Source of the DNA: Luteimonas padinae
GTDB taxonomy: Bacteria > Pseudomonadota > Gammaproteobacteria > Xanthomonadales > Xanthomonadaceae
NCBI RefSeq assembly: GCF_014652935.1
Contig: NZ_BMZT01000005.1
Coordinates: forward strand, 186,001-250,000
Direction of reading: 5' to 3'
DNA: 64,000 bases
Within the stretch, counting starts at the first letter, position 1. Each line of letters opens with the position of its first letter. The notes under the pieces were generated by a model that searched no databases, was not told the DNA's origin, and was given only the letters and a program-made list of their open reading frames with translations. Position numbers and translations under genes: made by a program. This document shows positions 1-64,000 of the stretch, piece after piece.

Positions 1-1054
1 GCAGGCCCAGGCGGCGGCCGCGGCCGATGATCGCGGCCGGGGCGAAGTGCGCAGCCTCGAGGAAAACCGTGCGGGTCGCATCGGTCACGCGGGTGTCGTG
101 GCCGCCCATCAGGCCGGCCAGCCCGACCGGGCGGTCGGCGTCGGTGATCACCAGGAAGCCGTCGTCGAGCGCGGCCTCGCGCCCATCAAGCAGCTTCAGC
201 GATTCGCCGGCGCGGCCGCGGCGCACGCCCACCGGGCCCTTCAGCAGGCCGCGGTCGTAGGCGTGCATCGGCTGGCCGAGTTCGAGCATCACGTACTGGG
301 TCACGTCCACCAGCAGCGAGACCGGTCGCACGCCGCTGCGGCGCAGGCGCTCGGCCATCCACGCCGGCGTGGCGCGGGCGGCGTCGACGCCCTCGATCAC
401 GCGGCCGAGGTAGCGCGGGGCGTGGGCGCCCGCCTCCAGGCGCACGTCGACCGTGGCCTCGCTGGCGGCCGGAACCGGCGCGGCGTCGAGCGCGGCCACT
501 TCGCCACCGCAGGCCGCGGCCACGTCGAAGGCGATGCCGCGGATGCCGAAACAGTCGGCGCGGTTGGGCGTGAGCTTGAGTTCGAAGCTGGCGTCCGGCA
601 GGCCGAGGTAACCGGCCAGCGGCGCGCCGAGGGGCGCGTCGCCGGGCAGCTCGAGCAGGCCCGAGGCGTCGGCGTCGAGGCCGAGCTCCTTCGCCGAGCA
701 CAGCATGCCGTTGGATTCGACGCCGCGCAGCTTCGCGGCCTTGATCGTGAGTTCGCCGACCGTGGTGCCGATGGTCGCCAGCGGCGCGACCAGGCCGGGG
801 CGCGCGTTCGGCGCGCCACAGACGATCTGCAGCATGCCGGCGGCCCCGGCATCGACCTGGCAAACCTGCAGGCGGTCGGCCTCGGGATGCTTTTCGGCGG
901 ACACGATGCGCGCCACCACCACGCCGTCCAGCGCCTCGCCCAGCGGCGTGACCTCTTCGACCTCCAGGCCGATCGCGGTCAGGGTCGCGGCCAGCCCGTC
1001 GCGGGTGGCCGTGGTCGGCACGTGCTGGCGCAGCCAGTTCTCGGAGAATTTCAT
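1..1054 (-). CDS. pheT: Phenylalanine-tRNA ligase beta subunit (N-terminal part)
   Basis: Beta chain of the alpha2-beta2 enzyme that charges tRNA-Phe in the cytoplasm. The reading frame begins MKFSENWLRQHVPTT, the characteristic PheT start, and runs open to the left edge. About 351 residues are present of a family length near 790, so the gene is cut by the window. Visible parts are the N-terminal helix, the tRNA-binding (EMAP-like) fold at about residues 40-150 (with VCGAPN and NGMLCSAKELGL), and the start of the B3/B4 editing region (LTPNRADCF). It lies 43 bases downstream of pheS on the same strand, as in the usual pheST operon. Confidence 0.97.
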   Translation of the reverse strand, partial: MKFSENWLRQHVPTTATRDGLAATLTAIGLEVEEVTPLGEALDGVVVARIVSAEKHPEADRLQVCQVDAGAAGMLQIVCGAPNARPGLVAPLATIGTTVGELTIKAAKLRGVESNGMLCSAKELGLDADASGLLELPGDAPLGAPLAGYLGLPDASFELKLTPNRADCFGIRGIAFDVAAACGGEVAALDAAPVPAASEATVDVRLEAGAHAPRYLGRVIEGVDAARATPAWMAERLRRSGVRPVSLLVDVTQYVMLELGQPMHAYDRGLLKGPVGVRRGRAGESLKLLDGREAALDDGFLVITDADRPVGLAGLMGGHDTRVTDATRTVFLEAAHFAPAAIIGRGRRLGL

Positions 1055-1097
1055 CGCAACACCCGGTTGTCAGGGTCGAAGGACTGACGCTGGCGCG

Positions 1098-2283
<1,186 letters not shown>

Positions 2284-2310
2284 ACGTCGGCAGGACGGCG
2301 CCGGGCAGGT

Positions 2311-2670
2311 TTACGCTGCGAGCGCGCCCTTCGCCTTCTCGGCCAGCGCGGCAAAACCCGCCGCGTCGTGCACGGCGATGTCCGCCAGCACCTTGCGGTC
2401 GAGGGTGATGCCGGCCTTCATCAGGCCGTTCATGAAGCGGCTGTAGCTCATGCCGTTGATGCGGGCCGCCGCGTTGATGCGGGTAATCCACAGCGAACGG
2501 AAGTTGCGCTTCTTCTGCTTGCGGCCGATGTAGGCGTACTGCAGGGCCTTGGTGACGGCCTGCTTGGCGACGCGGAAGACCTTGCGGCGCGCGTTGTAGT
2601 AACCCTTGGCCTGCTTGAGGACCTTCTTGTGACGGCGGCGCGCCTGAACGCCACGCTTGACTCGTGCCAT
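2311..2670 (-). CDS. rplT: 50S ribosomal protein L20
   Basis: L20 of the large ribosomal subunit, 119 residues, needed for early 50S assembly and in enterobacteria also a translational repressor of rpmI-rplT. The sequence is diagnostic: [19 protein letters not shown], then [18 protein letters not shown] and [20 protein letters not shown]. The very basic N-terminal half and globular C-terminal half fit the family. It begins 13 bases after rpmI. Confidence 0.98.
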
Positions 2671-2683
2671 GGTTCAGTCCTCC

Positions 2684-2881
2684 TCAGAGATACGGCAGCA
2701 TGCGGTCGAGACGACCGGAGTCGCACGCCGGGATGTGGTTCGTCTGGCGGAGGTTGCGCTTACGCTTCGTCGCCTTCTTGGTCAGGATGTGGCTGCGGTT
2801 GGCGTGGCCCGCCTTGTACTTGCCGGAAGCGGTCTTCCGGAAGCGCTTGGCCGCGCCCCGATGCGTCTTGATCTTGGGCAT
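2684..2881 (-). CDS. rpmI: 50S ribosomal protein L35
   Basis: L35, 65 residues. It starts [17 protein letters not shown] and contains [11 protein letters not shown], both signature stretches of the family. It sits between infC and rplT in the conserved order. A promoter-like site lies in the 235-base spacer upstream, so rpmI-rplT can probably be transcribed apart from infC. Confidence 0.98.
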
Positions 2882-3032
2882 TGCTGTGTCCTTGTCGGTA
2901 TTTCGTACTGGCCCGGGCGGTGGCCTGCGCCACGCTTTCCGTCCTGCCCTTGCCGGTGTGATGGCCGCGGCCCCATGGGAACCGTGGCGGGTCCAACCGG
3001 CCCGCGCGCAAGGCACGCGGACCGAGCCGCGC

Positions 3033-3062
3033 ATTATGCACGGCAGGTGGTTCCGTTTGCAA
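3033..3062 (-). promoter_or_regulatory. Probable internal promoter for rpmI-rplT
   Basis: On the minus strand TTGCAA and CATAAT are separated by 18 bases, about 150 bases before the rpmI start. A GC-rich palindrome (GGGCCGCC/GGCGGCCC, 3075-3092) lies just upstream, after the infC stop, but has no T-run. The rest of the 2882-3116 spacer shows no gene. Confidence 0.45.
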
Positions 3063-3116
3063 ATCAGGGGGTTCGGGCCGCCTGGGCGGCCCACGCGCGC
3101 GCGACGGCGCGCGGCG

Positions 3117-3638
3117 TCACTTCTTCTTCGGCGCGATCATCATGACCATCTGGCGGCCTTCCAGGCGCGGCCGGGACTCGATCACGATGTCCTCGCCGAG
3201 ATCGGCCTCGATGCGCGCGGCCATGCCGCGGCCCAGCTCCTGGTGGCTCATTTCGCGGCCACGGAAGCGGATGTTGACCTTGATCTTGTCGCCTTCCTCG
3301 AGGAACCCGCGCATCTTGCGCAGCTTGATCTGGTAGTCGCCCTCGTCGGTCACCGGACGGAACTTGACTTCCTTGATCTCGACCTGCTTCGACTTCTTCT
3401 TGGCCTCGTTGGCGCGCTTCTGCGCCTCGAAGCGGAACTTGCCGAAGTCCATGATCTTGCAGACCGGCGGATCGGCGTTGGGCTGGATCTCGACGAGGTC
3501 CAGTCCTTCCTCCTCGGCCATGGCGATGGCTTCGTCGCGCGAAAGCACGCCGACCATCTCGCCGTCCGAGCCGATCACGCGTACGCGGGGGACGCGGATT
3601 TCGAGGTTCCTGCGGTTCTGCTTGTCCGGGGTACTGAT
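3117..3638 (-). CDS. infC: Translation initiation factor IF-3, ATC start
   Basis: IF-3 binds the 30S subunit and proofreads start-codon selection. The product is 173 residues: N-terminal domain with [19 protein letters not shown] and [20 protein letters not shown], a lysine-rich linker, and a C-terminal domain ending [10 protein letters not shown]. No ATG, GTG or TTG sits at the expected start. The frame begins at an ATC codon ([11 protein letters not shown]) preceded by GGAG eight bases upstream, which matches the known practice of infC using rare AUU/AUC codons for autoregulation. An upstream ATG would add 25 residues foreign to the family. The gene lies 90 bases after thrS. Confidence 0.95.
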
Positions 3639-3728
3639 ATTGCAATCTCCGTGGGTGGCACTTCTGGCTGGGCCCATTTCCGGGACCCACGGCACCTGCC
3701 GCATGGCAGGCACCGGGCTACATGATAC

Positions 3729-5633
3729 TCAGGGACCCCGCTCCGCGTGCAGACGGGCCGTGAAGTCGGCCAGCGGCATCGAACCCAGGTCTTCCCCTCC
3801 GCGCGTGCGTACCGCAACCGCCCCCTGCTCCTTCTCGCGGTCCCCCACCACGAGCAGGTACGGCACGCGCGCGAGCGTGTGCTCGCGAATCTTATAGCCG
3901 ATCTTCTCGTTGCGCAAATCCGATTCCACCCGGAGCCCTTGATCCGCAAGGGTTTTCCGGACCTCGGCAGCCCAGTCGGCCTGGGCGTCGGTGATGTTCA
4001 TCACCACCGCCTGGACCGGGGCCAGCCAGGCCGGGAAGGCACCGGCGTGGTGCTCGATCAGGATGCCGATGAAGCGCTCCATCGAACCCACGATGGCGCG
4101 GTGCAGCATGACCGGCGTGCGCTTGGCACTGCTCTCGTCGACGTATTCAGCGCCAAGGCGGCCCGGCATCATGAAGTCGACCTGCATCGTGCCCAGCTGC
4201 CAGGTGCGGCCGATGGCGTCGCGCAGGTGGTACTCGATCTTGGGGCCGTAGAAGGCGCCCTCGCCCGGCAGCTCCTGCCACTCGACCCCGGCCGCGGACA
4301 GTGCGCCGCGCAGGGCGGCCTCGGCCTTGTCCCAGGTGGCGTCGTCGCCCAGGCGCGATTCGGGGCGCAGGGCCAGCTTCACCTGCACGTCGGTGAAGCC
4401 GAAATCGGCGTAGACCTTCATGGCCTGGGCGTGGAAGTCGGTGACCTCCTGCTCGATCTGGGCCTCGGTGCAGAACACATGGCCGTCGTCCTGGGTGAAG
4501 CCGCGCACGCGCAGGATGCCGTGCAGGGCGCCGGAGGGCTCGTTGCGGTGGCAGCTGCCGAACTCGCCGTAGCGGATCGGCAGGTCGCGGTAGCTGTGCA
4601 GGCCCTGGTTGAACACCTGCACGTGGCCCGGGCAGTTCATGGGCTTCACCGCGTAGGTCCGCTTCTCGGACTCGGTGAAGAACATGTTCTCCTTGTAGTT
4701 GTCCCAGTGGCCGGACTTCTGCCACAGGCTGACGTCGAGGATCTGCGGGCAGCGCACCTCGCCGTAGCCGCTGGCGCGGTAGACGCCGCGCATGTACTGC
4801 TCCACCACCTGCCACAGGGCCCAGCCCTTGGGGTGCCAGAACACCAGGCCCGGGGCCTCTTCCTGCAGGTGGAAAAGCTCCTGCTGCTTGCCGATGCGGC
4901 GGTGGTCGCGCTTCTCGGCCTCCTCGATGCGCTGCATGTAGGCCTTGAGCTGCTTGGCATCGGCCCAGGCGGTGCCGTAGATGCGCTGCAGTTGCTCGTT
5001 CTTGGCATCGCCGCGCCAGTAGGCGCCGGAGGTCCGCAGCAGCTTGAAGGCCTTCAGGAAGCGCGTGTTGGGCACGTGCGGGCCGCGGCACATGTCCACG
5101 TACTCCTGGTGGTGGTACAGGCCCATGGCCGTGACCTCGGGGCCCATGTCCTCGATCAGGCGCAGCTTGTAGTCCTCGCCGCGGGCCTTGAACGTCTCGA
5201 TCACCTCGTCACGCGGGGTCGTGCGCTTGATGACGTCGTACTCGGTGTCGATCAGCTCGCGCATGCGGGCCTCGATCGCAGCCATGTCCTCCGGCGTGAA
5301 GGGCTGGGCGCGCCAGATGTCGTAGTAGAAGCCGTCCTCGATCACCGGGCCGATCACCATCTTGGCGTCCGGGTAGAGCTGCTTGACCGCGTGGCCCACG
5401 AGATGGGCGCAGGAGTGGCGGATGATCTCCACGCCCTCCGGGTCCTTCGGGGTGAGGATCTGCAGGCTGGCATCGTGGTCGATGAGGTCGGAGGCATCGA
5501 CCTGGCGGCCGTCGACCTTGCCGGCCACGGTGGCCTTGGCCAGGCCCGGGCCGATGGACTCGGCGACCTGCATGACGGTGACGGGGGCGTCGAACTCGCG
5601 GCGGCTGCCGTCTGGGAGCGTGATCGTGATCAT
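3729..5633 (-). CDS. thrS: Threonine-tRNA ligase
   Basis: Charges tRNA-Thr and edits mischarged Ser-tRNA-Thr; 634 residues, normal for bacterial ThrRS. The start is [15 protein letters not shown], opening the N-terminal TGS domain (residues 1-61). The editing domain follows, with [13 protein letters not shown] and later CRGPHVPNT. The class II catalytic core carries [10 protein letters not shown] and FRRNEPSG-like [12 protein letters not shown], then the anticodon-binding domain (residues 535 onward). It heads the thrS-infC-rpmI-rplT-pheST cluster. A leader with a terminator hairpin and a small open frame precedes it. Confidence 0.98.
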
Positions 5634-5690
5634 GGCGATGGGGTGTCTGGTGGGTTCGGACCACGGTATTGGCCGAGGCCCGTGGGCATG

Positions 5691-5715
5691 AAAAAAGGCG
5701 CCACGCGGGCGCCTT
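5691..5715 (-). terminator. Intrinsic terminator in the thrS leader
   Basis: On the minus strand a GGCGCC stem with a 5-base loop is followed directly by TTTTTT, 57 bases before the thrS start. It could end the virB operon or act as an attenuator for thrS. A promoter-like TAGAAT lies upstream of it and downstream of virB6, so transcripts begun there must cross this hairpin to reach thrS. Confidence 0.7.
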
Positions 5716-5737
5716 CCGGAATCGGCCGCGGGCGGGA

Positions 5738-5764
5738 TCAGCAATGGGCGGAGGTAGTGTCCAT
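5738..5764 (-). CDS. Possible thrS leader peptide
   Basis: A short open frame reads MDTTSAHC and ends 22 bases before the leader terminator. Two of its eight codons are threonine, next to each other. Position and content would suit ribosome-mediated attenuation of thrS by threonine supply. Eight codons with two threonines is weak evidence, there is no strong ribosome binding site, and chance is a real alternative. Confidence 0.25.
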
Positions 5765-5822
5765 GTCGCACGCTCGGCCGGCGCGTTGGCGCGGGCCACC
5801 TGTCTCCCGGGGATGCGGCCCG

Positions 5823-5828
5823 ATTCTA
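5823..5828 (-). promoter_or_regulatory. -10 box, probable thrS promoter
   Basis: TAGAAT on the minus strand lies in the gap between the virB6 stop (5864) and the thrS leader. No convincing -35 box is seen. If active it gives a leader of about 185 bases containing the small frame at 5738-5764 and the hairpin at 5691-5715. Confidence 0.4.
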
Positions 5829-5863
5829 GCCGAAACCCGGACGCCCGGACGGAACGCGGCACC

Positions 5864-6868
5864 TCAGCCGCCGCGTCCGACCACGCCGGGTGGCAGCCCC
5901 GAACCCGGCGGCGGGGCCGCCCCGCCTCCGGTTGCCACGCCCACCGCGTTGTAGGGCGAAAACTGGCCCAGCACGCCGTTGAAGAACATCGCCGCCATCG
6001 GCGGCGCGCTGACAATCAGCATGGTCAGGATCAGGCCCATGCCCCCCTGCTGCATCGCCATCGAAGCCAGACTCTCCTGCGGCGCGCCGGTTAGCCAGTC
6101 GGCCACCCAGAACGCCAGGCCCACGGCGATCAGCATGTCCAGGGCGAGCGTCACCATCACCGTCAACAGCGCGAGCGAGAACAGCGTCCCCAAGCCGTAG
6201 TACAGCCATTTGCTGAACAACTGGCGCGTGGCCCGGAACAGCAGGCAGAGGATGAAGAGCGGCCCAAGCCCCACCACCAGCGCGATGGCCACCTTGTTCA
6301 ACAGCAGCATGGCCGCGGCGATGATCGCCGGTCCGCCAAGTCCGACGCCTGCAAACCACATTGCGCGTGATTTGCGCCCTTCGGTGAGCAGGTCGCCGCC
6401 AGGGTCGATCGAATCGATCACCTGGAGCGCGACCTGCATGATCGCCAGCACCTCGTCGATGTCTTCATAGGCGCCGCCCTCCTCCCGGCCGGTCACCATC
6501 TGCGACACGGCCTCTCCCAGCCCGTCGGTGAGCACGCGGTATGTCGAACCCGCGCCCGCCGCCGCGCCGGTCGCGATACCGATCACCAGCACCGCCTTCA
6601 GCGCATCCCCCACCAGCGCCATCATCGGCTCCCGGGACAGCCCCGTGGCGATGCGATAGCCCTGGACCAGGATCCAGAGCGTGAGCAGGGTCAGCGCCGC
6701 GCTGCCGGCGACCGTGACCACGCGGCCCAGCAGGTTCCCCGCGAACTCGCCGATCTCGTCATCGAGGAAACCGTTGATCTCCTGGAAAAAGACCATGTTG
6801 GGCAGGCCCTGGGCCTGGGCCCAGTCCATCCCGGCCGCCACCAGCCATGCCACGCTCTCGATCGCCAC
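5864..6868 (-). CDS. virB6: Type IV secretion inner-membrane protein VirB6
   Basis: VirB6 is the polytopic inner-membrane component of the T4SS channel. The 334-residue product has about six hydrophobic segments, for example VVTVAGSAALTLLTLWILV, VVGLGPLFILCLLF and LALLTVMVTLALDMLI, and the VGLGPLF-type stretch typical of TrbL/VirB6. The tail after about residue 305 is rich in glycine and proline (GGGAAPPPGSG). It is the last gene of the virB operon, 10 bases after virB5. Confidence 0.9.
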   Translation of the reverse strand: MAIESVAWLVAAGMDWAQAQGLPNMVFFQEINGFLDDEIGEFAGNLLGRVVTVAGSAALTLLTLWILVQGYRIATGLSREPMMALVGDALKAVLVIGIATGAAAGAGSTYRVLTDGLGEAVSQMVTGREEGGAYEDIDEVLAIMQVALQVIDSIDPGGDLLTEGRKSRAMWFAGVGLGGPAIIAAAMLLLNKVAIALVVGLGPLFILCLLFRATRQLFSKWLYYGLGTLFSLALLTVMVTLALDMLIAVGLAFWVADWLTGAPQESLASMAMQQGGMGLILTMLIVSAPPMAAMFFNGVLGQFSPYNAVGVATGGGAAPPPGSGLPPGVVGRGG

Positions 6869-6878
6869 GTCCGCGCCC

Positions 6879-7619
6879 CTACCGGTCGCGCTCGCGGGCG
6901 GCCCGGAGCGCGAGCTTCAGCATCACGCCCTGCACGACCGCACCGCGCGCCCCGGAACCTTCGAGGGCTTCGTTGGCGACGCGGACATGGTTGTCGCGCA
7001 GCGCGCGCAGCGCGGTGTCGTAGGCCGACATCAGCCGCTCGCCGCTCTGGACGTCGTTCTGCAGCTGGCCCTGGATCGAGAGGATGCGGTTGGTGTTGGA
7101 GGCGAGCTTGCCCTCCTCCTCCGGCTGGATGCCACCGCGCTCTGCATAGGCCTCGCGCAGCTCCCGGTCACGCTCGTTCACGTCGTCCAGCATCGCCACC
7201 AGGGCGTTGAAGCGGCGGTTCTCGGTCCGCACGATGGACACGCAGTAGGCGTGCAGTTCCGCGCCCTTCGGATTCCTGGCCGATGCCGTTCCGCAGCGCT
7301 TGTCGACGCCGGCATCCTCTTCGACCTGCTGGAAGTTCTCGCGGTGGCTGCCGCCGCCCGCATAGGCCTCGCCGGTCACCAGCGCCTGCTCGAACTGCTT
7401 GTCCAGGGTCTGCAGCTGTTCGACCTGCCGCTTGTAGTCCTCGATCATCTGCTGGTACTGGGCCACCCATCCCAGCGCGGTCTTGACGGTGTGCGGGACA
7501 TCCACCACCGCCCACTGTGCGGACGCAGGCCACGCCGCCATGGCGCCACACACCCCCAGTACCAGCGCCGCCATCCGCAGACGGGGCGTCCTTGCCCCTG
7601 CAACTTCCCTGTCGTCCAT
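6879..7619 (-). CDS. virB5: Type IV secretion protein VirB5 (minor pilin)
   Basis: Periplasmic or pilus-tip component of the T4SS, 246 residues. The start at MDDREVAGART gives a hydrophobic signal segment (MAALVLGVCGAMAAWPASA) with probable cleavage near residue 34. The mature part begins QWAVVDVPHTVK and is mostly predicted helix: QYQQMIEDYKRQVEQLQTLD near 55-75 and a C-terminal helix bundle with ANTNRI-like SNTNRILSIQGQLQ. That pattern matches VirB5/TraC proteins. It lies 20 bases after virB4 and 10 before virB6. VirB5 varies greatly between systems, so position supports the call as much as sequence does. Confidence 0.82.
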   Translation of the reverse strand: MDDREVAGARTPRLRMAALVLGVCGAMAAWPASAQWAVVDVPHTVKTALGWVAQYQQMIEDYKRQVEQLQTLDKQFEQALVTGEAYAGGGSHRENFQQVEEDAGVDKRCGTASARNPKGAELHAYCVSIVRTENRRFNALVAMLDDVNERDRELREAYAERGGIQPEEEGKLASNTNRILSIQGQLQNDVQSGERLMSAYDTALRALRDNHVRVANEALEGSGARGAVVQGVMLKLALRAARERDR

Positions 7620-7639
7620 GTCCCTCTCCCTGGGTTGAA

Positions 7640-10093
7640 TCAGCTGCCGCCATGTCCATCGGCGGTCCCGGATGGCCGCCTGCCCCTGCGCCTCGCCTGG
7701 AACGGCCCGAGCCAGTCCTGCGGGCGCAGCGCGTCCGGCGCCACGCCTCGTGCGGCGGCCTGTTCGGCGACCACCTCGTGCATCACCGCGATGTTGTCCG
7801 TGGAGGCCGAGATAACGGCAAGAATGTCGTCCAGCCCTTCCAAATCGAGCCTGCAGACGGCCGAAGCGTGCCCCTGCTTGACCAGGAAGCTTCGCGAGCG
7901 CTCGTCGAGCGAAACGACGACGCGATACTCGGCCTCGGTGAGCTTCAGCCCTTCCACATAGTCCCGACGGCTGGCGTTGGGATTGGGCAGCAGCACGAGC
8001 GTCGCGGTCTGTTCGACCAGCGCGGCGGCGATGTCGCTCGCCAGCGCGTCCTCCGGGCTCTGCGTCGCGAAGATCCCGAGACCGTTCTGCTTGCGGATGG
8101 TCTTCTGCTTGTTGCGCGCGAACGCCTTGAGCGCGCCGCCGCCGTCGAGGATCTTCCAGAACTCGTCCATCACGTAGACCAGCCGGCGGCCATCGATGAT
8201 CCCTTCCAGCCGGTGCAGCAGATAGCGCACCACCGGCACCCTGACCTCGGCGTTGTCGAGGATGTCGGTGTAGTCGAAGCCGATGATGTTCGAGCGCGAC
8301 AGGTCGATCGTGTCCACCGGGTTGTCGAACACCCACCCCAGGCTGTGGCCCGCGGTCCACTTGCGCAGGCGAGCGTGGAGGCCGTCGTCGCCCATGTTCG
8401 GCAGGCTCTTCTGCAGGTTGGCCATGCTGCGCAGGTGCATGGGCGTGTCCAGCAGCCCGGCCACGGCGCGGAAGATGTCCTCGTCCTCGCGCGCGGTGTA
8501 CGCCGGCTTGCCCGCGAGCAGCTTCACCAGCTCCACCAGGAACTGGGCGTTGGCATCGCTGCGCTCGCACTGCAGGGGATTGAAGCCCGTGGGCCGGCCG
8601 TTCTCCAGCGCCAGGTAGTTGCCGCCGCAGGCACGCACGAAGATCTCGGCCCCGCGGTCCTTGTCGAAGAAGAACACCGTCGGCGCGGGGTCGAGCTTCT
8701 GCGACTGCGCCAGCAGGAAGTTCACCAGGGCCGTCTTGCCGGTGCCGGACTTGCCGATCACGAGGGTGTTGCCCAGCGCCTTCTCGCCCAGCGAATCCTC
8801 GGCCGGATGCGTGGCGTGGAAGTTGAAGTGGTAGGGCTGGCCGTTGCTGGCCTGCAGCGTGGTCACACAGTCGCCCCACGGGTTGCCCGCGCGCTTGCCG
8901 CCGGCGAAGTTGTGGAGCGGCGAGAGGCCGAGGAAGTTCAGCGAGCTGACATTGGCCAGGCGCGTCCGGTAGCGCCAGTTGCCGGGAAGCTGGGCATAGA
9001 ACGCCGACGCGACGGCAAGATCCTCCTTCGCGGACACGAAGCCGGCATTCGAGAGCTCCGCGCGGGCCTCGGCGACGTGCCTGGACAGCAGGTCCTGGCT
9101 GGCGGCATGGACGGCGAGCGAGAAGTGGTACTCGCCCAGCACGAAGTTTCCCGAAGCGAGCTGGTCCATCGCCTGGTCGAGCTCGGCGATCTGGCTGACC
9201 GCGCGGTCGCCGGACGACACCATCATCCCCTTGGTGCGGTCGAGCACCCGCAGCGCGTCCTGCCGGCCCATGGGACTGAAGGACTGCGTGAGCACGTACT
9301 CGAAGCCGAGATACTTGAGCCCGTTGAGGATCCCGGGCCAGGTGGCGTCCGTGTACTCCTTGATGTTGAGGATGGCCCCGTATTCGTGGGTGCCGTCCGG
9401 AAGCGCGACGACGAAGTCGCCCGTCCGTGCCGAGAACGTGTGCCGGCTGACGGAGAGATAGTCGGCGATCGGCGCGTGCAATACCGGAACGGGCTCGTCC
9501 AGCCGGTTGAGGACGTAGCCATACAGCTCCAGCACTTCGGAAAACGCGATCCCGTTGTCGCGCTCGTACATGCCGAGGCGCTGCGGGGAATAGTCCCTGA
9601 GCACCGCTTCGACGTTGCCTGCGAGCTCGTGCACCCGCGCGATCGCCTGCTGCTCCGCCGCGGCCAGCCTGTCCAGGTCGGCGGAGCGCTCGACCAGGCG
9701 ACGGCCCGCGACCACGGGCCGGTAAAGCAGGGTGAGGTAGAGATCGTTCTGCAGTGACTCCTGCCCTTCCAGCTTGCGGAAATAGGCGTCCGAGAGGTCC
9801 TGGTTGAAGGCGCCTTCGAAGCGCCCTCCCCCTTCGATGCGCCGACGCCCGCGGATGTCGTGGGTCCAGAACGCGACGTTGGCGAAATCCGGCGCCCGCA
9901 GCGTCTGCAGCATGCGGTTGAAGGTGGCATGCCGGTGCTCGAGATCCCACTCCTCCCGGCCGACGAACGGCAGCCCGTCAAGCCGCCACGCGACGAGGTA
10001 GTCCCCCCCGGTGGTCTTGACCACGTCGCTGGCGACATGGCTCGACAGCGGCACGAAGCCGGCGACCGCGGCATCGGCGACCCGGGGGTTCAC
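7640..10093 (-). CDS. virB4: Type IV secretion ATPase VirB4
   Basis: Cytoplasmic ATPase at the base of the T4SS, needed for pilus biogenesis and transport. Length 817, normal. The N-terminal CagE/TrbE/VirB4 domain covers about residues 15-400. Walker A is GKSGTGKT near 447-454, Walker B is VYVMDEFWKIL near 640. The reading frame starts at GTG, overlapping the virB3 stop as GTGA, which implies translational coupling. Among the VirB proteins this is one of the clearest by sequence. Confidence 0.96.
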   Translation of the reverse strand: MNPRVADAAVAGFVPLSSHVASDVVKTTGGDYLVAWRLDGLPFVGREEWDLEHRHATFNRMLQTLRAPDFANVAFWTHDIRGRRRIEGGGRFEGAFNQDLSDAYFRKLEGQESLQNDLYLTLLYRPVVAGRRLVERSADLDRLAAAEQQAIARVHELAGNVEAVLRDYSPQRLGMYERDNGIAFSEVLELYGYVLNRLDEPVPVLHAPIADYLSVSRHTFSARTGDFVVALPDGTHEYGAILNIKEYTDATWPGILNGLKYLGFEYVLTQSFSPMGRQDALRVLDRTKGMMVSSGDRAVSQIAELDQAMDQLASGNFVLGEYHFSLAVHAASQDLLSRHVAEARAELSNAGFVSAKEDLAVASAFYAQLPGNWRYRTRLANVSSLNFLGLSPLHNFAGGKRAGNPWGDCVTTLQASNGQPYHFNFHATHPAEDSLGEKALGNTLVIGKSGTGKTALVNFLLAQSQKLDPAPTVFFFDKDRGAEIFVRACGGNYLALENGRPTGFNPLQCERSDANAQFLVELVKLLAGKPAYTAREDEDIFRAVAGLLDTPMHLRSMANLQKSLPNMGDDGLHARLRKWTAGHSLGWVFDNPVDTIDLSRSNIIGFDYTDILDNAEVRVPVVRYLLHRLEGIIDGRRLVYVMDEFWKILDGGGALKAFARNKQKTIRKQNGLGIFATQSPEDALASDIAAALVEQTATLVLLPNPNASRRDYVEGLKLTEAEYRVVVSLDERSRSFLVKQGHASAVCRLDLEGLDDILAVISASTDNIAVMHEVVAEQAAARGVAPDALRPQDWLGPFQARRRGRRPSGTADGHGGS

Positions 10094-10395
10094 ACGCGCC
10101 TCCCGGGCGCACGGCCGGCCAGCGGCGAGAACGACCAGTCACCCCCGCGGAGGCCGCGATTGCGCACCTTGGCGAGGACCTGCCAGCGCAGGCCCAGCAG
10201 ACGGAAGACCATCTCGTCGCGCCTGGCCATCTGGCGCATGCCGAGGATCACCAGCGGCATCAGCACCAGCAGCAGCAGGTTCACGTACACCGCGAGCAGC
10301 AGGCAGGCCCCGGCGCCGATGAAGAACGGCACGTAAGGCACGCCCAGGAACATCGCCGGCCGGGTGCAGCCGCGGAAGAGCACGTCCTTACGCAC
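10090..10395 (-). CDS. virB3: Type IV secretion protein VirB3
   Basis: Small inner-membrane subunit that works with VirB4. A GTG start gives VRKDVLFRGCTRPAMFLGVP, the usual VirB3 opening (hydrophilic lead, then R-G-x-T-R-P). The hydrophobic pair VPYVPFFIGAGACLLLAV and NLLLLVLMPLVILGMRQMA follows; 101 residues in total. An ATG 21 bases earlier is possible but would overlap virB2 further. It overlaps the end of virB2 and is coupled to virB4. Confidence 0.9.
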   Translation of the reverse strand: MRKDVLFRGCTRPAMFLGVPYVPFFIGAGACLLLAVYVNLLLLVLMPLVILGMRQMARRDEMVFRLLGLRWQVLAKVRNRGLRGGDWSFSPLAGRAPGRRV

Positions 10396-10795
10396 GGAAC
10401 ACCGGCAGGACGGCATCGAGCATCGCCGTGCACTCGCCCGCCTCGGGCCCGAGCAGCATGCGGGCGATCTGCGCCGCCGCGCCGATCAGCAGGCCGCCCA
10501 CCAGGATCGGAGCCACGTCCGAGATCCGCTTGTGCGCGAAGGCGATCTGGTAACCGGCAAAGATGATGGCGATGGTGACCACCGCGATCGAGGCCATGTT
10601 GAGCAGGCCGTTGACGTTGTCGAAGAAGCCGCAGACCTTGGCGTCGGCGCCGCCGAAGGCCTGCGCCAGGACTGCGGCGGGCGCGGCGGCGAACGTGGCG
10701 ACCAGGCCCCTGGTCGCGCTGGGCAAGCCGGGCCGGCGGCGTTCGTGGCGGCCGGTGGAGCGGGCGGAACCGGTTCGGTGCGTGCTGGTGTCCAT
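10388..10795 (-). CDS. virB2: Type IV secretion major pilin VirB2
   Basis: Pilin precursor, 135 residues. An unusually long basic lead (about 30 residues) precedes a hydrophobic signal region ending near AAVLAQA. The mature pilin holds two membrane helices, MASIAVVTIAIIFAGYQIAF and APILVGGLLIGAAAQIARML, separated by the short basic loop AHKRISD, as in VirB2/TrbC. It follows virB1 by 56 bases and overlaps virB3. The true start may lie inside the annotated lead. Confidence 0.9.
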   Translation of the reverse strand: MDTSTHRTGSARSTGRHERRRPGLPSATRGLVATFAAAPAAVLAQAFGGADAKVCGFFDNVNGLLNMASIAVVTIAIIFAGYQIAFAHKRISDVAPILVGGLLIGAAAQIARMLLGPEAGECTAMLDAVLPVFRA

Positions 10796-10851
10796 GATGC
10801 GTCCTTGCGTTGGTGGTGGTTGGGCGCCGCGTTTCCTGTCGCGGCGGAGTG

Positions 10852-11598
10852 TCAGAACACGAAGGCGGCGTCCCTGCCGGGCCCGGGGCCCTCGGGATCG
10901 TCCGTTGACGCCGCAGGTGGCGCTGGCCGCGGGCCGGTCACGTGCGGCACGAACGGCTGCGTCGAAGGCGTCGGTACCGGTGGCAGGAACACGGTCTCCG
11001 CGGGCACGACGGCGTCCGTAGCGACCTGGACCTGCGTGGCCGCGAGCGCCGCCGGCATGGCGCGGCGCTCGCGCAGGCTGGCGACGCCTGCACCGCGCGC
11101 ATCCACGGGTCGCCGCCTGGCCAGCGGGGTGGCCGGCGGGGATTCCGTGGCCGGGAGCACGCCCGCCCGCTGCATCGAACCCTGCACCTTCTGCACGTAG
11201 CCGTCGCGGAAGCCGCGGACGAAGTTGCCGGAGTAGTAGCAGCTGAAAGCCTTGCCCCAGTCACCCCCGGCGCGCGCATGGCAGTCGGCGAGGATCCGCG
11301 CGCCAGCCGCGAGGTTCGGACACGCCGTGAAGGCCTTCTCGTAGCTGTCCAGCCCCTGCTTCGCGAGGTTGTGCCGGTTCACCTGCGCCAGGCCCAGCGA
11401 GAAGTTGTAGCCCTCGCGCTCGAGATGCTTCGCCGTCGCGACGGCCTCCTCGAGGCTGCGCGGCTGCCTGGCCAGGCGTGCGCCGACAACCCCGATGGCA
11501 TATGGATTGAACGAGGATTCCACGCTCACCACATGTTCCATCACGGTGATCGGCACCGCCAGGTCCTGGCAGGCCAGCGCCTCGAGCCCGGGGATCAT
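10852..11598 (-). CDS. virB1: Type IV secretion lytic transglycosylase VirB1
   Basis: Periplasmic muramidase that opens peptidoglycan for assembly of the secretion channel; 248 residues. It begins MIPGLEALACQDLAVP. The SLT fold has the catalytic glutamate in SVESSFNPYAIG (about residue 27), then FSLGLAQVNRHNL and DCHARAGGDWGKAFSCYYSGN. After about residue 160 a low-complexity, proline- and alanine-rich tail follows, typical of VirB1. No cleavable signal peptide is evident at this start. The ATG overlaps the virB11 stop (ATGA). Confidence 0.93.
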   Translation of the reverse strand: MIPGLEALACQDLAVPITVMEHVVSVESSFNPYAIGVVGARLARQPRSLEEAVATAKHLEREGYNFSLGLAQVNRHNLAKQGLDSYEKAFTACPNLAAGARILADCHARAGGDWGKAFSCYYSGNFVRGFRDGYVQKVQGSMQRAGVLPATESPPATPLARRRPVDARGAGVASLRERRAMPAALAATQVQVATDAVVPAETVFLPPVPTPSTQPFVPHVTGPRPAPPAASTDDPEGPGPGRDAAFVF

Positions 11599-12641
11599 GC
11601 CTGCCCTCCGGCCACAGCCCCGCCACCGAACTCGATCCCGGTGATATGCCGGCGCCCACCCTGCGCGCTGACATGGACAACGATGTCGATGGTCATCGCC
11701 AGGAGGCGTCGAATGGTGTCGAACTCCAGCCCCGCGCCTTCGTCCGAGGCCTTCACCATCAGCGCGAGCTGGTCCCAGGTCTGGGCCGTGCTGCCCGCGT
11801 GGCAGCTCGTGATCGACCCCGGATGGCCTGATGCGCAGTTGCGGATGAAGTAGAACGCCTCGTCCCCGCGGAGCTCGGCCAGGATGATCCGGTCCGGCTT
11901 CATCCGCAGGCAGGCCTCCATGCACGACTTGGCGGTGACCTTCGCCGTGCCCTGGCCGCCCTTGGAGTACAGCAGGTGCACGGCATTCGGCTGGCTGATG
12001 AAGAGTTCGCGCGCGTCCTCGATCGTGACCAGGCGCTCGTCGGCCGGGATGTGTTCGACCAGCGCCTTCATGAACGTCGTCTTGCCGCTGCCGGTCGCGC
12101 CCGACACCACGATGTTCCGCCGCAGCTGGACCGCACGCCGGAAGAACTCGGCGTGCCGGCCCGCGGCGTGGAGTTCCAGCAGTCCGGCATCGCGCGTGCC
12201 GTCGCCCCCGCTGGCCTGGATCGACGAGAAGAACCCGTCCGCTTCGTAGTCCTCCAGGCGCCGGAGCCGGCGCGACGGCAGGCGGATGGTGATCGACACG
12301 GCACCCGCTTCGCAGGCGGGCGGGATCACGAACTGCGCCCGCTGGCCGGTGGGGAAGGTCAGCGAGACCACCGGTTCGGCGTCGGTGATGCGCTGGCCCG
12401 TATTGCTCTCGTTGACTACGGCGGTGCAGAACTGGCGTGCCCGCTCGAAGCTCAGGCCCGGGACAGCCACCCGCTGCCAGCCCCCGTGCCGCTCCAGCCA
12501 GACCTCGCCGGGCCGGTTGATGCAGATCTCGGTCACGTCCGGCGCCGTCATGTATGTATCGATGCCGAGCACCTGGTACTGGTACTCGAGGAAGGCGTCG
12601 CCTGTCCCCGCGGTCGTGGCAGGGGCTGCGGCAACCGTCAC
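11595..12641 (-). CDS. virB11: Type IV secretion ATPase VirB11
   Basis: Hexameric traffic ATPase of the T4SS, 348 residues. The N-terminal domain covers about residues 15-150. Walker A GATGSGKT lies at 181-188, the Asp box is around VTIEDARELFI, Walker B around DRIILAELRGDEAF, and the His box near GSITSCHAGST. The GTG start overlaps the virB10 stop as GTGA. The match to the VirB11/PulE family is unambiguous. Confidence 0.96.
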   Translation of the reverse strand: MTVAAAPATTAGTGDAFLEYQYQVLGIDTYMTAPDVTEICINRPGEVWLERHGGWQRVAVPGLSFERARQFCTAVVNESNTGQRITDAEPVVSLTFPTGQRAQFVIPPACEAGAVSITIRLPSRRLRRLEDYEADGFFSSIQASGGDGTRDAGLLELHAAGRHAEFFRRAVQLRRNIVVSGATGSGKTTFMKALVEHIPADERLVTIEDARELFISQPNAVHLLYSKGGQGTAKVTAKSCMEACLRMKPDRIILAELRGDEAFYFIRNCASGHPGSITSCHAGSTAQTWDQLALMVKASDEGAGLEFDTIRRLLAMTIDIVVHVSAQGGRRHITGIEFGGGAVAGGQA

Positions 12642-13780
12642 AGCTGCGCCACCACGGCCGAGAAGTCGACGTCGCGGGCAACGTAGACATTGAGCAGGGT
12701 GCCCTGCTGGATGGAAACGGTCGGCGGCCGGCGGTTGTCCAGCGCCTGGTTCGCGAGCCGCTCCATCGTGCGCGCGGTGCTGCTTTCGTAGGGCGAACTC
12801 ATCACCACCCCACCCTCGCCGATCACGGTGCCGGCCGGCCCTTCCTTGGCGGCCGCGTACTTGAACGCGTCGCTGACCAGGCTGACCAGCAGCGCCGAAC
12901 CGATCCTCGAGCCCCAGTGCGCGCTGTAGTGGCCGGGATGGCCCGCGCCTCCCAGCCCGTCCACGCCAGGGCTGGCCATGCTGATGTCGATGCCCTCGGG
13001 CGTGGTGATCCGGTCCCAGACCACCGCCACCCGCGGCCCCCTGGGCTCGGCGTCGTAACGTCCGAGCACCTTGGAGCCGCTTGGCAGCAGCAGGCGCCGG
13101 CCGTTGATCGAATACACCGGCTCGGTGACGACGCAGGACGTGAACCCGGGAATGTCGGTGACGATGCGCGTTTCCAGCACGCAGCGGATGTAGGTACCGC
13201 GCACGAGCAGCGCATCCGGACGGGTGATCGGCCTCGCGGCGGTCGTCGCGGGCCCCGGCGGCCCGGCCGCGTCGGCTGGCTCGGCTCCCGGCAGCCCCGC
13301 GAGCATCGCCTGCATATACGGGTCTGGCGCCTGAGCGGCCTCGGCCCCGGCGCTCCGTCGTTCGCGCAGGCTCGGCGCCGATGGCGGCTGGGGCAGTGCG
13401 AGCGCAGGTCCGTTCCAGGACGGCGTATCCGGCGCCCGCGGCGGCAGTGGCACGACCGGAACCGGCTCCATCGCCATCGGTGGCGCCGGTGGAGGTGCTG
13501 GAGCCGCTCCCACGCGCGGCAGCTCTGGAATCACGACATCCTGCGCGCGCGGGCCGGCGGTGGCGGCATCGTCGCCTCCAGCCGCGCGCAGCATGCCGAC
13601 GATGGCCAGCACCAGCAGCAGGATGATGCCGGCCAGGAACACCAGGGCCTTGCGATTGAGGCGCTGGACATCCTCGGCGCGAAGCACCGGCGCGGCGGCG
13701 TCGAGGTCGGGAGCCGCCTGGCGCGCTGCATAGTGTCCCTGACCCGCAGCCACGGAATCGTCCCTGCCAGCTGCGGTCAT
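12638..13780 (-). CDS. virB10: Type IV secretion core protein VirB10
   Basis: Energy-sensing core component that spans inner and outer membranes; 380 residues. There is a short cytoplasmic lead, one membrane segment near residues 45-64 (ALVFLAGIILLLVLAIVGML), and a proline-rich periplasmic stretch at about 75-150. The C-terminal TrbI/VirB10 barrel domain starts near residue 190, with GTYIRCVLETRIVTDIPGF, LPSGSKVLGRYD and GTLLNVYVARDVDFS. The ATG overlaps the virB9 stop. Confidence 0.96.
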   Translation of the reverse strand: MTAAGRDDSVAAGQGHYAARQAAPDLDAAAPVLRAEDVQRLNRKALVFLAGIILLLVLAIVGMLRAAGGDDAATAGPRAQDVVIPELPRVGAAPAPPPAPPMAMEPVPVVPLPPRAPDTPSWNGPALALPQPPSAPSLRERRSAGAEAAQAPDPYMQAMLAGLPGAEPADAAGPPGPATTAARPITRPDALLVRGTYIRCVLETRIVTDIPGFTSCVVTEPVYSINGRRLLLPSGSKVLGRYDAEPRGPRVAVVWDRITTPEGIDISMASPGVDGLGGAGHPGHYSAHWGSRIGSALLVSLVSDAFKYAAAKEGPAGTVIGEGGVVMSSPYESSTARTMERLANQALDNRRPPTVSIQQGTLLNVYVARDVDFSAVVAQL

Positions 13781-14538
13781 CGTGCGTTCCTCCTCAGTCC
13801 CACCACCTCGCGGCCGTGGCGCACGACCAGGAACGGATATGTGCCATGCACCACGAGGACGTCGCCTTCGACCGTGGTGTTGACCACGAACTCGTCGCCG
13901 TTCCGGCTCCGTCGGCCGAACACGGCCGGGAAGGTTCCGGTGGGCAGCGACGCGTGGCGTCCCATGCGCAGGTAGGTGAAGCGGCCGTCGTCGTAGACGT
14001 GCATCGGGACCAGCCAGGCAGGGGCGCGGCGGGCCGCGACGTCGTAATCGAAGTGGTAGGCCCTGTCCCCGGCCAGCACGGTGCTCTGCCCGGCGCCGTC
14101 CGGCTCGTCCGCCTGCGCGAAGGCGGCATCGGCGGGATAACGGAAGCCGATCCTGTACTGCACGCCTGCGCGCCGCACCTGTTCGAGGCTGGTCCAGTCG
14201 GCAGCCACGACCTTCAGCTCGAAAATGTAGGAGTGCGCCCGCGTCCGCACCAGCATGTTCGTGTCCACGTCGACGTCGCGCGGGCGCAGGTAGAACACGT
14301 TGCCGCGGCGCGTCAGGTCCCAGCCAGCGCTGAAGCCGGCGCTGAAATCGAGAATCTCCTCGGCCGGATCGAGCTCGATCTGGGTGGTGATGCCGAGCGC
14401 CGTGCGGACCTGGTAGATGCCGTCGGGCACGTAGTCGAAGGTATCGACCTGCGGCGATGCACTGGCCGGTTGCATCGCGGCGGGACACGCGAGCGGAAGG
14501 CACATCCACAGGACAAGCGCGGCGATGACGTGTCTCAT
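13777..14538 (-). CDS. virB9: Type IV secretion core protein VirB9
   Basis: Outer-layer component of the VirB7/9/10 core complex, 253 residues, with a signal peptide (MRHVIAALVLWMCLPLACPA). The N-terminal domain shows DGIYQVRTALGITTQIELD and the middle has SYIFELKVVA. The C-terminal domain, with RAPAWLVPMHVYDDGRFTYL and FVVNTTVEGDVLVVHGTYP, is the part that packs against VirB7. It overlaps virB8 and virB10 by four bases on each side. Confidence 0.95.
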   Translation of the reverse strand: MRHVIAALVLWMCLPLACPAAMQPASASPQVDTFDYVPDGIYQVRTALGITTQIELDPAEEILDFSAGFSAGWDLTRRGNVFYLRPRDVDVDTNMLVRTRAHSYIFELKVVAADWTSLEQVRRAGVQYRIGFRYPADAAFAQADEPDGAGQSTVLAGDRAYHFDYDVAARRAPAWLVPMHVYDDGRFTYLRMGRHASLPTGTFPAVFGRRSRNGDEFVVNTTVEGDVLVVHGTYPFLVVRHGREVVGLRRNAR

Positions 14539-15377
14539 TGGCTGGCTCCTTCCGTGGCGACTCCGCCGACGTTCGCGTGCGTTGCCTCCGGCAGGTCACT
14601 GTCTGCCACGAAGGGGTCGGGCCCGAATACCGCAGGCTCGCTTTCCGCGGGTGGCAGCGGCGCATAGTCGGTGTCGACGCGGTAGCTGGTGACCTGGAAC
14701 CCCAGCGGATTCTCGAGCCGGTCCGGTTCGTCCATGCGCAACGCGAGGTTGTAGGTGAAGCCCAGCGTGGCGATGCGGCTGTCCAGCGGCCGCGTCGCAC
14801 CGCTGGCCTTGTCGTACACGCTGCGCTGGAAGCGCACGGTGGCGCCGCCAGGCGCGCCATCCGGCCCATCGAGAAGCTGGATGCTCAGGATCCGCACGCG
14901 GATCGCGCGGCTGCGCCCCCAGGTATTGAACGGGCTGTCCGCATTGTTGGCGGCATGCAGCGCGGCGTATTCCTTCCCGACCTCCGGCGCCGACATCGCG
15001 TGCACCGCGCGCCAGTCGCGCAGATTCATCATCGCCACGTCGTAGGACTCGCGCAGGCTGATGAAGCCCGCCACGTTCGCGCGCGCGATCGCTTCGCTGG
15101 CGGTGAGGCTCCGGTGCCGGAAGTCCTCGTCCAGCCGCGCGACGGTGGCGTTGCCGCTGGACGCATCGGCCATGACCAGGAACGGCACGCGCTCCTTCAG
15201 CGGCATGACCCGCAGGTAGCCGGCACCAAGCAGCAGCGCGAGCATCGAAGCCACGGCCGCCACCCACCAGGCCCGGCGTTCGCCCCGACGCGCAAGGTCG
15301 GCGATGCTGGTTTCGTAGTTCACCGCGCGGGCGATCGCTTCCCTGCCCGCCGGCCCCGGCTGTCTGTCACTGGACAT
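14535..15377 (-). CDS. virB8: Type IV secretion inner-membrane protein VirB8
   Basis: Bitopic assembly factor, 280 residues from the ATG at MSSDRQPGPAG; an ATG four codons earlier is also possible. One membrane segment lies near residues 38-57 (AWWVAAVASMLALLLGAGYL). The periplasmic VirB8/NTF2-like domain follows, with VPFLVMADASSGN and GFISLRESYDVAMMNLRDW. The last 40 residues are a low-complexity tail. It is 43 bases after virB7 and overlaps virB9. Confidence 0.93.
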   Translation of the reverse strand: MSSDRQPGPAGREAIARAVNYETSIADLARRGERRAWWVAAVASMLALLLGAGYLRVMPLKERVPFLVMADASSGNATVARLDEDFRHRSLTASEAIARANVAGFISLRESYDVAMMNLRDWRAVHAMSAPEVGKEYAALHAANNADSPFNTWGRSRAIRVRILSIQLLDGPDGAPGGATVRFQRSVYDKASGATRPLDSRIATLGFTYNLALRMDEPDRLENPLGFQVTSYRVDTDYAPLPPAESEPAVFGPDPFVADSDLPEATHANVGGVATEGASQ

Positions 15378-15420
15378 TCTGCAATCCATGCAATGTTGTT
15401 GGAGCGCCGCCAGGCGCCGG

Positions 15421-15840
15421 TCAGCCGTCCGCAGCGGCCTGCGCCATCACCACGAGCCGGTTCCCTTCCATCCGCAGCAAAAGCCCCTGCCCGCCGAACG
15501 CGCGTGCCAGCTGCGCAAGCGCGTCGGGCAGGCTTTGCGCACGCACATCGCGCACGGGCTGGTGGAGGGTGAAATCGGCAGGATGCCGGTAGTCGAGCTC
15601 GCTGCCGCTGTCACGGGCCCAGCGCATCAACAGGTTGCGCAGCGTCCCGTCCATCGGCGAGGCTTGGTACACCGGCGCCCCCACCAGCGGAATCGCTTCG
15701 GTCGCCGCCGCATACTGGTTCGCGGGCGTCCACCTGCCCCCGAAGTCGCGCGCCTCGCGGCTGGCGCAGCCGGTGCCGGCGGACATCACCACCACCGTGG
15801 CCGCAACAGCGCAGACGAATAAAAAGGGCTTCCTGCCCAT
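15421..15840 (-). CDS. virB7: VirB7 lipoprotein with C-terminal N0-like domain
   Basis: First gene of the operon and outer-membrane lipoprotein of the T4SS core. The 139-residue product has a signal sequence and lipobox with Cys25 (AGTGC). Classical VirB7 is only about 50 residues; here about 65 more form a compact domain ending LPDALAQLARAFGGQGLLLR, close in pattern to the TcpQ/secretin N0 domain. A VirB7 plus N0 fusion is the known hallmark of the Xanthomonadaceae T4SS described in Xanthomonas citri. The ribosome binding site GGGAGGG stands just before the ATG. The family assignment is inferred from pattern, not from a search. Confidence 0.85.
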   Translation of the reverse strand: MGRKPFLFVCAVAATVVVMSAGTGCASREARDFGGRWTPANQYAAATEAIPLVGAPVYQASPMDGTLRNLLMRWARDSGSELDYRHPADFTLHQPVRDVRAQSLPDALAQLARAFGGQGLLLRMEGNRLVVMAQAAADG

Positions 15841-15970
15841 GCCACCCTCCCTGGCCTGTTTCCGTCATCGAAATGAAGAGGCCGGAACGATCCTTGTCCT
15901 CGGCCGTGGTACCCCTTTCTGCCGCGTTCCGCTGCGGACTGCGCGATGCCTCCCCTCGCGCCATGACTGA

Positions 15971-15999
15971 ACGCTAACCGCGGACGAAGTGCGGTTCAA
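15971..15999 (-). promoter_or_regulatory. Probable promoter of the virB operon
   Basis: TTGAAC and TAGCGT are 17 bases apart on the minus strand, about 130 bases before the virB7 start. No operator palindrome is obvious around them. The divergent phosphodiesterase gene starts at 16113. Confidence 0.45.
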
Positions 16000-16112
16000 T
16001 ACGGTTTTTGTGGCATTTGTGTGACTTCGGCCAGAGAACGGAGAAGTCCTACGACGCTTTCAGATCCCGGTCCCGGAGCGAAGCCGTCATGCAGTCGCCG
16101 TATCATGGCCGC

Positions 16113-17405
16113 ATGCAACCACACGCACGATCCACGGCAAGGCTTGCCGTGCTGCTGGCCGCCGCCTTCGCCCTCGCTGCCTGCAGCACCACGCCCGGAC
16201 AGCCGGCGCCCCCTCGTTTCGACGGCCAGCACCAATCCACGGCGGCCCCGGACGCACTGCTGCTGATCTCCATCGACGGCCTGCATCCCGACCGCATCAA
16301 CCCCACCGACTCGCCCAACGTCGCCCGACTCGCCGCCACCGGCGTCCAGGCGCGCTGGATGACGCCCTCCTACCCCAGCCTCACCTTCCCCAACCACTAC
16401 ACGATCGCCACCGGACTGCGCCCGGACCGCCACGGCATCGTCCACAACTCGATGCACGACGAGGAACTTGGCACCTTCCGCCTCTCCGACCGCGACGCCG
16501 TCGGCACCAGCGACTGGTGGGGCGGCGAGCCGATCTGGGTGGGCGCTGAAAAGGCCGGCCTGCCCACGGCCACGATGTTCTGGCCGGGCTCGGAAGCCGA
16601 AGTCGCGGGCGTGCGGCCCACGCGCTGGCACCTGTACGAGGAGTCGATCCCGGCGGCCGAGCGCGCCGCGACCGTCGGCGGCTGGCTGCTGGAGCCGGAG
16701 GCCACGCGTCCGCGCCTCGCAACGCTCTATTTCCACGCCGTCGACAGCGCGGCGCACGCGCACGGCCCGGATTCGGACGAGGCGCGCGCGGCGCTGGCGG
16801 AGATCGACGCCGCCATCGGCCAGCTCCTCGACCAGCTCGCGCGTGGCGGCCGCCTGGAGCACACCAACATTATCCTGGTGTCCGACCACGGGATGGCGCC
16901 GGTGCCGGCAGGCCAGCAGCTCTCCGTCAGCGACATGGTCACGATGGAGCAGGCGCGCCTGTCGAGCATCGGCCAGGTGGTCCAGGTGCAGCCCGATCCC
17001 GGCTTCGAGGCCGAAGTGGAGGCGCGCCTGCTCGGCCGCCACGACCACTACGAGTGCTGGCGCCGCGAGGCGCTGCCCGCGCGCTGGCACTACGGCACGC
17101 ATCCGCGCATCCCCGCCATCGTCTGCCAGATGGACGAAGGCTGGGACGCGCTGCCGCCGCAGGTGCTGGAATCGCGGGCGCAGGGCGGCACGCGCGGCTC
17201 GCACGGTTACGACCCGGCGCTGCCCTCGATGCGCGCGGTGTTCATCGCCAGCGGGCCGGCGTTCCGACAGGGCGCCGTGATCGATCCGATCGACAACGTC
17301 GACGTGTATCCGCTGATGGTGCGGCTCTTGGGGATCCCGGCGGCCGACCACGACGGCGACGCCGCGGCGCTGCTGCCTGCACTTCGCGAACCCGCGCGCC
17401 GTTGA
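16113..17405 (+). CDS. Nucleotide pyrophosphatase/phosphodiesterase-family lipoprotein
   Basis: Predicted membrane-anchored hydrolase of the alkaline phosphatase superfamily (ectonucleotide pyrophosphatase/phosphodiesterase type), 430 residues. The start at MQPHARSTARLAV gives a lipobox at Cys24 (FALAAC). Metal ligand Asp55 is in LLISIDGLHPD and the nucleophile Thr91 in YPSLTFPNHYTIATG. Further ligands are in YFHAVDSAAHAHGPD and ILVSDHGM. Family members cleave phosphodiester or pyrophosphate bonds of nucleotides or lipids, and the substrate here cannot be read from sequence. It is divergent from the virB operon and faces the next gene tail to tail. Confidence 0.88.
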   Translation: MQPHARSTARLAVLLAAAFALAACSTTPGQPAPPRFDGQHQSTAAPDALLLISIDGLHPDRINPTDSPNVARLAATGVQARWMTPSYPSLTFPNHYTIATGLRPDRHGIVHNSMHDEELGTFRLSDRDAVGTSDWWGGEPIWVGAEKAGLPTATMFWPGSEAEVAGVRPTRWHLYEESIPAAERAATVGGWLLEPEATRPRLATLYFHAVDSAAHAHGPDSDEARAALAEIDAAIGQLLDQLARGGRLEHTNIILVSDHGMAPVPAGQQLSVSDMVTMEQARLSSIGQVVQVQPDPGFEAEVEARLLGRHDHYECWRREALPARWHYGTHPRIPAIVCQMDEGWDALPPQVLESRAQGGTRGSHGYDPALPSMRAVFIASGPAFRQGAVIDPIDNVDVYPLMVRLLGIPAADHDGDAAALLPALREPARR

Positions 17406-17514
17406 GGCACATCCGGGGCGGCTTCCCGCTGCGCCTTGTGCGCGGCGGTGCCGGTCCCCGGACCAGCTTCGCACCCCGAGGCCGCGCTGAAGCAGCACGG
17501 CCCGCAGGTGGCGG

Positions 17515-18777
17515 TCAAAGCGCCGCGGTCACCACGATCTCGACCTTCCAGCCCGCGTCGGCCAGCCGCGCCTCCACCGTGGCGCGCGCCGGCGCCTGCC
17601 CCGGCACCACCCAGGCATCCCAGGCGCGGTTCATGCCGTCGAAGTCGGCGAGATCCGCCAGGTAGACCTGCGCGCGCAGCACGCGGGTCTTGTCGGTGCC
17701 CGCCTGCGCGAGCAGCGCATCGACGGCGTCCAGCACCTCGCGCGTCTGCACTTCGATGTCCGCGCCCGCGGTCTCCGGCACCTGGCCGGCGAGGTACGCG
17801 ATGCCGCCGTGGATGCAGGCCTCGGACATGCGCGGGCCGGCGTCGATGCGGGTGATGTGCTGCGCCAGCGCGAAGTCGAGCGCGGCGCGCACGGCCACGG
17901 CCTGGGCCTCGTTGCACTGCGCGGGCGTGGCGCGCGGACTGTCGGGATAGACCTCGGTGGTGGTGGTGTAGCGCGCGCCGGACACGCGGGCGCACAGCCC
18001 CAGCCCGACCACGTCGTATTCGATCACGCCGGGCGCCACCACCGGCGAGCCGATCAGGGTGCCGTCGGGATCGGCCGGGGCGATGTGGGTCACCCGCGCG
18101 ACCGCGTCGTTGATCGCGCGCTGGAACGCCGGCCGCGGGTTGCGGCTGTCGTCGACCAGGTAGAAGCCGTCGGGGATGGTGCCGGGCTCGAAGGGCTTGC
18201 CGTCGCGCGCGGCCAGCGCCGGGCGGAACTCGCTCTCGTCGCTGTCGGTGGTCTCGTGCAGGTCGATGTGCGCCAGCACGCGGCCGCGCAGCGGGGCCAC
18301 CAGCGCCATCAGCGCGGCGGATTCGCCGGCCGGGCTGTCGGCCACGAACGAGCGGTTGGGGTCGACGGCGTCCGCGTTCCAGCGCTGGAAGCGCTCGTAG
18401 CCCCAGGGGCTGACGCAGGGGACGATGAGCAGGTTGGCGCGCCCGGCATAGGCCGCCGCGTCCTCGCGTGCGAAGCGCAGCGCGCCGTGCACGCCGCTGT
18501 TCTCGTAGCCGTGCACGCCGCCGGTGACCAGGGCGACGGGCAGCGCCTCGTCCCAGTTCCGGCTGCGCAGCGCGAACAGCGGGTAGCGGCCGTCATCACC
18601 GTAGTCGAGCTCGCCGTACTGCTCGACGTCGAAGCGGTCGCGCAGGGCGTCGATCGCCGCGACGACCTCGTCGTGGTAGCTGCGCTGGCGCTGCTGGCGC
18701 TCGCGCCAGGCGGTCTTTTCGGCGGCGCCCCAGGGCGTGCCCGGGGTGCCGATGTCGTGGAAGGAAGTCTGGTTCAT
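17515..18777 (-). CDS. M14 carboxypeptidase fused to a RidA domain
   Basis: A 420-residue two-domain protein. Residues 1-305 are a zinc carboxypeptidase of the M14 succinylglutamate desuccinylase/aspartoacylase type: zinc ligands His89 and Glu92 (GGVHGYENSG), a further His in AHIDLHET (170-174), and catalytic Glu275 in TTTTEVYP. Residues 308-420 are a RidA/YjgF domain (ITRIDAGPRMSEA, HGGIAYLAGQVPE) with the conserved arginine at Arg398 (PARATVEARL). RidA removes reactive enamine/imine intermediates. The frame is continuous, with no stop or restart codon at the junction. No signal peptide is seen, so it is probably cytoplasmic. The start is at MNQTSFHDIG. Both domain calls are strong; the purpose of the fusion is unknown. 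Confidence 0.88.
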   Translation of the reverse strand: MNQTSFHDIGTPGTPWGAAEKTAWRERQQRQRSYHDEVVAAIDALRDRFDVEQYGELDYGDDGRYPLFALRSRNWDEALPVALVTGGVHGYENSGVHGALRFAREDAAAYAGRANLLIVPCVSPWGYERFQRWNADAVDPNRSFVADSPAGESAALMALVAPLRGRVLAHIDLHETTDSDESEFRPALAARDGKPFEPGTIPDGFYLVDDSRNPRPAFQRAINDAVARVTHIAPADPDGTLIGSPVVAPGVIEYDVVGLGLCARVSGARYTTTTEVYPDSPRATPAQCNEAQAVAVRAALDFALAQHITRIDAGPRMSEACIHGGIAYLAGQVPETAGADIEVQTREVLDAVDALLAQAGTDKTRVLRAQVYLADLADFDGMNRAWDAWVVPGQAPARATVEARLADAGWKVEIVVTAAL

Positions 18778-18851
18778 GCGCCCATGGTAGCGATGCGGCC
18801 ACTGCGCCGCGCGTCCGCCGGAACCTTGGCCAGCGGTGCGCGGCGCGACCG

Positions 18852-20507
18852 CTACTTCCGCGGGCCGCTCAGCACCCCGCCGCCCTGGTGCAGGTCCAGC
18901 GACACGACTTCGCCGTCGGCACCGCGCTTGAACGCGATCTCGATGCCGTACGCGGCGGCTTCGAACCGGTCCTGCCCGGCGGCGTCGAGCGCGAATTCGC
19001 CCTGCCCCGTCGCCTGGGCGAACAGCCCGCCGTCGCGCGCCCGCACGGTCAGCGCGAAGCCGGGCATCAGCGTGTACTCGCCGACGTAGCCCGCGAGCAT
19101 CGCCGCATCCAGCGCGGGCTGCGGCGCCGCGGCGCCGGGGCCATCCAGCCGCGTCGCCGGCAGCGCGCCACCACCCTGCATCCAGGTGAAGACGTAGCGG
19201 CCATCGGCCTTGCGCTGCGGCTTCAGCAGCGCATCCACCACGCCGGGGAAGAAGTCGCCCTCGCTGTCGTAGCCGAGCGCGAACTCCGGCTGCCCCTCCG
19301 CCTGCGCGAACAGCGTGCCGTCGCGCTGGCGCAGGCTGATCTTCATCGCGCCCTGCAGCTGGTACTCGCCGACCAGGCCGTCGAGCAGCGCCTGCGGCGG
19401 CGCCTCGACCGTGCGCGGCTTGCCCAGCGGGAACGAGGCATCGACCAGGTGCAGGCCCAGGCTTCCCAGGTTGCCGACCGCGCTCCATGACGTGTCGGAC
19501 AGGATCACCACGCCGCGCTGCGCGTCGCGGTCGACCGAGACGAAGGACGAGAACCCGCCGGTGCCGCCCTCGTGCACCAGCACCGTGCGCCCGGCCACCG
19601 GCAGCAGCATCCAGTTCATCGCCATCGGCGGCTGTTCGCTGACGGGCGTCTGCGCCAGTTCGATCGCCGCCGCGAGCGGGGTCGCGGACGGGTCGAGGTT
19701 GGCCTGCACGTAGCGCACCATGTCGTCCAGCGTCGCCCGCACGCCGCCGACGCCGGCCAGGTCGGCGGCGAAGGTCCAGGCAGGCGTCGGCAAGCCGTTG
19801 GCGGTGTGCCCGCCGGCGGCGCGCACGCCTTCCGGACGCCGGGCCGGATCGACGTGGGCCGCCTTCATCCCGAGCGGCTCGAACAGGCGCTGCCGCAGCA
19901 GGGTCTCGAAGTCCACGCCGGCCCGGCGGGCGACTGCCAGCGACAGCAGCATCGAGGCGAAGTTGGAGTACTCGAACTGCGTGCCCGGCACACGCGACAG
20001 GGTGGCGTCGCCCAGCGAGGCCAGCAGGTCGTCGGGCGTCAGCGCGGCATAGGGGTTGCCGGGATCCGGCGTGCCCATCCGCGACGGCAGCGCCGGCAGC
20101 CCGCTGGTGTGGGTCACGACGTGGCGCAGCAGGATCGGCTGGCCTTCGAACTGCGGCACCGTCGTCCCCGCGGGCAGCCAGGCCGACAGCGGGTCCTCGA
20201 GCGAACCCCTGCCCTGCACGATGAGCTCCGCGAGCAGGGTCGAGGTCATGGTCTTGCTGACCGAGCCGATCTCGAAGGCGCTGTCGGCGCCGATGCGCAC
20301 GGCGTCTCCCGGCGTCGCGCAGCGGAAGGCGCGCGACACCGCGCCCTTGTCCAGCACGGCCACCGCCATGCAGGCGCCGGTGCGGTCGTTGGCCAGGCGC
20401 TGGTCGACAAGCGCCGACAGCGCTGCGTCATCGGACGCTGCGACGTTGGCGGGCAGGGCCATCGTGGCGGCGGCCAGCAGCGGCAGGATCGTGATCCGTG
20501 TGTTCAT
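18852..20507 (-). CDS. Secreted serine hydrolase, beta-lactamase/penicillin-binding fold
   Basis: Class C beta-lactamase-like hydrolase, 551 residues, with signal peptide MNTRITILPLLAAATMALPA. The catalytic SxxK is SVSK (Ser82-Lys85), the YSN motif is at 180-182, and a HxG-type motif occurs in VLVHEGGTGGFSSF. After about residue 350 come two repeats of a lipocalin-like domain, visible as LVGEYQLQGAMKISLRQRDG and YVGEYTLMPGFALTVRARDG. Related proteins act as D-aminopeptidases or esterases. Resistance to beta-lactams should not be assumed. It lies 74 bases before the M14-RidA gene on the same strand. Confidence 0.88.
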   Translation of the reverse strand: MNTRITILPLLAAATMALPANVAASDDAALSALVDQRLANDRTGACMAVAVLDKGAVSRAFRCATPGDAVRIGADSAFEIGSVSKTMTSTLLAELIVQGRGSLEDPLSAWLPAGTTVPQFEGQPILLRHVVTHTSGLPALPSRMGTPDPGNPYAALTPDDLLASLGDATLSRVPGTQFEYSNFASMLLSLAVARRAGVDFETLLRQRLFEPLGMKAAHVDPARRPEGVRAAGGHTANGLPTPAWTFAADLAGVGGVRATLDDMVRYVQANLDPSATPLAAAIELAQTPVSEQPPMAMNWMLLPVAGRTVLVHEGGTGGFSSFVSVDRDAQRGVVILSDTSWSAVGNLGSLGLHLVDASFPLGKPRTVEAPPQALLDGLVGEYQLQGAMKISLRQRDGTLFAQAEGQPEFALGYDSEGDFFPGVVDALLKPQRKADGRYVFTWMQGGGALPATRLDGPGAAAPQPALDAAMLAGYVGEYTLMPGFALTVRARDGGLFAQATGQGEFALDAAGQDRFEAAAYGIEIAFKRGADGEVVSLDLHQGGGVLSGPRK

Positions 20508-20659
20508 GGCGTCTCCTTGCGGGAACTGGAAAGACGGGGATGGGCGCGCAGCGCGGAACGTGACCTCACTCGCCGTCGGCCGACAGGGCATCGATCTGCT
20601 GCTGCAGCGTGGGTCTCGAAAGGATTAGTCGCCGCGACCGCCGGAAATTTTCATCCGGC

Positions 20660-20718
20660 CGCATTGCGCGGCCGGGACATCGTGCATCCATCGCGGCGAC
20701 CGGCGCGATGCCGGTCGC
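20660..20718 (-). terminator. Two hairpins downstream of the amidase gene
   Basis: The spacer holds a 9-bp perfect stem GCGACCGGC/GCCGGTCGC (20696-20718) and a second GC-rich stem CCGGCCGC/GCGGCCGG near 20655-20674, followed on the minus strand by ATGAAAATTT. Neither has a clean T-run, so they are possible terminators or mRNA stabilisers. The rest of 20508-20729 shows nothing else. Confidence 0.35.
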
Positions 20719-20729
20719 TGCCGGGCCGG

Positions 20730-22874
20730 TTATTCGGCCCAGACGCCCCGCTCGGGCGTCCAGTACAGGGTCTTGCGCTCGAACGACTGCTTGCGTCCGT
20801 TGCTGCCGTGCGCCTGCTCCGCAGCCTTCGGGTAGCCGAGCGCGGCCTCGCGCCCGTTGTTCTCGAAGTGCGCTAGGATCGCGCCGTGGACCGGGTGCGC
20901 GCCGGTGGCCGCCGTCCACAGGAACAGGCCGTCCTCGAAGTACTGGAAGCGACCGCGCTGGCCCGACACCGGCGACACCGCCGCATCGAGCTCGTCCATC
21001 AGCGCGAAGCCCCAGCGCGTCTCCGATCCGGTGGCGCGATACCTGTCGAGGATGCGGCCGTGCACCGCGAACGCGCCGGTATCGGCGTGCCACAGGATCA
21101 TCCCGTTGCGGAACTGCTGGAAGCGCCCGCCCAGCTGGGCCGCCGCTTCGGCGAGCTCGGGCACGCCCAGGTGGCTGCGCACGCCGCCCATCGCATAGTA
21201 CTTCTCGCCGATCTTTCCGTATGGCAGCAGGTCGCAGCGCGGGATGTCGTAGCCGTCGTTGTCGCGCGCCTCGTCGTTGCCCCAGCGCGAGAGGTAGTAG
21301 GCCGAGACGTACTGGCCCGCCGGGCCGACGTCGAGGTCGGTCTTCAGCCACCAGCGGTTGAAGGCGGTGCCGCTGCGGATCTCGCGCCCCCAGGCCTTGC
21401 AGTAGACATAGTGCGTGCCGCGGTTGAGCGTGCCGCTCTGCGCGGTGCTGGTGGGCGACGGGAAGCCCGGCGCGGCGGCGTGGGTGTCGACCCAGTAGGT
21501 CGGCGCGGTCGCCGGCGGCGGCGAGCCGCCGTTGATCAGGGTGTAGAAGTTCGCCCACGGGAAGTAGCGGCCGGGGTCGTAGCGGTTCTGGTTGCTGGTC
21601 AGCATGCCGTGGCCCTTGATACGTACGCTGTCGGGCACGACGTGCCAGTAGTCATAGCCCGGGCCCTTCCAGGCCGATGCGCAGTTGACCGGCTGGCGCG
21701 CGCAGATGCTCCGGGTCAGGCGCGCCGACGCGTTCACCATCGCGGACGTCCAGTTGCCGGCGTCGCCGGCGCGGCCGTCGTGCTCGATGCCGATGGTGTA
21801 GTGGTTGTGGTACGCCGCGTGCCAGGCCTGGTGGTGCTCGCGCACCATCTGGGTGATCTGTCCGTCCGAACGGCGGACCACGTAGTGCGCCGACACATTC
21901 GCCGCGGGGTTCTGGAACCAGGAGATGCCGCCGGCATAGCTGCCTTCGATGGTGTGCATGATCACCGCCGAGCGGCCGTTGCCGGCGGTGCTGTAGTTGC
22001 TCGAATGCGCCGGATTCCAGATCGCCTCGCCGAAGTCCAGCGCGGCGCGGCCGACGTCGCCGGCCTTCGCCACCGCGCGCGGGGCGGCGGCAAGCGGCGC
22101 CGGGGCCGCAGCGGCTTCGTCGATGGCGGTGACGGTGTCTGCACCGTGGTCCATGCGCAGTGCCGGAGCGCCGAGCAGCGCCAGGCGCTCGCGCGGGAAC
22201 GCACGCGCCATTTCCACCGGCATGGCGGGAATGCGTACACCGTCGGCCTCCACGCCGCGCGACAGGGTCTGCAGCACCTCGTAGGCGAAGCTCTGCCGCG
22301 CGAAGCCCTGGATGTTGCCGTCGCCCGGGCCGTACCCGGCGTAGCGTGCCAGCGCGCCGGCCATGGCTTCCACGCCGCCGTCGGCGCGCACCTGGTGGCC
22401 GTCCTGCTTCGCCGCGCGCGCCAGCAGCGCCGCTGCGGCGAGGATGTTGGTTTCCGGATCGGACATCACCAGGCGCTCGCTCACGCCCAGCAGCTTCGCG
22501 CCCTCGGCGACCTGGTTGGCGAAGCCCTCGCCGCGGTACAGGCCCATGACGCCATAGGAGGCAGGCATGTGGCGGTGCCCGGACTTCTCGTGCGGATCGG
22601 GCTGCGCATGCGTCCAGTTCGTTTCGGCGAACGCGATCGCCTCGAGCACGCCGCGCGGCAGCGTGTCGTAGCGCTCGTAGGCTCGCGCGAAGTACTCCGG
22701 GTAGGCGGCCCGCTCGCGGGCCTGCCGCGCCAGTGCCTCGCGCCGTTCCAGATCCTGTGCCTTCGCCTCCGCGCGGAGGCTGCTCCCCTGCCCGTCGGCA
22801 TGCGCCAGACCGGCGTACCCCGTTCCCGCGGCGGCCAGCAGCAGGGCTGCGGCCGGCAACATCAACTTGTTCAT
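20730..22874 (-). CDS. Secreted N-acetylmuramoyl-L-alanine amidase with LGFP repeats
   Basis: Exported peptidoglycan hydrolase, 714 residues from MNKLMLPAAALLL, with signal cleavage near residue 26 (GLAHA). The N-terminal part (about 35-230) resembles a transglycosylase-like scaffold: RGVLEAIAFAETNW and MPASYGVMGLY. The Amidase_2 domain (about 290-450) shows VIMHTIEGSYAGGISWFQNP, VSAHYVV and YTIGIEHDG. The C-terminal 200 residues hold repeated LGFP-like units such as MGGVRSHLGVPE and EAALGYPKAAE, which bind cell walls. It probably degrades cell walls of competitors or recycles its own wall. No T4SS effector tail is seen. Confidence 0.88.
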   Translation of the reverse strand: MNKLMLPAAALLLAAAGTGYAGLAHADGQGSSLRAEAKAQDLERREALARQARERAAYPEYFARAYERYDTLPRGVLEAIAFAETNWTHAQPDPHEKSGHRHMPASYGVMGLYRGEGFANQVAEGAKLLGVSERLVMSDPETNILAAAALLARAAKQDGHQVRADGGVEAMAGALARYAGYGPGDGNIQGFARQSFAYEVLQTLSRGVEADGVRIPAMPVEMARAFPRERLALLGAPALRMDHGADTVTAIDEAAAAPAPLAAAPRAVAKAGDVGRAALDFGEAIWNPAHSSNYSTAGNGRSAVIMHTIEGSYAGGISWFQNPAANVSAHYVVRRSDGQITQMVREHHQAWHAAYHNHYTIGIEHDGRAGDAGNWTSAMVNASARLTRSICARQPVNCASAWKGPGYDYWHVVPDSVRIKGHGMLTSNQNRYDPGRYFPWANFYTLINGGSPPPATAPTYWVDTHAAAPGFPSPTSTAQSGTLNRGTHYVYCKAWGREIRSGTAFNRWWLKTDLDVGPAGQYVSAYYLSRWGNDEARDNDGYDIPRCDLLPYGKIGEKYYAMGGVRSHLGVPELAEAAAQLGGRFQQFRNGMILWHADTGAFAVHGRILDRYRATGSETRWGFALMDELDAAVSPVSGQRGRFQYFEDGLFLWTAATGAHPVHGAILAHFENNGREAALGYPKAAEQAHGSNGRKQSFERKTLYWTPERGVWAE

Positions 22875-23069
22875 GGACTCTCCCGTCCCGTGTGGTTCGT
22901 GGCCCCCTGATGCCGCCACGAGGCCACAGCGCCGGCGGCCGCGCCACATGGGGTAATCCCCAAGCCGTGCCGAAGCGTGACCGCCATCCAGGCTGGGTCC
23001 CGCCCCAGCTTGTCCGGGCCCGGCGGCCTCCGGAGACTCGGCGCACGCCACCGCAACGGGACCCGCCGC

Positions 23070-23990
23070 ATGCTCCAGCCGCTCATCCAGGACGCGATCC
23101 GCGCCGCCGACCAGTTCCTGCGCCAGGTGCAGGCGGAGTTCAATCCCTCGCGCGGCCAAGTGCCCGGGCGCGACGGCGGCTTCGACCAGTCGGTGAGCGG
23201 GGCGGAGCCGAAGTGGGGTTTCGACGGCGCCATGGCCGACGTCGCCGGCGCCGTGTACTCGCGCAGCGACGCACCGGGCTGGACGCGCATGGGCGACGGC
23301 GAGCTGCAGGCCGCGGGCATCGACGCCGGGCTGCTGTACGCCGATGGCATGGAGGCCGGCGTCTACACCGATGGCGACGGCCGCTACGTCGTGGCCTATG
23401 CCGGCAACGACACCGGCGGCGTGCAGGACGTGGGCACGGTGATCGCGCAGTCGGCCGGCTTCCAGACGCGGCAGTACGACAACGCGGTCACGCTCGCGCA
23501 CCAGGTGGAGCACACCTTCGGTGGCGACAACGTGGTCTACACCGGGCACTCGCTGGGCGGCGGCCTGGCCTCGATCGCGGCGGCCGCCACCGGCAGCACC
23601 GCGGTGACCTTCAGCGCCCAGGGCGTGCACGACAACGTGCTGCGCCAGCACGGGCTGGACCCGGTGGTGGTCCGGCACCGCGCCGACCAGGGCCAGATGC
23701 GCCACTACAGCATCGACGGCGACTTCGCGACCTTCGCCCAGCGGCAGATGCCCATCATCGACATGCTGCCCGACACGCTCGGCACCCACATCCAGTTCAA
23801 CAATCCCGCCGGCCTGTCCAACATCGGCGACGCGCACAACATCGGGCCGCTGAAGGCGCAGATCGACGCACGCGCGGACTACCGGCACGAGTTCGTCGAC
23901 CCGGTCGAGCGCGTGCTGCAGGAGGTCTATTCGGCGGTGACCTCGGTGATCGCCAACGCCTGGCGCGCGGTGGCGCCGCCGATCGTCTGA
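23070..23990 (+). CDS. Class 3 lipase-like alpha/beta hydrolase
   Basis: 306 residues starting MLQPLIQDAIRAADQF. The nucleophile elbow GHSLGGGLA is preceded by AYAGNDTGGVQDV, the layout of class 3 lipases and Mbeg1-like hydrolases; later Asp and His candidates are D271/H259-type residues near the end. There is no signal peptide or membrane segment. The N-terminal 50 residues look like a short helical lead with a glycine-rich linker. Such lipases occur as antibacterial effectors in this family, but the X-T4SS C-terminal recruitment domain is not recognisable here. It is divergent from the amidase gene and convergent with hutF. Substrate unknown. Confidence 0.78.
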   Translation: MLQPLIQDAIRAADQFLRQVQAEFNPSRGQVPGRDGGFDQSVSGAEPKWGFDGAMADVAGAVYSRSDAPGWTRMGDGELQAAGIDAGLLYADGMEAGVYTDGDGRYVVAYAGNDTGGVQDVGTVIAQSAGFQTRQYDNAVTLAHQVEHTFGGDNVVYTGHSLGGGLASIAAAATGSTAVTFSAQGVHDNVLRQHGLDPVVVRHRADQGQMRHYSIDGDFATFAQRQMPIIDMLPDTLGTHIQFNNPAGLSNIGDAHNIGPLKAQIDARADYRHEFVDPVERVLQEVYSAVTSVIANAWRAVAPPIV

Positions 23991-24019
23991 CCGGAGCGCC
24001 TCACGGCGCGCGCTTCGGG

Positions 24020-25294
24020 TCAGGAATCGCGCAGCAGCGTGGCCAGGGCGCGCGCGTAGCCTGCCGCTGCGGCATCGCGATCGCGGTGCACGCCGCCGGC
24101 CACCAGCCGCCGACCTCCCACCTGCACGTCGCGCACCATGCTGCGGTTGCCGCTGAAGATCCAGCGGTCGGCGACGTCCGCGGCGGTGGCGCCGGCCAGC
24201 AGCGGCGAAGCGCCGTCGAGCACCACGGCATCCGCGTCCGCGACCAGATCCCCGGCGAAGCCGGTGGCATCGGCGGCGCTCGCCACCACGCCGGCGAGCA
24301 GCGTGCCGCCCACGCTCGACGAGGCCGGCGACACCGCGATGTTGCGCCGGTGCGTCGCCAGCCGCTGTCCGTACTCCAGCCAGCGCAGCTCCTCCACCGG
24401 CGACACCGAGATGTGCGAGTCCGAGCCGATGCCCCAGGCGCCGCCGGCATCGAGGAAGTCGCGCAGGCGGAACAGGCCGTCGCCGAGGTTGGCCTCGGTG
24501 GTCGGGCAGATGGCCACGGTGGCCCCGCTCTTCGCGATGCCGGCCACTTCCCAGTCGTTGAGATGCGTCGCGTGCACCAGGGTCCAGCGCGCGTCGACGT
24601 CGGCGTTCTGCAGCAGCCATTCCACCGGACGCCGGTCGCGGATGGCGAGGCAGTCCTGCACCTCGCCCACCTGTTCGGAGATGTGGATGTGGATGCGCGC
24701 ATCGGCCGGCAGCGCGGCCAGCACCGCACGCATGGCGTCGGGCGGAACCGCGCGCAGGCTGTGCAGGGCGCAGCCGACGTGGAGCATGTCGCCCTGCTCC
24801 GCGCGCAGCGCCTCGAACAGGCGCAGGTAGCCGTCGACGTCGTGGCCGAAGCGCCGCTGGCGCTCGCCCAGCGGGCGGCCGTCAAAGCCGCCGGTCATGT
24901 ACAGCACCGGCAGCAGGAGCAGGCGGATGCCGGTGTCGCGCGCGGCCTGGACGAGCGCGCGCGACATCGCCGCGGGATCGTCGTAGGGACGGCCGTCCGG
25001 CGCGTGGTGCAGGTAATGGAACTCGCAGACCGTGGTGTAGCCGGCCTCCAGCATCTCGACATAGAGCTGGCTCGCCACCGCATGCAGCGTGTCGGGATCG
25101 AAGCGGCCGGCCATGCGGTACATCGTCTCGCGCCAGGTCCAGAACGAATCCTCGGGGTGCGTCAGGCGCTCGGAGAGCCCGGCCATCGCGCGCTGGAAGG
25201 CGTGCGAATGCAGGTTGGCGATGCCGGGCAGCCGCCAGCCGCCGTCGACCGGCTCGACGATGGCGGCAGCGTCGCGGGTGGAAGTGGCGGTCAT
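24020..25294 (-). CDS. hutF: Formimidoylglutamate deiminase
   Basis: Converts N-formimino-glutamate to N-formyl-glutamate and ammonia in the five-step histidine pathway. Amidohydrolase of 424 residues: metal motif HSH at 29-31 ([17 protein letters not shown]), the helical [20 protein letters not shown] with the metal histidine, and [18 protein letters not shown] with the metal aspartate. The N-terminus is about 30 residues shorter than usual for HutF, losing part of the small beta domain; no better start lies upstream. It is divergent from hutI. The downstream pathway genes (hutG and others) are outside the window. Confidence 0.93.
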
Positions 25295-25321
25295 GGCGGG
25301 CGATCCGGCGGCGGGGTGCGA

Positions 25322-25327
25322 TAGGCT
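25322..25327 (+). promoter_or_regulatory. Possible -10 box for hutI
   Basis: TAGGCT in the hutF-hutI spacer, 76 bases before the hutI ATG. A 16-codon open frame (25358-25408, [16 protein letters not shown]) begins downstream of it and overlaps the hutI start out of frame. No HutC-type palindrome is clear. Confidence 0.3.
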
Positions 25328-25397
25328 ACCGCGTCGACGCCAGACGAGGTCCGCTCCATGCCGCATCCGCACGACGACGACAACGCCGGAGCCCGCG

Positions 25398-26672
<1,275 letters not shown>

Positions 26673-26706
26673 TGGCGCGGGCCATGGCCTTCATCCGGTG
26701 AGGAGC

Positions 26707-26778
26707 GGTCGCAGCTGTAGCTGCTCCTACAGGAAACACCTCGACACTCCACTGTAGGAGCAGCTACAGCTGCGACCC
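26707..26778. repeat. Paired REP-like palindrome, copy 2
   Basis: Two units of the GTAGGAGCAGC element, here in the opposite relative order to copy 1, with about 20 bases between them. They occupy most of the 175-base hutI to M19-peptidase spacer. A run of CATCCGC units (near 26793-26814) follows. Nothing else is evident in the spacer. Confidence 0.85.
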
Positions 26779-26847
26779 GCCCCCAATTCCCGCCATCCGC
26801 CATCCGCCATCCGCCACAGCCAACCATCAACCCCACAGGACCGCCCG

Positions 26848-28065
26848 ATGCCAAGCCCCCAACACCGCCACGCCCTCGCCTGCGCCTTCGCGCTCGCACT
26901 CGCCGCCCCCGCCGTCGCGCTGGCCCAGGCCACCGACGCGGCCCGTGCGCTGGCCGCCGACGCGCTGATCGTCGACACCCACATCGACGCGCCGGGCGTG
27001 CTGGTCTCGAGCTGGGCCGACCTCGGCGGGCCGGCGCCCGACCGCGAATTCGACTATCCGCGCGCGCGCGAAGGCGGCCTGGACATCGCCTTCATGTCGA
27101 TCTACACCTCCGCGCGCCAGGACGAGGCCGGCAGCGCCTGGCAGGCCGCCAACGCGCAGATCGACGCGGTCGAGGCGCTGGTCGCGCGCCATCCCGACCG
27201 CTTCGCCATCCTGACCTCGCCCACCGACGCGCAGCGCCTGCTCGAAGGCGGCCGCGTGCTGCTGCCGCTGGGCATGGAGAACGGCGGCCCGATCGGCGAC
27301 GACCTCGCGCAGCTGGCGTTCTTCCACCAGCGCGGCGTCCGCTACATCACCCTCGCGCACAGCGGCAACAACCGCATCGCCGACTCCTCGTACACGGTGG
27401 AGAAGCGCTGGAACGGCCTGAGCCCCTTCGGCCGCGAGGTGATCGCCGAAATGAACCGGCTCGGCATCATGGTCGACGTCTCGCACATCTCCGACGAGGC
27501 CACGCGCCAGGCGATCGAACTGAGCACCGTGCCGGTGATCGCCAGCCACTCGGCGCTGCGCCATTTCACGCCGGACTTCGAGCGCAACCTCAGCGACGAG
27601 CTGGCGAAGCTGATCGCGGCCAAGGGCGGCGTGGTGCAGATCCCCTTCGGCACCGCCTTCGTCAATCCGCAGGCCGCGGCCAACACCCGCGACTGGTTCC
27701 GCGAATCGCTGGCCTTCGACCGCCGCAGCGCGGAGCGCGTCGCCGCCGGCGAGCCGCCGCTGGACCGCAAGGCCTTCGAGGCGCAGTGGGAGAAGGACCA
27801 CCCGAAGGTGGACGCGCCGATCAGCGACGTGCTCGACCAGATCGACTACGCGGTGAAGCTCATCGGCGTCGACCACGTCGGCATCGGCTCGGACTTCGAC
27901 GGCGTCGACGGCGAGCTGCCCGAGGGCCTGCGCACGGTGGCCGACTTCCCCAACTTCATCGCCGGCCTGCAGGCACGCGGGCATTCCGACGAAGACATCC
28001 GCAAGATCCTCGGCGGCAACCTGATGCGGGTCTGGGCCGAGATCGAGGCCGGCGCGAAGCGCTGA
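26848..28065 (+). CDS. Secreted M19 (renal-type) dipeptidase
   Basis: Zinc dipeptidase of 405 residues with signal peptide MPSPQHRHALACAFALALA and cleavage near residue 27. Metal ligands H45 and D47 are in IVDTHIDAPG, the bridging Glu is in LPLGMENGGPI, and later ligands are in MVDVSHISDE and PVIASHSALR. VDHVGIGSDFDGVDGE is the C-terminal signature. The family hydrolyses dipeptides, including some with a D-residue. Together with the S46 and M14 peptidases it suggests periplasmic peptide use. Confidence 0.93.
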   Translation: MPSPQHRHALACAFALALAAPAVALAQATDAARALAADALIVDTHIDAPGVLVSSWADLGGPAPDREFDYPRAREGGLDIAFMSIYTSARQDEAGSAWQAANAQIDAVEALVARHPDRFAILTSPTDAQRLLEGGRVLLPLGMENGGPIGDDLAQLAFFHQRGVRYITLAHSGNNRIADSSYTVEKRWNGLSPFGREVIAEMNRLGIMVDVSHISDEATRQAIELSTVPVIASHSALRHFTPDFERNLSDELAKLIAAKGGVVQIPFGTAFVNPQAAANTRDWFRESLAFDRRSAERVAAGEPPLDRKAFEAQWEKDHPKVDAPISDVLDQIDYAVKLIGVDHVGIGSDFDGVDGELPEGLRTVADFPNFIAGLQARGHSDEDIRKILGGNLMRVWAEIEAGAKR

Positions 28066-28107
28066 CCGCCCCGCCCCTGCTTCCCCGCCTCCCCGACTCC
28101 CCGACTC

Positions 28108-28177
28108 CTGTAGGAGCAGCTACAGCTGCGACCGGGGCCGCGGAGAATGCCGGTCGCAGCTGTAGCTGCTCCTACAG
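28108..28177. repeat. Paired REP-like palindrome, copy 3
   Basis: Two head-to-head GTAGGAGCAGC units, each a good match to copy 1, with about 20 bases between. They follow the M19 peptidase gene and lie directly before a G homopolymer. Confidence 0.85.
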
Positions 28178-28181
28178 CGGC

Positions 28182-28194
28182 GGGGGGGGGGGGG
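28182..28194 (+). repeat. Run of 13 G residues
   Basis: An uninterrupted homopolymer between a REP-like repeat and the terminator of the THX gene. It is intergenic. It may be a slippage tract or an assembly artefact. Confidence 0.9.
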
Positions 28195-28261
28195 ATCCAG
28201 GGGCGAGGGAGATCCGGACATTGGAGGGTTCGAGGCCCGGATGGATTCCGGCGCCGGAAAC

Positions 28262-28291
28262 GACGAAGCCCCGCTGGTCGCGGGGCTTCGC
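28262..28291 (-). terminator. Hairpin terminator after the THX gene
   Basis: A perfect stem CGAAGCCCCGC/GCGGGGCTTCG with a 4-base loop lies about 25 bases after the stop codon. On the minus strand it is followed by TCGTTTCC, a weak T-tract. Confidence 0.6.
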
Positions 28292-28313
28292 AGGTGACGC
28301 TGGCAGCCGGGAC

Positions 28314-28505
28314 TCAGTCCCTGGCGACGGTCTTCTTGGCCACGACCTTCTTGGCCGGCGCCTTGGCCACGGTCTTCGCGGAGGCCTTCTTCGCGACCGG
28401 CGAAGCGGCCGAGCCGGTCGCCTTGTCGGTGGCCTTGCTGCGGGCGTTGCCGTAGCTGGAGTTGTAGCGCTTGCCCTTGGCCGTCTTGCGGTCGCCCTTG
28501 CCCAT
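28314..28505 (-). CDS. THX-like small ribosomal protein with Lys/Ala tail
   Basis: 63 residues starting MGKGDRKTAKGKRYNSSYGN, the signature of the 30S ribosomal protein THX family (in Thermus it sits in the 30S head). The core ends near residue 25. The rest is a low-complexity tail of alternating Lys, Ala, Val and Thr (VAKAPAKKVVAKKTV) that resembles histone-H1-like tails. Family members are usually 25-45 residues, so the tail is an extension. A -10-like TAGGAT lies upstream (28565-28570). It is a single-gene unit with its own terminator. Confidence 0.8.
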   Translation of the reverse strand: MGKGDRKTAKGKRYNSSYGNARSKATDKATGSAASPVAKKASAKTVAKAPAKKVVAKKTVARD

Positions 28506-28564
28506 CTGTTGCTCCTGGATTCGTATCGTTCGGTGGGCGCGCCCTTGCACGCCACAGGGCGCGC

Positions 28565-28570
28565 ATCCTA
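28565..28570 (-). promoter_or_regulatory. -10 box for the THX gene
   Basis: TAGGAT on the minus strand, 60 bases before the start codon and just downstream of the merC-like stop. Confidence 0.35.
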
Positions 28571-28585
28571 GCACGGGCGCGGGTT

Positions 28586-28987
28586 TCACGCCGGCTGGCG
28601 GGCCGCCGCGGCATGGGTCAGGCGCAGGTTCATCAGGTGCGCGCCGGCGATCATCAGCCCGCCCACGGTCATCAGTCCGGCGTGCAGCGGGCCGTGGTCG
28701 TGCAGCGGGCTGAACGCCCCTACCCAGACCAGCGCGAGGCCCGGCAGCAGCAGCATCCAGGCGCGGAAGGCGCGGTGGCGGCGCCATCCGATGGCCAGGG
28801 TGGTGCAGCCGAGCAGGGTCGCGAACACGGTGACCGCCTGGTCGATGTCGACCCAGCCGCCGACGGACAGCCCCAGCGTCGGCATCAGCGCCAGCGCCAG
28901 CGGCAGCAGCGCGCAGTGCAGCGCGCACAGGAAGGACGCCGCGAAACCGATCCTGTCGGCCCTGTCGAGCTTGCAGTCTGTAGCCAT
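28586..28987 (-). CDS. MerC-domain inner-membrane protein
   Basis: 133 residues, four hydrophobic segments, starting MATDCKLDRADRIG. The paired cysteines of the MerC family are in SFLCALHCALLPLALALMP. The C-terminal part shows PLHDHGPLHAGLMTVGG. MerC proteins move mercuric ion across the inner membrane, but chromosomal relatives without other mer genes often sit with zinc-uptake receptors. Its divergent partner here is a ZnuD-like receptor gene, so a zinc role is inferred. The shared spacer holds a palindrome and -10-like sequences for both directions. Confidence 0.85.
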   Translation of the reverse strand: MATDCKLDRADRIGFAASFLCALHCALLPLALALMPTLGLSVGGWVDIDQAVTVFATLLGCTTLAIGWRRHRAFRAWMLLLPGLALVWVGAFSPLHDHGPLHAGLMTVGGLMIAGAHLMNLRLTHAAAARQPA

Positions 28988-29007
28988 GTCATTGGTTGGG
29001 TGGCGTC

Positions 29008-29030
29008 GAAGTTGAAACAATATAACATTC
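29008..29030. promoter_or_regulatory. Probable Zur-binding palindrome between merC-like and receptor genes
   Basis: An AT-rich imperfect palindrome, GAAGTTG...TATAACATTC, stands out in GC-rich DNA. The right half matches the known Zur half-site (ATAACATTC type). It overlaps TATAAC on the plus strand and TATATT on the minus strand, so one bound repressor could silence both genes. A Zur-like regulator gene lies 4.4 kb to the right. Confidence 0.5.
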
Positions 29031-29041
29031 CATCCGAACCC

Positions 29042-31307
29042 ATGCACGTGATTCCGATGCCTTCTTCATTCCCGCCCCGCCCCGCCCTGCTCGCCACCGC
29101 CCTGCTGCTCGCCCTGTCCACCCCGCCCGCGATCGCCCAGGACGCCGGGGACGCGGCCGGGCACGCCCACGACCATGACTACGAACACGGCGTCACCGAC
29201 CTGGATGCCCTCACCGTCCGCGCCAATCCCATCGCCCGCACCGCCGAAGACCTGGCCCGCCCGGTGGCCGTGCTGGCCGGCGAACGCCTTGACGAAGCCA
29301 AGGCCGGGTCGATCGGCGAAACCGTCTCGCGCCTGCCCGGCGTGCAGTCCTCGTTCTTCGGCGCCGGCGTCGGCCGGCCGATCATCCGCGGCCTCGAGGG
29401 CGCGCGCGTGCAGGTGCTCAGCGACGGCCTGGCCGCCGGCGACGTGTCGACGGTCAGCGTCGACCACGCGGTCAGCATCGAGCCTTTCCTCGCCACCCAG
29501 ATCGAAGTGCTGAAGGGGCCGGCCAGCCTGCTGTACGGCAATGGCGCCATCGGCGGTGCGGTCAACGTGGTCGACGGGCGCATTCCCGAGGCCGCCACGT
29601 CGCGTCCGCTGGAGGGCCGCGCCGAGCTGCGCGCCGGCAGCGTCAACGACGAGCGCACCGGCATGGTGCGGCTGGACGGCACTTCGGCGTCCGGACGGCT
29701 CGTGTTCCACATCGACGCCCTGCACCGCGAAACCGGCGACATCGACATCCCCGGCTACGCCGAAAGCGCGGTGCTGCGCGATGCGCACGGCCATGACGAC
29801 CACGATCATGACCATGACCATGACCACGACGAAGGCGACCACCAGGACGCGCGCGGCACCCTGCCCAACAGCTTCGTGCGCACCGACAGCGGCGCCCTGG
29901 GCCTGTCCTGGGTGGGCGACAGGGGCTTCATCGGCATCGGCCAGAGCCTGTTCAACACGCGTTACGGCGTGCCCGGCCACGTGCATGCCGAAGACGACCA
30001 CGGGCACGGGCACGGTCACGACCATGGCCATGACCATGGCGAGCACGAGGGCGACGACCACGGCGGCGTCCACATCGTGATGGACCAGCGTCGCACGGAG
30101 CTGCGCGGCGGCCTCGACGACCTCGGTCCGTTCCAGAGCCTGCGCGCCCGCGTCGCGCATACCGACTACACCCACACCGAATACGAAGGCGCCGCCGTCG
30201 GCACCGTGTTCGACAACGAAACGGTGGAAGGCCGGCTGGAGCTGGCGCACCGGCCGCTCGGCGGCTGGGAGGGCGCGTTCGGCCTGCAGTGGTCGCAGCG
30301 CGATTTCGCCGCCGTGGGCGCGGAGGCTTTCGTGCCGGATTCGGAGTCGCGCGATGCCGGCCTGTTCTGGATCGGGGAGCGCGACTTCGGGGCGGCCAGC
30401 CTCGAACTCGGCCTGCGCCACGACCGCAACGCCATCGACGTCGCCGCCGACGCCGGGCCGTCGCGCGACTTCAGCACCACCAGCCTGTCGCTGGCCTCGC
30501 GCTGGGACCTCTCGCCGGACGTGCACGTCTCGTTCGGGCTCGACCGCGCGCAGCGCTCGCCCACCGCGGAGGAGCTGTATTCCAGCGGCCTGCACGTCGC
30601 CACGCAGCCATGAGCTGGGCGACGCCGCGCTCGACGTCGAGACCGCGAACCGCGCCGAGATCGGCCTGCACTGGCACCGGGGGCCGCTGCGCGTGGGCGC
30701 TTCGCTGTACCACGTGCGCTATCGCGATTTCATCTACCTCGCCGACACCGGCATCGTCGATGGCGGGCTCGGTGTGCGCGCCTGGAACCAGGCCGATGCG
30801 CGCTTCACCGGCGGCGAGGTCGAGGCCGAATGGACCTTCATCGACAACGACAGCGGCGCGTGGACCACGCGCGTGTTCGGCGACATCGTCCGCGGCCGGC
30901 TGGATGGCGAGGGCACGCGGATGATGGACATCGAGGTGCCGCATGGCGATCACGCCCACCACTACGTCGCCGAGCTGGCGCTGGACGGCCACCTGCCGCG
31001 CATCGCGCCTGCACGGCTGGGCGCGGAGCTGCGCTGGGCCGGAGCCCACTGGCGTGCCGGGCTGGGCGCGGTGCGCCATGCCCGACAGGACGACGTGGCG
31101 GCGCATGAGACCGCCACCCCCGGCTACACCCTGGTGCACGCGAACGTCGCCTGGCACATGGATACCGCGGCGGGCAACGCGGTCGAGCTGTTCCTCAACG
31201 GCAGCAACCTGCTCGACGAGGAAGCGCGCGTGCACACCTCGTTCCTGAAGGACCTGGCGCCGCAGGCGGGCCGCGGCGTGAGCGCCGGCGTGCGGATCCT
31301 GTTCTAG
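29042..31307 (+). pseudogene. ZnuD-like TonB-dependent zinc receptor, frameshifted
   Basis: Outer-membrane receptor of about 755 residues if read through. Signal peptide (LLATALLLALSTPPAIA), plug domain with RPIIRGLEGARVQVLSDG and LLYGNGAIGGAVNVVDG, then a beta-barrel ending NGSNLLDEEARVHTSFLKDLAPQ...RILF. Two extracellular loops are extremely rich in His and Asp (HDDHDHDHDHDHDEGDH and GHGHGHDHGHDHGEHEGDDH), as in zinc receptors of the ZnuD type. The first frame stops at 30613 after GLHVATQP. The protein resumes in another frame at SHELGDAALDVET with no missing family sequence, so one base is gained or two lost near 30600-30612. A real mutation or a sequencing error are both possible. The start may instead be the ATG at 29057. 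Confidence 0.85.
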
Positions 31308-31386
31308 CCCGCGTCCGGGAGGGCCCACCGTGGCCCTCCCGGCGCCGATGTCCGAAAACGGCCAGTCAATGGCCCCGGACCGGTGC

Positions 31387-31392
31387 TAGCCT
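31387..31392 (+). promoter_or_regulatory. -10 box for the Ada-AlkA gene
   Basis: TAGCCT ends 7 bases before the start codon, so transcription would begin at or next to the ATG. This suggests a leaderless message; no ribosome binding site is seen. Confidence 0.35.
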
Positions 31393-31398
31393 CGCTGC

Positions 31399-32871
31399 AT
31401 GTCCCGGCCCGCCCTGCCACCGCCCGACACCTGCGACCAGGCGCGCCGGAGCCGCGATCCGCGCTTCGACGGGCTGTTCTTCACCGCGGTGCACAGCACC
31501 CGCATCTACTGCCGCCCGGTGTGCCCGGCGCCGTACGCGAAGCGCGTGAGCTACTACGCCAACGCCGCCGCCGCGGAGGCCGCCGGCTACCGGCCCTGCC
31601 TGCGCTGCCGGCCCGAGCTGTCGCCGTCCGACGGTACCTGGCGCCGCGGCGACGCCGCGATCGCGCGTGCGCTGACCCTGATCGACCAGGGCGCGCTGGC
31701 CGATGCACCGCTGTCACGGCTGGCCGCGCGCGTCGGCCTCGGCGAACGCCAGCTGCGCCGGCTGTTCGTGGAGCGCCTGGGCGCGCCGCCGGTCGGCGTG
31801 CACGGCACGCGTCGCCTGCTGTTCGCGAAGCAGCTGCTCACCGAAACCGCGCTGCCGGTCACCGAGGTCGCCATGGCCGCGGGCTTCGGCAGCCTGCGCC
31901 GCTTCAACGCCGCGTTCCAGGACGCCTACCGCATGCCGCCGCTCGACCTGCGCCGGCAGCCGGGCGTGGCCGCGCGCGCCGACGGCGACACGCTCACGCT
32001 GCGGCTGGGCTATCGCCCGCCCTACGATTTCGCCGCGATGCTCGACTTCCTGCGCGGCCGCGCCCTGCCCGGCGTCGAACGCGTGGACGATGCGGCCTAC
32101 GCGCGCGTCATCGCCGGCCCCGACGGCGCCCACGGCTGGCTGCGCGTCTCGCCCTGGCCGGGCGAGCACGCGCTGAGGCTGGAGCTGCACGCCGTGCCGG
32201 CCGCGCGCCTGCTGGACGTGGTGCAGCGGCTGCGGCGGATGTTCGACCTCGACGCCGACCCGCAGGTGATCGCCGACGCGCTGTCCGCCGATCCGCGCCT
32301 GCGGCCGCTGCTCGCGCTGCGCCCCGGCCTGCGCCTGCCGAGCGGCTGGGACGGCTTCGAGATCGCGGTGCGCGCGGTGCTGGGCCAGCAGGTCAGCGTC
32401 GCGGCCGCGCGCACCCTGGCCACGCGGCTGTCGCAGCGCTTCGGCGAGCGGCTGCCGGAACCCTTCGGCGACGGACTCGAGCACCTGTTCCCGACGCCGG
32501 AGTCGCTGGCCGGGGCCGACCTCGAGCCGATCGGCCTCACCCGCGCGCGCGCCGCGACCGTCCGCGGCGTCGCGGCCGCGCTGCTGGACGGGCGCGTCGA
32601 TTTCAGGCCGGAGCATGGGCTCGATGAATTCGTGGCGCGCTGGGTGGCGCTGCCCGGCATCGGCCCGTGGACGGCGCAGTACATCGCGATGCGCGCGCTC
32701 GGGCATCCGGACGCGTTCCCGGCCGGCGACCTGGTGCTGCGCAAGGCATTGGCGGACGGCGGCACCGCGCCGACGGAGAAGGCCACCGCGGCACGCGCCG
32801 AGCGCTGGCGCCCTTGGCGCGCCTACGCGGTGATCCACCTCTGGAAAGACTCCATGCGAGGAACAACCTGA
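31399..32871 (+). CDS. alkA: Ada-type regulator fused to AlkA DNA glycosylase
   Basis: 490 residues in three parts. The Ada N-terminal zinc domain has cysteines 38, 42, 67 and 70 ([19 protein letters not shown]), where Cys38 is the phosphotriester acceptor in Ada. An AraC-type helix-turn-helix covers about 85-185. The AlkA part has an N-terminal sheet domain ([18 protein letters not shown]) and an HhH-GPD fold with [18 protein letters not shown] and catalytic Asp444 ([12 protein letters not shown]). It removes alkylated bases and probably senses methyl phosphotriesters to activate its own operon. The stop overlaps the ogt start (TGATG). Confidence 0.95.
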
Positions 32872-33380
32872 TGGGCAGCATCCGCTTCATGCACATGCCG
32901 ACGCCGATCGGCGTCCTGACCCTGGCCGCCGACGACGACGGCCTGCGCCGCATCGACTTCCCGCCGCCGCGGACGCCACCGGCCGGCGAGGACTGGACCG
33001 AAGGCGACAGCGACGTGCTGCGGGAAGCCCGCCGCCAGCTGGACGAGTACTTCGCCGGCGAACGCCGTGGCTTCGACCTGCCGCTCTCGCCGCACGGCAC
33101 CGACTTCCAGCACGAAGTCTGGCTCACGCTGGCGCGCATCCCCTACGGCGAGACCTGGAGCTATCGCGACCTCGCGCAGCGCATCGGCCGGCCCACGGCC
33201 ACCCGCGCCGTGGGCGCCGCCAACGGCCGCAACCCGCTGCCGATCGTGCTGCCCTGCCACCGGGTGATCGGCGCGGACGGTTCGCTCACGGGATTCGGCG
33301 GCGGGCTGCCGACAAAGGCCTTCCTGCTGCGGCTGGAGGGCGCGCTTCCCGGCGACACCGGGGCCCTGTTCCAGGCCTGA
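32871..33380 (+). CDS. ogt: Methylated-DNA-protein cysteine methyltransferase
   Basis: Repairs O6-methylguanine by irreversible transfer to its own cysteine; 169 residues. The acceptor Cys129 is in [12 protein letters not shown], preceded by [18 protein letters not shown] and followed by [17 protein letters not shown]. Translation is probably coupled to the Ada-AlkA gene by the TGATG overlap. Together the two genes carry all functions of an adaptive response, with the methyltransferase split off from the sensor. Confidence 0.96.
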
Positions 33381-33432
33381 GTCCAGCCCCCGGCGCGACA
33401 CCGGGCGGCTTCGTGACGCCGCGCGGCGGGAT

Positions 33433-33933
33433 TCAGCCGCCGGCGGCCGTTCCGGCCGAACAATCCGCGCAGGTGCCGTGTACTTCCAGCGTCTGCGCCC
33501 GCGGCTGGAACCCCAGCGCGCGCGCGCGTTCGTCCAGCGCGGCGACGATCTTGCTGTCCTCCAGCTCGACCGCCGCGTGGCAGTCGTCGCAGATGAGGAA
33601 GGGGACCGAGTGCTGCGCCGTGCTCGGATGGTGGCAGGCCACGAAGGCGTTGACCGACTGCAGCTTGTGGATGAAACCGTTGGCGAGCAGGAAGTCGAGC
33701 GCGCGGTACACCGTCGGCGGCCCCGCGGCGCCCGGGCCGTCGCCGCCGCGGACGCGGTCGAGCAGGTCGTAGGCCTTGAGCGGCTGCCCGGCGTCCGCGA
33801 TCAGGCCCAGCACGTGCGCGCGGATCGGCGTCAGGCGCAGCCCCCGTTCCCGGCAGGCACGCTCCACCGCGGCCACGAAGGCCGGGCCGTCGTGGACATG
33901 GTGCTTGGGATCGGTGCAGGCATGCGCGGGCAT
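33433..33933 (-). CDS. zur: Fur-family transcriptional repressor, probably Zur
   Basis: 166 residues. The winged helix (RERGLRLTPIRAHVLGLI, PPTVYRALDFLLANGFI) is followed by a dimerisation domain. Metal-site pairs are in FLICDDCHAAVELED and HGTCADCS, and the N-terminus is His/Cys-rich (MPAHACTDPKHHVHD). The structural cysteines and the zinc-linked neighbours favour Zur over Fur. It is convergent with ogt. Its likely targets include the merC-like/receptor spacer at 29008-29030. Confidence 0.85.
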   Translation of the reverse strand: MPAHACTDPKHHVHDGPAFVAAVERACRERGLRLTPIRAHVLGLIADAGQPLKAYDLLDRVRGGDGPGAAGPPTVYRALDFLLANGFIHKLQSVNAFVACHHPSTAQHSVPFLICDDCHAAVELEDSKIVAALDERARALGFQPRAQTLEVHGTCADCSAGTAAGG

Positions 33934-34030
33934 GCCTTGATGATGGTGGCGAACGCAGGCGGACTCAAGCCGCTGCCGCTGTCACCGCCGCCCACCGTTC
34001 GCCGTTCGCCACCCGCCGCCCGCCGCCACC

Positions 34031-34100
34031 TGTAGGAGCCGCTATAGCGGCGACCCCTGCACCACGGCAATTCGGGTCGCAGCCATGGCTGCTCCTGCAG
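34031..34100. repeat. Paired REP-like palindrome, diverged copy 4
   Basis: TGTAGGAGCCGCTATAGCGGCGACC faces GGTCGCAGCCATGGCTGCTCCTGCA across about 20 bases; quoted units differ from copy 1 by several paired changes, so the hairpin is kept. It lies in the zur-gltX spacer, 15 bases after the gltX stop on the other strand. Confidence 0.75.
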
Positions 34101-34115
34101 GTGAGGGGGGCGGCG

Positions 34116-35516
34116 TCAGGCGGGAATCAGCGCGATCGCCGCATCGATGCGCTTCAGGGCTTCGTCGCGGCCGGCCAGATACACGGTGTGCGCGATGTCC
34201 GGGCTGACCTGGGTGCCGGTGATCGCCACCCGCAGCGGCTGCGCGACCTTGCCCATGCCCAGCCCGAGCGCTTCTGCGGTGGCGTGCAGGGCCTCGCCGA
34301 TCGCCTCCACGTTCCAGTCGGCCAGCGCCTCCAGGCGCGCGCGCGCCTCGGCCAGCGGCGCCGCGGCCTCCGGCTTGAGGTGCTTGGCGACGGCCTTGTC
34401 GTCGTACTCCGTCAGCGGCTGGAACCACACCGCCGCGCGCTCGGCCATGTCCTTGAGCGTCTGCACGCGGTCGCGCAGGGCGAGCACCACGTCGGCCGGC
34501 GCCGGGCCGGCGGCGAGGTCGTAGCCGGCTTCGCGCAGCTGCCATTCGAAGTGCTTTGCCACGTCCTCCGGCGCGTCCTCCTTCAGGTACTGCTGGTTGA
34601 GCCAGCCCAGCTTGGCCATGTCCAGGCGCGAGGCCTTGGCGTTGACGTCCTTGAGGTCGAACAGCGACTTCATTTCGTCGATCGAGAAGATCTCCTGGTC
34701 ACCATGCGACCAGCCCAGGCGCACCAGGTAGTTCAGCAGCGCGTGCGGCAGATAGCCGGCATCGCGGTACTGCATGACGTCGGCGGCGCCGGTGCGCTTG
34801 CTGAGCTTGGCGCCCTGCTCGTCGAGGATCATCGGCAGGTGCGAGAACGCCGGCACCTCGGCGCCCAGCGCGCGGTAGATGTTCATCTGGCGCGGGGTGT
34901 TGTTGACGTGGTCGTCGCCGCGGACGACGTCGGTGATGCACATGTCCAGGTCGTCGACGACCACCGCGAAGTTGTAGGTCGGGTAGCCGTCGGGGCGGAA
35001 GATGACGAGGTCGTCGAGCTCGGTGTTGCTGATCTCGATGCGGCCCTTGACCTTGTCGTCCCAGGCGACGACGCCGTCGAGCGGGTTCTTCAGGCGGATC
35101 ACGCGGTTGGGGTCGTCGCGGTACGGCGCGCCCTGGTCGCGGTAGGCGCCGTTGTAGCGCGGCTTCTCGCCCTTGGCCATGGCGGCTTCGCGCATGGCGT
35201 CGAGCTCTTCCTTCGACTCGTAGGCGTAGTAGGCCTGGCCGGCGGCGACGAGCTGCTCGGCGACCTCGCGATAGCGCTCCACGCGCGCGGTCTGGTAGAT
35301 CGGGCCCTCGTCGTAGTCGAGGCCCAGCCAGTCCATGGCCTCGAGGATGGCGTCGATCGCGGCCTGGGTGCTGCGCTCGCGGTCGGTGTCCTCGATGCGC
35401 AGGATGAACTGGCCGCCGCGGCGGCGCGCCTCGAGCCAGCAGTACAGCGCGGTGCGGGCGCCGCCGATGTGCAGGTAGCCGGTGGGGCTGGGGGCGAAGC
35501 GGGTGCGGCAGGTCAT
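34116..35516 (-). CDS. gltX: Glutamate-tRNA ligase
   Basis: 466 residues, normal for bacterial GluRS. It starts [19 protein letters not shown], which includes the HIGH-type motif. The class I core continues with [13 protein letters not shown] and [12 protein letters not shown]. The KMSKS-type loop is AKLSKRTG. The helical anticodon-binding domain occupies the last 150 residues. The TAAAAT box at 35545-35550 is its probable promoter. A REP-like element follows the stop. Confidence 0.97.
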
Positions 35517-35544
35517 GGCGGCGGCTGGCTCGGGTGAATCGGGG

Positions 35545-35550
35545 ATTTTA
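35545..35550 (-). promoter_or_regulatory. -10 box for gltX
   Basis: TAAAAT on the minus strand, 29 bases before the gltX start codon. No clear -35 box. Confidence 0.45.
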
Positions 35551-35657
35551 GCCTGTCGCTGCGGAGTGGAGGGTTGGTGGCGCGGATCGTGGGATGACAA
35601 GAACATTGGCGTGCGCGCGTCCGCAGGCTGCGTGACGCGGTGGCTTCAGCAGGCCTC

Positions 35658-35663
35658 TACAAT
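35658..35663 (+). promoter_or_regulatory. -10 box for lpxH
   Basis: TACAAT ends exactly 7 bases before the lpxH ATG, placing the expected first transcribed base at the start codon. No ribosome binding site precedes the gene. This suggests a leaderless mRNA. Confidence 0.45.
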
Positions 35664-35669
35664 CCGGCG

Positions 35670-36416
35670 ATGAGCATTCTTTTCATCTCCGACCTTCATC
35701 TTGACCCTGCGCGCCCGGAGATCACCCGCCTGTTCGGCGAGTTCATCGACGGTGAAGCGGGGGAGGCCGACGCGCTGTACATCCTCGGCGACCTGTTCGA
35801 GGCCTGGGTGGGCGACGACGATCCGTCGGACACCGGGGCCTTCGTCGCCACGAAGCTGAAGGCGCTGGCCGACAGCGGCGTGCCGGTGTTCTTCATGCAC
35901 GGCAACCGCGACTTCCTGCTCGGCGAGGCGTTCGCAAGGCGCGCAGGGATGACGCTGCTGCAGGACCCGGTGGTGATCGACCTGCATGGGCGGCCTGCCC
36001 TGCTGATGCACGGCGACACCCTGTGCACCGACGACGTCGCCTACCAGCAGTTCCGTGCGCAGACGCGCGAGCCGCGCTGGCAACAGCAGTTCCTGGCGCA
36101 GCCATTGGCGGCACGGCTGGCCTTCGCACAGCAGGCGCGCGCCGCCAGCCAGGCGCGACAGGGCGAACTGCGCGATGCGGGGACGATGGAGGCGATCACC
36201 GACGTGGCGCCCGGGGCAGTCGCCGCCGCGTTCCGCGGCCACGACGTCGGCCTGCTGATCCACGGCCACACCCACCGGCCAGCCGTGCACGCGCTCGACG
36301 TCGATGGACGCGCCTGCACGCGCGTGGTGCTGGGCGACTGGTACGAGCAGGGCTCGGTGCTGCGGGTCGATGCCGACGGGATGCAACTCGACGCCCTCGC
36401 CCCCCCGCGCCTGTAG
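35670..36416 (+). CDS. lpxH: UDP-2,3-diacylglucosamine diphosphatase
   Basis: Hydrolyses UDP-2,3-diacylglucosamine to lipid X at the cytoplasmic face in lipid A synthesis. 248 residues of the calcineurin-like metallophosphatase family. Metal ligands D8 and H10 are in LFISDLHLD, then YILGDLFEAWVGDD, MHGNRDFLLGEAFA, and GHTHRPAVH near residue 200. Start chosen at MSILFISDLHLD. The final codon and the TAG stop fall inside a REP-like repeat that begins at 36411, so the natural C-terminus may have been reshaped by repeat insertion. Confidence 0.96.
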   Translation: MSILFISDLHLDPARPEITRLFGEFIDGEAGEADALYILGDLFEAWVGDDDPSDTGAFVATKLKALADSGVPVFFMHGNRDFLLGEAFARRAGMTLLQDPVVIDLHGRPALLMHGDTLCTDDVAYQQFRAQTREPRWQQQFLAQPLAARLAFAQQARAASQARQGELRDAGTMEAITDVAPGAVAAAFRGHDVGLLIHGHTHRPAVHALDVDGRACTRVVLGDWYEQGSVLRVDADGMQLDALAPPRL

Positions 36417-36480
36417 GAGCAGCTACAGCTGCGACCCCGGCATGCAACACGGATGGTCGCAGCTATAGCTGCTCCTACAG
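36411..36480. repeat. Paired REP-like palindrome, copy 5, overlapping lpxH end
   Basis: Two head-to-head GTAGGAGCAGC units; the first contains the lpxH stop codon. The last base borders a 16-bp tandem repeat. Confidence 0.85.
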
Positions 36481-36543
36481 GTGGAGGCCCGATCAGGTGG
36501 AGTCCCGAACAGATGGAAGCCCGGTCAGGCGGAGGCCCGGTCA
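36480..36543. repeat. Four 16-bp tandem repeats
   Basis: Four consecutive imperfect 16-base units of the form GGTGGAGGCCCGGTCA, with 1-4 changes between copies, and the start of a fifth. The TCA of the fourth copy is the stop codon of the DUF455 gene on the minus strand. Confidence 0.85.
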
Positions 36544-37347
36544 GGTGGAGAGTTGCTGCAGCGCGGCCAGTTCGTCCTCGCTGAAGCCAGCGGCGCTGCG
36601 CGCATCGACGTTGAACGGCCCGTGCAGCACGGCGCGCGCGTACTCGGCCAGCAGCTCGCGGAACTTCGGCTCGGGGTCGATGCCGCGGCGCTCGCAGTGC
36701 CAGCGGAACCAGCGACTGCCGGCGGCCACGTGCGGCACTTCCTCGCGCAGGATCACTTCGAGGATGTCGGCGGTGGCGTCGTCGCCCAGCGCGCGCAGCT
36801 TCACGATCATGCCCGGGGTCACGTCCAGGCCGCGCGCCTCCAGCACCCGCGGCACCAGCGCCATGCGCGCCAGGCCGTCGTGCGCGGTCTTCTCGCACAT
36901 TTCCCACAGGCCGTTGTGGGCGTCGAAGTCGCCGTACGCATAGCCGAGCTCGCCCAGTCGCGCACGCAGCATTTCGAAGTGCCGCGCCTCGTCGTCGGCG
37001 ATCCGCACCCAGTCGGCGTAGTAAGCCGCCGGCATGCCGCGGAAGCGGTAGACCGCGTCCCAGGCCAGGTCGATGGCGTTGAGCTCGATATGGACGATGG
37101 CGTGGATGAAGGCGGCGCGGCCCTCGACGGTGCCGAAGCCGCGGCGCGGCAGTTCGCGCGGGTGCACCAGGCGCGGGCGCTGCGGGCGGCCGGGCATGCG
37201 GATCGGCTCCGGCGGCGGCGCGTCGGCATCGGGCGCCAGCAGCCCCTGGCCGAACGCGAGCGCGGCGGCGTGCGTGGCCGCGACCTTGTCGTCCGGGGAC
37301 GCCGCGGCCAGGCAGCCGCGCGCGGCGTCGAACAGCGATCCGGCCAC
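36541..37347 (-). CDS. DUF455 ferritin-like protein
   Basis: 268 residues of the DUF455 family, whose fold is a ferritin-like four-helix bundle; function not established. Candidate metal residues are the glutamates and histidines in FIHAIVHIELNAIDLAWDA, IADDEARHFEMLRARL and EVILREEVPHVAAG, which repeat the ExxH pattern. It lies 4 bases after purF on the same strand and is probably co-transcribed. The last codons run into a tandem repeat. Confidence 0.85.
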   Translation of the reverse strand: MAGSLFDAARGCLAAASPDDKVAATHAAALAFGQGLLAPDADAPPPEPIRMPGRPQRPRLVHPRELPRRGFGTVEGRAAFIHAIVHIELNAIDLAWDAVYRFRGMPAAYYADWVRIADDEARHFEMLRARLGELGYAYGDFDAHNGLWEMCEKTAHDGLARMALVPRVLEARGLDVTPGMIVKLRALGDDATADILEVILREEVPHVAAGSRWFRWHCERRGIDPEPKFRELLAEYARAVLHGPFNVDARSAAGFSEDELAALQQLST

Positions 37348-37351
37348 GCGC

Positions 37352-38824
37352 TCAGGCGCCCACGCGGCGCTTCTTCTTCGCCTCGTCCGAACGCAGCTGG
37401 CGCAGGCGCTCGAAGTATCCGGGATCGATCCCGGTCACGTACTCGCCGCTGAAGCACGAGCTGTCGAAGGCCTTGCCGGGGAACTTGTGCCCGGCCACGG
37501 CCGCCTCGAGGTCGGCCAGGTCCTGGTAGACCAGCCAGTCGCAGCCCAGCAGGGCCTCGATCTCCTGCTCGCTGCGGCCGTTCGCGACCAGCTCCTCCAC
37601 CGACGGCATGTCGATGCCGTAGATGTTGGGATGCCGCACCGGCGGCGCCGCCGAGGCCAGGTAGACCTTGCGTGCGCCGGCGTCGCGCGCCATCTGCACG
37701 ATCTGCTTCGAGGTGGTGCCGCGCACGATCGAGTCGTCCACCAGCAGCACCACGCGGTTGCGGAATTCCAGCGGGATCGGGTTGAGCTTGCGCTTGACCG
37801 ACTTCGCGCGCTCACCCTGCCCCGGCATGATGAAGGTGCGGCCCACGTAGCGGTTCTTGACGAAGCCCTCGCGGTATTTCACGCCGAGCACGTTGGCCAG
37901 CTCCATCGCCGAGTCGCGCGAGGTGTCGGGGATCGGGATCACCACGTCGATGTCGTGGTCGGGCCGCTCGCGCAGGATCTTCTCGCCCAGCGTCACGCCC
38001 ATGCGCATGCGCGCCTTGTGCACCGAGATGTTCTCGATCATCGAGTCCGGGCGTGCGAAGTAGACGTACTCGAAGATGCAGGGCGCGTGCTCGGCCGGCT
38101 GCGCGCACTGGCGCGCATGCAGCTCGCCGCGCGCGGTGATGACGATGCCTTCGCCCGGCGCGACGTCGCGCATGCGCTCGAAGCCCAGGATGTCCAGCGC
38201 CACCGATTCCGAGGCCACCGCGTACTCGGTGCCGGCGTCGGTCTCGCGACGGCCCAGCACCAGCGGCCGGATGCCGTTGGGATCGCGGAACGCCACCAGG
38301 CCCAGGCCCAGCACCAGCGCGACCGCCGCATAGCCGCCGCGCGCGCGCCGATGCACGCCATCGACCGCCTTGAGCGCGGCCTCGGGCGTCAGCGCACGCT
38401 GGCCATCGAGCTCGTGCGCGAAGACGTTGAGCAGCACCTCCGAGTCGGACTCGGTGTTGATGTTGCGGCGGTCGGTCTCGAAGATTTCCTGGCGCAGTGC
38501 GTCCGTGTTGATGAGGTTGCCGTTGTGCGCCAGCGCGATGCCGTAGGGCGAATTGACGTAGAACGGCTGGGCCTCGTCGCTGCCCTCGCTGCCCGCGGTC
38601 GGATAGCGGCAGTGGCCGATGCCGACGCGGCCGTCGAGCAGCGCCATGGACTCGGCGTCGAACACGTCGCGCACCAGGCCGTTGCCCTTGTGCACGCGCA
38701 GGCGCGTGCCCTTGCCGGTGGCGATGCCGGCGGCGTCCTGGCCCCGGTGCTGCAGCACCGTCAGGCCGTCGTAGAGCGCGGCTGCGACTTCAGTGGTTCC
38801 GACGATGCCGACGATGCCGCACAT
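37352..38824 (-). CDS. purF: Amidophosphoribosyltransferase
   Basis: First committed step of purine synthesis: PRPP plus glutamine to phosphoribosylamine. 490 residues. Cys2 (MCGIVGIVG) is the glutaminase nucleophile, with [12 protein letters not shown] and [10 protein letters not shown] in the N-terminal domain. The phosphoribosyltransferase motif is [15 protein letters not shown] near residue 365. Upstream on the same strand are dedD and folC, giving folC-dedD-purF. The cvpA gene that often sits before purF is missing; only 34 bases separate dedD and purF. Confidence 0.97.
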
Positions 38825-38858
38825 GGGGGTCTTTCCAGGTCAGGGTGGAGCGGAGGAA

Positions 38859-39995
38859 TCAGGGATGCGAACGCACCAGGCCGTCGATGCCGACGCTGGA
38901 CTTCACCCGCGCCTTGAGCTGGTCGGCCTCGGCACGCGTCACCACCGGGCCGGCCTTGACGCGGGTGAGCGCGCCCTTGTCGGTCTGCACGGTCTCGGTG
39001 AAGGCGGTGATGCCGGCCGCGCGCAGGCGGTCGCGCAGCGCGGTGGCATCGGCGGCGCTGCCGAAGGCGCCCAGCTGCACCGCGAAGCCGGTGCCCGCCG
39101 CCCCGGAAGGCGCCGCGGGCGCAGGCGTGGGCGTGGAGGCCGCGGGCTCCGGGGGCGTCGCGGCAGGCGCGGGCCCGGTCGTCGCAGTGCGCGCGGCCGT
39201 GGTGCCGCCGGACGCGGGGGCCGCGGCATCGAGCGCGACCACGGTGGCCTGCGCGCGCGAACCGATGCTTCCGGCGCGCACCCGCGCCGCTTCGGCATGG
39301 GCGCGGGTGGCATACGGGCCGATGCGCACGCGCCAGGCGTCGCGTCCGCCAACGCGGGTTTCTTCGACGTACGCGGGCAGGTTCTCCTGGCGCAGGCGCG
39401 TGACCACGGTACCGGCGTCGCCGCGGCTGCCGTAGGCACCGAAGTTCACCGCGTAGTCGCCGCCGGCGGTCGCGGGCGGAAGGCGCGGCGCGGGCTGCGC
39501 CGCAGGTTCCGGTTTGGCAGGTTCAGGCTTGGCGGGCTCCGGCTTCGCCGCCTCGGCCGCGGCCAGCCTGGCCTGTGCGGCGGCCGCTTCGCGCGCTGCA
39601 GCGGCGGCGTCTGCCGCACGGGTGTCCGCGGGCATCGGTGCCGGTAGCGGCTGCGCCACCGCAGCGGTGTCCTGCAGCGGTGCGGTCTCGACGCCGGACG
39701 CGAGGTCGGCGGCGTCCTCGGAGACGACGTCGCCCGCGGGCTGCGCGGTCGCCGTGTCCACGGTCGCCAGGCTGCCATCGTCGGCCAGCAGGCCGGAGCT
39801 GCCGGTCGCCGCCGGCGCGACCAGCGGCAGGTCACGGGTGACGTAGTCGCCGGAGGGCGCGTCGGGCACCTGCATCGACAGGTCCGACACGCCGCTGTCG
39901 GGCGCCGGGCCCTGCACCAGCATCGGCAGGAAGATCACGGCCAGGGCGATCAGTACCGCGGCGCCGATGAGGCGCTGTTTCAGTCCGGAATCCAT
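38859..39995 (-). CDS. dedD: DedD-like SPOR-domain membrane protein
   Basis: 378 residues with an N-terminal membrane anchor (LIGAAVLIALAVIFLPMLV) and a long Ala/Pro-rich periplasmic linker containing KPEPAKPEPAKPEPA. It has two SPOR domains, at about 180-250 (YAVNFGAYGSRGDAGTVVTR) and 300-378 (FAVQLGAFGSAADATALRDR). SPOR domains bind denuded septal peptidoglycan, so it probably acts at division sites. E. coli DedD has one SPOR domain; two are seen here. Confidence 0.88.
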   Translation of the reverse strand: MDSGLKQRLIGAAVLIALAVIFLPMLVQGPAPDSGVSDLSMQVPDAPSGDYVTRDLPLVAPAATGSSGLLADDGSLATVDTATAQPAGDVVSEDAADLASGVETAPLQDTAAVAQPLPAPMPADTRAADAAAAAREAAAAQARLAAAEAAKPEPAKPEPAKPEPAAQPAPRLPPATAGGDYAVNFGAYGSRGDAGTVVTRLRQENLPAYVEETRVGGRDAWRVRIGPYATRAHAEAARVRAGSIGSRAQATVVALDAAAPASGGTTAARTATTGPAPAATPPEPAASTPTPAPAAPSGAAGTGFAVQLGAFGSAADATALRDRLRAAGITAFTETVQTDKGALTRVKAGPVVTRAEADQLKARVKSSVGIDGLVRSHP

Positions 39996-40024
39996 GGGCG
40001 CTCGGGCAGCGGGAAGGCCGGGGA

Positions 40025-40030
40025 ATTATA
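40025..40030 (-). promoter_or_regulatory. -10 box for dedD, overlapping the folC stop
   Basis: TATAAT on the minus strand, 30 bases before the dedD ATG; its middle bases are the folC TAA stop. Confidence 0.45.
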
Positions 40031-41327
40031 CGGCCGCGTCAGCCGCGGCTTCTGAACCTGCGGCAGCCAGCCACGCCAGCGTCGCGCCGGCGACGTGGAA
40101 CGAGCCGAAGGCGAGCACGCGCCCGCCGGGGCCGGCATCGGCCAGCGCCGCCGCCAGCGCAGCGTCCACGTCGCGATGGCGCGCTGCATCGGCCGCGGTG
40201 GTCCCGGCGAGCGCGTCAGCCAGCGCATCCGCATCGCGGCCGCGGCTGCCGGCCGCGGTGGTCCCGGCCAGGTGCCAGGCGTCCACGCCGTCGGCAAGCG
40301 CCGCGACCACGCCGGCCGCGTCCTTGTCCGCCAGCGCGCCGTACACGGCCACCGTGCGCGCGGGCGCCGCGTCGCGCAGCCAGTCGGCCAGCGCGCGCGC
40401 CGCCTGCGGGTTGTGCCCGACGTCGACCAGCACCTCGACGCCGGCGCGCTCGAAGCGCTGCAGCCGCCCCGGCACCCGCGCCGCAGCCACGCCGCGCGCC
40501 CAGGCGCCATCGTCGATCTCCAGGTCCAGCGCGCGCAGGGCCGCGATCGCCGCGGCGGCGTTGCGCAGCTGCGCGGGCGCCGCCAGGCCGGGCAGCGGCA
40601 GCGCCAGCTCGAAGCCGGGCTCGCGCCACCACCAGCCATCGCCGCGCTCGTCGCGGCCGAAGCGGTAGTCGCTGCCGGCCCGGATCGCCGAGGCGCCGAT
40701 CGCGTAGGCGTGGCCGAGCACGCTCGACGGCGGATCGTCCTCGCCCAGCACCAGCGGCGTCCAGGCGCGGGCGATGCCGGCCTTCTCGACGCCGATGGCC
40801 TCGCGGTCGTGGCCCAGCCAGTCCTGGTGGTCGAGGTCGACGGTGGTGATCACCGCGACGTCGGGATCGACCAGGTTGACCGCATCCAGTCGCCCGCCGA
40901 GCCCGACCTCGAGCACCGCGAGGTCGAGGTCCGCGCGCGCGAACAGCCACAGCGCGGCGAGCGTTCCGTACTCGAAATACGTCAGCGAGGTGTCGCCGCG
41001 CGCGGCCTCGACCGCCTCGAAAGCCTCGACCAGCGCGGCATCGCCGGCGTCGGCGCCGTCGATGCGCACGCGCTCGTTGTAGGCCAGCAGGTGCGGCGAG
41101 GTATACGCGCCCACGCGCAGGCCGGAGGCGGCGGCGATGGCCTCGATGAAGGCCACCGTCGAGCCCTTGCCGTTGCTGCCGGCCACCGTGGCCACGAAGC
41201 GCGCGGGCCGGCCGAGGCCGAGCCGCGCGGCGACCTCGCCCACGCGCGCCAGCCCAAGCTCGACCTCGCGCGGATGCCGGCCCTCGATGTCGACGAGCCA
41301 GTCCTTCAGGGTTCTCGATGTCGCCAT
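40026..41327 (-). CDS. folC: Folylpolyglutamate/dihydrofolate synthase
   Basis: Adds glutamate to dihydropteroate and to folates; 433 residues of the Mur-ligase superfamily. The P-loop is VAGSNGKGSTVAFIEAI (about 48-64), then YTSPHLLAYNERVRIDG, TYFEYGTLAALWLF, VLEVGLGGRLDAVN and DHQDWLGHDREAIG. The C-terminal domain has VLVDVGHNPQAARALAD. The last 60 residues are unusually alanine-rich. It starts 4 bases after the histidine phosphatase gene, consistent with co-transcription. Confidence 0.95.
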   Translation of the reverse strand: MATSRTLKDWLVDIEGRHPREVELGLARVGEVAARLGLGRPARFVATVAGSNGKGSTVAFIEAIAAASGLRVGAYTSPHLLAYNERVRIDGADAGDAALVEAFEAVEAARGDTSLTYFEYGTLAALWLFARADLDLAVLEVGLGGRLDAVNLVDPDVAVITTVDLDHQDWLGHDREAIGVEKAGIARAWTPLVLGEDDPPSSVLGHAYAIGASAIRAGSDYRFGRDERGDGWWWREPGFELALPLPGLAAPAQLRNAAAAIAALRALDLEIDDGAWARGVAAARVPGRLQRFERAGVEVLVDVGHNPQAARALADWLRDAAPARTVAVYGALADKDAAGVVAALADGVDAWHLAGTTAAGSRGRDADALADALAGTTAADAARHRDVDAALAAALADAGPGGRVLAFGSFHVAGATLAWLAAAGSEAAADAAV

Positions 41328-41330
41328 GGT

Positions 41331-41975
41331 TCAGAGCGCCCGGTGCACCGCTTCGCCGAACAGCAGGGTGTGGTGCGCGCAGTCGTTCAGCCGCAGCACC
41401 TCCAGATGCTGCGGGTCGGGACCTTCCAGCAGGTTGAGCGTCGCCGGCGCCTGCCGGAACGTCCACAGCCGGAACAGCGGCAGCCCCAGCACGCGGCACA
41501 GCAGCACGCGGTTGACCGCGTCGTGCGAGACCACCAGCAGCGTGTCCTCGGGACCCAGTCCTTCGCAGGCGGCCGCGAACGCCGGCCATGCCCGTTCCAG
41601 CACCTGCTTCAGCGATTCGCCGCCCGGCATCTGCACCTTGTCCGGGGTGTCGCGCCAGGCGGCCAGGCGCTCCGGGTCGGACTCGCGGATCTCGCTGGCG
41701 AGCTTGCCTTCCCAGGTCCCGTGGGCGATCTCCATCAGGCCCTGGTCGACTTCGAGCATATCCGCGCGCGCCTCGCCGAGCGCCAGGCGCGCGGTGTCGT
41801 AGGCGCGCGCCAGCGGCGAGGCCACGGCGCGGTCGATGCGCACGTCGTGCAGGCGCTCGCCCAGGCGCAGCGCCTGTTTGGCGCCGGTGTCCGAGAGCGG
41901 GATGTCCTCCTGCCCCTGGTAGCGGCCGGCGCGGTTCCACTCCGTCTCGCCGTGGCGGGCGAGCAGGATCCTCAC
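41331..41975 (-). CDS. Histidine phosphatase family protein
   Basis: 214 residues of the phosphoglycerate mutase-like family. A GTG start gives VRILLARHGETEWNRAGR with the RHG nucleophile at about His8, then SDTGAKQALRLGERL, the second Arg in ASPLARAYDTARLA, the proton donor region EIAHGTWEGK, and the second His in LLVVSHDAVNRVLL. Relatives include cobalamin-pathway and general phosphatases; no cobalamin genes are nearby, so the substrate is open. The start overlaps the S46 peptidase stop (GTGA). Confidence 0.9.
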   Translation of the reverse strand: MRILLARHGETEWNRAGRYQGQEDIPLSDTGAKQALRLGERLHDVRIDRAVASPLARAYDTARLALGEARADMLEVDQGLMEIAHGTWEGKLASEIRESDPERLAAWRDTPDKVQMPGGESLKQVLERAWPAFAAACEGLGPEDTLLVVSHDAVNRVLLCRVLGLPLFRLWTFRQAPATLNLLEGPDPQHLEVLRLNDCAHHTLLFGEAVHRAL

Positions 41976-44149
41976 CGCTTCGGCTCCAGCCCCAGTTCGG
42001 CCAGCACGCGCGGCGCCGGATAGACCTCCTGCATGATCCAGCGCATGTAGCGCTGGTCGACCGAGATCATGCGCGTCATCACCGGGTCGAACACCCAGTT
42101 CGAGGCCACCGATTCCCAGTTGCCGTCGAAGGCCAGGCCGACCAGCTTGCCGCGGGCGTCGAGCACCGGCGAGCCGGAGTTGCCGCCGGTGATGTCGAGG
42201 TCGGCGAGGAAGTTCACCGGCACCGACTTCAGGCGGCGGTCCTGCAGGCCACCGTAGCGCTTGGCGGCCACGGCATCGAGCAGCGCCCTGGGCGCGTCGA
42301 ACGGATCCTCGCCGGTGTCCTTGGCAGGAATCTCCTCGAGCACGGTGAAAGCCTTCTGCGGCGTGCCGTCGAGCTTGGTGTAGGGCTTGACGTTGCCGAA
42401 GGTGATGCGCAGCGAGGAGTTGGCGTCCGGGTAGACGAACTCGCCCTTGCTGGCCTTGTAGTCGGCCACGGCCTGCAGGTAGACCGGGCGCGCCAGCAGC
42501 GCGTCGCCGGCGCGCGCCTTGCGCTCGGCCTCCTGCGCCAACAGGGTCGGCATCACCGCCACCGCGTAGCGGATTGCCGGGTCCTTGCTGGACTCGTAGG
42601 CCTGGCGATCGGCGCGCAGCCACTTCAGCCGCGCGTCGGTGCCGTCGGCCAGCTCGCTGCGACCGAGGCGGTCGAGCGCGCCGTCGATGGCCTTGTCGCC
42701 GGTGCCACCGAGCCACGTGTCCAGGGCTTCGATGCGCTGGCCTTCCGGCAGCTTCACGTACTCGTCCAGCCAGTAGCGCTGCAGGCCGCGGTCCATCTCC
42801 CGCACGTAGCGGCGCTCCATCTGGCGCACGGCGCCCTCCAGCGTCGGCACGTCGCGCTCCTGGTAGCCCTGCTCGCGCTCGGCGTCGGGCTTCTCGCGCT
42901 CGATCGCCAGGCGGTAGCCGCGGATGGCGGCCGACAGCACGCCGGTGCCGTTGAACTGGCTGAACACCAGGTCGCGGTCGCGGGTGGCGCGGCTGGCCTG
43001 GTTGAGCTCGAGCAGCTTCGCGTGCGCGTCGAGCACCGGCTGGCCGGCCTCGCCCTGTTCGCGCGCCCAGGCCAGCACCGCGGCTTCCTGCGCTTGCTTG
43101 GTGGCCATGGCGTTGGTGCGCTGGAAGCCCGCAAGCTGGCTGTCGTAGTTCTTGTAGACGTTCTCCCAGCCGCGCATGGTGCTGGCGTACTTCACCTCGA
43201 TGTCCGGGTTGGCCTTGCCGGCCTCGGCCACCATCTTCTGCATCGCCTTGTAGTGGCGGACGATGGTCGGGTACTGCCAGTCCTGGGTGTCCTGGAACTC
43301 GCTGGCCAGCGCATAGCGCGCGGTGCGGCCCGGGTAGCCGGCCACCATCACGAAGTCGCCCTCGCGCAGCGGTTCGTCGGCGAAACGCAGCCACTGCTTC
43401 GGCTGGTAGGGCACGTTGTCTTCCGCGAACGGCGCCGGCTTGCCGTCCTTGCCGACGTAGGCGCGATAGAAGGCGAAGTCGCCGGTGTGGCGCGGCCACA
43501 TCCAGTTGTCGACCTCGCCGCCGTAGGCGCCGACGCTGCCCTGCGGGGCGTAGACCAGGCGCACGTCCTGGATCTCGAGGTTCCTGAAGAGGCGATAGGT
43601 GTTGCCGCCGGCGAAGCTGTACAGGCGGCAGCGATAGCCGGCCTCGGCCTCGCACGCAGCGACCAGCGACTTCTCGATCGCGTCGAGCGCGTTGGTGCGG
43701 CCGAGCGCGTCCGGCGCCGCGGCCACGGCCGCCTGCACGCGGTCGGTCACGTCCTCGATCGACTCCAGCGCGTAGATGCGCGAGGTCGGGCCGGCGCTGA
43801 TCTCGTCGCCGATGGCCGCGGCATAGAAGCCGTCGCGCATCAGGTTGTTCTCGGGCGTCGAGTTCAGCTGGATGGCGCCGTACGCGCAGTGGTGGTTCGT
43901 GGCGACCAGGCCCTGCGGCGAGACGAAGCTCGCGGTGCACCCGCCGAGCGAGACCACCGCGCCCAGCGGGTCGCCGGTGAGGTCGGCCAGCTGCTCGGGC
44001 TTCAGCTTCAGGCCGGCGCGCTTGAGCGGCTGGGAGATCTCCGGAAGCTGCTGCGGCACCCACATGCCCTCGCCCGCGTGCGCGGGGGCGGGGCTGGCGA
44101 TGGCGGCCACGAAGGCGGCCGCGGCGGTGGCGAGGACGGTCTTGCCCAT
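41972..44149 (-). CDS. S46 dipeptidyl-peptidase, DPP7-like
   Basis: Periplasmic serine exopeptidase that releases N-terminal dipeptides; 725 residues with a signal peptide (MGKTVLATAAAAFVAAIASP). The chymotrypsin-like catalytic His is in LVATNHHCAYGAIQ (about 86) and the nucleophile Ser658 in GGNSGSPV. The residue 18 positions after the serine, which sets substrate preference in the family, is Gly (LAFDGNWES), as in DPP7 enzymes that prefer hydrophobic residues. It is paired with a second S46 gene 49 bases upstream and coupled to the phosphatase gene downstream. Confidence 0.94.
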   Translation of the reverse strand: MGKTVLATAAAAFVAAIASPAPAHAGEGMWVPQQLPEISQPLKRAGLKLKPEQLADLTGDPLGAVVSLGGCTASFVSPQGLVATNHHCAYGAIQLNSTPENNLMRDGFYAAAIGDEISAGPTSRIYALESIEDVTDRVQAAVAAAPDALGRTNALDAIEKSLVAACEAEAGYRCRLYSFAGGNTYRLFRNLEIQDVRLVYAPQGSVGAYGGEVDNWMWPRHTGDFAFYRAYVGKDGKPAPFAEDNVPYQPKQWLRFADEPLREGDFVMVAGYPGRTARYALASEFQDTQDWQYPTIVRHYKAMQKMVAEAGKANPDIEVKYASTMRGWENVYKNYDSQLAGFQRTNAMATKQAQEAAVLAWAREQGEAGQPVLDAHAKLLELNQASRATRDRDLVFSQFNGTGVLSAAIRGYRLAIEREKPDAEREQGYQERDVPTLEGAVRQMERRYVREMDRGLQRYWLDEYVKLPEGQRIEALDTWLGGTGDKAIDGALDRLGRSELADGTDARLKWLRADRQAYESSKDPAIRYAVAVMPTLLAQEAERKARAGDALLARPVYLQAVADYKASKGEFVYPDANSSLRITFGNVKPYTKLDGTPQKAFTVLEEIPAKDTGEDPFDAPRALLDAVAAKRYGGLQDRRLKSVPVNFLADLDITGGNSGSPVLDARGKLVGLAFDGNWESVASNWVFDPVMTRMISVDQRYMRWIMQEVYPAPRVLAELGLEPKR

Positions 44150-44195
44150 GTTGGTTTCCTGGTGCGGTGTGGAAAGGGGTCGAACGGATGGAGCG

Positions 44196-44201
44196 AGTCT
44201 A
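44196..44201 (-). promoter_or_regulatory. -10-like box between the S46 genes
   Basis: TAGACT on the minus strand overlaps the stop of the upstream S46 gene and lies 46 bases before the downstream one. It could allow separate expression of the second peptidase. Confidence 0.3.
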
Positions 44202-46400
44202 GCGGCCCGCGGCGGGGGCCGGCGCCGGGCCGCGGTCGGCGCCGTCGAGCGGGAGCCCCATCTCGGCCAGCAGCTGCGGCGCCGGGTACACGCGCGCCAT
44301 GATCCAGCGCATGTAGCGGGCATCGACGTGGATCGCGCGCTTGTAGCGCGGGTCGAACTTCCAGCTGGCGCTGACCGCCTCCCAGTTGCTGTCGAAGTTC
44401 AGGCCGATCAGCCGGCCGCGGGCATCCATCACCGGCGAGCCGGAGTTGCCGCCGGTGGTGTCGAGATTGGTGAGGAAGTTGACGGTCTGGGTGCCCAGGC
44501 CGGGATCGGCCGTGGCGCCGAAGTCGCGACGCGCGATCGCGTCGAGCAGCGGACCGGGCGCGTCGAAGGGCGCGACGCCGGTGTGCTTCTCGACGATGCC
44601 TTCGACCGTGGTCAGCGGCGCCCAGCTGACCGCGTCGCGCGGCTGCAGGCTTTCGATGCGGCCGTAGCTCACCCGCAGCGTCGAGTTGGCATCGGGGTAG
44701 ACCGCCCTGCCCTCGCTGCGGGCATGGCCGATCATCCCGCGCATGTAGGCCGGGCGCAGGCGCAGCAGTTCGCCGGCGCGCGCCTTGTCGGCGTCCTCGA
44801 AGCGCAGCACCGCCTGCTGCAGCCTGGCGGCGGCGCGCATCAGCGGGTCGGTCGATGCCTGCACCTCGGCCGGCGCGGCGGCCAGCAGGCGCAGGCGCTC
44901 GTCTTCGGAGGCCAGCGCGGTGTCCGCATACAGCGATTCGAGCGCCGCATCGGTGGCCGCGGCGTCGGTGCCGAACACCTGCTCGATCTCCGGCACCCGC
45001 TGGTCGGCCGGCAGCGCGCGGTGGCGCGCCAGCAGTTCGGCCAGGATCGCGCGCTCCACCTCCGGCGCGTAGCGACGCTGGGCCTGGCGCAGGGCGGCTT
45101 CGATGCGGGCCTCGTCGCGCAGCTGGTAGCCGCCCTCGCGCTCGGCGTCGGGCTTGCCGCGCTCCAGCGCCAGGCGCTGCAGGCGCATCGCGCTGCCCAG
45201 CAGCTGGGTCTGCGCCTGCATCAGGGCGAACAGCTGGTCGCGCTCGCGGGTGGCGCGCGCGGAGGCGATCACCTCCGACGCGGCGTCGATGTCGGCGCGC
45301 GTCGCGGCCGCGTCCGGTTGTCCCGCGAGCCAGGCCGACATCGCGGCTTCCTGCCGGCGGCGCTCGGCCACCGCGTCGCTGCGACGCAGGCCGTCGAGCT
45401 CACCCTGCGCGCGCTTGAGCGTGTTCTTCAGGCTGGCGACCTGGGCGGCATAGCGCACTTCGGCGTCGGCGCTGCCGGCCGAGCCGCGCTCGATCGCCGC
45501 CAGCAGCGCGGTCATCAGCTCCACGCGCGAAGGCAGCTGCCACTCCACCTGGTCGGCGAACTCGGCGGCGCTGCGGTGGCGGAAGGTGCGGCCGGGATAG
45601 CCGGCCAGCATGGCGAAGTCGCCCTCGGCCAGCGGATCGGTCGACACCGTCAGCCACGCGGCCGGCTTGAACGGCACGTTGTCCGGCGAGAACGCCGCGG
45701 GCCTGCCGTCCGGCCCGACGTAGGCGCGATAGAAGGTGAAGTCGCCGCTGTGGCGCGGCCACATGAAGTTGTCGATCTCGTCGCCGTAGCTGCCGATGGC
45801 GTCCGGCGGCGCGTACGCCAGGCGCACGTCGCGGATCTCGAGCTGGCGCACCAGGTGGAAGTCGGTGCCGTAGTACATGTCGACCACGCTGCAGCGGTAG
45901 CCGGGCGCTTCGGCTTCGCACTCGGCGACGGCGGCCTTGGAGGCGGCCTCGACGGCGTCGTGGTAGGCGCGGCCCGTCGTTCCGCGGGCATCGGCCAGGA
46001 TGCGGTCGGTGATGCGCTCGAAGCGGTCGGTCACCAGCACCCGGGCGCCCGGGCCGGCGGAGAGCTCGTCGGCCATCGTCGCGGCATTGAAGCCGTCGTC
46101 GATGAGGTTGTTCTCCGGCGTCGAATTCAGCTGGATCGCGCCGTGCGCGCAGTGGTGGTTGGTCACCACCAGCCCCTGCGGCGAGACGAAGCTCGCGGTG
46201 CAGCCGCCCAGCGAGACCACGGCGCTCATCGGCGGCTTCGACAGGTCGGACAGGCTCCCGGGATCGCCCTGGAAGCCCGAGTCGCGCATCGCCGATTCGA
46301 CCTCGGGCAGCTGGGACGGCAGCCACATGCCTTCATCGGCAACGACGGGGGCGGACAGCAGGAGGGCGGCAAGGGCGGCGGCGACGGGACTCGGGCGCAT
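44199..46400 (-). CDS. S46 dipeptidyl-peptidase, variant specificity residue
   Basis: Second S46 enzyme, 733 residues, signal peptide MRPSPVAAALAALLLSAPVVA. Catalytic His is in LVVTNHHCAHGAIQ and Ser653 in GGNSGSPV. The specificity position 18 residues on is Ser (LNFDSNWEA), not the Gly of DPP7 or the Arg of DPP11, so its substrate range probably differs from its neighbour. The middle helical domain is strongly diverged between the two genes. The C-terminus has a Pro/Ala tail (RGPAPAPAAGR). The promoter is not identified. Confidence 0.94.
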   Translation of the reverse strand: MRPSPVAAALAALLLSAPVVADEGMWLPSQLPEVESAMRDSGFQGDPGSLSDLSKPPMSAVVSLGGCTASFVSPQGLVVTNHHCAHGAIQLNSTPENNLIDDGFNAATMADELSAGPGARVLVTDRFERITDRILADARGTTGRAYHDAVEAASKAAVAECEAEAPGYRCSVVDMYYGTDFHLVRQLEIRDVRLAYAPPDAIGSYGDEIDNFMWPRHSGDFTFYRAYVGPDGRPAAFSPDNVPFKPAAWLTVSTDPLAEGDFAMLAGYPGRTFRHRSAAEFADQVEWQLPSRVELMTALLAAIERGSAGSADAEVRYAAQVASLKNTLKRAQGELDGLRRSDAVAERRRQEAAMSAWLAGQPDAAATRADIDAASEVIASARATRERDQLFALMQAQTQLLGSAMRLQRLALERGKPDAEREGGYQLRDEARIEAALRQAQRRYAPEVERAILAELLARHRALPADQRVPEIEQVFGTDAAATDAALESLYADTALASEDERLRLLAAAPAEVQASTDPLMRAAARLQQAVLRFEDADKARAGELLRLRPAYMRGMIGHARSEGRAVYPDANSTLRVSYGRIESLQPRDAVSWAPLTTVEGIVEKHTGVAPFDAPGPLLDAIARRDFGATADPGLGTQTVNFLTNLDTTGGNSGSPVMDARGRLIGLNFDSNWEAVSASWKFDPRYKRAIHVDARYMRWIMARVYPAPQLLAEMGLPLDGADRGPAPAPAAGR

Positions 46401-46500
46401 GGCGTTCCGGTTGGGCTGGACAGCCCGCGACCATAGGCCGGCGCGCCGGGCGGACGCAAATGCCGGGGGTCACGGCCACGGGCACGGCCCCGGCCGGCGG

Positions 46501-46506
46501 TACAAT
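46501..46506 (+). promoter_or_regulatory. -10 box for tdh
   Basis: TACAAT, 33 bases before the tdh start codon, in the spacer divergent from the S46 genes. No convincing -35 box. Confidence 0.45.
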
Positions 46507-46538
46507 CACGGTTTTCGACCCACCTGACCGGCCCGCCC

Positions 46539-47597
46539 ATGTCGCAGCTCCAGCAGTCCCCCCTCCCGACCACCATGAAGGCGCTGGTCAAGCGCGAGCT
46601 CGCCAAGGGCATCTGGATGGAAGAGGTCCCCGTCCCCGAGCCCGGCGCGAACGAGGTCCTGATCCGCCTCGAGAAGACCGCCATCTGCGGCACCGACCTG
46701 CACATCTACCTCTGGGACGAGTGGGCGCAGCGCACCATCCCGCAGGGCCTGACCATCGGCCACGAATTCGTGGGCCGGGTGGTGAAGCTGGGCCCGGGCG
46801 CGACCGGCTACGAGATCGGCCAGCGCGTTTCGGCCGAAGGCCACATCGTCTGCGGCCAGTGCCGCAACTGCCGCGCCGGCAAGCAGCATCTGTGCCCGAA
46901 CACGGTCGGCATCGGCGTCAACCGCAACGGGGCGTTTGCCGAGTACATCGTGATGCCGGCCAGCAACCTGTGGCCGATCCCCGACCAGATCCCGAGCGAG
47001 CTGGCCGCGTTCTTCGACCCCTACGGCAACGCCGCGCACTGCGCGCTGGAGTTCGACGTGGTCGGCGAGGACGTGCTGATCACCGGCGCCGGCCCGATCG
47101 GCGTGATGGCCGCCGGCATCTGCAAGCACATCGGCGCCCGCAACGTGGTGGTCACCGACGTCAACGACTTCCGCCTGAAGCTGGCCGCCGACATGGGCGC
47201 CACGCGCGTGGTCAACGTCAGCAAGACCTCGGTCAAGGACGTGATGTCCGAGCTGCACATGGACGGCTTCGACGTCGGCCTGGAAATGAGCGGCAACCCG
47301 GCCGCCTTCAACGACATGCTCGACTGCATGTACCACGGCGGCAAGGTCGCCCTGCTCGGCCTGCTGCCCAAGGGTGCGGGCATCGACTGGGACCGGGTGA
47401 TCTTCAAGGGCCTGACGCTGCACGGCATCTACGGCCGGCGCATGTACGAGACCTGGTACAAGATGACGCAGCTGGTGCTGTCGGGCTTCCCGCTGCACAA
47501 GGTGCTGAGCCACCAGCTGCCGGCGGACGAGTTCCAGAAGGGGTTCGACCTGATGGAAAGCGGCAAGTCGGGCAAGGTCGTCCTCGACTGGCGCTGA
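46539..47597 (+). CDS. tdh: L-threonine 3-dehydrogenase
   Basis: NAD-dependent oxidation of threonine to 2-amino-3-ketobutyrate; 352 residues, zinc medium-chain dehydrogenase. Catalytic zinc ligands are Cys50 ([16 protein letters not shown]) and His75-Glu76 (LTIGHEFVG). The structural zinc cysteines are in [17 protein letters not shown], and the Rossmann motif is [14 protein letters not shown]. The start at [18 protein letters not shown] is about 11 residues longer than the core; an internal ATG is possible. It works with kbl, which lies 1.1 kb downstream. Confidence 0.96.
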
Positions 47598-47665
47598 GCC
47601 ATCCGGCTCACGCCGCGGGCGACTGGCCCTGCCGTCGACAGTCCAGGCATGGGAGGTGGCGCGAC

Positions 47666-48661
47666 GTGTTCAAGCGGTTCTCGATGATGGCGTTGCTGGC
47701 AATGTCCGGGGTCGCGACGGCGGATGACCTGCAATGCCTGGACGTCGAAACGCCGCCTGCACCGGTGTGCGTGTCGACTCCCTACGGGCTGGCATATGCC
47801 GACACCGAAGAAGAAGCCAGACGGGCGGCGGCAGCGCTCGGCGACGCGGCGCAGAAGTACGCACTCCACTTCGCCCGCTCACCGTCGGGCACCCTGGTCC
47901 TGAGTACCGATCTGGACCCGCTGGTCGCCCGGGACCAGGCCCGGGCCCACGGCCTCGATTACGCACAGGTGTGGCTGCCCATTCGTGCAAAGCGCGCCAT
48001 GACCGAGCGCGCGATGCGCCAGGCCAAGGTCGGCCGCACAGCCATCAGCCGAGCACTGGCTGGCGTGGCGGAACAGGAAGCGGTCACGCTGCGTCACGAG
48101 CTCGGCCACGCGATGTATGCCGCGATGTACTGGCCGGACGCGGCGGAGTCGTCGCTGCAGGCGCGATACGGCACGCCGGCTCCGGACTGGCTCGACGAAG
48201 CAGTCGCGATCCTGATGGAGCCGCCTGAAGCCCAGGCCAGGCACCTGGAGTCGTTCATCGCGGCGGCAAAGCAACGGCCACGGACCATCCCCGGCCTGGA
48301 CGACTTTCTCCGGGCGGAGCATCCGGTCCGCTCAGCTGCGCTCGCAACCGCCCTTTCCCGCGGCCCCAAGTCCGGATCGGGCGTGCAGATGATGGTCGCG
48401 GACCCCGGTGCATTTCCCGCCCTCGACAGCTTCTACGGACAATCGTTGCTGGTGGCCCTGTTCCTGGCCGAGACCAGCGGCGACCCGCGCATCCTTGTTC
48501 CGATCAGCGCTGCGATCGCCGGCGGCGACACGTTCGACCAGTGGCTTGCATCAAACGGTGAGGCGCACCGCCTTCCAGGCGACCTGCCCGCGCTGCAGGC
48601 CCTGTGGGACGGCTGGCTGAAAAGCCAGGTGCTGCGTCGGGGCCGCGGCGGCAAACCCTGA
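47666..48661 (+). CDS. Exported gluzincin-type metallopeptidase, unknown family
   Basis: 331 residues from a GTG start that follows a good ribosome binding site (GGGAGG, 9 bases away). The signal peptide is MFKRFSMMALLAMSGVATA. The zinc motif HELGH lies at 144-148 and a probable third ligand Glu178 in PDWLDEAVAILME, the layout of MA-clan peptidases. The mature N-terminus has one cysteine pair (QCLDVETPPAPVC). No named family is recognised. It lies between tdh and kbl, is less GC-rich in places than they are, and kbl has its own -10 box downstream, so it looks like an insertion in a threonine operon. Confidence 0.75.
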   Translation: MFKRFSMMALLAMSGVATADDLQCLDVETPPAPVCVSTPYGLAYADTEEEARRAAAALGDAAQKYALHFARSPSGTLVLSTDLDPLVARDQARAHGLDYAQVWLPIRAKRAMTERAMRQAKVGRTAISRALAGVAEQEAVTLRHELGHAMYAAMYWPDAAESSLQARYGTPAPDWLDEAVAILMEPPEAQARHLESFIAAAKQRPRTIPGLDDFLRAEHPVRSAALATALSRGPKSGSGVQMMVADPGAFPALDSFYGQSLLVALFLAETSGDPRILVPISAAIAGGDTFDQWLASNGEAHRLPGDLPALQALWDGWLKSQVLRRGRGGKP

Positions 48662-48671
48662 AGACGACACG

Positions 48672-48677
48672 TAGAAT
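48672..48677 (+). promoter_or_regulatory. -10 box for kbl
   Basis: TAGAAT, 33 bases before the kbl start codon and 11 after the metallopeptidase stop. The spacing to the ATG equals that of the tdh box. Confidence 0.45.
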
Positions 48678-48709
48678 CCGGGATCCGTTCCTGCCGAGGC
48701 CTTCCGACC

Positions 48710-49903
48710 ATGTCCACCACCCAGCGCTACGCCGATACCCTCGACGAGATTCGCAAGGCCGGACTGTTCAAGGCCGAGCGCATCATCACCAGTCCCCAGT
48801 CGGCGGAAGTCACGCTGGCGGACGGCCGCACGGTGCTCAACTTCTGCGCCAACAACTACCTTGGCCTGGCCGATCATCCGGACATCATCGCCGCCGCGCG
48901 CGAGGCGCTGGACACGCACGGCTTCGGCATGGCCTCGGTGCGCTTCATCTGCGGCACCCAGGACCTGCACAAGGAGCTGGAACGCACGATCGCGGACTTC
49001 TTCGGCAAGGAGGACACCATCCTCTACGCCGCCTGCTTCGACGCCAACGGCGGCCTGTTCGAGCCGCTGCTGGGCGAAGAGGACGCGATCATCAGCGACG
49101 CCCTCAACCACGCCTCGATCATCGACGGCGTGCGCCTGTGCAAGGCGAAGCGCTACCGCTACGCCAACTGCGACATGGCGGACCTGGAGAAACAGCTGCA
49201 GCAGGCGAAGGCCGACGGCGCGCGCACGATCATGATCACCACCGACGGCGTGTTCTCGATGGACGGCTTCATCGCGCCGCTCGACGAGATCACCGCGCTG
49301 GCTTCGAGGTATGGCGCCCTGGTGCACATCGACGAGTGCCACGCCACCGGCTTCATCGGCGCCACCGGCCGCGGCTCGGCCGAGGTGAAGGGCGTGCTGG
49401 ACAGGATCGACATCATCACCGGCACGCTCGGCAAAGCGATGGGCGGCGCGCTGGGCGGTTTCACCACCGCCAGGGCGGAGGTGATCGAGCTGCTGCGCCA
49501 GCGCTCCCGGCCCTACCTGTTCTCGAACTCGCTGCCGCCGCACGTGGTGGCCGCGGGCACCAGGGCCTTCCAGATGCTGGATGCCGCCGGTGACCTGCGC
49601 GAGCGGCTGGCGGAAAACACCGCCTACTTCCGCGAGCGCATGACCGCCGCCGGCTTCGACATCAAGCCCGGCGTGCACCCCATCAGCCCGGTGATGCTGT
49701 ACGACGCGCCGCTGGCGCAGCGCTTCGCCGAGCGCCTGCTCGAGGAAGGCATCTACGCGATCGGCTTCTTCTTCCCGGTGGTGCCCAAGGGCCAGGCGCG
49801 CATCCGCACGCAGCTGTCGGCGGCGCATACGCGCGAGCACCTGGACCGGGCGATCGATGCGTTCACGCGCATCGGCCGCGAGCTGGGCGTGCTGAAGGCC
49901 TGA
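48710..49903 (+). CDS. kbl: Glycine C-acetyltransferase (2-amino-3-ketobutyrate CoA ligase)
   Basis: PLP enzyme that splits 2-amino-3-ketobutyrate with CoA into glycine and acetyl-CoA, the step after Tdh. 397 residues. Signature regions: [48 protein letters not shown], and the PLP lysine in [18 protein letters not shown]. It belongs to the alpha-oxoamine synthase family, and the pairing with tdh fixes the choice over BioF or HemA. Confidence 0.96.
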
Positions 49904-49939
49904 CCGGCCAGGCTGCGCCGGCCCCGAACGGGCCGGCCC

Positions 49940-50785
49940 TCAGGCCGCGGCGGGCGTCGACGGCGGCAGCAGTGCCGCGAGTTCCGCCGCATCCAGCGGG
50001 CGCCATGCGCCCTTGGCCAGCTCGCCCAGCGCCACCGGGCCGATCGCCACCCGCACCAGCCGCAGCACGTCGAAGCCGAAGGCGGCCATCAGGCGGCGGA
50101 TGTGGCCTTCGTGCAGCACCACTTCGAGCCAGGCATTGCGCCCGCCTTCGCGGAGGATGCGCACCGATCCCAGCGACAGGTGCTCGCGATCGCAGCGGAC
50201 GCCACGCACCATCGCCTCGAGCTGCGCCGGTGCCGGGCAGCCGTCGATCTGTACATGGTAGGTCTTTTCCGGGCCGGTCCCCGGGTCGGTGATGGTGGCC
50301 GCCCAGGCGGGGTCGTTGGTGAACAGCAGCAGGCCTTCGCTGGCCTGGTCCAGGCGCCCCACCGGCGCGATCCAACCGAGTCCGGCGCCGTCGAAGCAGC
50401 GGTACACGGTGTCGCGGCCACGCTCGTCGCTGGCCGTGGTGACCAGTCCGCGCGGCTTGTTGAGCACGAGGTAGAGCGGCGCGGGAGCGGTCGCGTCGAC
50501 GCCGTCGACCTCGATGCGGGCGGCAGCGGCGTCAACCGGATGCTCGGGGTCGCGCATCACGCGGCCATCGACCGTTACCCGGCCCGCGCGGATCCTGCGT
50601 TCGGCTTCGGTACGCGAACAGATGCCGCGCTTGGACAGCGCGCGCGCCAGCCCGTGCCGGGCACCCGGGCGCGCGCCCGGCTCAGCGGGGCTCGCCGTCG
50701 TCGGCGGCGGGAACCGGCGTCCCTTCGGCGGGCGCCGGCTGGCCTTCGGTGCCCGCGGGCGCGGCCGGCGCGGCGGCCGGTGCAC
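49940..50785 (-). CDS. RsuA/RluB-family pseudouridine synthase
   Basis: 281 residues. After an Arg/Pro-rich lead of about 45 residues comes an S4 RNA-binding domain (LARALSKRGICSRTEAERRI...GRVTVDGR). The catalytic domain has LYLVLNKPRGLVTT and the active-site aspartate in VGRLDQASEGLLLFTND, then EKTYHVQIDG and EGHIRRLMAAFG. It modifies ribosomal RNA; which position is not clear. No ATG, GTG or TTG occurs in frame after 50785, so the gene overlaps the end of the upstream gene by 104 bases, which is unusual. Confidence 0.9.
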   Translation of the reverse strand: MHRPPRRPRPRAPKASRRPPKGRRFPPPTTASPAEPGARPGARHGLARALSKRGICSRTEAERRIRAGRVTVDGRVMRDPEHPVDAAAARIEVDGVDATAPAPLYLVLNKPRGLVTTASDERGRDTVYRCFDGAGLGWIAPVGRLDQASEGLLLFTNDPAWAATITDPGTGPEKTYHVQIDGCPAPAQLEAMVRGVRCDREHLSLGSVRILREGGRNAWLEVVLHEGHIRRLMAAFGFDVLRLVRVAIGPVALGELAKGAWRPLDAAELAALLPPSTPAAA

Positions 50786-51218
50786 TGCCGCGGGCGACGC
50801 GCACGCCGCGCGCCTTCATCCACGCGTCGAACTCGTCGGCGGTCATGCGACGACCGTTCTGGTTCATGTCGAATCGCCAGGGCGTGTTGTCGAATTCGGT
50901 CTGCGGCTTGTAGGCGCCGGGATCGTTGGGATTGGCGACGCTCGCGGGAGTCGCGATGGCGACGTTGCGGCAGCTTTCGATGCGTCGGCGCAGCAGCACC
51001 TCGTCGACGGTCTGCGACTCGTCATAGGCATGGCCGAGGACGCCGCTGTTGGCACCCAGCATGTAGGACGGCGCCACCAGCTCGGTCGCCAGCGGGGCGA
51101 GCACGCTGACCCGCTGCGCCGCGCCCGCGGTCGGCAGGTTGCCGCAATCGACCGCGGCCATCGCGAAACCGGGGGCCGCCAGGCCGGTCGCCACCACCAC
51201 CCACGCCGCACGCTTCAT
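50682..51218 (-). CDS. Exported protein of unknown function
   Basis: 178 residues starting MKRAAWVVVATGLAAPGFA, a clear signal peptide; a GTG eight codons earlier is an alternative. The mature part begins VDCGNLP and has two cysteines (VDCGNL, IESCRNVAI). It contains DMNQNGRRMTADEFDAWMKARG, which resembles a single degenerate EF-hand. The last 35 residues are Ala/Pro/Gly-rich. I do not recognise the family. It lies between ompA and the pseudouridine synthase, on the same strand, overlapping the latter. Confidence 0.7.
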   Translation of the reverse strand: MKRAAWVVVATGLAAPGFAMAAVDCGNLPTAGAAQRVSVLAPLATELVAPSYMLGANSGVLGHAYDESQTVDEVLLRRRIESCRNVAIATPASVANPNDPGAYKPQTEFDNTPWRFDMNQNGRRMTADEFDAWMKARGVRVARGSAPAAAPAAPAGTEGQPAPAEGTPVPAADDGEPR

Positions 51219-51273
51219 GTCGTCGATCCACTTCTTCTGCACAGGGCGGCGAGTGTAGCAGGCTGCAAACGCA

Positions 51274-51300
51274 CGAAGCCCGGCGCGAGGCCGGGCTTCG
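51274..51300 (-). terminator. Terminator hairpin after ompA copy 1
   Basis: Stem CGAAGCCCGG/CCGGGCTTCG with a short GC loop, 25 bases after the stop. The same arrangement follows ompA copy 2, so it was duplicated with the gene. Confidence 0.65.
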
Positions 51301-51324
51301 TGGGTACTACAGGTGCCGACGTCC

Positions 51325-52416
51325 TCAGTTCTGGACGTTCAGCTCCGTGCGGCGGTTGCGCGCGCGGCCGTCCGGGTTGTCCGAACCGTCGTCGTTGGTG
51401 TTCGGCGCGATCGGGCGGCTCTCGCCGTAGCCGTTCGGGCCCACCAGGCGCGAAGCGTCGATGCCGTTACCGGTCAGGTAGTCGTACACCGCCTTCGCGC
51501 GGCGCTCCGACAGCGACTGGTTGTAGGCGTCGGTGCCCTTCGAGTCGGTGTGGCCGGCCACCTCGACCTTCAGCTCCGGATAACGCTTCAGGATCTCGAT
51601 CGCCTCGTTCAGGATCGACACCGCGTCAGGACGCAGCGTCGACTTGTCGAAGTCGAAGTTCACGCCCTTCAGGTCGATCGACACCGGCACCGGGCAGCCG
51701 TCCGGACCGATCGTCTGGCCAGCCTGCGAACCCGGGCACTTGTCGTCGCAGTCGTTCACGCCGTCGCCGTCGCTGTCCATGTCCGCGCAGCTCGGGGCCA
51801 CCGGCGCCGGGGCCACCGGGGCGGTCGGCTCCGGACCCAGCGGGATCACCACGCCGACAGACGCCAGAACGTCGCCGAACCAGTCTTCGCTGGAGGCGTT
51901 GACGCTGGTGTCGTCGAAGTCGGCGCGGTAGGCCAGCTCGGTGCGCAGCTTCGCGCGGCTGCCAATGTCGCCCTGGGCGCCGACGCCGATCTTGGCTGCG
52001 AAGTTGCCTTCTTCACGCTGGCCCGGCGAGTTCGGGCTCGGGGACGCGTCGTACTCTTCTTCCGAGCGCTGGTAGCCCACGCCCATCAGCAGGTAGGGGT
52101 TCCAGTTGCGGCCTTCGGCGAGGAAGTGGCGACGCAGGTCGAACGAAACGCCGTACTGGCTCCAGTTCAGGTCCTGGTTCGCGTCATTGTTCGGGTTCTG
52201 GTAGTTCAGCTCGGCGTCGACCGACCACACCGGGGAGATGAACTTGCCGATGCCCAGGCCCAGGAACGGAGCATCGCGGCTGCCGCGATCATTGTCCTGG
52301 AGGTTGAAGCCGGCGCTGCCGGTCAGGTACCAGCGGTCGTCGAATTCCTGGGCGGCGGCGGCCTGCGAGAACGCAATGCCTGCCAGCAGGGCAGTGCTCA
52401 GCACGCGGATCTTCAT
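51325..52416 (-). CDS. OmpA-family outer-membrane protein, copy 1
   Basis: 363 residues, signal peptide MKIRVLSTALLAGIAFSQAAAA. An eight-stranded barrel (about 23-195, from DDRWYLTGSAGFNLQDND to DWFGDVLASVGVVIPLG) is followed by a Pro/Ala linker and a calcium-binding thrombospondin type-3 like stretch (DMDSDGDGVNDCDDKCPGS). The C-terminal OmpA peptidoglycan-binding domain has VNFDFDKSTLRPDA, VAGHTDSKGTDAYN and LSERRAKAVYDYL. From about residue 190 onward it is nearly identical to copy 2; the barrel differs more. Confidence 0.95.
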   Translation of the reverse strand: MKIRVLSTALLAGIAFSQAAAAQEFDDRWYLTGSAGFNLQDNDRGSRDAPFLGLGIGKFISPVWSVDAELNYQNPNNDANQDLNWSQYGVSFDLRRHFLAEGRNWNPYLLMGVGYQRSEEEYDASPSPNSPGQREEGNFAAKIGVGAQGDIGSRAKLRTELAYRADFDDTSVNASSEDWFGDVLASVGVVIPLGPEPTAPVAPAPVAPSCADMDSDGDGVNDCDDKCPGSQAGQTIGPDGCPVPVSIDLKGVNFDFDKSTLRPDAVSILNEAIEILKRYPELKVEVAGHTDSKGTDAYNQSLSERRAKAVYDYLTGNGIDASRLVGPNGYGESRPIAPNTNDDGSDNPDGRARNRRTELNVQN

Positions 52417-52550
52417 TGATTACTCCTAAGGTCAATCAGGAATGAAAAAGGGGGAGCGGCGGGAGCATCAAGGCAGGCCGAAGCCCGCCCCTGCCAGTCG
52501 CGCCGGCAATCATACACATTCAGGCAGATGTTAACCATCCATTAAAAGCA

Positions 52551-52576
52551 CGAGGCCCGGCATTGGCCGGGCCTCG
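52551..52576 (-). terminator. Terminator hairpin after ompA copy 2
   Basis: Stem CGAGGCCCGG/CCGGGCCTCG, 6-base loop, followed on the minus strand by TGCTTTTAATGG. The pattern matches the hairpin after copy 1. Between it and the copy 1 start (52417-52550) I see an AT-richer stretch that probably holds the copy 1 promoter, but no clear boxes. Confidence 0.7.
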
Positions 52577-52600
52577 TGGGTACTACAGGTGCCGACGTCC

Positions 52601-53722
52601 TCAGTTCTGGACGTTCAGCTCCGTGCGGCGGTTGCGCGCGCGGCCGTCCGGGTTGTCCGAACCGTCGTCGTTGGTGTTCGGCGCGATCGGGCGGCTCTCG
52701 CCGTAACCGTTCGGGCCCACCAGGCGCGAAGCGTCGATGCCGTTGCCGGTCAGGTAGTCGTACACCGCCGTCGCGCGGCGCTCCGACAGGGCCTGGTTGT
52801 AGGCATCGGTACCCTTCGAGTCGGTGTGGCCAGCCACCTCGACCTTCAGCTCCGGATAGCGCTTCAGGATCTCGATCGCCTCGTTCAGGATCGACACCGC
52901 ATCGGGACGCAGGGTCGACTTGTCGAAGTCGAAGTTCACGCCCTTCAGGTCGATCGACACCGGCACCGGGCAGCCGTCCGGACCGATCGTCTGGCCAGCC
53001 TGCGAACCCGGGCACTTGTCGTCGCAGTCGTTCACGCCGTCGCCGTCGCTGTCCATGTCCGCGCAGCTCGGCGCCACCGGCGCCGGGGCCACCGGGGCGG
53101 TCGGCTCCGGACCCAGCGGGATCACCACGCCCACCGACGCCAGAACGTCGCCGAACCAGTCTTCGCCGTCATCGCGCGGCACGTCGTCGTTGATGAACGC
53201 CGCGCGGGTGTCGTCGAGTGCAACGGCGCGGTAAGCGAGCTCCGCGCGCAGGCGGGCACGCCCGGCGTTGCCCTGCACGCCGACGCCGAGCTTGCCGGCC
53301 ACGGCGCCCTCTTCCTCCTGGAACGGGGAATCCGGGCTCGGCGAGTTGTCCAGTTCGATCTCCTCACGCTGGTAGCCCAGACCCATCAGCAGGTAGGGGT
53401 TCCAGCTGCGGCCCTCGGCGATGAAGTGACGGCGGGCGTCGAACGAGATGCCGTACTGGCTCCAGTTCAGGTCCTGGTTGCTGTCCCAGTTCGGATTCTG
53501 GTAATTGAGCTCCGCGTCGACCGACCAGTTCGGGGAAACGAACTTGCCGATGCCCAGGCCCAGGAAGGGCGCGTTGCGGGTGCCACGATCGTTGTCCTGC
53601 AGGTTGAAACCGGCGCTGCCGGTCAGGTACCAGCGGTCGTCGTATTCCTGCGCGGCGGCGCCATGGGCAGCGCCCAGACCGGCCAGCAGCATGGCTGCGC
53701 ACAGCAGCTTCTTGTTCATCAT
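52601..53722 (-). CDS. OmpA-family outer-membrane protein, copy 2
   Basis: 373 residues from MMNKKLLCAAMLLAGLG with a signal peptide; domain order as in copy 1. The barrel carries extra residues in one loop (DDTRAAFINDDVPRDDGED) compared with copy 1. The linker, type-3 repeat and OmpA domain differ from copy 1 at only a few residues (for example NQALSERRATAV against NQSLSERRAKAV). A tandem duplication with later homogenisation of the 3' half is the likely history. Confidence 0.95.
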   Translation of the reverse strand: MMNKKLLCAAMLLAGLGAAHGAAAQEYDDRWYLTGSAGFNLQDNDRGTRNAPFLGLGIGKFVSPNWSVDAELNYQNPNWDSNQDLNWSQYGISFDARRHFIAEGRSWNPYLLMGLGYQREEIELDNSPSPDSPFQEEEGAVAGKLGVGVQGNAGRARLRAELAYRAVALDDTRAAFINDDVPRDDGEDWFGDVLASVGVVIPLGPEPTAPVAPAPVAPSCADMDSDGDGVNDCDDKCPGSQAGQTIGPDGCPVPVSIDLKGVNFDFDKSTLRPDAVSILNEAIEILKRYPELKVEVAGHTDSKGTDAYNQALSERRATAVYDYLTGNGIDASRLVGPNGYGESRPIAPNTNDDGSDNPDGRARNRRTELNVQN

Positions 53723-53963
53723 GTTGTTGCTCCTTGGGTGGGGACGGTGGCGAGCGATGCCGAGGCCGCCTGAAACTGTTGATGGACTCGGCCATGGGCA
53801 CGACCGGATCGCGCCGCAGGTTAGGTTCAACCCCGTGAAGGCGGCGTTAACGTTGACCTAACAAACTCCGTGCCGAACGCCCGGCAGCACGGGCACAATC
53901 ACACGGCGGACGCTGCGCGGATCGCGGGCTCGCGACACAATCGTGCAGGCTCTGGACCACCCC

Positions 53964-54087
53964 CTGTTCAGCCGGGGTTTCGAAACCGGGCAGTAACGTG
54001 CGCCAACTTTTTCTCCGCCGCGACTTCGGCGGAACCGGCACGACCCGCTGTTCTGCGGGCTTCGCGCCCGGGCAGCAAGCGCGCCAG
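53964..54087. repeat. Imperfect direct repeat in the ompA-SleB spacer
   Basis: Two roughly 40-base copies (53964-54007 and 54048-54087) share the pattern CTGTTC..CGGG.TTCG...CCGGGCAG.AA.G.GCGCCA at about 80 percent. The 53723-54198 spacer otherwise shows no gene. The ompA promoter must lie in its left part; no clear boxes were found. Confidence 0.6.
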
Positions 54088-54198
54088 AGAGTGCCGCCGC
54101 CCTCCCCAACACGCCAGGCCGTTCCGCGACGCGGTGGCACGGGTTCCATTGGAGCCCGGCCCTGCTGCGCGGGCGGCGCAACGGAGCAAGGAGCCGTC

Positions 54199-54654
54199 AT
54201 GAAACTCGCCTGGATCCTGTGGCTGGCATCGATACTGCCCCCGCAGGCTGCAGACTCCCTGTGCCTCAGCACCACGCTGTATCTCGAGGCCCGCGACCAG
54301 TCCGTCTTGGGCCAGCACGCCGTGGCCGAGGTCGCCCTGCGCCGCGCCGACAGCGGCCTGTGGGGCGATTCGGTCTGCGACGTGGTGACCGCGCGCAAGC
54401 AGTTCGCGCCGACGATCGTGTCGCCGCGCACGCGCCTGACCAATACCGAGGCCTGGTCGCAGTCGGTGACCATCGCCCTCGAGGCGCAGCGCAACTGGGC
54501 GCTGCCGGCCGGCGAGCGCAAGGAAGTCGTGCCCGGCGCCAGCCACTTCCTGGCGCATGCCATCGCCAGTCCCAGCTGGCGCAATGCCTACCAGGTCGCG
54601 ACCATCGGCGACCACACCTTCCTCCGCGTCCAGAACCTGAAGCCGAAGTCCTGA
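54199..54654 (+). CDS. Cell wall hydrolase, SleB-like
   Basis: 151 residues with signal peptide MKLAWILWLASILPPQAA. The Hydrolase_2/SleB domain covers the rest: SLCLSTTLYLEARDQSVLGQHAVAEV (catalytic Glu probably that in YLEARD), CDVVTARKQFAP and PGASHFLAHAIASPSW. The family cleaves the glycan strand or cross-links of peptidoglycan. A strong ribosome binding site AAGGAG stands 6 bases before the ATG. Confidence 0.88.
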   Translation: MKLAWILWLASILPPQAADSLCLSTTLYLEARDQSVLGQHAVAEVALRRADSGLWGDSVCDVVTARKQFAPTIVSPRTRLTNTEAWSQSVTIALEAQRNWALPAGERKEVVPGASHFLAHAIASPSWRNAYQVATIGDHTFLRVQNLKPKS

Positions 54655-54703
54655 GGCCGGGCGGCCGTCACGCGGCGGCTTTAGTGCGCCGAGGGCAGCT
54701 CGG

Positions 54704-54817
54704 ATGATGGCGGTTTCCCCACGCGTGGAGCCGCAGATGAAGCTCGCCGCCTTCACGGCGCGCATGGAAGCCGACCCCGGCGTGCAGGCCGCGCTCAGGG
54801 CCGAAGGCCTGGAGTAG
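54704..54817 (+). pseudogene. Remnant of a glutathione S-transferase C-terminus
   Basis: A short open frame ends KLAAFTARMEADPGVQAALR, with AEGLE and a stop after it, the typical C-terminal helix of bacterial glutathione transferases. No thioredoxin-like domain or other part of the enzyme is found upstream, where sleB ends 50 bases away. It looks like a decayed gene end. The call rests on a short similarity pattern. Confidence 0.5.
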
Positions 54818-54874
54818 CGGCGCTTGCGGGAACCTTGGGGGATCTCCCCTGGGAGCGTCATGATCGCGATCGCC

Positions 54875-54936
54875 GCCATGGCGGCTCCTACAAAGGCCGG
54901 AGTCGACACGCCATGGCGGTTCCCATAAAGGCCGGA
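54875..54936. repeat. Two direct copies of a 27-base palindrome-containing unit
   Basis: GCCATGGCGGCTCCTACAAA and then GGCCGGA is followed 35 bases from its start by GCCATGGCGGTTCCCATAAA and GGCCGGA. The units contain the small palindrome CCATGG and a GGCTCCTACA core related to the REP-like elements elsewhere in the window. Confidence 0.6.
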
Positions 54937-54941
54937 AAGAA

Positions 54942-54966
54942 GAACGGCGCCCGTGGGGCGCCGTTC
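54942..54966 (-). terminator. Terminator of the prp genes
   Basis: Stem GAACGGCGCC/GGCGCCGTTC followed on the minus strand by TTCTTTCC, 28 bases after the prpC stop. Confidence 0.75.
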
Positions 54967-54993
54967 CTGTTTGCGCACCGGGCGTGGCGAGCC

Positions 54994-56148
54994 TCAGCCG
55001 CGCTCGTCCATCGGCACCCAGTCGCGGTTCTCCGGCCCGGTGTAGTTGGCGCTTGGGCGGATGATCTTGCCGTCGATGCGCTGCTCGATCACGTGCGCGC
55101 TCCAGCCGCTGGTGCGCGCGATCACGAACAGCGGCGTGAACATCGCCGTCGGCACGCCCATCATGTGATAGCTCACCGCGCTGAACCAGTCGAGGTTGGG
55201 GAACATCTTCTTGATGTCCCACATCACCGACTCCAGGCGCTCGGCGATCGCATACATGCGGGTGTCGCCCTGCTCTTCCGAGAGATCCTTCGCCACGTCC
55301 TTGATGATGCCGTTGCGCGGGTCGCCAACGGTGTACACCGGGTGGCCGAAGCCGATCACGACTTCCTTGCGGCCGACGCGCTCGCGGATGTCGGCCTCGG
55401 CCTCGTCGGCCGTGTCGTAGCGCTTCTGCACTTCGAAGGCGACCTCGTTGGCGCCGCCATGCTTCGGACCGCGCAGCGCGCCGATGGCGCCTGCGATGCA
55501 CGAATACATGTCACTGCCGGTGCCGGCGATGACGCGCGAGGTGAAGGTGGAGGCGTTGAACTCGTGCTCGGCATACAGGTTGAGCGACGTGTGCATCGCG
55601 CGCACCCACGACTCCGGCGGCGGCTCGCCGTGCAGCAGGTGCAGGAAGTGCCCGCCAATGGAATCGTCGTCGGTCTCGACGTCGATGACGCGGCCGTTGT
55701 GGCTGTAGTGGTACCAGTACAGCAGCATCGAGCCCAGCGAGGCCATCAGCTTGTCGGCGATGTCGCGCGCGCCCGGATGGTTGTGGTCGTCCTTCTCCGG
55801 CGCGATGCAGCCCAGCACCGAAACGCCGGTGCGCATCACGTCCATCGGGTGCGCCGACGGCGGCAGCTCCTCGAGCGCGGCCTTGACCGCGGCCGGGATG
55901 CCGCGCAGCGACTTCAGCTTCGCCTTGTAGCGCGCGAGCTCCGGCTTCGACGGCAGCTTGCCGTGCACCAGCAGGTAGGCGACCTCCTCGAACTCGGCGG
56001 TGGTCGCGAACTGCGTGATGTCATAGCCGCGGTAGTGCAGGTCGTTGCCGCTGCGGCCGACGCTGCACAGCGCGGTATTGCCCGCCGCGGTCCCGGACAG
56101 GGCGACCGACTTCTTCGGCTTGGGCAGGGTGGAGGTGGTCTCGCTCAT
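54994..56148 (-). CDS. prpC: 2-methylcitrate synthase
   Basis: Condenses propionyl-CoA with oxaloacetate. 384 residues of the citrate synthase family; the short length and the prpB neighbour support methylcitrate synthase over GltA. Landmarks: [28 protein letters not shown], the catalytic His region [42 protein letters not shown], and the C-terminal [12 protein letters not shown]. It follows prpB by 88 bases. Confidence 0.93.
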
Positions 56149-56236
56149 CAGGTGCTCCCTTGAAACATGTCTTCAGGTGTTCGCGCGCAGGCGGTGCCTG
56201 TGTCGACGGACTGCGGCATGCCGCGGTGGCGGACGC

Positions 56237-57118
56237 TCAGTCCTTCGAAAACAGCGCGTCGAGCCTGTCCTCGTAGGCGTGGTAGCCGAGGAAGTCGTAC
56301 AGCTCGGCGCGCGTCTGCAGGGTGTCGATGATGTTCTTCTGCGTGCCCTCGCGGCGCACGGTCTCGTAGAAGTTCAGCGCGGCCTTGTTCATGGCGCGGT
56401 AGGCGCCGCAGCAGTAGAGCGCGATGTCGACGCCGGGCGAGCGCAGTTCGTCGGTGGTGAAGAACGGGGTCGAGCCGAACTCGGTCAGGTTGGCCAGGAT
56501 CGGCACCTTCACCGCGTCCTTGAACTTGCGATAGTCCTCGAGCGACTTCATCGCCTCGGGGAAGATCATGTCAGCGCCGGCCTCGACGTAGGCGACCGCA
56601 CGCTCGATCGCGGCATCGATGCCTTCGACCGCGGCCGCGTCGGTGCGCGCCATGATGACGAAGCCGGCCTCGGTGCGGCCGTCGACCGCAGCCTTCACCC
56701 GGTCGACCATCTCTTGCTTCGGCACCACTTCCTTGTTCGGGCGGTGGCCGCAGCGCTTCTGGCCGACCTGGTCTTCCATGTGCACCGCGGCGACGCCCGC
56801 GCGCTCGAAGCTGCGGATGGTGCGGGCGATGTTGAACGCCCCGCCCCAGCCGGTGTCGATGTCGACCAGCAGCGGAAGCCCGGTGGCCTCGACGATGCGA
56901 CGGGCGTCGATCAGCACGTCCTCCATCGTGGAAATGCCGAGGTCGGGCATGCCCAGCGAATTCGCGGCCACGCCGCCGCCGGACAGGTACAGCGCCTTGT
57001 AACCGGTGCGCTTGGCCATCAGGCCGGCGTAGGCGGTGATGGCGCCCATCACTTGCAGGGGGGATTCTTCGGCGACGGCGGCGCGAAAGCGCGCGCCCGC
57101 GGAAACATGCTCGGACAT
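56237..57118 (-). CDS. prpB: 2-methylisocitrate lyase
   Basis: Cleaves 2-methylisocitrate to pyruvate and succinate. 293 residues starting [18 protein letters not shown]. The TIM barrel has [56 protein letters not shown] with the catalytic cysteine in KRCGH, and [13 protein letters not shown]. Start chosen after the probable promoter at 57151. Located between prpE and prpC. Confidence 0.96.
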
Positions 57119-57150
57119 TGGAATCCTGCGTCGTGGGGTGAAGGACTCGT

Positions 57151-57156
57151 ATTCTA
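57151..57156 (-). promoter_or_regulatory. -10 box for prpB-prpC
   Basis: TAGAAT on the minus strand, 33 bases before the prpB start and about 90 bases after the prpE stop. A propionate regulator gene is not in the window. Confidence 0.45.
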
Positions 57157-57244
57157 GCGGAGCGCGCGCGGGCCCCGGCCGCGCGGCCGCACGGCCTGCC
57201 TCGCCCGCCTCGCCCGCCGACGGCCGCAACCGCGACGGCCGGCC

Positions 57245-59134
<1,890 letters not shown>

Positions 59135-59240
59135 GCCAGCCTCCTGTACGTCCCACGAGGCTAGTCGGCGGGTGGCGGCGATGCGTTACGACGTTGGTCT
59201 AAGGCAAGAAGCAGGGCTCCTCTCCGAAGTCCTGGAAATG

Positions 59241-59625
59241 CCGTGCTGCCCGGGACTGAAGCGGCTCCATTGGCGGGATCAGAGCAGTTCCGTTGGGATG
59301 CGCGCTGCCCGTCCCGTACACAGGGGGTGTGCTCCCCCGGCCGCCTCCGCGTCCAGCTACGGAAGCCGGCCGCCGGCCATCCATGGCCGGCTGTACGCAC
59401 ACCCCCTGTGCACGGGACGGGCTGTGGCGTTTTCCGGCTTCGGGTCGAAGGGCAAAAGCCAGCAGCAAGAGCCGAGAACCGATGTACGGGAACCGTTGTT
59501 CCTTCTCGACTCGCGCGGAGTTTTCGCCCGCGACGCTCTTCTCCTCCAGACCGCGAAGGCAGTCGGGGCCCGCCGTGGAGGCAGCGAACCCTTCAACGGA
59601 GCCGCTCGAACTGTCCCGGTCAGCG
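59241..59625. repeat. Nested inverted repeats in a 588-base spacer
   Basis: The inner pair is 28 bases (59305-59332 and 59397-59424), about 26 of 28 matching, around CCGTCCCGTACACAGGGGGT. An outer, looser pair (about 59241-59280 and 59590-59640) shares CGGCTCCATTG and CCGGGACT-type blocks. The whole forms a large hairpin between prpE and mdh. Open frames on both strands here lack any family features. It could be a decayed mobile element or a structured RNA; I cannot tell. Confidence 0.6.
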
Positions 59626-59656
59626 CGGTGCTTCCCGGCATCCAGTGAAGAACAAA

Positions 59657-59686
59657 GAAAAAACCGGGCCAAGGCCCGGTTTTTCC
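59657..59686. terminator. Terminator after mdh, symmetric
   Basis: A stem CCGGGCC/GGCCCGG with a 2-base loop is flanked by AAAAAA and TTTTT, so it can end transcription from either side. It lies about 37 bases after the mdh stop. Confidence 0.85.
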
Positions 59687-59722
59687 AGATCCGACTGCAG
59701 GTCAAACCCCGCAGGGAGAGGC

Positions 59723-60709
59723 TCAGCCCAACAGGTGAGCCACGCCGGCGCGCTCTTCCTCCAGCTCGGCCAGGGTCTTGTCCATGGCCGCGCGGCTGAA
59801 ATCATCGATCTCCAGGCCCTCGACGCGGGTGTATTCGCCGTTCTCCGTGGTCACCGCCACGCCGTAGATCACGCCCTCGGGAATGCCGTAGCTGCCGTCG
59901 GACGGCACGCCCATGGTCACCCACTTGCCGTTCGAGCCCAGCACCCAGTCGCGGACGTGGTCGATGGCGGCGTTGGCAGCGGACGCCGCCGACGACAGGC
60001 CGCGGGCCTCGATGATCGCCGCGCCGCGCTTGCCGACCTGCGGGATGAACTCGTTCGCGTTCCAGTCGGCGTCGTTGATGCGGTCCTTCAGCGACTCGCC
60101 CTTGACCGTGGCGAAGCGGTAGTCGGGATACATCGTCGGGCTGTGGTTGCCCCAGACCACCAGCTTCTCGATGTCGCCCACGGCCACGCCGGCCTTGTTG
60201 GCGAGCTGGCTCAGCGCGCGGTTGTGGTCCAGGCGCAGCATGGCGGTGAAGTTCTTCGCCGGCAGGTCCGGCGCCGACTTCATGGCGATGTAGGCGTTGG
60301 TGTTGGCCGGGTTGCCGACCACCAGCACCTTGACGTCGCGCGAGGCGACCTTGTTCAGCGCCGCGCCCTGGGCGGTGAAGATCTTGGCGTTCTCCAGCAG
60401 CAGGTCCTTGCGCTCCATGCCGGGGCCGCGCGGACGCGCGCCAACGAGGAGCGCGATGTCGGCGTCCTTGAAGGCCACTTCGGGATCATCGGTGCCGACC
60501 ATGCCCGCCAGCAGCGGGAACGCGCAGTCCTCGAGCTCCATCATCACGCCCTTGAGCGCGGCCTGGGCCTTCTCCATCGGCAGTTCCAGCATCTGCAGGA
60601 TCACGGGCTGGTCCTTGCCCAGCATTTCGCCGGAGGCGATGCGGAACAGGAGGGCGTAACCGATCTGGCCGGCGGCGCCGGTGACGGCAACTCGGACGGG
60701 GGTCTTCAT
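59723..60709 (-). CDS. mdh: Malate dehydrogenase
   Basis: Oxidises malate to oxaloacetate in the citric acid cycle; 328 residues of the cytosolic-type MDH group. NAD fold: [19 protein letters not shown]. Substrate arginines are in [15 protein letters not shown] and the catalytic pair in [11 protein letters not shown] and [15 protein letters not shown]. It is followed by a strong terminator. Its start lies 105 bases after the aminotransferase gene. Confidence 0.97.
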
Positions 60710-60814
60710 GTGGGGTGGCTCCGGATACGTGGGGCTGGAGGAAAATGGAAGGCGCCGCGGCGTCGACGGCAGGCGGCCGGGACCGTCATCGGCACCCGGC
60801 CGCCGTGGACGGAC

Positions 60815-62014
60815 TCAGGCCAGTTCGGCGAAGAATTCCTGGATGCGCGCCAGGCCGGGCGCCAGCTGCGGCGTCGGGCAGGTGTAGCTGATGCGCAGGC
60901 CGCGCGGCTCGCCAAAAGCCGAGCCCGGCACGCAGGCCACGCCCTTGGCTTCGAGCAGCGCGTTGCACAGGTCGACGTCGTTGGCGATGACCTTGCCGCC
61001 GTGCGACTTGCCGAAGGCGACGCTGATGTCGGGGAAGGCATAGAACGCGCCCTGCGGCACCGGGCAGACCACGCCGGGGATGGCGTTGAGCGCGGCCACG
61101 ACCTGGTCGCGCTTGGCCTGGAACTCGGCGCAGCGCTCCGCGGGCACGTCCTGCGGGCCGGACAGCGCGGCCGCGGCGGCGGCCGAGACCACCTCCGGCA
61201 GGCTGGTGATGTGGTTGGAGTTCATCACCGTCATCGCCTTGGCGACGGACTCGGGGCCCGCCATCAGGCCGACGCGCCAGCCCGGCATGCCGTAGGTCTT
61301 GGACAGCGAGTCGACGAAGATCACGCGGTCGCGCAGCTCGGGGCGCGCGTGCACGAAGTTGTGGTAGCCCACGCCGTCGAACACCATCATGTTGTAGATG
61401 TCGTCGGTGATGATCCAGGTGTCGGGATGGCGCGCGACCACATCGGCCAGCGCGGCGATCTCGTCCTTCGTGTAGACCATGCCCGTCGGGTTGGACGGGT
61501 TGTTGAACAGGAACACCTTCGGCTTCTTCGCCAGCGCCGCGTCGAGCTGGGCCGGGGTGAGCTTGTAGTCCTGTTCGGGCGGGCACGGCAGCAGCTGGAT
61601 GTCGGCGCCGACGATCTCGGCGATGTCCATGTAGCTGGTCCAGTAGGGCGTGGCGAAGGCGAAGCCGTCGCCCTCGTCGAGCAGCGCCTCGGCCAGGTTG
61701 TACAGGATGTGCTTGGCGCCCACGCCGGTGGCGCAATTGGCGCGGGTGTAGCCGTCCAGGCCGAGGCGGCCGAGGTGGCCGATGAAGGCGTCGAGCACCG
61801 CGTTCGCGCCGCGGTTGTTGCCGTACTGGCCGGAATCGTGCTCCAGCGCCTCCCGGGCGGCGGCGTAGACGTGCTCGCCGGGGAGGAAGTTGGGAACGCC
61901 GATCGAGAAGCTGATGACGTCGCGGCCTTCGGCCTTCAGGCGCTGGGCCGTCTCGGCCACGACCATGATCGCGCTGGGCTTGGCGCGACCCATCCGCTGG
62001 GCAAGCTGGGGCAT
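60815..62014 (-). CDS. Class I/II aminotransferase, aspartate aminotransferase-like
   Basis: PLP enzyme of 399 residues. The PLP lysine is in [16 protein letters not shown]; other fold-type I marks are [28 protein letters not shown] and the substrate arginine in LRISYTCP. The start [19 protein letters not shown] resembles AspC-type enzymes. Specificity is not certain. A TAGAAT box lies upstream. Confidence 0.9.
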
Positions 62015-62074
62015 TGCGTGAACCTCGGAAACTGGGGTGTGGGGCGCGGCGCACGGCGCACGCGGCAGCCGCTT

Positions 62075-62080
62075 ATTCTA
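62075..62080 (-). promoter_or_regulatory. -10 box for the aminotransferase gene
   Basis: TAGAAT on the minus strand, 61 bases before the start codon and 28 after the ppiB stop. Confidence 0.45.
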
Positions 62081-62108
62081 GCACCGCGCCCCGCCCCGGC
62101 CGGCGTCC

Positions 62109-62603
62109 TCAGGCGGACATCACCTTGTTCCACTCGGCCACCCGGTCGGCCTTCGCGGCCAGCGCGGCCTCGGCGTCGCCTTCGATCTTCACCGACTTGA
62201 TGGCGTCGCCCTGCTTCACCGCGTCCACCACCTCCAGGCCCTCGGTGACCTTGCCGAACACCGTGTGCTTGCCGTCCAGCCAGTCGGTCTTGATGTGGGT
62301 GATGAAGAACTGGCTGCCGTTGGTGTTGGGGCCGGCGTTGGCCATGGACAGCACGCCGCGCTCGTGGCGGACGCCGTTGTTGGTCTCGTCCTCGAACTTG
62401 TAGCCCGGGCCGCCGGTGCCGGTGCCCTTGGGGCAGCCGCCCTGGATCATGAAGTCCGGGATCACGCGGTGGAAGTTCAGGCCGTCGTAGAAGCCCTTGC
62501 GGGCCAGGTTGACGAAGCTGGCCACGGTCAGCGGGGCCTTGTCGGGGTAGAGCTCGACCTTGATCTGGCCACGGTCGGTGTCGAAAACGGCGTTCAGGGA
62601 CAT
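62109..62603 (-). CDS. ppiB: Cyclophilin-type peptidyl-prolyl isomerase
   Basis: 164 residues, no signal peptide, so cytoplasmic. The active-site pattern is present: [17 protein letters not shown] (with the catalytic Arg), [17 protein letters not shown] and [12 protein letters not shown]. The start [18 protein letters not shown] is standard for PpiB. It is divergent from typA across a 194-base spacer. Confidence 0.94.
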
Positions 62604-62701
62604 GTCGGGAATCCTGGTCTGGGTGGGGGCGCCGGGGGCCGGCTGGCCGGATGCCCCTTCGCGGAACCTGAAGTGGAGCCGGAGGCCCGGCATTGCAACA
62701 C

Positions 62702-62731
62702 TTTCTGGCGGGGCGCCACTGCAAGTATAAT
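62702..62731 (+). promoter_or_regulatory. Promoter of typA
   Basis: TATAAT at 62726-62731 with TTTCTG 18 bases upstream. It gives a leader of about 60 bases before the typA ATG. Confidence 0.5.
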
Positions 62732-62797
62732 CTCCGGCTTCCCTCAACAAGGCCCAGCGCGCCCTGCCCCAAGAAGGCACGAGGTGCGGTTTTCCCG

Positions 62798-64000
<1,203 letters not shown>

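What the first reader, a model, noticed from the sequence alone, without database searches (positions are those of the whole stretch)
5864..15840. Complete Xanthomonad-type virB operon without virD4 or an effector gene beside it
All eleven virB genes are present in the order 7-8-9-10-11-1-2-3-4-5-6 and most overlap by 4 bases. VirB7 is extended by about 65 residues in the N0-like manner known from the Xanthomonadaceae bacteria-killing T4SS. In Xanthomonas the coupling protein VirD4 and effector/immunity pairs lie next to the operon; here the upstream side is a phosphodiesterase and the downstream side is thrS. No relaxase is present, so conjugation is unlikely. VirD4 and effectors must be elsewhere, or the system is incomplete.
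Basis: partly seen in the sequence, partly recalled or inferred. Interest (0 to 1): 0.6.

Follow-up and report, generated by a model that had tools for sequence, protein, structure and literature searches.

The report
Bacteria-killing secretion system, split locus
A Luteimonas bacterium carries a complete bacteria-killing type IV secretion system whose substrate-loading gene and toxin genes lie elsewhere in the genome, a split that a group of related species shares, and comparison with relatives points to a possible second way of tagging toxins for such systems.

Summary
An intact virB7-8-9-10-11-1-2-3-4-5-6 operon lies on the minus strand at 5864-15840, between thrS and a phosphodiesterase gene. 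VirB7 has a real N0 domain: E 1e-15 to X. citri 3ov5, and the predicted fold superposes at 0.8-1.1 A. The missing parts exist: an X-type virD4 on another contig beside uvrB and hutU, and three XVIPCD effectors over Pfam's cut-off, each preceded by a small gene with a signal-like N-terminus (putative immunity), plus one sub-threshold candidate. All four published X-T4SS criteria are met. The split is not decay. Eight Luteimonas genomes share both sites; in four single-contig genomes the loci lie 1.25-1.55 Mb apart along the contig; the aligned genes have no stops and dN/dS below 0.42. Across 52 Luteimonas genomes X-VirB4 and X-VirD4 occur in the same 29. So this is a known kind of system with an inherited split locus. 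Relatives gave the most novel lead: another VirD4 lineage has an upstream membrane-protein gene, and toxin-like proteins in its genomes often end in a ~45-residue tail instead of XVIPCD.

The parts
15421..15840 (-). virB7, 139-aa lipoprotein with C-terminal N0 domain (about residues 57-133)
   Evidence: phmmer to X. citri VirB7 6gyb 2e-26 and 3ov5 1e-15; fold match 0.8-1.1 A
14535..15389 (-). virB8
   Evidence: Pfam VirB8 5e-40, residues 22-240 of 284, so a C-terminal extension
13777..14538 (-). virB9
   Evidence: Pfam CagX 8e-47
12638..13780 (-). virB10
   Evidence: Pfam TrbI 4e-45; start at 13780 with SD-like sequence, 4-base overlap with virB9
11595..12641 (-). virB11 ATPase
   Evidence: Pfam T2SSE 1e-26
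10852..11598 (-). virB1 lytic transglycosylase
   Evidence: Pfam SLT 9e-10
10388..10795 (-). virB2 pilin
   Evidence: Pfam TrbC 7e-15
10090..10383 (-). virB3 (start uncertain: 10383, 10395 or 10416)
   Evidence: Pfam VirB3 1e-21 (on the longest form); starts listed
7640..10093 (-). virB4 ATPase
   Evidence: Pfam CagE_TrbE_VirB 4e-48
6879..7619 (-). virB5
   Evidence: position; tblastn matches in relatives; start
5864..6868 (-). virB6
   Evidence: position; tblastn matches at the same position in relatives
3729..5771 (-). thrS, downstream flank of the operon, conserved in 8 of 8 split-clade genomes (the true start is probably internal to this ORF)
   Evidence: translation; flank comparison
16095..17405 (+). 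type I phosphodiesterase, divergent, upstream flank conserved in 8 of 8 split-clade genomes
   Evidence: Pfam 7e-92; flank comparison

Best explanation
This is the structural operon of a complete, selectively maintained Xanthomonadales-type antibacterial T4SS (X-T4SS) whose twelve-subunit machine is encoded at two distant chromosomal sites. VirB1-11 build the envelope channel and pilus, with a peripheral VirB7-N0 ring. VirD4, made from the uvrB-hutU site, recruits effectors through their C-terminal XVIPCD. The effectors (one Tle1-like lipase, two M23-type endopeptidases with a peptidoglycan-binding domain, and perhaps a fourth protein) would be injected into neighbouring Gram-negative cells, while products of adjacent upstream genes protect the producer. 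Shown here: parts, order, N0 fold, co-occurrence of VirB4 with VirD4, conservation of both loci, purifying selection. Inferred from X. citri and Stenotrophomonas: assembly, VirD4-XVIPCD binding, secretion, killing and immunity.
For: Complete operon. N0 by sequence and fold. Orphan X-type VirD4 of 561 aa with T4SS-DNA_transf 1e-104. XVIPCD hits at E 4e-33, 2e-19 and 7e-13 in proteins with a Tle1-like or an M23 (sub-cut-off) plus PG_binding N-terminus; each has an upstream small gene with a signal-like N-terminus and no Pfam match. X-VirB4 (E<=1e-100) in 29 of 52 Luteimonas genomes and X-VirD4 (E<=1e-80) in exactly the same 29, in G002 as a piece at a contig end (Fisher 3e-15, not phylogeny-corrected). 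VirB4 and VirD4 distances correlate: Mantel r 0.91, 0 of 9999 permutations as high; r 0.95 within the eight split genomes, untested. Both loci keep their flanks in the eight genomes: thrS 8 of 8, phosphodiesterase 8 of 8, uvrB 8 of 8, 103-aa gene 8 of 8, hutU 7 of 8 with the eighth near a contig end. No stops in the aligned parts and dN/dS 0.03-0.41 in all 84 gene-by-genome comparisons. All eight have at least one XVIPCD hit.
Against: No experiment. The window genome is a draft in 35 contigs, so its own virB-virD4 distance is inferred from single-contig relatives. Only 1-5 XVIPCD hits per split-clade genome, against 8, 14 and 22 in the other three X-T4SS Luteimonas of the companion-less class, so the arsenal is small. 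The motif before N0 reads TEAIPL, not the published [T/S]EIPL; other X-T4SS VirB7s vary there too. Synonymous differences reach 0.64 per site in distant pairs, so dN/dS is approximate. Correlated VirB4 and VirD4 distances also follow from shared ancestry of the genomes.
Confidence: 0.9

Rival explanations
1. The system is a decaying remnant: virD4 was moved away, regulation was lost and the machine no longer fires.
For: Few effectors in the split clade (1-5 XVIPCD hits); separation of virD4 from its operon.
Against: No stops in the aligned parts and dN/dS 0.03-0.41 in all 12 genes across seven comparisons; both sites conserved in eight genomes; same 29 of 52 genomes for VirB4 and VirD4; open effector frames with upstream neighbours in the split clade.
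Confidence: 0.07
2. The operon is a conjugation apparatus and uses a relaxase elsewhere in the genome.
For: The genome has a relaxase at G000:C4:88891 (E 6.7e-22), a sub-cut-off one at C9:79382, and a second T4SS.
Against: The second T4SS (C9) has its own coupling protein next to it and lies about 14 kb from the C9 relaxase hit, which fits a self-contained conjugative element. Neither virB nor the orphan virD4 has a PF03432 hit on its contig. VirB7-N0 and XVIPCD proteins are X-T4SS hallmarks.
Confidence: 0.03
3. VirB works with the TraG-type coupling protein of the C9 element rather than with the orphan VirD4.
For: Both coupling proteins are in the genome.
Against: The orphan VirD4 is the X-type one: the best 80 named loci found with it (of 202) are Xanthomonadales, Variovorax or MAGs, and 54 of the 80 have at least one virB match in the stretch held. 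It co-occurs with X-VirB4 in 29 of 29 genomes.
Confidence: 0.03

Closest known systems
X-T4SS of Xanthomonas citri 306 (chromosomal vir locus)
   Same: Same twelve subunits, same virB7-11/1-6 order in one operon, N0-bearing VirB7 (about 40% identity to solved structures), XVIPCD effectors mostly dispersed in the genome
   Different: In X. citri virD4 is upstream of virB7 and one effector/immunity pair ends the operon (PMC6536674 section 5, PMC7286519 section 6, read); here virD4 and the detected effectors are on other contigs and the operon is flanked by housekeeping genes
X-T4SS of Stenotrophomonas maltophilia K279a
   Same: Same machine; reported to serve killing of other bacteria, with a virD4 mutant made to test it (PMC6759196, passages and start of abstract seen)
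   Different: Linked vir locus; more effectors (13 candidates in PMC8262851, start of abstract seen in a listing only)
Separated virD4 in other Luteimonas (G017, G019, G024)
   Same: virD4 on a different contig from virB
   Different: Different site; virD4 there has the companion gene upstream; separate changes on the tree

Membership tests
X-T4SS (criteria in PMC6536674, Table 1 note) | Located in chromosomal DNA | tested here: met
   Flanked by thrS and other housekeeping genes; the same site is on 2.9-3.0 Mb single contigs in G015, G037, G039 and G040
X-T4SS (criteria in PMC6536674, Table 1 note) | VirB7 with C-terminal N0 domain | tested here: met
   3ov5 E 1e-15; model to 3ov5 rmsd 0.8 A over 78 columns, Z 16.6, 1.1 A over 83 residues; model pLDDT 81-97 in blocks of ten from residue 51
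[quoted passage not shown]
   Eleven in the window (virB5 and virB6 by position and tblastn), virD4 at G000:C12:14348-16030
X-T4SS (criteria in PMC6536674, Table 1 note) | Putative effectors with C-terminal XVIPCD in the genome | tested here: met
   Three PF20410 hits over the cut-off, one below it at 21.1 bits, two weaker
X-T4SS | VirB8 C-terminal extension | tested here: met
   Pfam VirB8 ends at residue 240 of 284
X-T4SS | [T/S]EIPL motif before N0 in VirB7 | tested here: inconclusive
   TEAIPL here; IPL or LPL is kept but the two residues before vary in other X-T4SS VirB7s
X-T4SS | VirD4-dependent secretion and killing of Gram-negative neighbours | not testable with these tools
   needs bench work
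Conjugative T4SS | Relaxase associated with the operon | tested here: not met
   PF03432 search of the genome: hits only on C4 and C9, none on C5 or C12; other relaxase families were not searched
Conjugative T4SS | oriT associated with the operon | not tested
   no search made

The most novel reading that the evidence does not exclude
The bacteria-killing T4SS family uses at least two recruitment codes. One is XVIPCD read by VirD4, as in the window's system. The other, in a distinct VirD4 lineage of Luteimonas and apparently in other genera, is a ~45-residue C-terminal tail (roughly VxRLLxAAxxGD...S..GQxW) paired with a ~190-aa membrane protein whose gene lies directly upstream of virD4 or directly downstream of tail-bearing genes. 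That protein would be an adaptor that carries tail-bearing toxins to VirD4. Tle1-like lipases occur with either ending, and GH19-like and class 3 lipase-like proteins appear to, so the endings look like swappable signals.
Probability: 0.5. Interest if true: 0.75.

Novelty: new member of a known kind. Interest (0 to 1): 0.45.

Why it matters
It shows that an antibacterial T4SS can stay intact with its coupling protein encoded over a megabase from the machine, so linkage of virD4 or effectors should not be required when such systems are annotated. It gives a natural two-locus system for asking how VirD4 and VirB are kept in proportion. The comparison also exposed genomes with a full X-T4SS but no XVIPCD hit at the threshold used; most of these carry proteins with a different conserved tail, which can be tested directly as a second secretion signal.

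Tried and rejected
VirB7 without N0: rejected. Weak XVIPCD hits at C1:101032 and C6:85822 in the window genome: set aside; they lie on the strand opposite to what read as ordinary genes (for the neighbours). sigma-70-type promoters and terminators around virB7: none found by the simple scan. CsrA-like GGA motifs in the virB7 leader: 9 against about 6 expected from composition, not persuasive. Class-specific VirD4 residues: with 28 of the 29 proteins (the partial G002 left out), 4 of 7 fixed differences fall in the all-alpha domain as I delimited it (residues 196-350, my estimate); hypergeometric P 0.12, inconclusive. Companion as a plasmid gene: no match in 72,556 plasmid records. Companion and tail against solved structures: nothing convincing; the tail profile's best hits are ankyrin-type helices of tankyrase (E 0.01), a warning that some tail hits may be helical-repeat look-alikes. 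The tail region of two proteins gives sub-cut-off hits to Pfam CATASP (E 7e-4 for L313; 0.085 for L311); not followed. Divergent-XVIPCD profile A1: hits in 4 of the 13 X-T4SS genomes that lack a PF20410 hit (G002, G014, G019, G032), so 'no XVIPCD' is partly a limit of the Pfam model; G014 had given a sequence to A1. A test of independent contrasts had only one usable pair.
Full report
CHECK OF THE OBSERVATION. Translation of the minus strand gives virB7, 8, 9, 10, 11, 1, 2, 3, 4, 5 and 6 in that order between 15840 and 5864. Of nine proteins run against Pfam, eight are over their cut-offs and VirB7 gives only TcpQ at 9e-5, below its cut-off; virB5 and virB6 were not run and rest on position and on tblastn matches in relatives. 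With the starts I chose, 5 of 10 junctions are 4-base overlaps; four others are gaps of 10-56 bases and virB2/virB3 depends on the start. Upstream and divergent is a type I phosphodiesterase gene. Downstream is thrS.

N0 DOMAIN. VirB7 (139 aa, within the 130-185 aa given for X-T4SSs in PMC6536674) matches X. citri VirB7 6gyb at 2.1e-26 and the isolated N0 crystal structure 3ov5 at 1.1e-15. An AlphaFold model from 16 aligned VirB7s (mean pLDDT 80) matches 3ov5 with rmsd 0.8 A over 78 columns (Foldseek) and 1.1 A over 83 residues, Z 16.6. Behind the three X. citri VirB7 entries come a type IV pilus protein (Z 9.2), phage baseplate chains (8.7-8.9) and then DotD and secretin N0 domains (about 5-8), scores that alone would show little. 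The motif before N0 reads TEAIPL; the published form is [T/S]EIPL. Variants such as PQAIPL and PQSIPL occur in other X-T4SS VirB7s.

THE MISSING PARTS. The window is G000:C5:186001-250000 of a 3.1 Mb draft genome in 35 contigs. Its orphan VirD4 is 98% identical to one in Luteimonas colneyensis, so I take the organism to be Luteimonas. VirD4 family PF02534 hits twice: C12:14372-15667 and C9:94124-95476. The C9 copy lies in a Trb-type cluster with its own VirB4-like gene, and a relaxase hit below the family cut-off lies about 14 kb away. The C12 copy is X-type and sits between uvrB-side genes and a 103-aa gene followed by hutU. XVIPCD (PF20410) hits: three over the cut-off (E 4e-33, 2e-19, 7e-13), one below at 9.8e-4, and two weaker (0.007, 0.11) that look like chance. 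The three have a Tle1-like lipase or M23 (below its cut-off) plus PG_binding N-terminus. Directly upstream of each is a small gene with a signal-like N-terminus, which I read as immunity; those beside the two M23 effectors look alike by eye. The fourth candidate (C3) has no Pfam N-terminus.

IS THE SPLIT REAL AND OLD. In 52 Luteimonas genomes X-VirB4 (E<=1e-100) occurs in 29 and X-VirD4 (E<=1e-80) in the same 29 (Fisher 3e-15; the genomes are related, so this is not a true probability). In eight of them, G000, G004, G008, G015, G037, G039, G040 and G048, the two loci lie far apart or on different contigs. Four of these are single contigs; along the contig the distance is 1.55 Mb (G015; 1.36 Mb the other way if circular), 1.41 Mb (G040), 1.32 Mb (G039) and 1.25 Mb (G037). 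G015 has the length and coordinates of L. granuli NZ_CP042218.1. The eight form one clade with 100 SH-aLRT in both the VirD4 and the VirB4 tree (quick method). In 8 of 8 the virB operon is complete and lies between thrS and the phosphodiesterase gene; in 8 of 8 virD4 has uvrB and the 103-aa gene nearby, hutU in 7 of 8 with the eighth near a contig end. Three more genomes (G017, G019, G024) have virD4 on another contig and without these neighbours. The split character needs three changes on each tree. Between G000 and its seven partners all twelve genes were aligned: no stops in the aligned parts, dN/dS 0.03-0.41. Distances of VirB4 and VirD4 correlate (Mantel r 0.91, 0 of 9999). Among the best 80 named loci (of 202) around VirD4 relatives, 54 have some virB match in the DNA held; the four closest (L. 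colneyensis, L. arsenica, L. terricola, L. granuli) have none, though L. terricola's stretch is short (12.4 kb); 22 more of the 80 also have none, and how far off virB lies there was not looked up; L. mephitis has virB7 directly after virD4.

HOW IT WORKS. By the X. citri model the VirB proteins form the envelope machine, VirD4 picks up effectors by their XVIPCD, and toxins attack the target's wall or membrane. Linkage is not needed for that; in X. citri virD4 and virB7 already have separate transcription starts (PMC7286519, abstract and section 6 part 1 read). What is shown here is anatomy and selection; secretion and killing are inferred.

KNOWN OR NEW. All four criteria of PMC6536674 (sections 4, 5, 11, 13 and part 1 of 7 read) are met, so the system is an X-T4SS. 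That review lists one Luteimonas strain and says virD4 may lie upstream, downstream or between virB segments; in what I read I saw no virD4 far from virB. The listings of searches named none either, which is limited evidence.

A LEAD FROM THE RELATIVES. Of the 29 X-T4SS genomes, 18 have a ~190-aa gene, with what reads as one membrane segment, directly upstream of virD4 (E<=5e-28), and their VirD4s form one clade with 100 SH-aLRT. PF20410 (E<=1e-3) finds nothing in 13 of these 18 and something in 11 of 11 without the gene. It also hits three genomes without X-VirB4 (G029, G038, G049). A profile of divergent XVIPCDs recovers 4 of the 13. A second ending was then seen in toxin-like proteins just past virB6. 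Its five-sequence profile A2 hits, at E<=1e-3, 17 of 18 companion genomes, 0 of 11 companion-less X-T4SS genomes (best G000 0.002, G022 0.006) and 3 of 23 genomes without X-VirB4 (G005, G029, G049; G026 just misses at 0.00101) (Fisher for 17/18 against 0/11 3e-7). G018, G044 and G050 gave sequences to A2 and match by construction; without them it is 14 of 15. The broader profile A3 is less clean: among the 36 Luteimonas sampled in the family search it hits 14 of 14 companion genomes, 3 of 8 companion-less X-T4SS genomes (G004, G022, G037) and 4 of 14 without X-VirB4 (G005, G026, G045, G049). Eight of those 14, and G005, gave sequences to A3; without them it is 6 of 6. Of 20 A2 loci examined, 19 gave a protein at the local threshold (L254 did not). 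In 18 of the 19 the tail lies within the last ~85 residues, read from the printed sequence where the reported stretch was a secondary one; in L244 (G050) an XVIPCD follows it; L250 is only a 101-aa ORF. Toxin types with the tail: Tle1-like, Lipase_3, GH19+M23+PG_binding, SLT+M23+PG_binding, SLT-like, VgrG3-C-like lysozyme, and unknowns. In the split clade Tle1-like proteins over the Pfam cut-off carry XVIPCD (G000, G004, G048). GH19 plus XVIPCD is seen only below the GH19 cut-off (G040, G048) and not at all in the G015 protein that looks alike by eye; the lipase-plus-XVIPCD of G015 just passes Mbeg1-like and is below Lipase_3. So the swap is firm for Tle1-like toxins and likely for the other two.

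FAMILY LEVEL. In 395 sampled genomes of the family, the companion profile A4 (E<=1e-8) hits 90 and A3 (E<=1e-3) hits 92: both 73, companion only 17, tail only 19, neither 286 (Fisher 1e-44; outside Luteimonas 57, 16, 14, 272, Fisher 6e-38; not phylogeny-corrected). By genus: 12 both, 1 companion only, 6 tail only, 35 neither of 54 (P 6e-7; genus sets read by hand). A4 counts any member of the companion family, not only copies beside virD4. I then entered by hand 93 companion rows and 75 tail rows, not all rows, and the printed tail list was itself cut; 24 pairs lie within 1.5 kb, 22 on one strand with the tail gene upstream, gaps 115-582 bases. This is a lower bound from picked rows, not a rate. 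Eight regions were then read: both genes in seven, only the companion in L317 at the threshold used; L311, L312 and L316 pair a lipase-type protein with a companion, L310, L313 and L314 have short ORFs with no toxin domain found (L314's was not run), and L315 is a virD4-type companion locus with the two genes 13 kb apart. As a control, 8,893 ORFs of the 80 named VirD4 loci, of which one has a companion (Pseudoxanthomonas japonensis), gave no A3 hit at 1e-3. Neither domain has a Pfam or NCBIfam match over a cut-off in the proteins run. PMC10989847 (abstract and section 7 part 1 read) reports T4SS-effector homologues that lack XVIPCD; whether they carry this tail was not tested.

LIMITS OF THE LEAD. 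The companion could be an immunity protein rather than an adaptor. Genomes are related, and only one independent contrast exists within Luteimonas. T6SS was not excluded as the exporter, although tail genes past virB6 and the companion beside virD4 point to the T4SS. The tail's helical motif resembles ankyrin-type helices. Three companion-less genomes also give A3 hits.

Noticed in passing
Luteimonas genomes G002, G006, G009, G012-G014, G016-G019, G023, G024, G027, G031, G032, G044, G047, G050 (e.g. L180:14130-14687, L184:5744-6313): A ~190-aa putative membrane protein gene sits directly upstream of virD4 in 18 of 29 X-T4SS genomes, marking a separate VirD4 clade; 13 of the 18 have no PF20410 hit at 1e-3.
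   Followed up: yes
L240-L259 (genus hits), L310-L316 (other genera): A ~45-residue C-terminal tail without a Pfam or NCBIfam match over a cut-off ends many toxin-like proteins and is in some genomes followed by a member of the same companion family.
   Followed up: partly
L191:1793-3433, L192:1972-3618, L193:1715-3637 (G023, G016): Proteins that carry a PF20410 XVIPCD followed by a second, divergent XVIPCD-like domain near the C-terminus.
   Followed up: partly
L190:2566-4179 (G050): One protein with the short tail followed by an XVIPCD, and a companion-family hit downstream.
   Followed up: no
L313:2383-2922, L311:2056-3264: The tail region gives sub-cut-off hits to Pfam CATASP, CATRA-associated small protein.
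   Followed up: no
G000:C9:86000-104000 (L010): What looks like a conjugative element: Trb-type T4SS genes with a TraG-like coupling protein, a VirB8-like gene and, on the upstream side, what read as RND efflux genes; a relaxase hit below the cut-off lies at C9:79382.
   Followed up: partly
G000:C4:88891-89220 (L186): A relaxase-family hit over the cut-off, on a different contig from both T4SS clusters.
   Followed up: no
L009:5942-6253: A 103-aa secreted-looking protein with a faint, sub-cut-off TonB plug-like match, conserved next to virD4 in all eight split-clade genomes.
   Followed up: no
G005, G029, G038, G049: Genomes without X-VirB4 that still have XVIPCD and/or tail hits: orphan effectors, lost machines or incomplete assemblies.
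   Followed up: no
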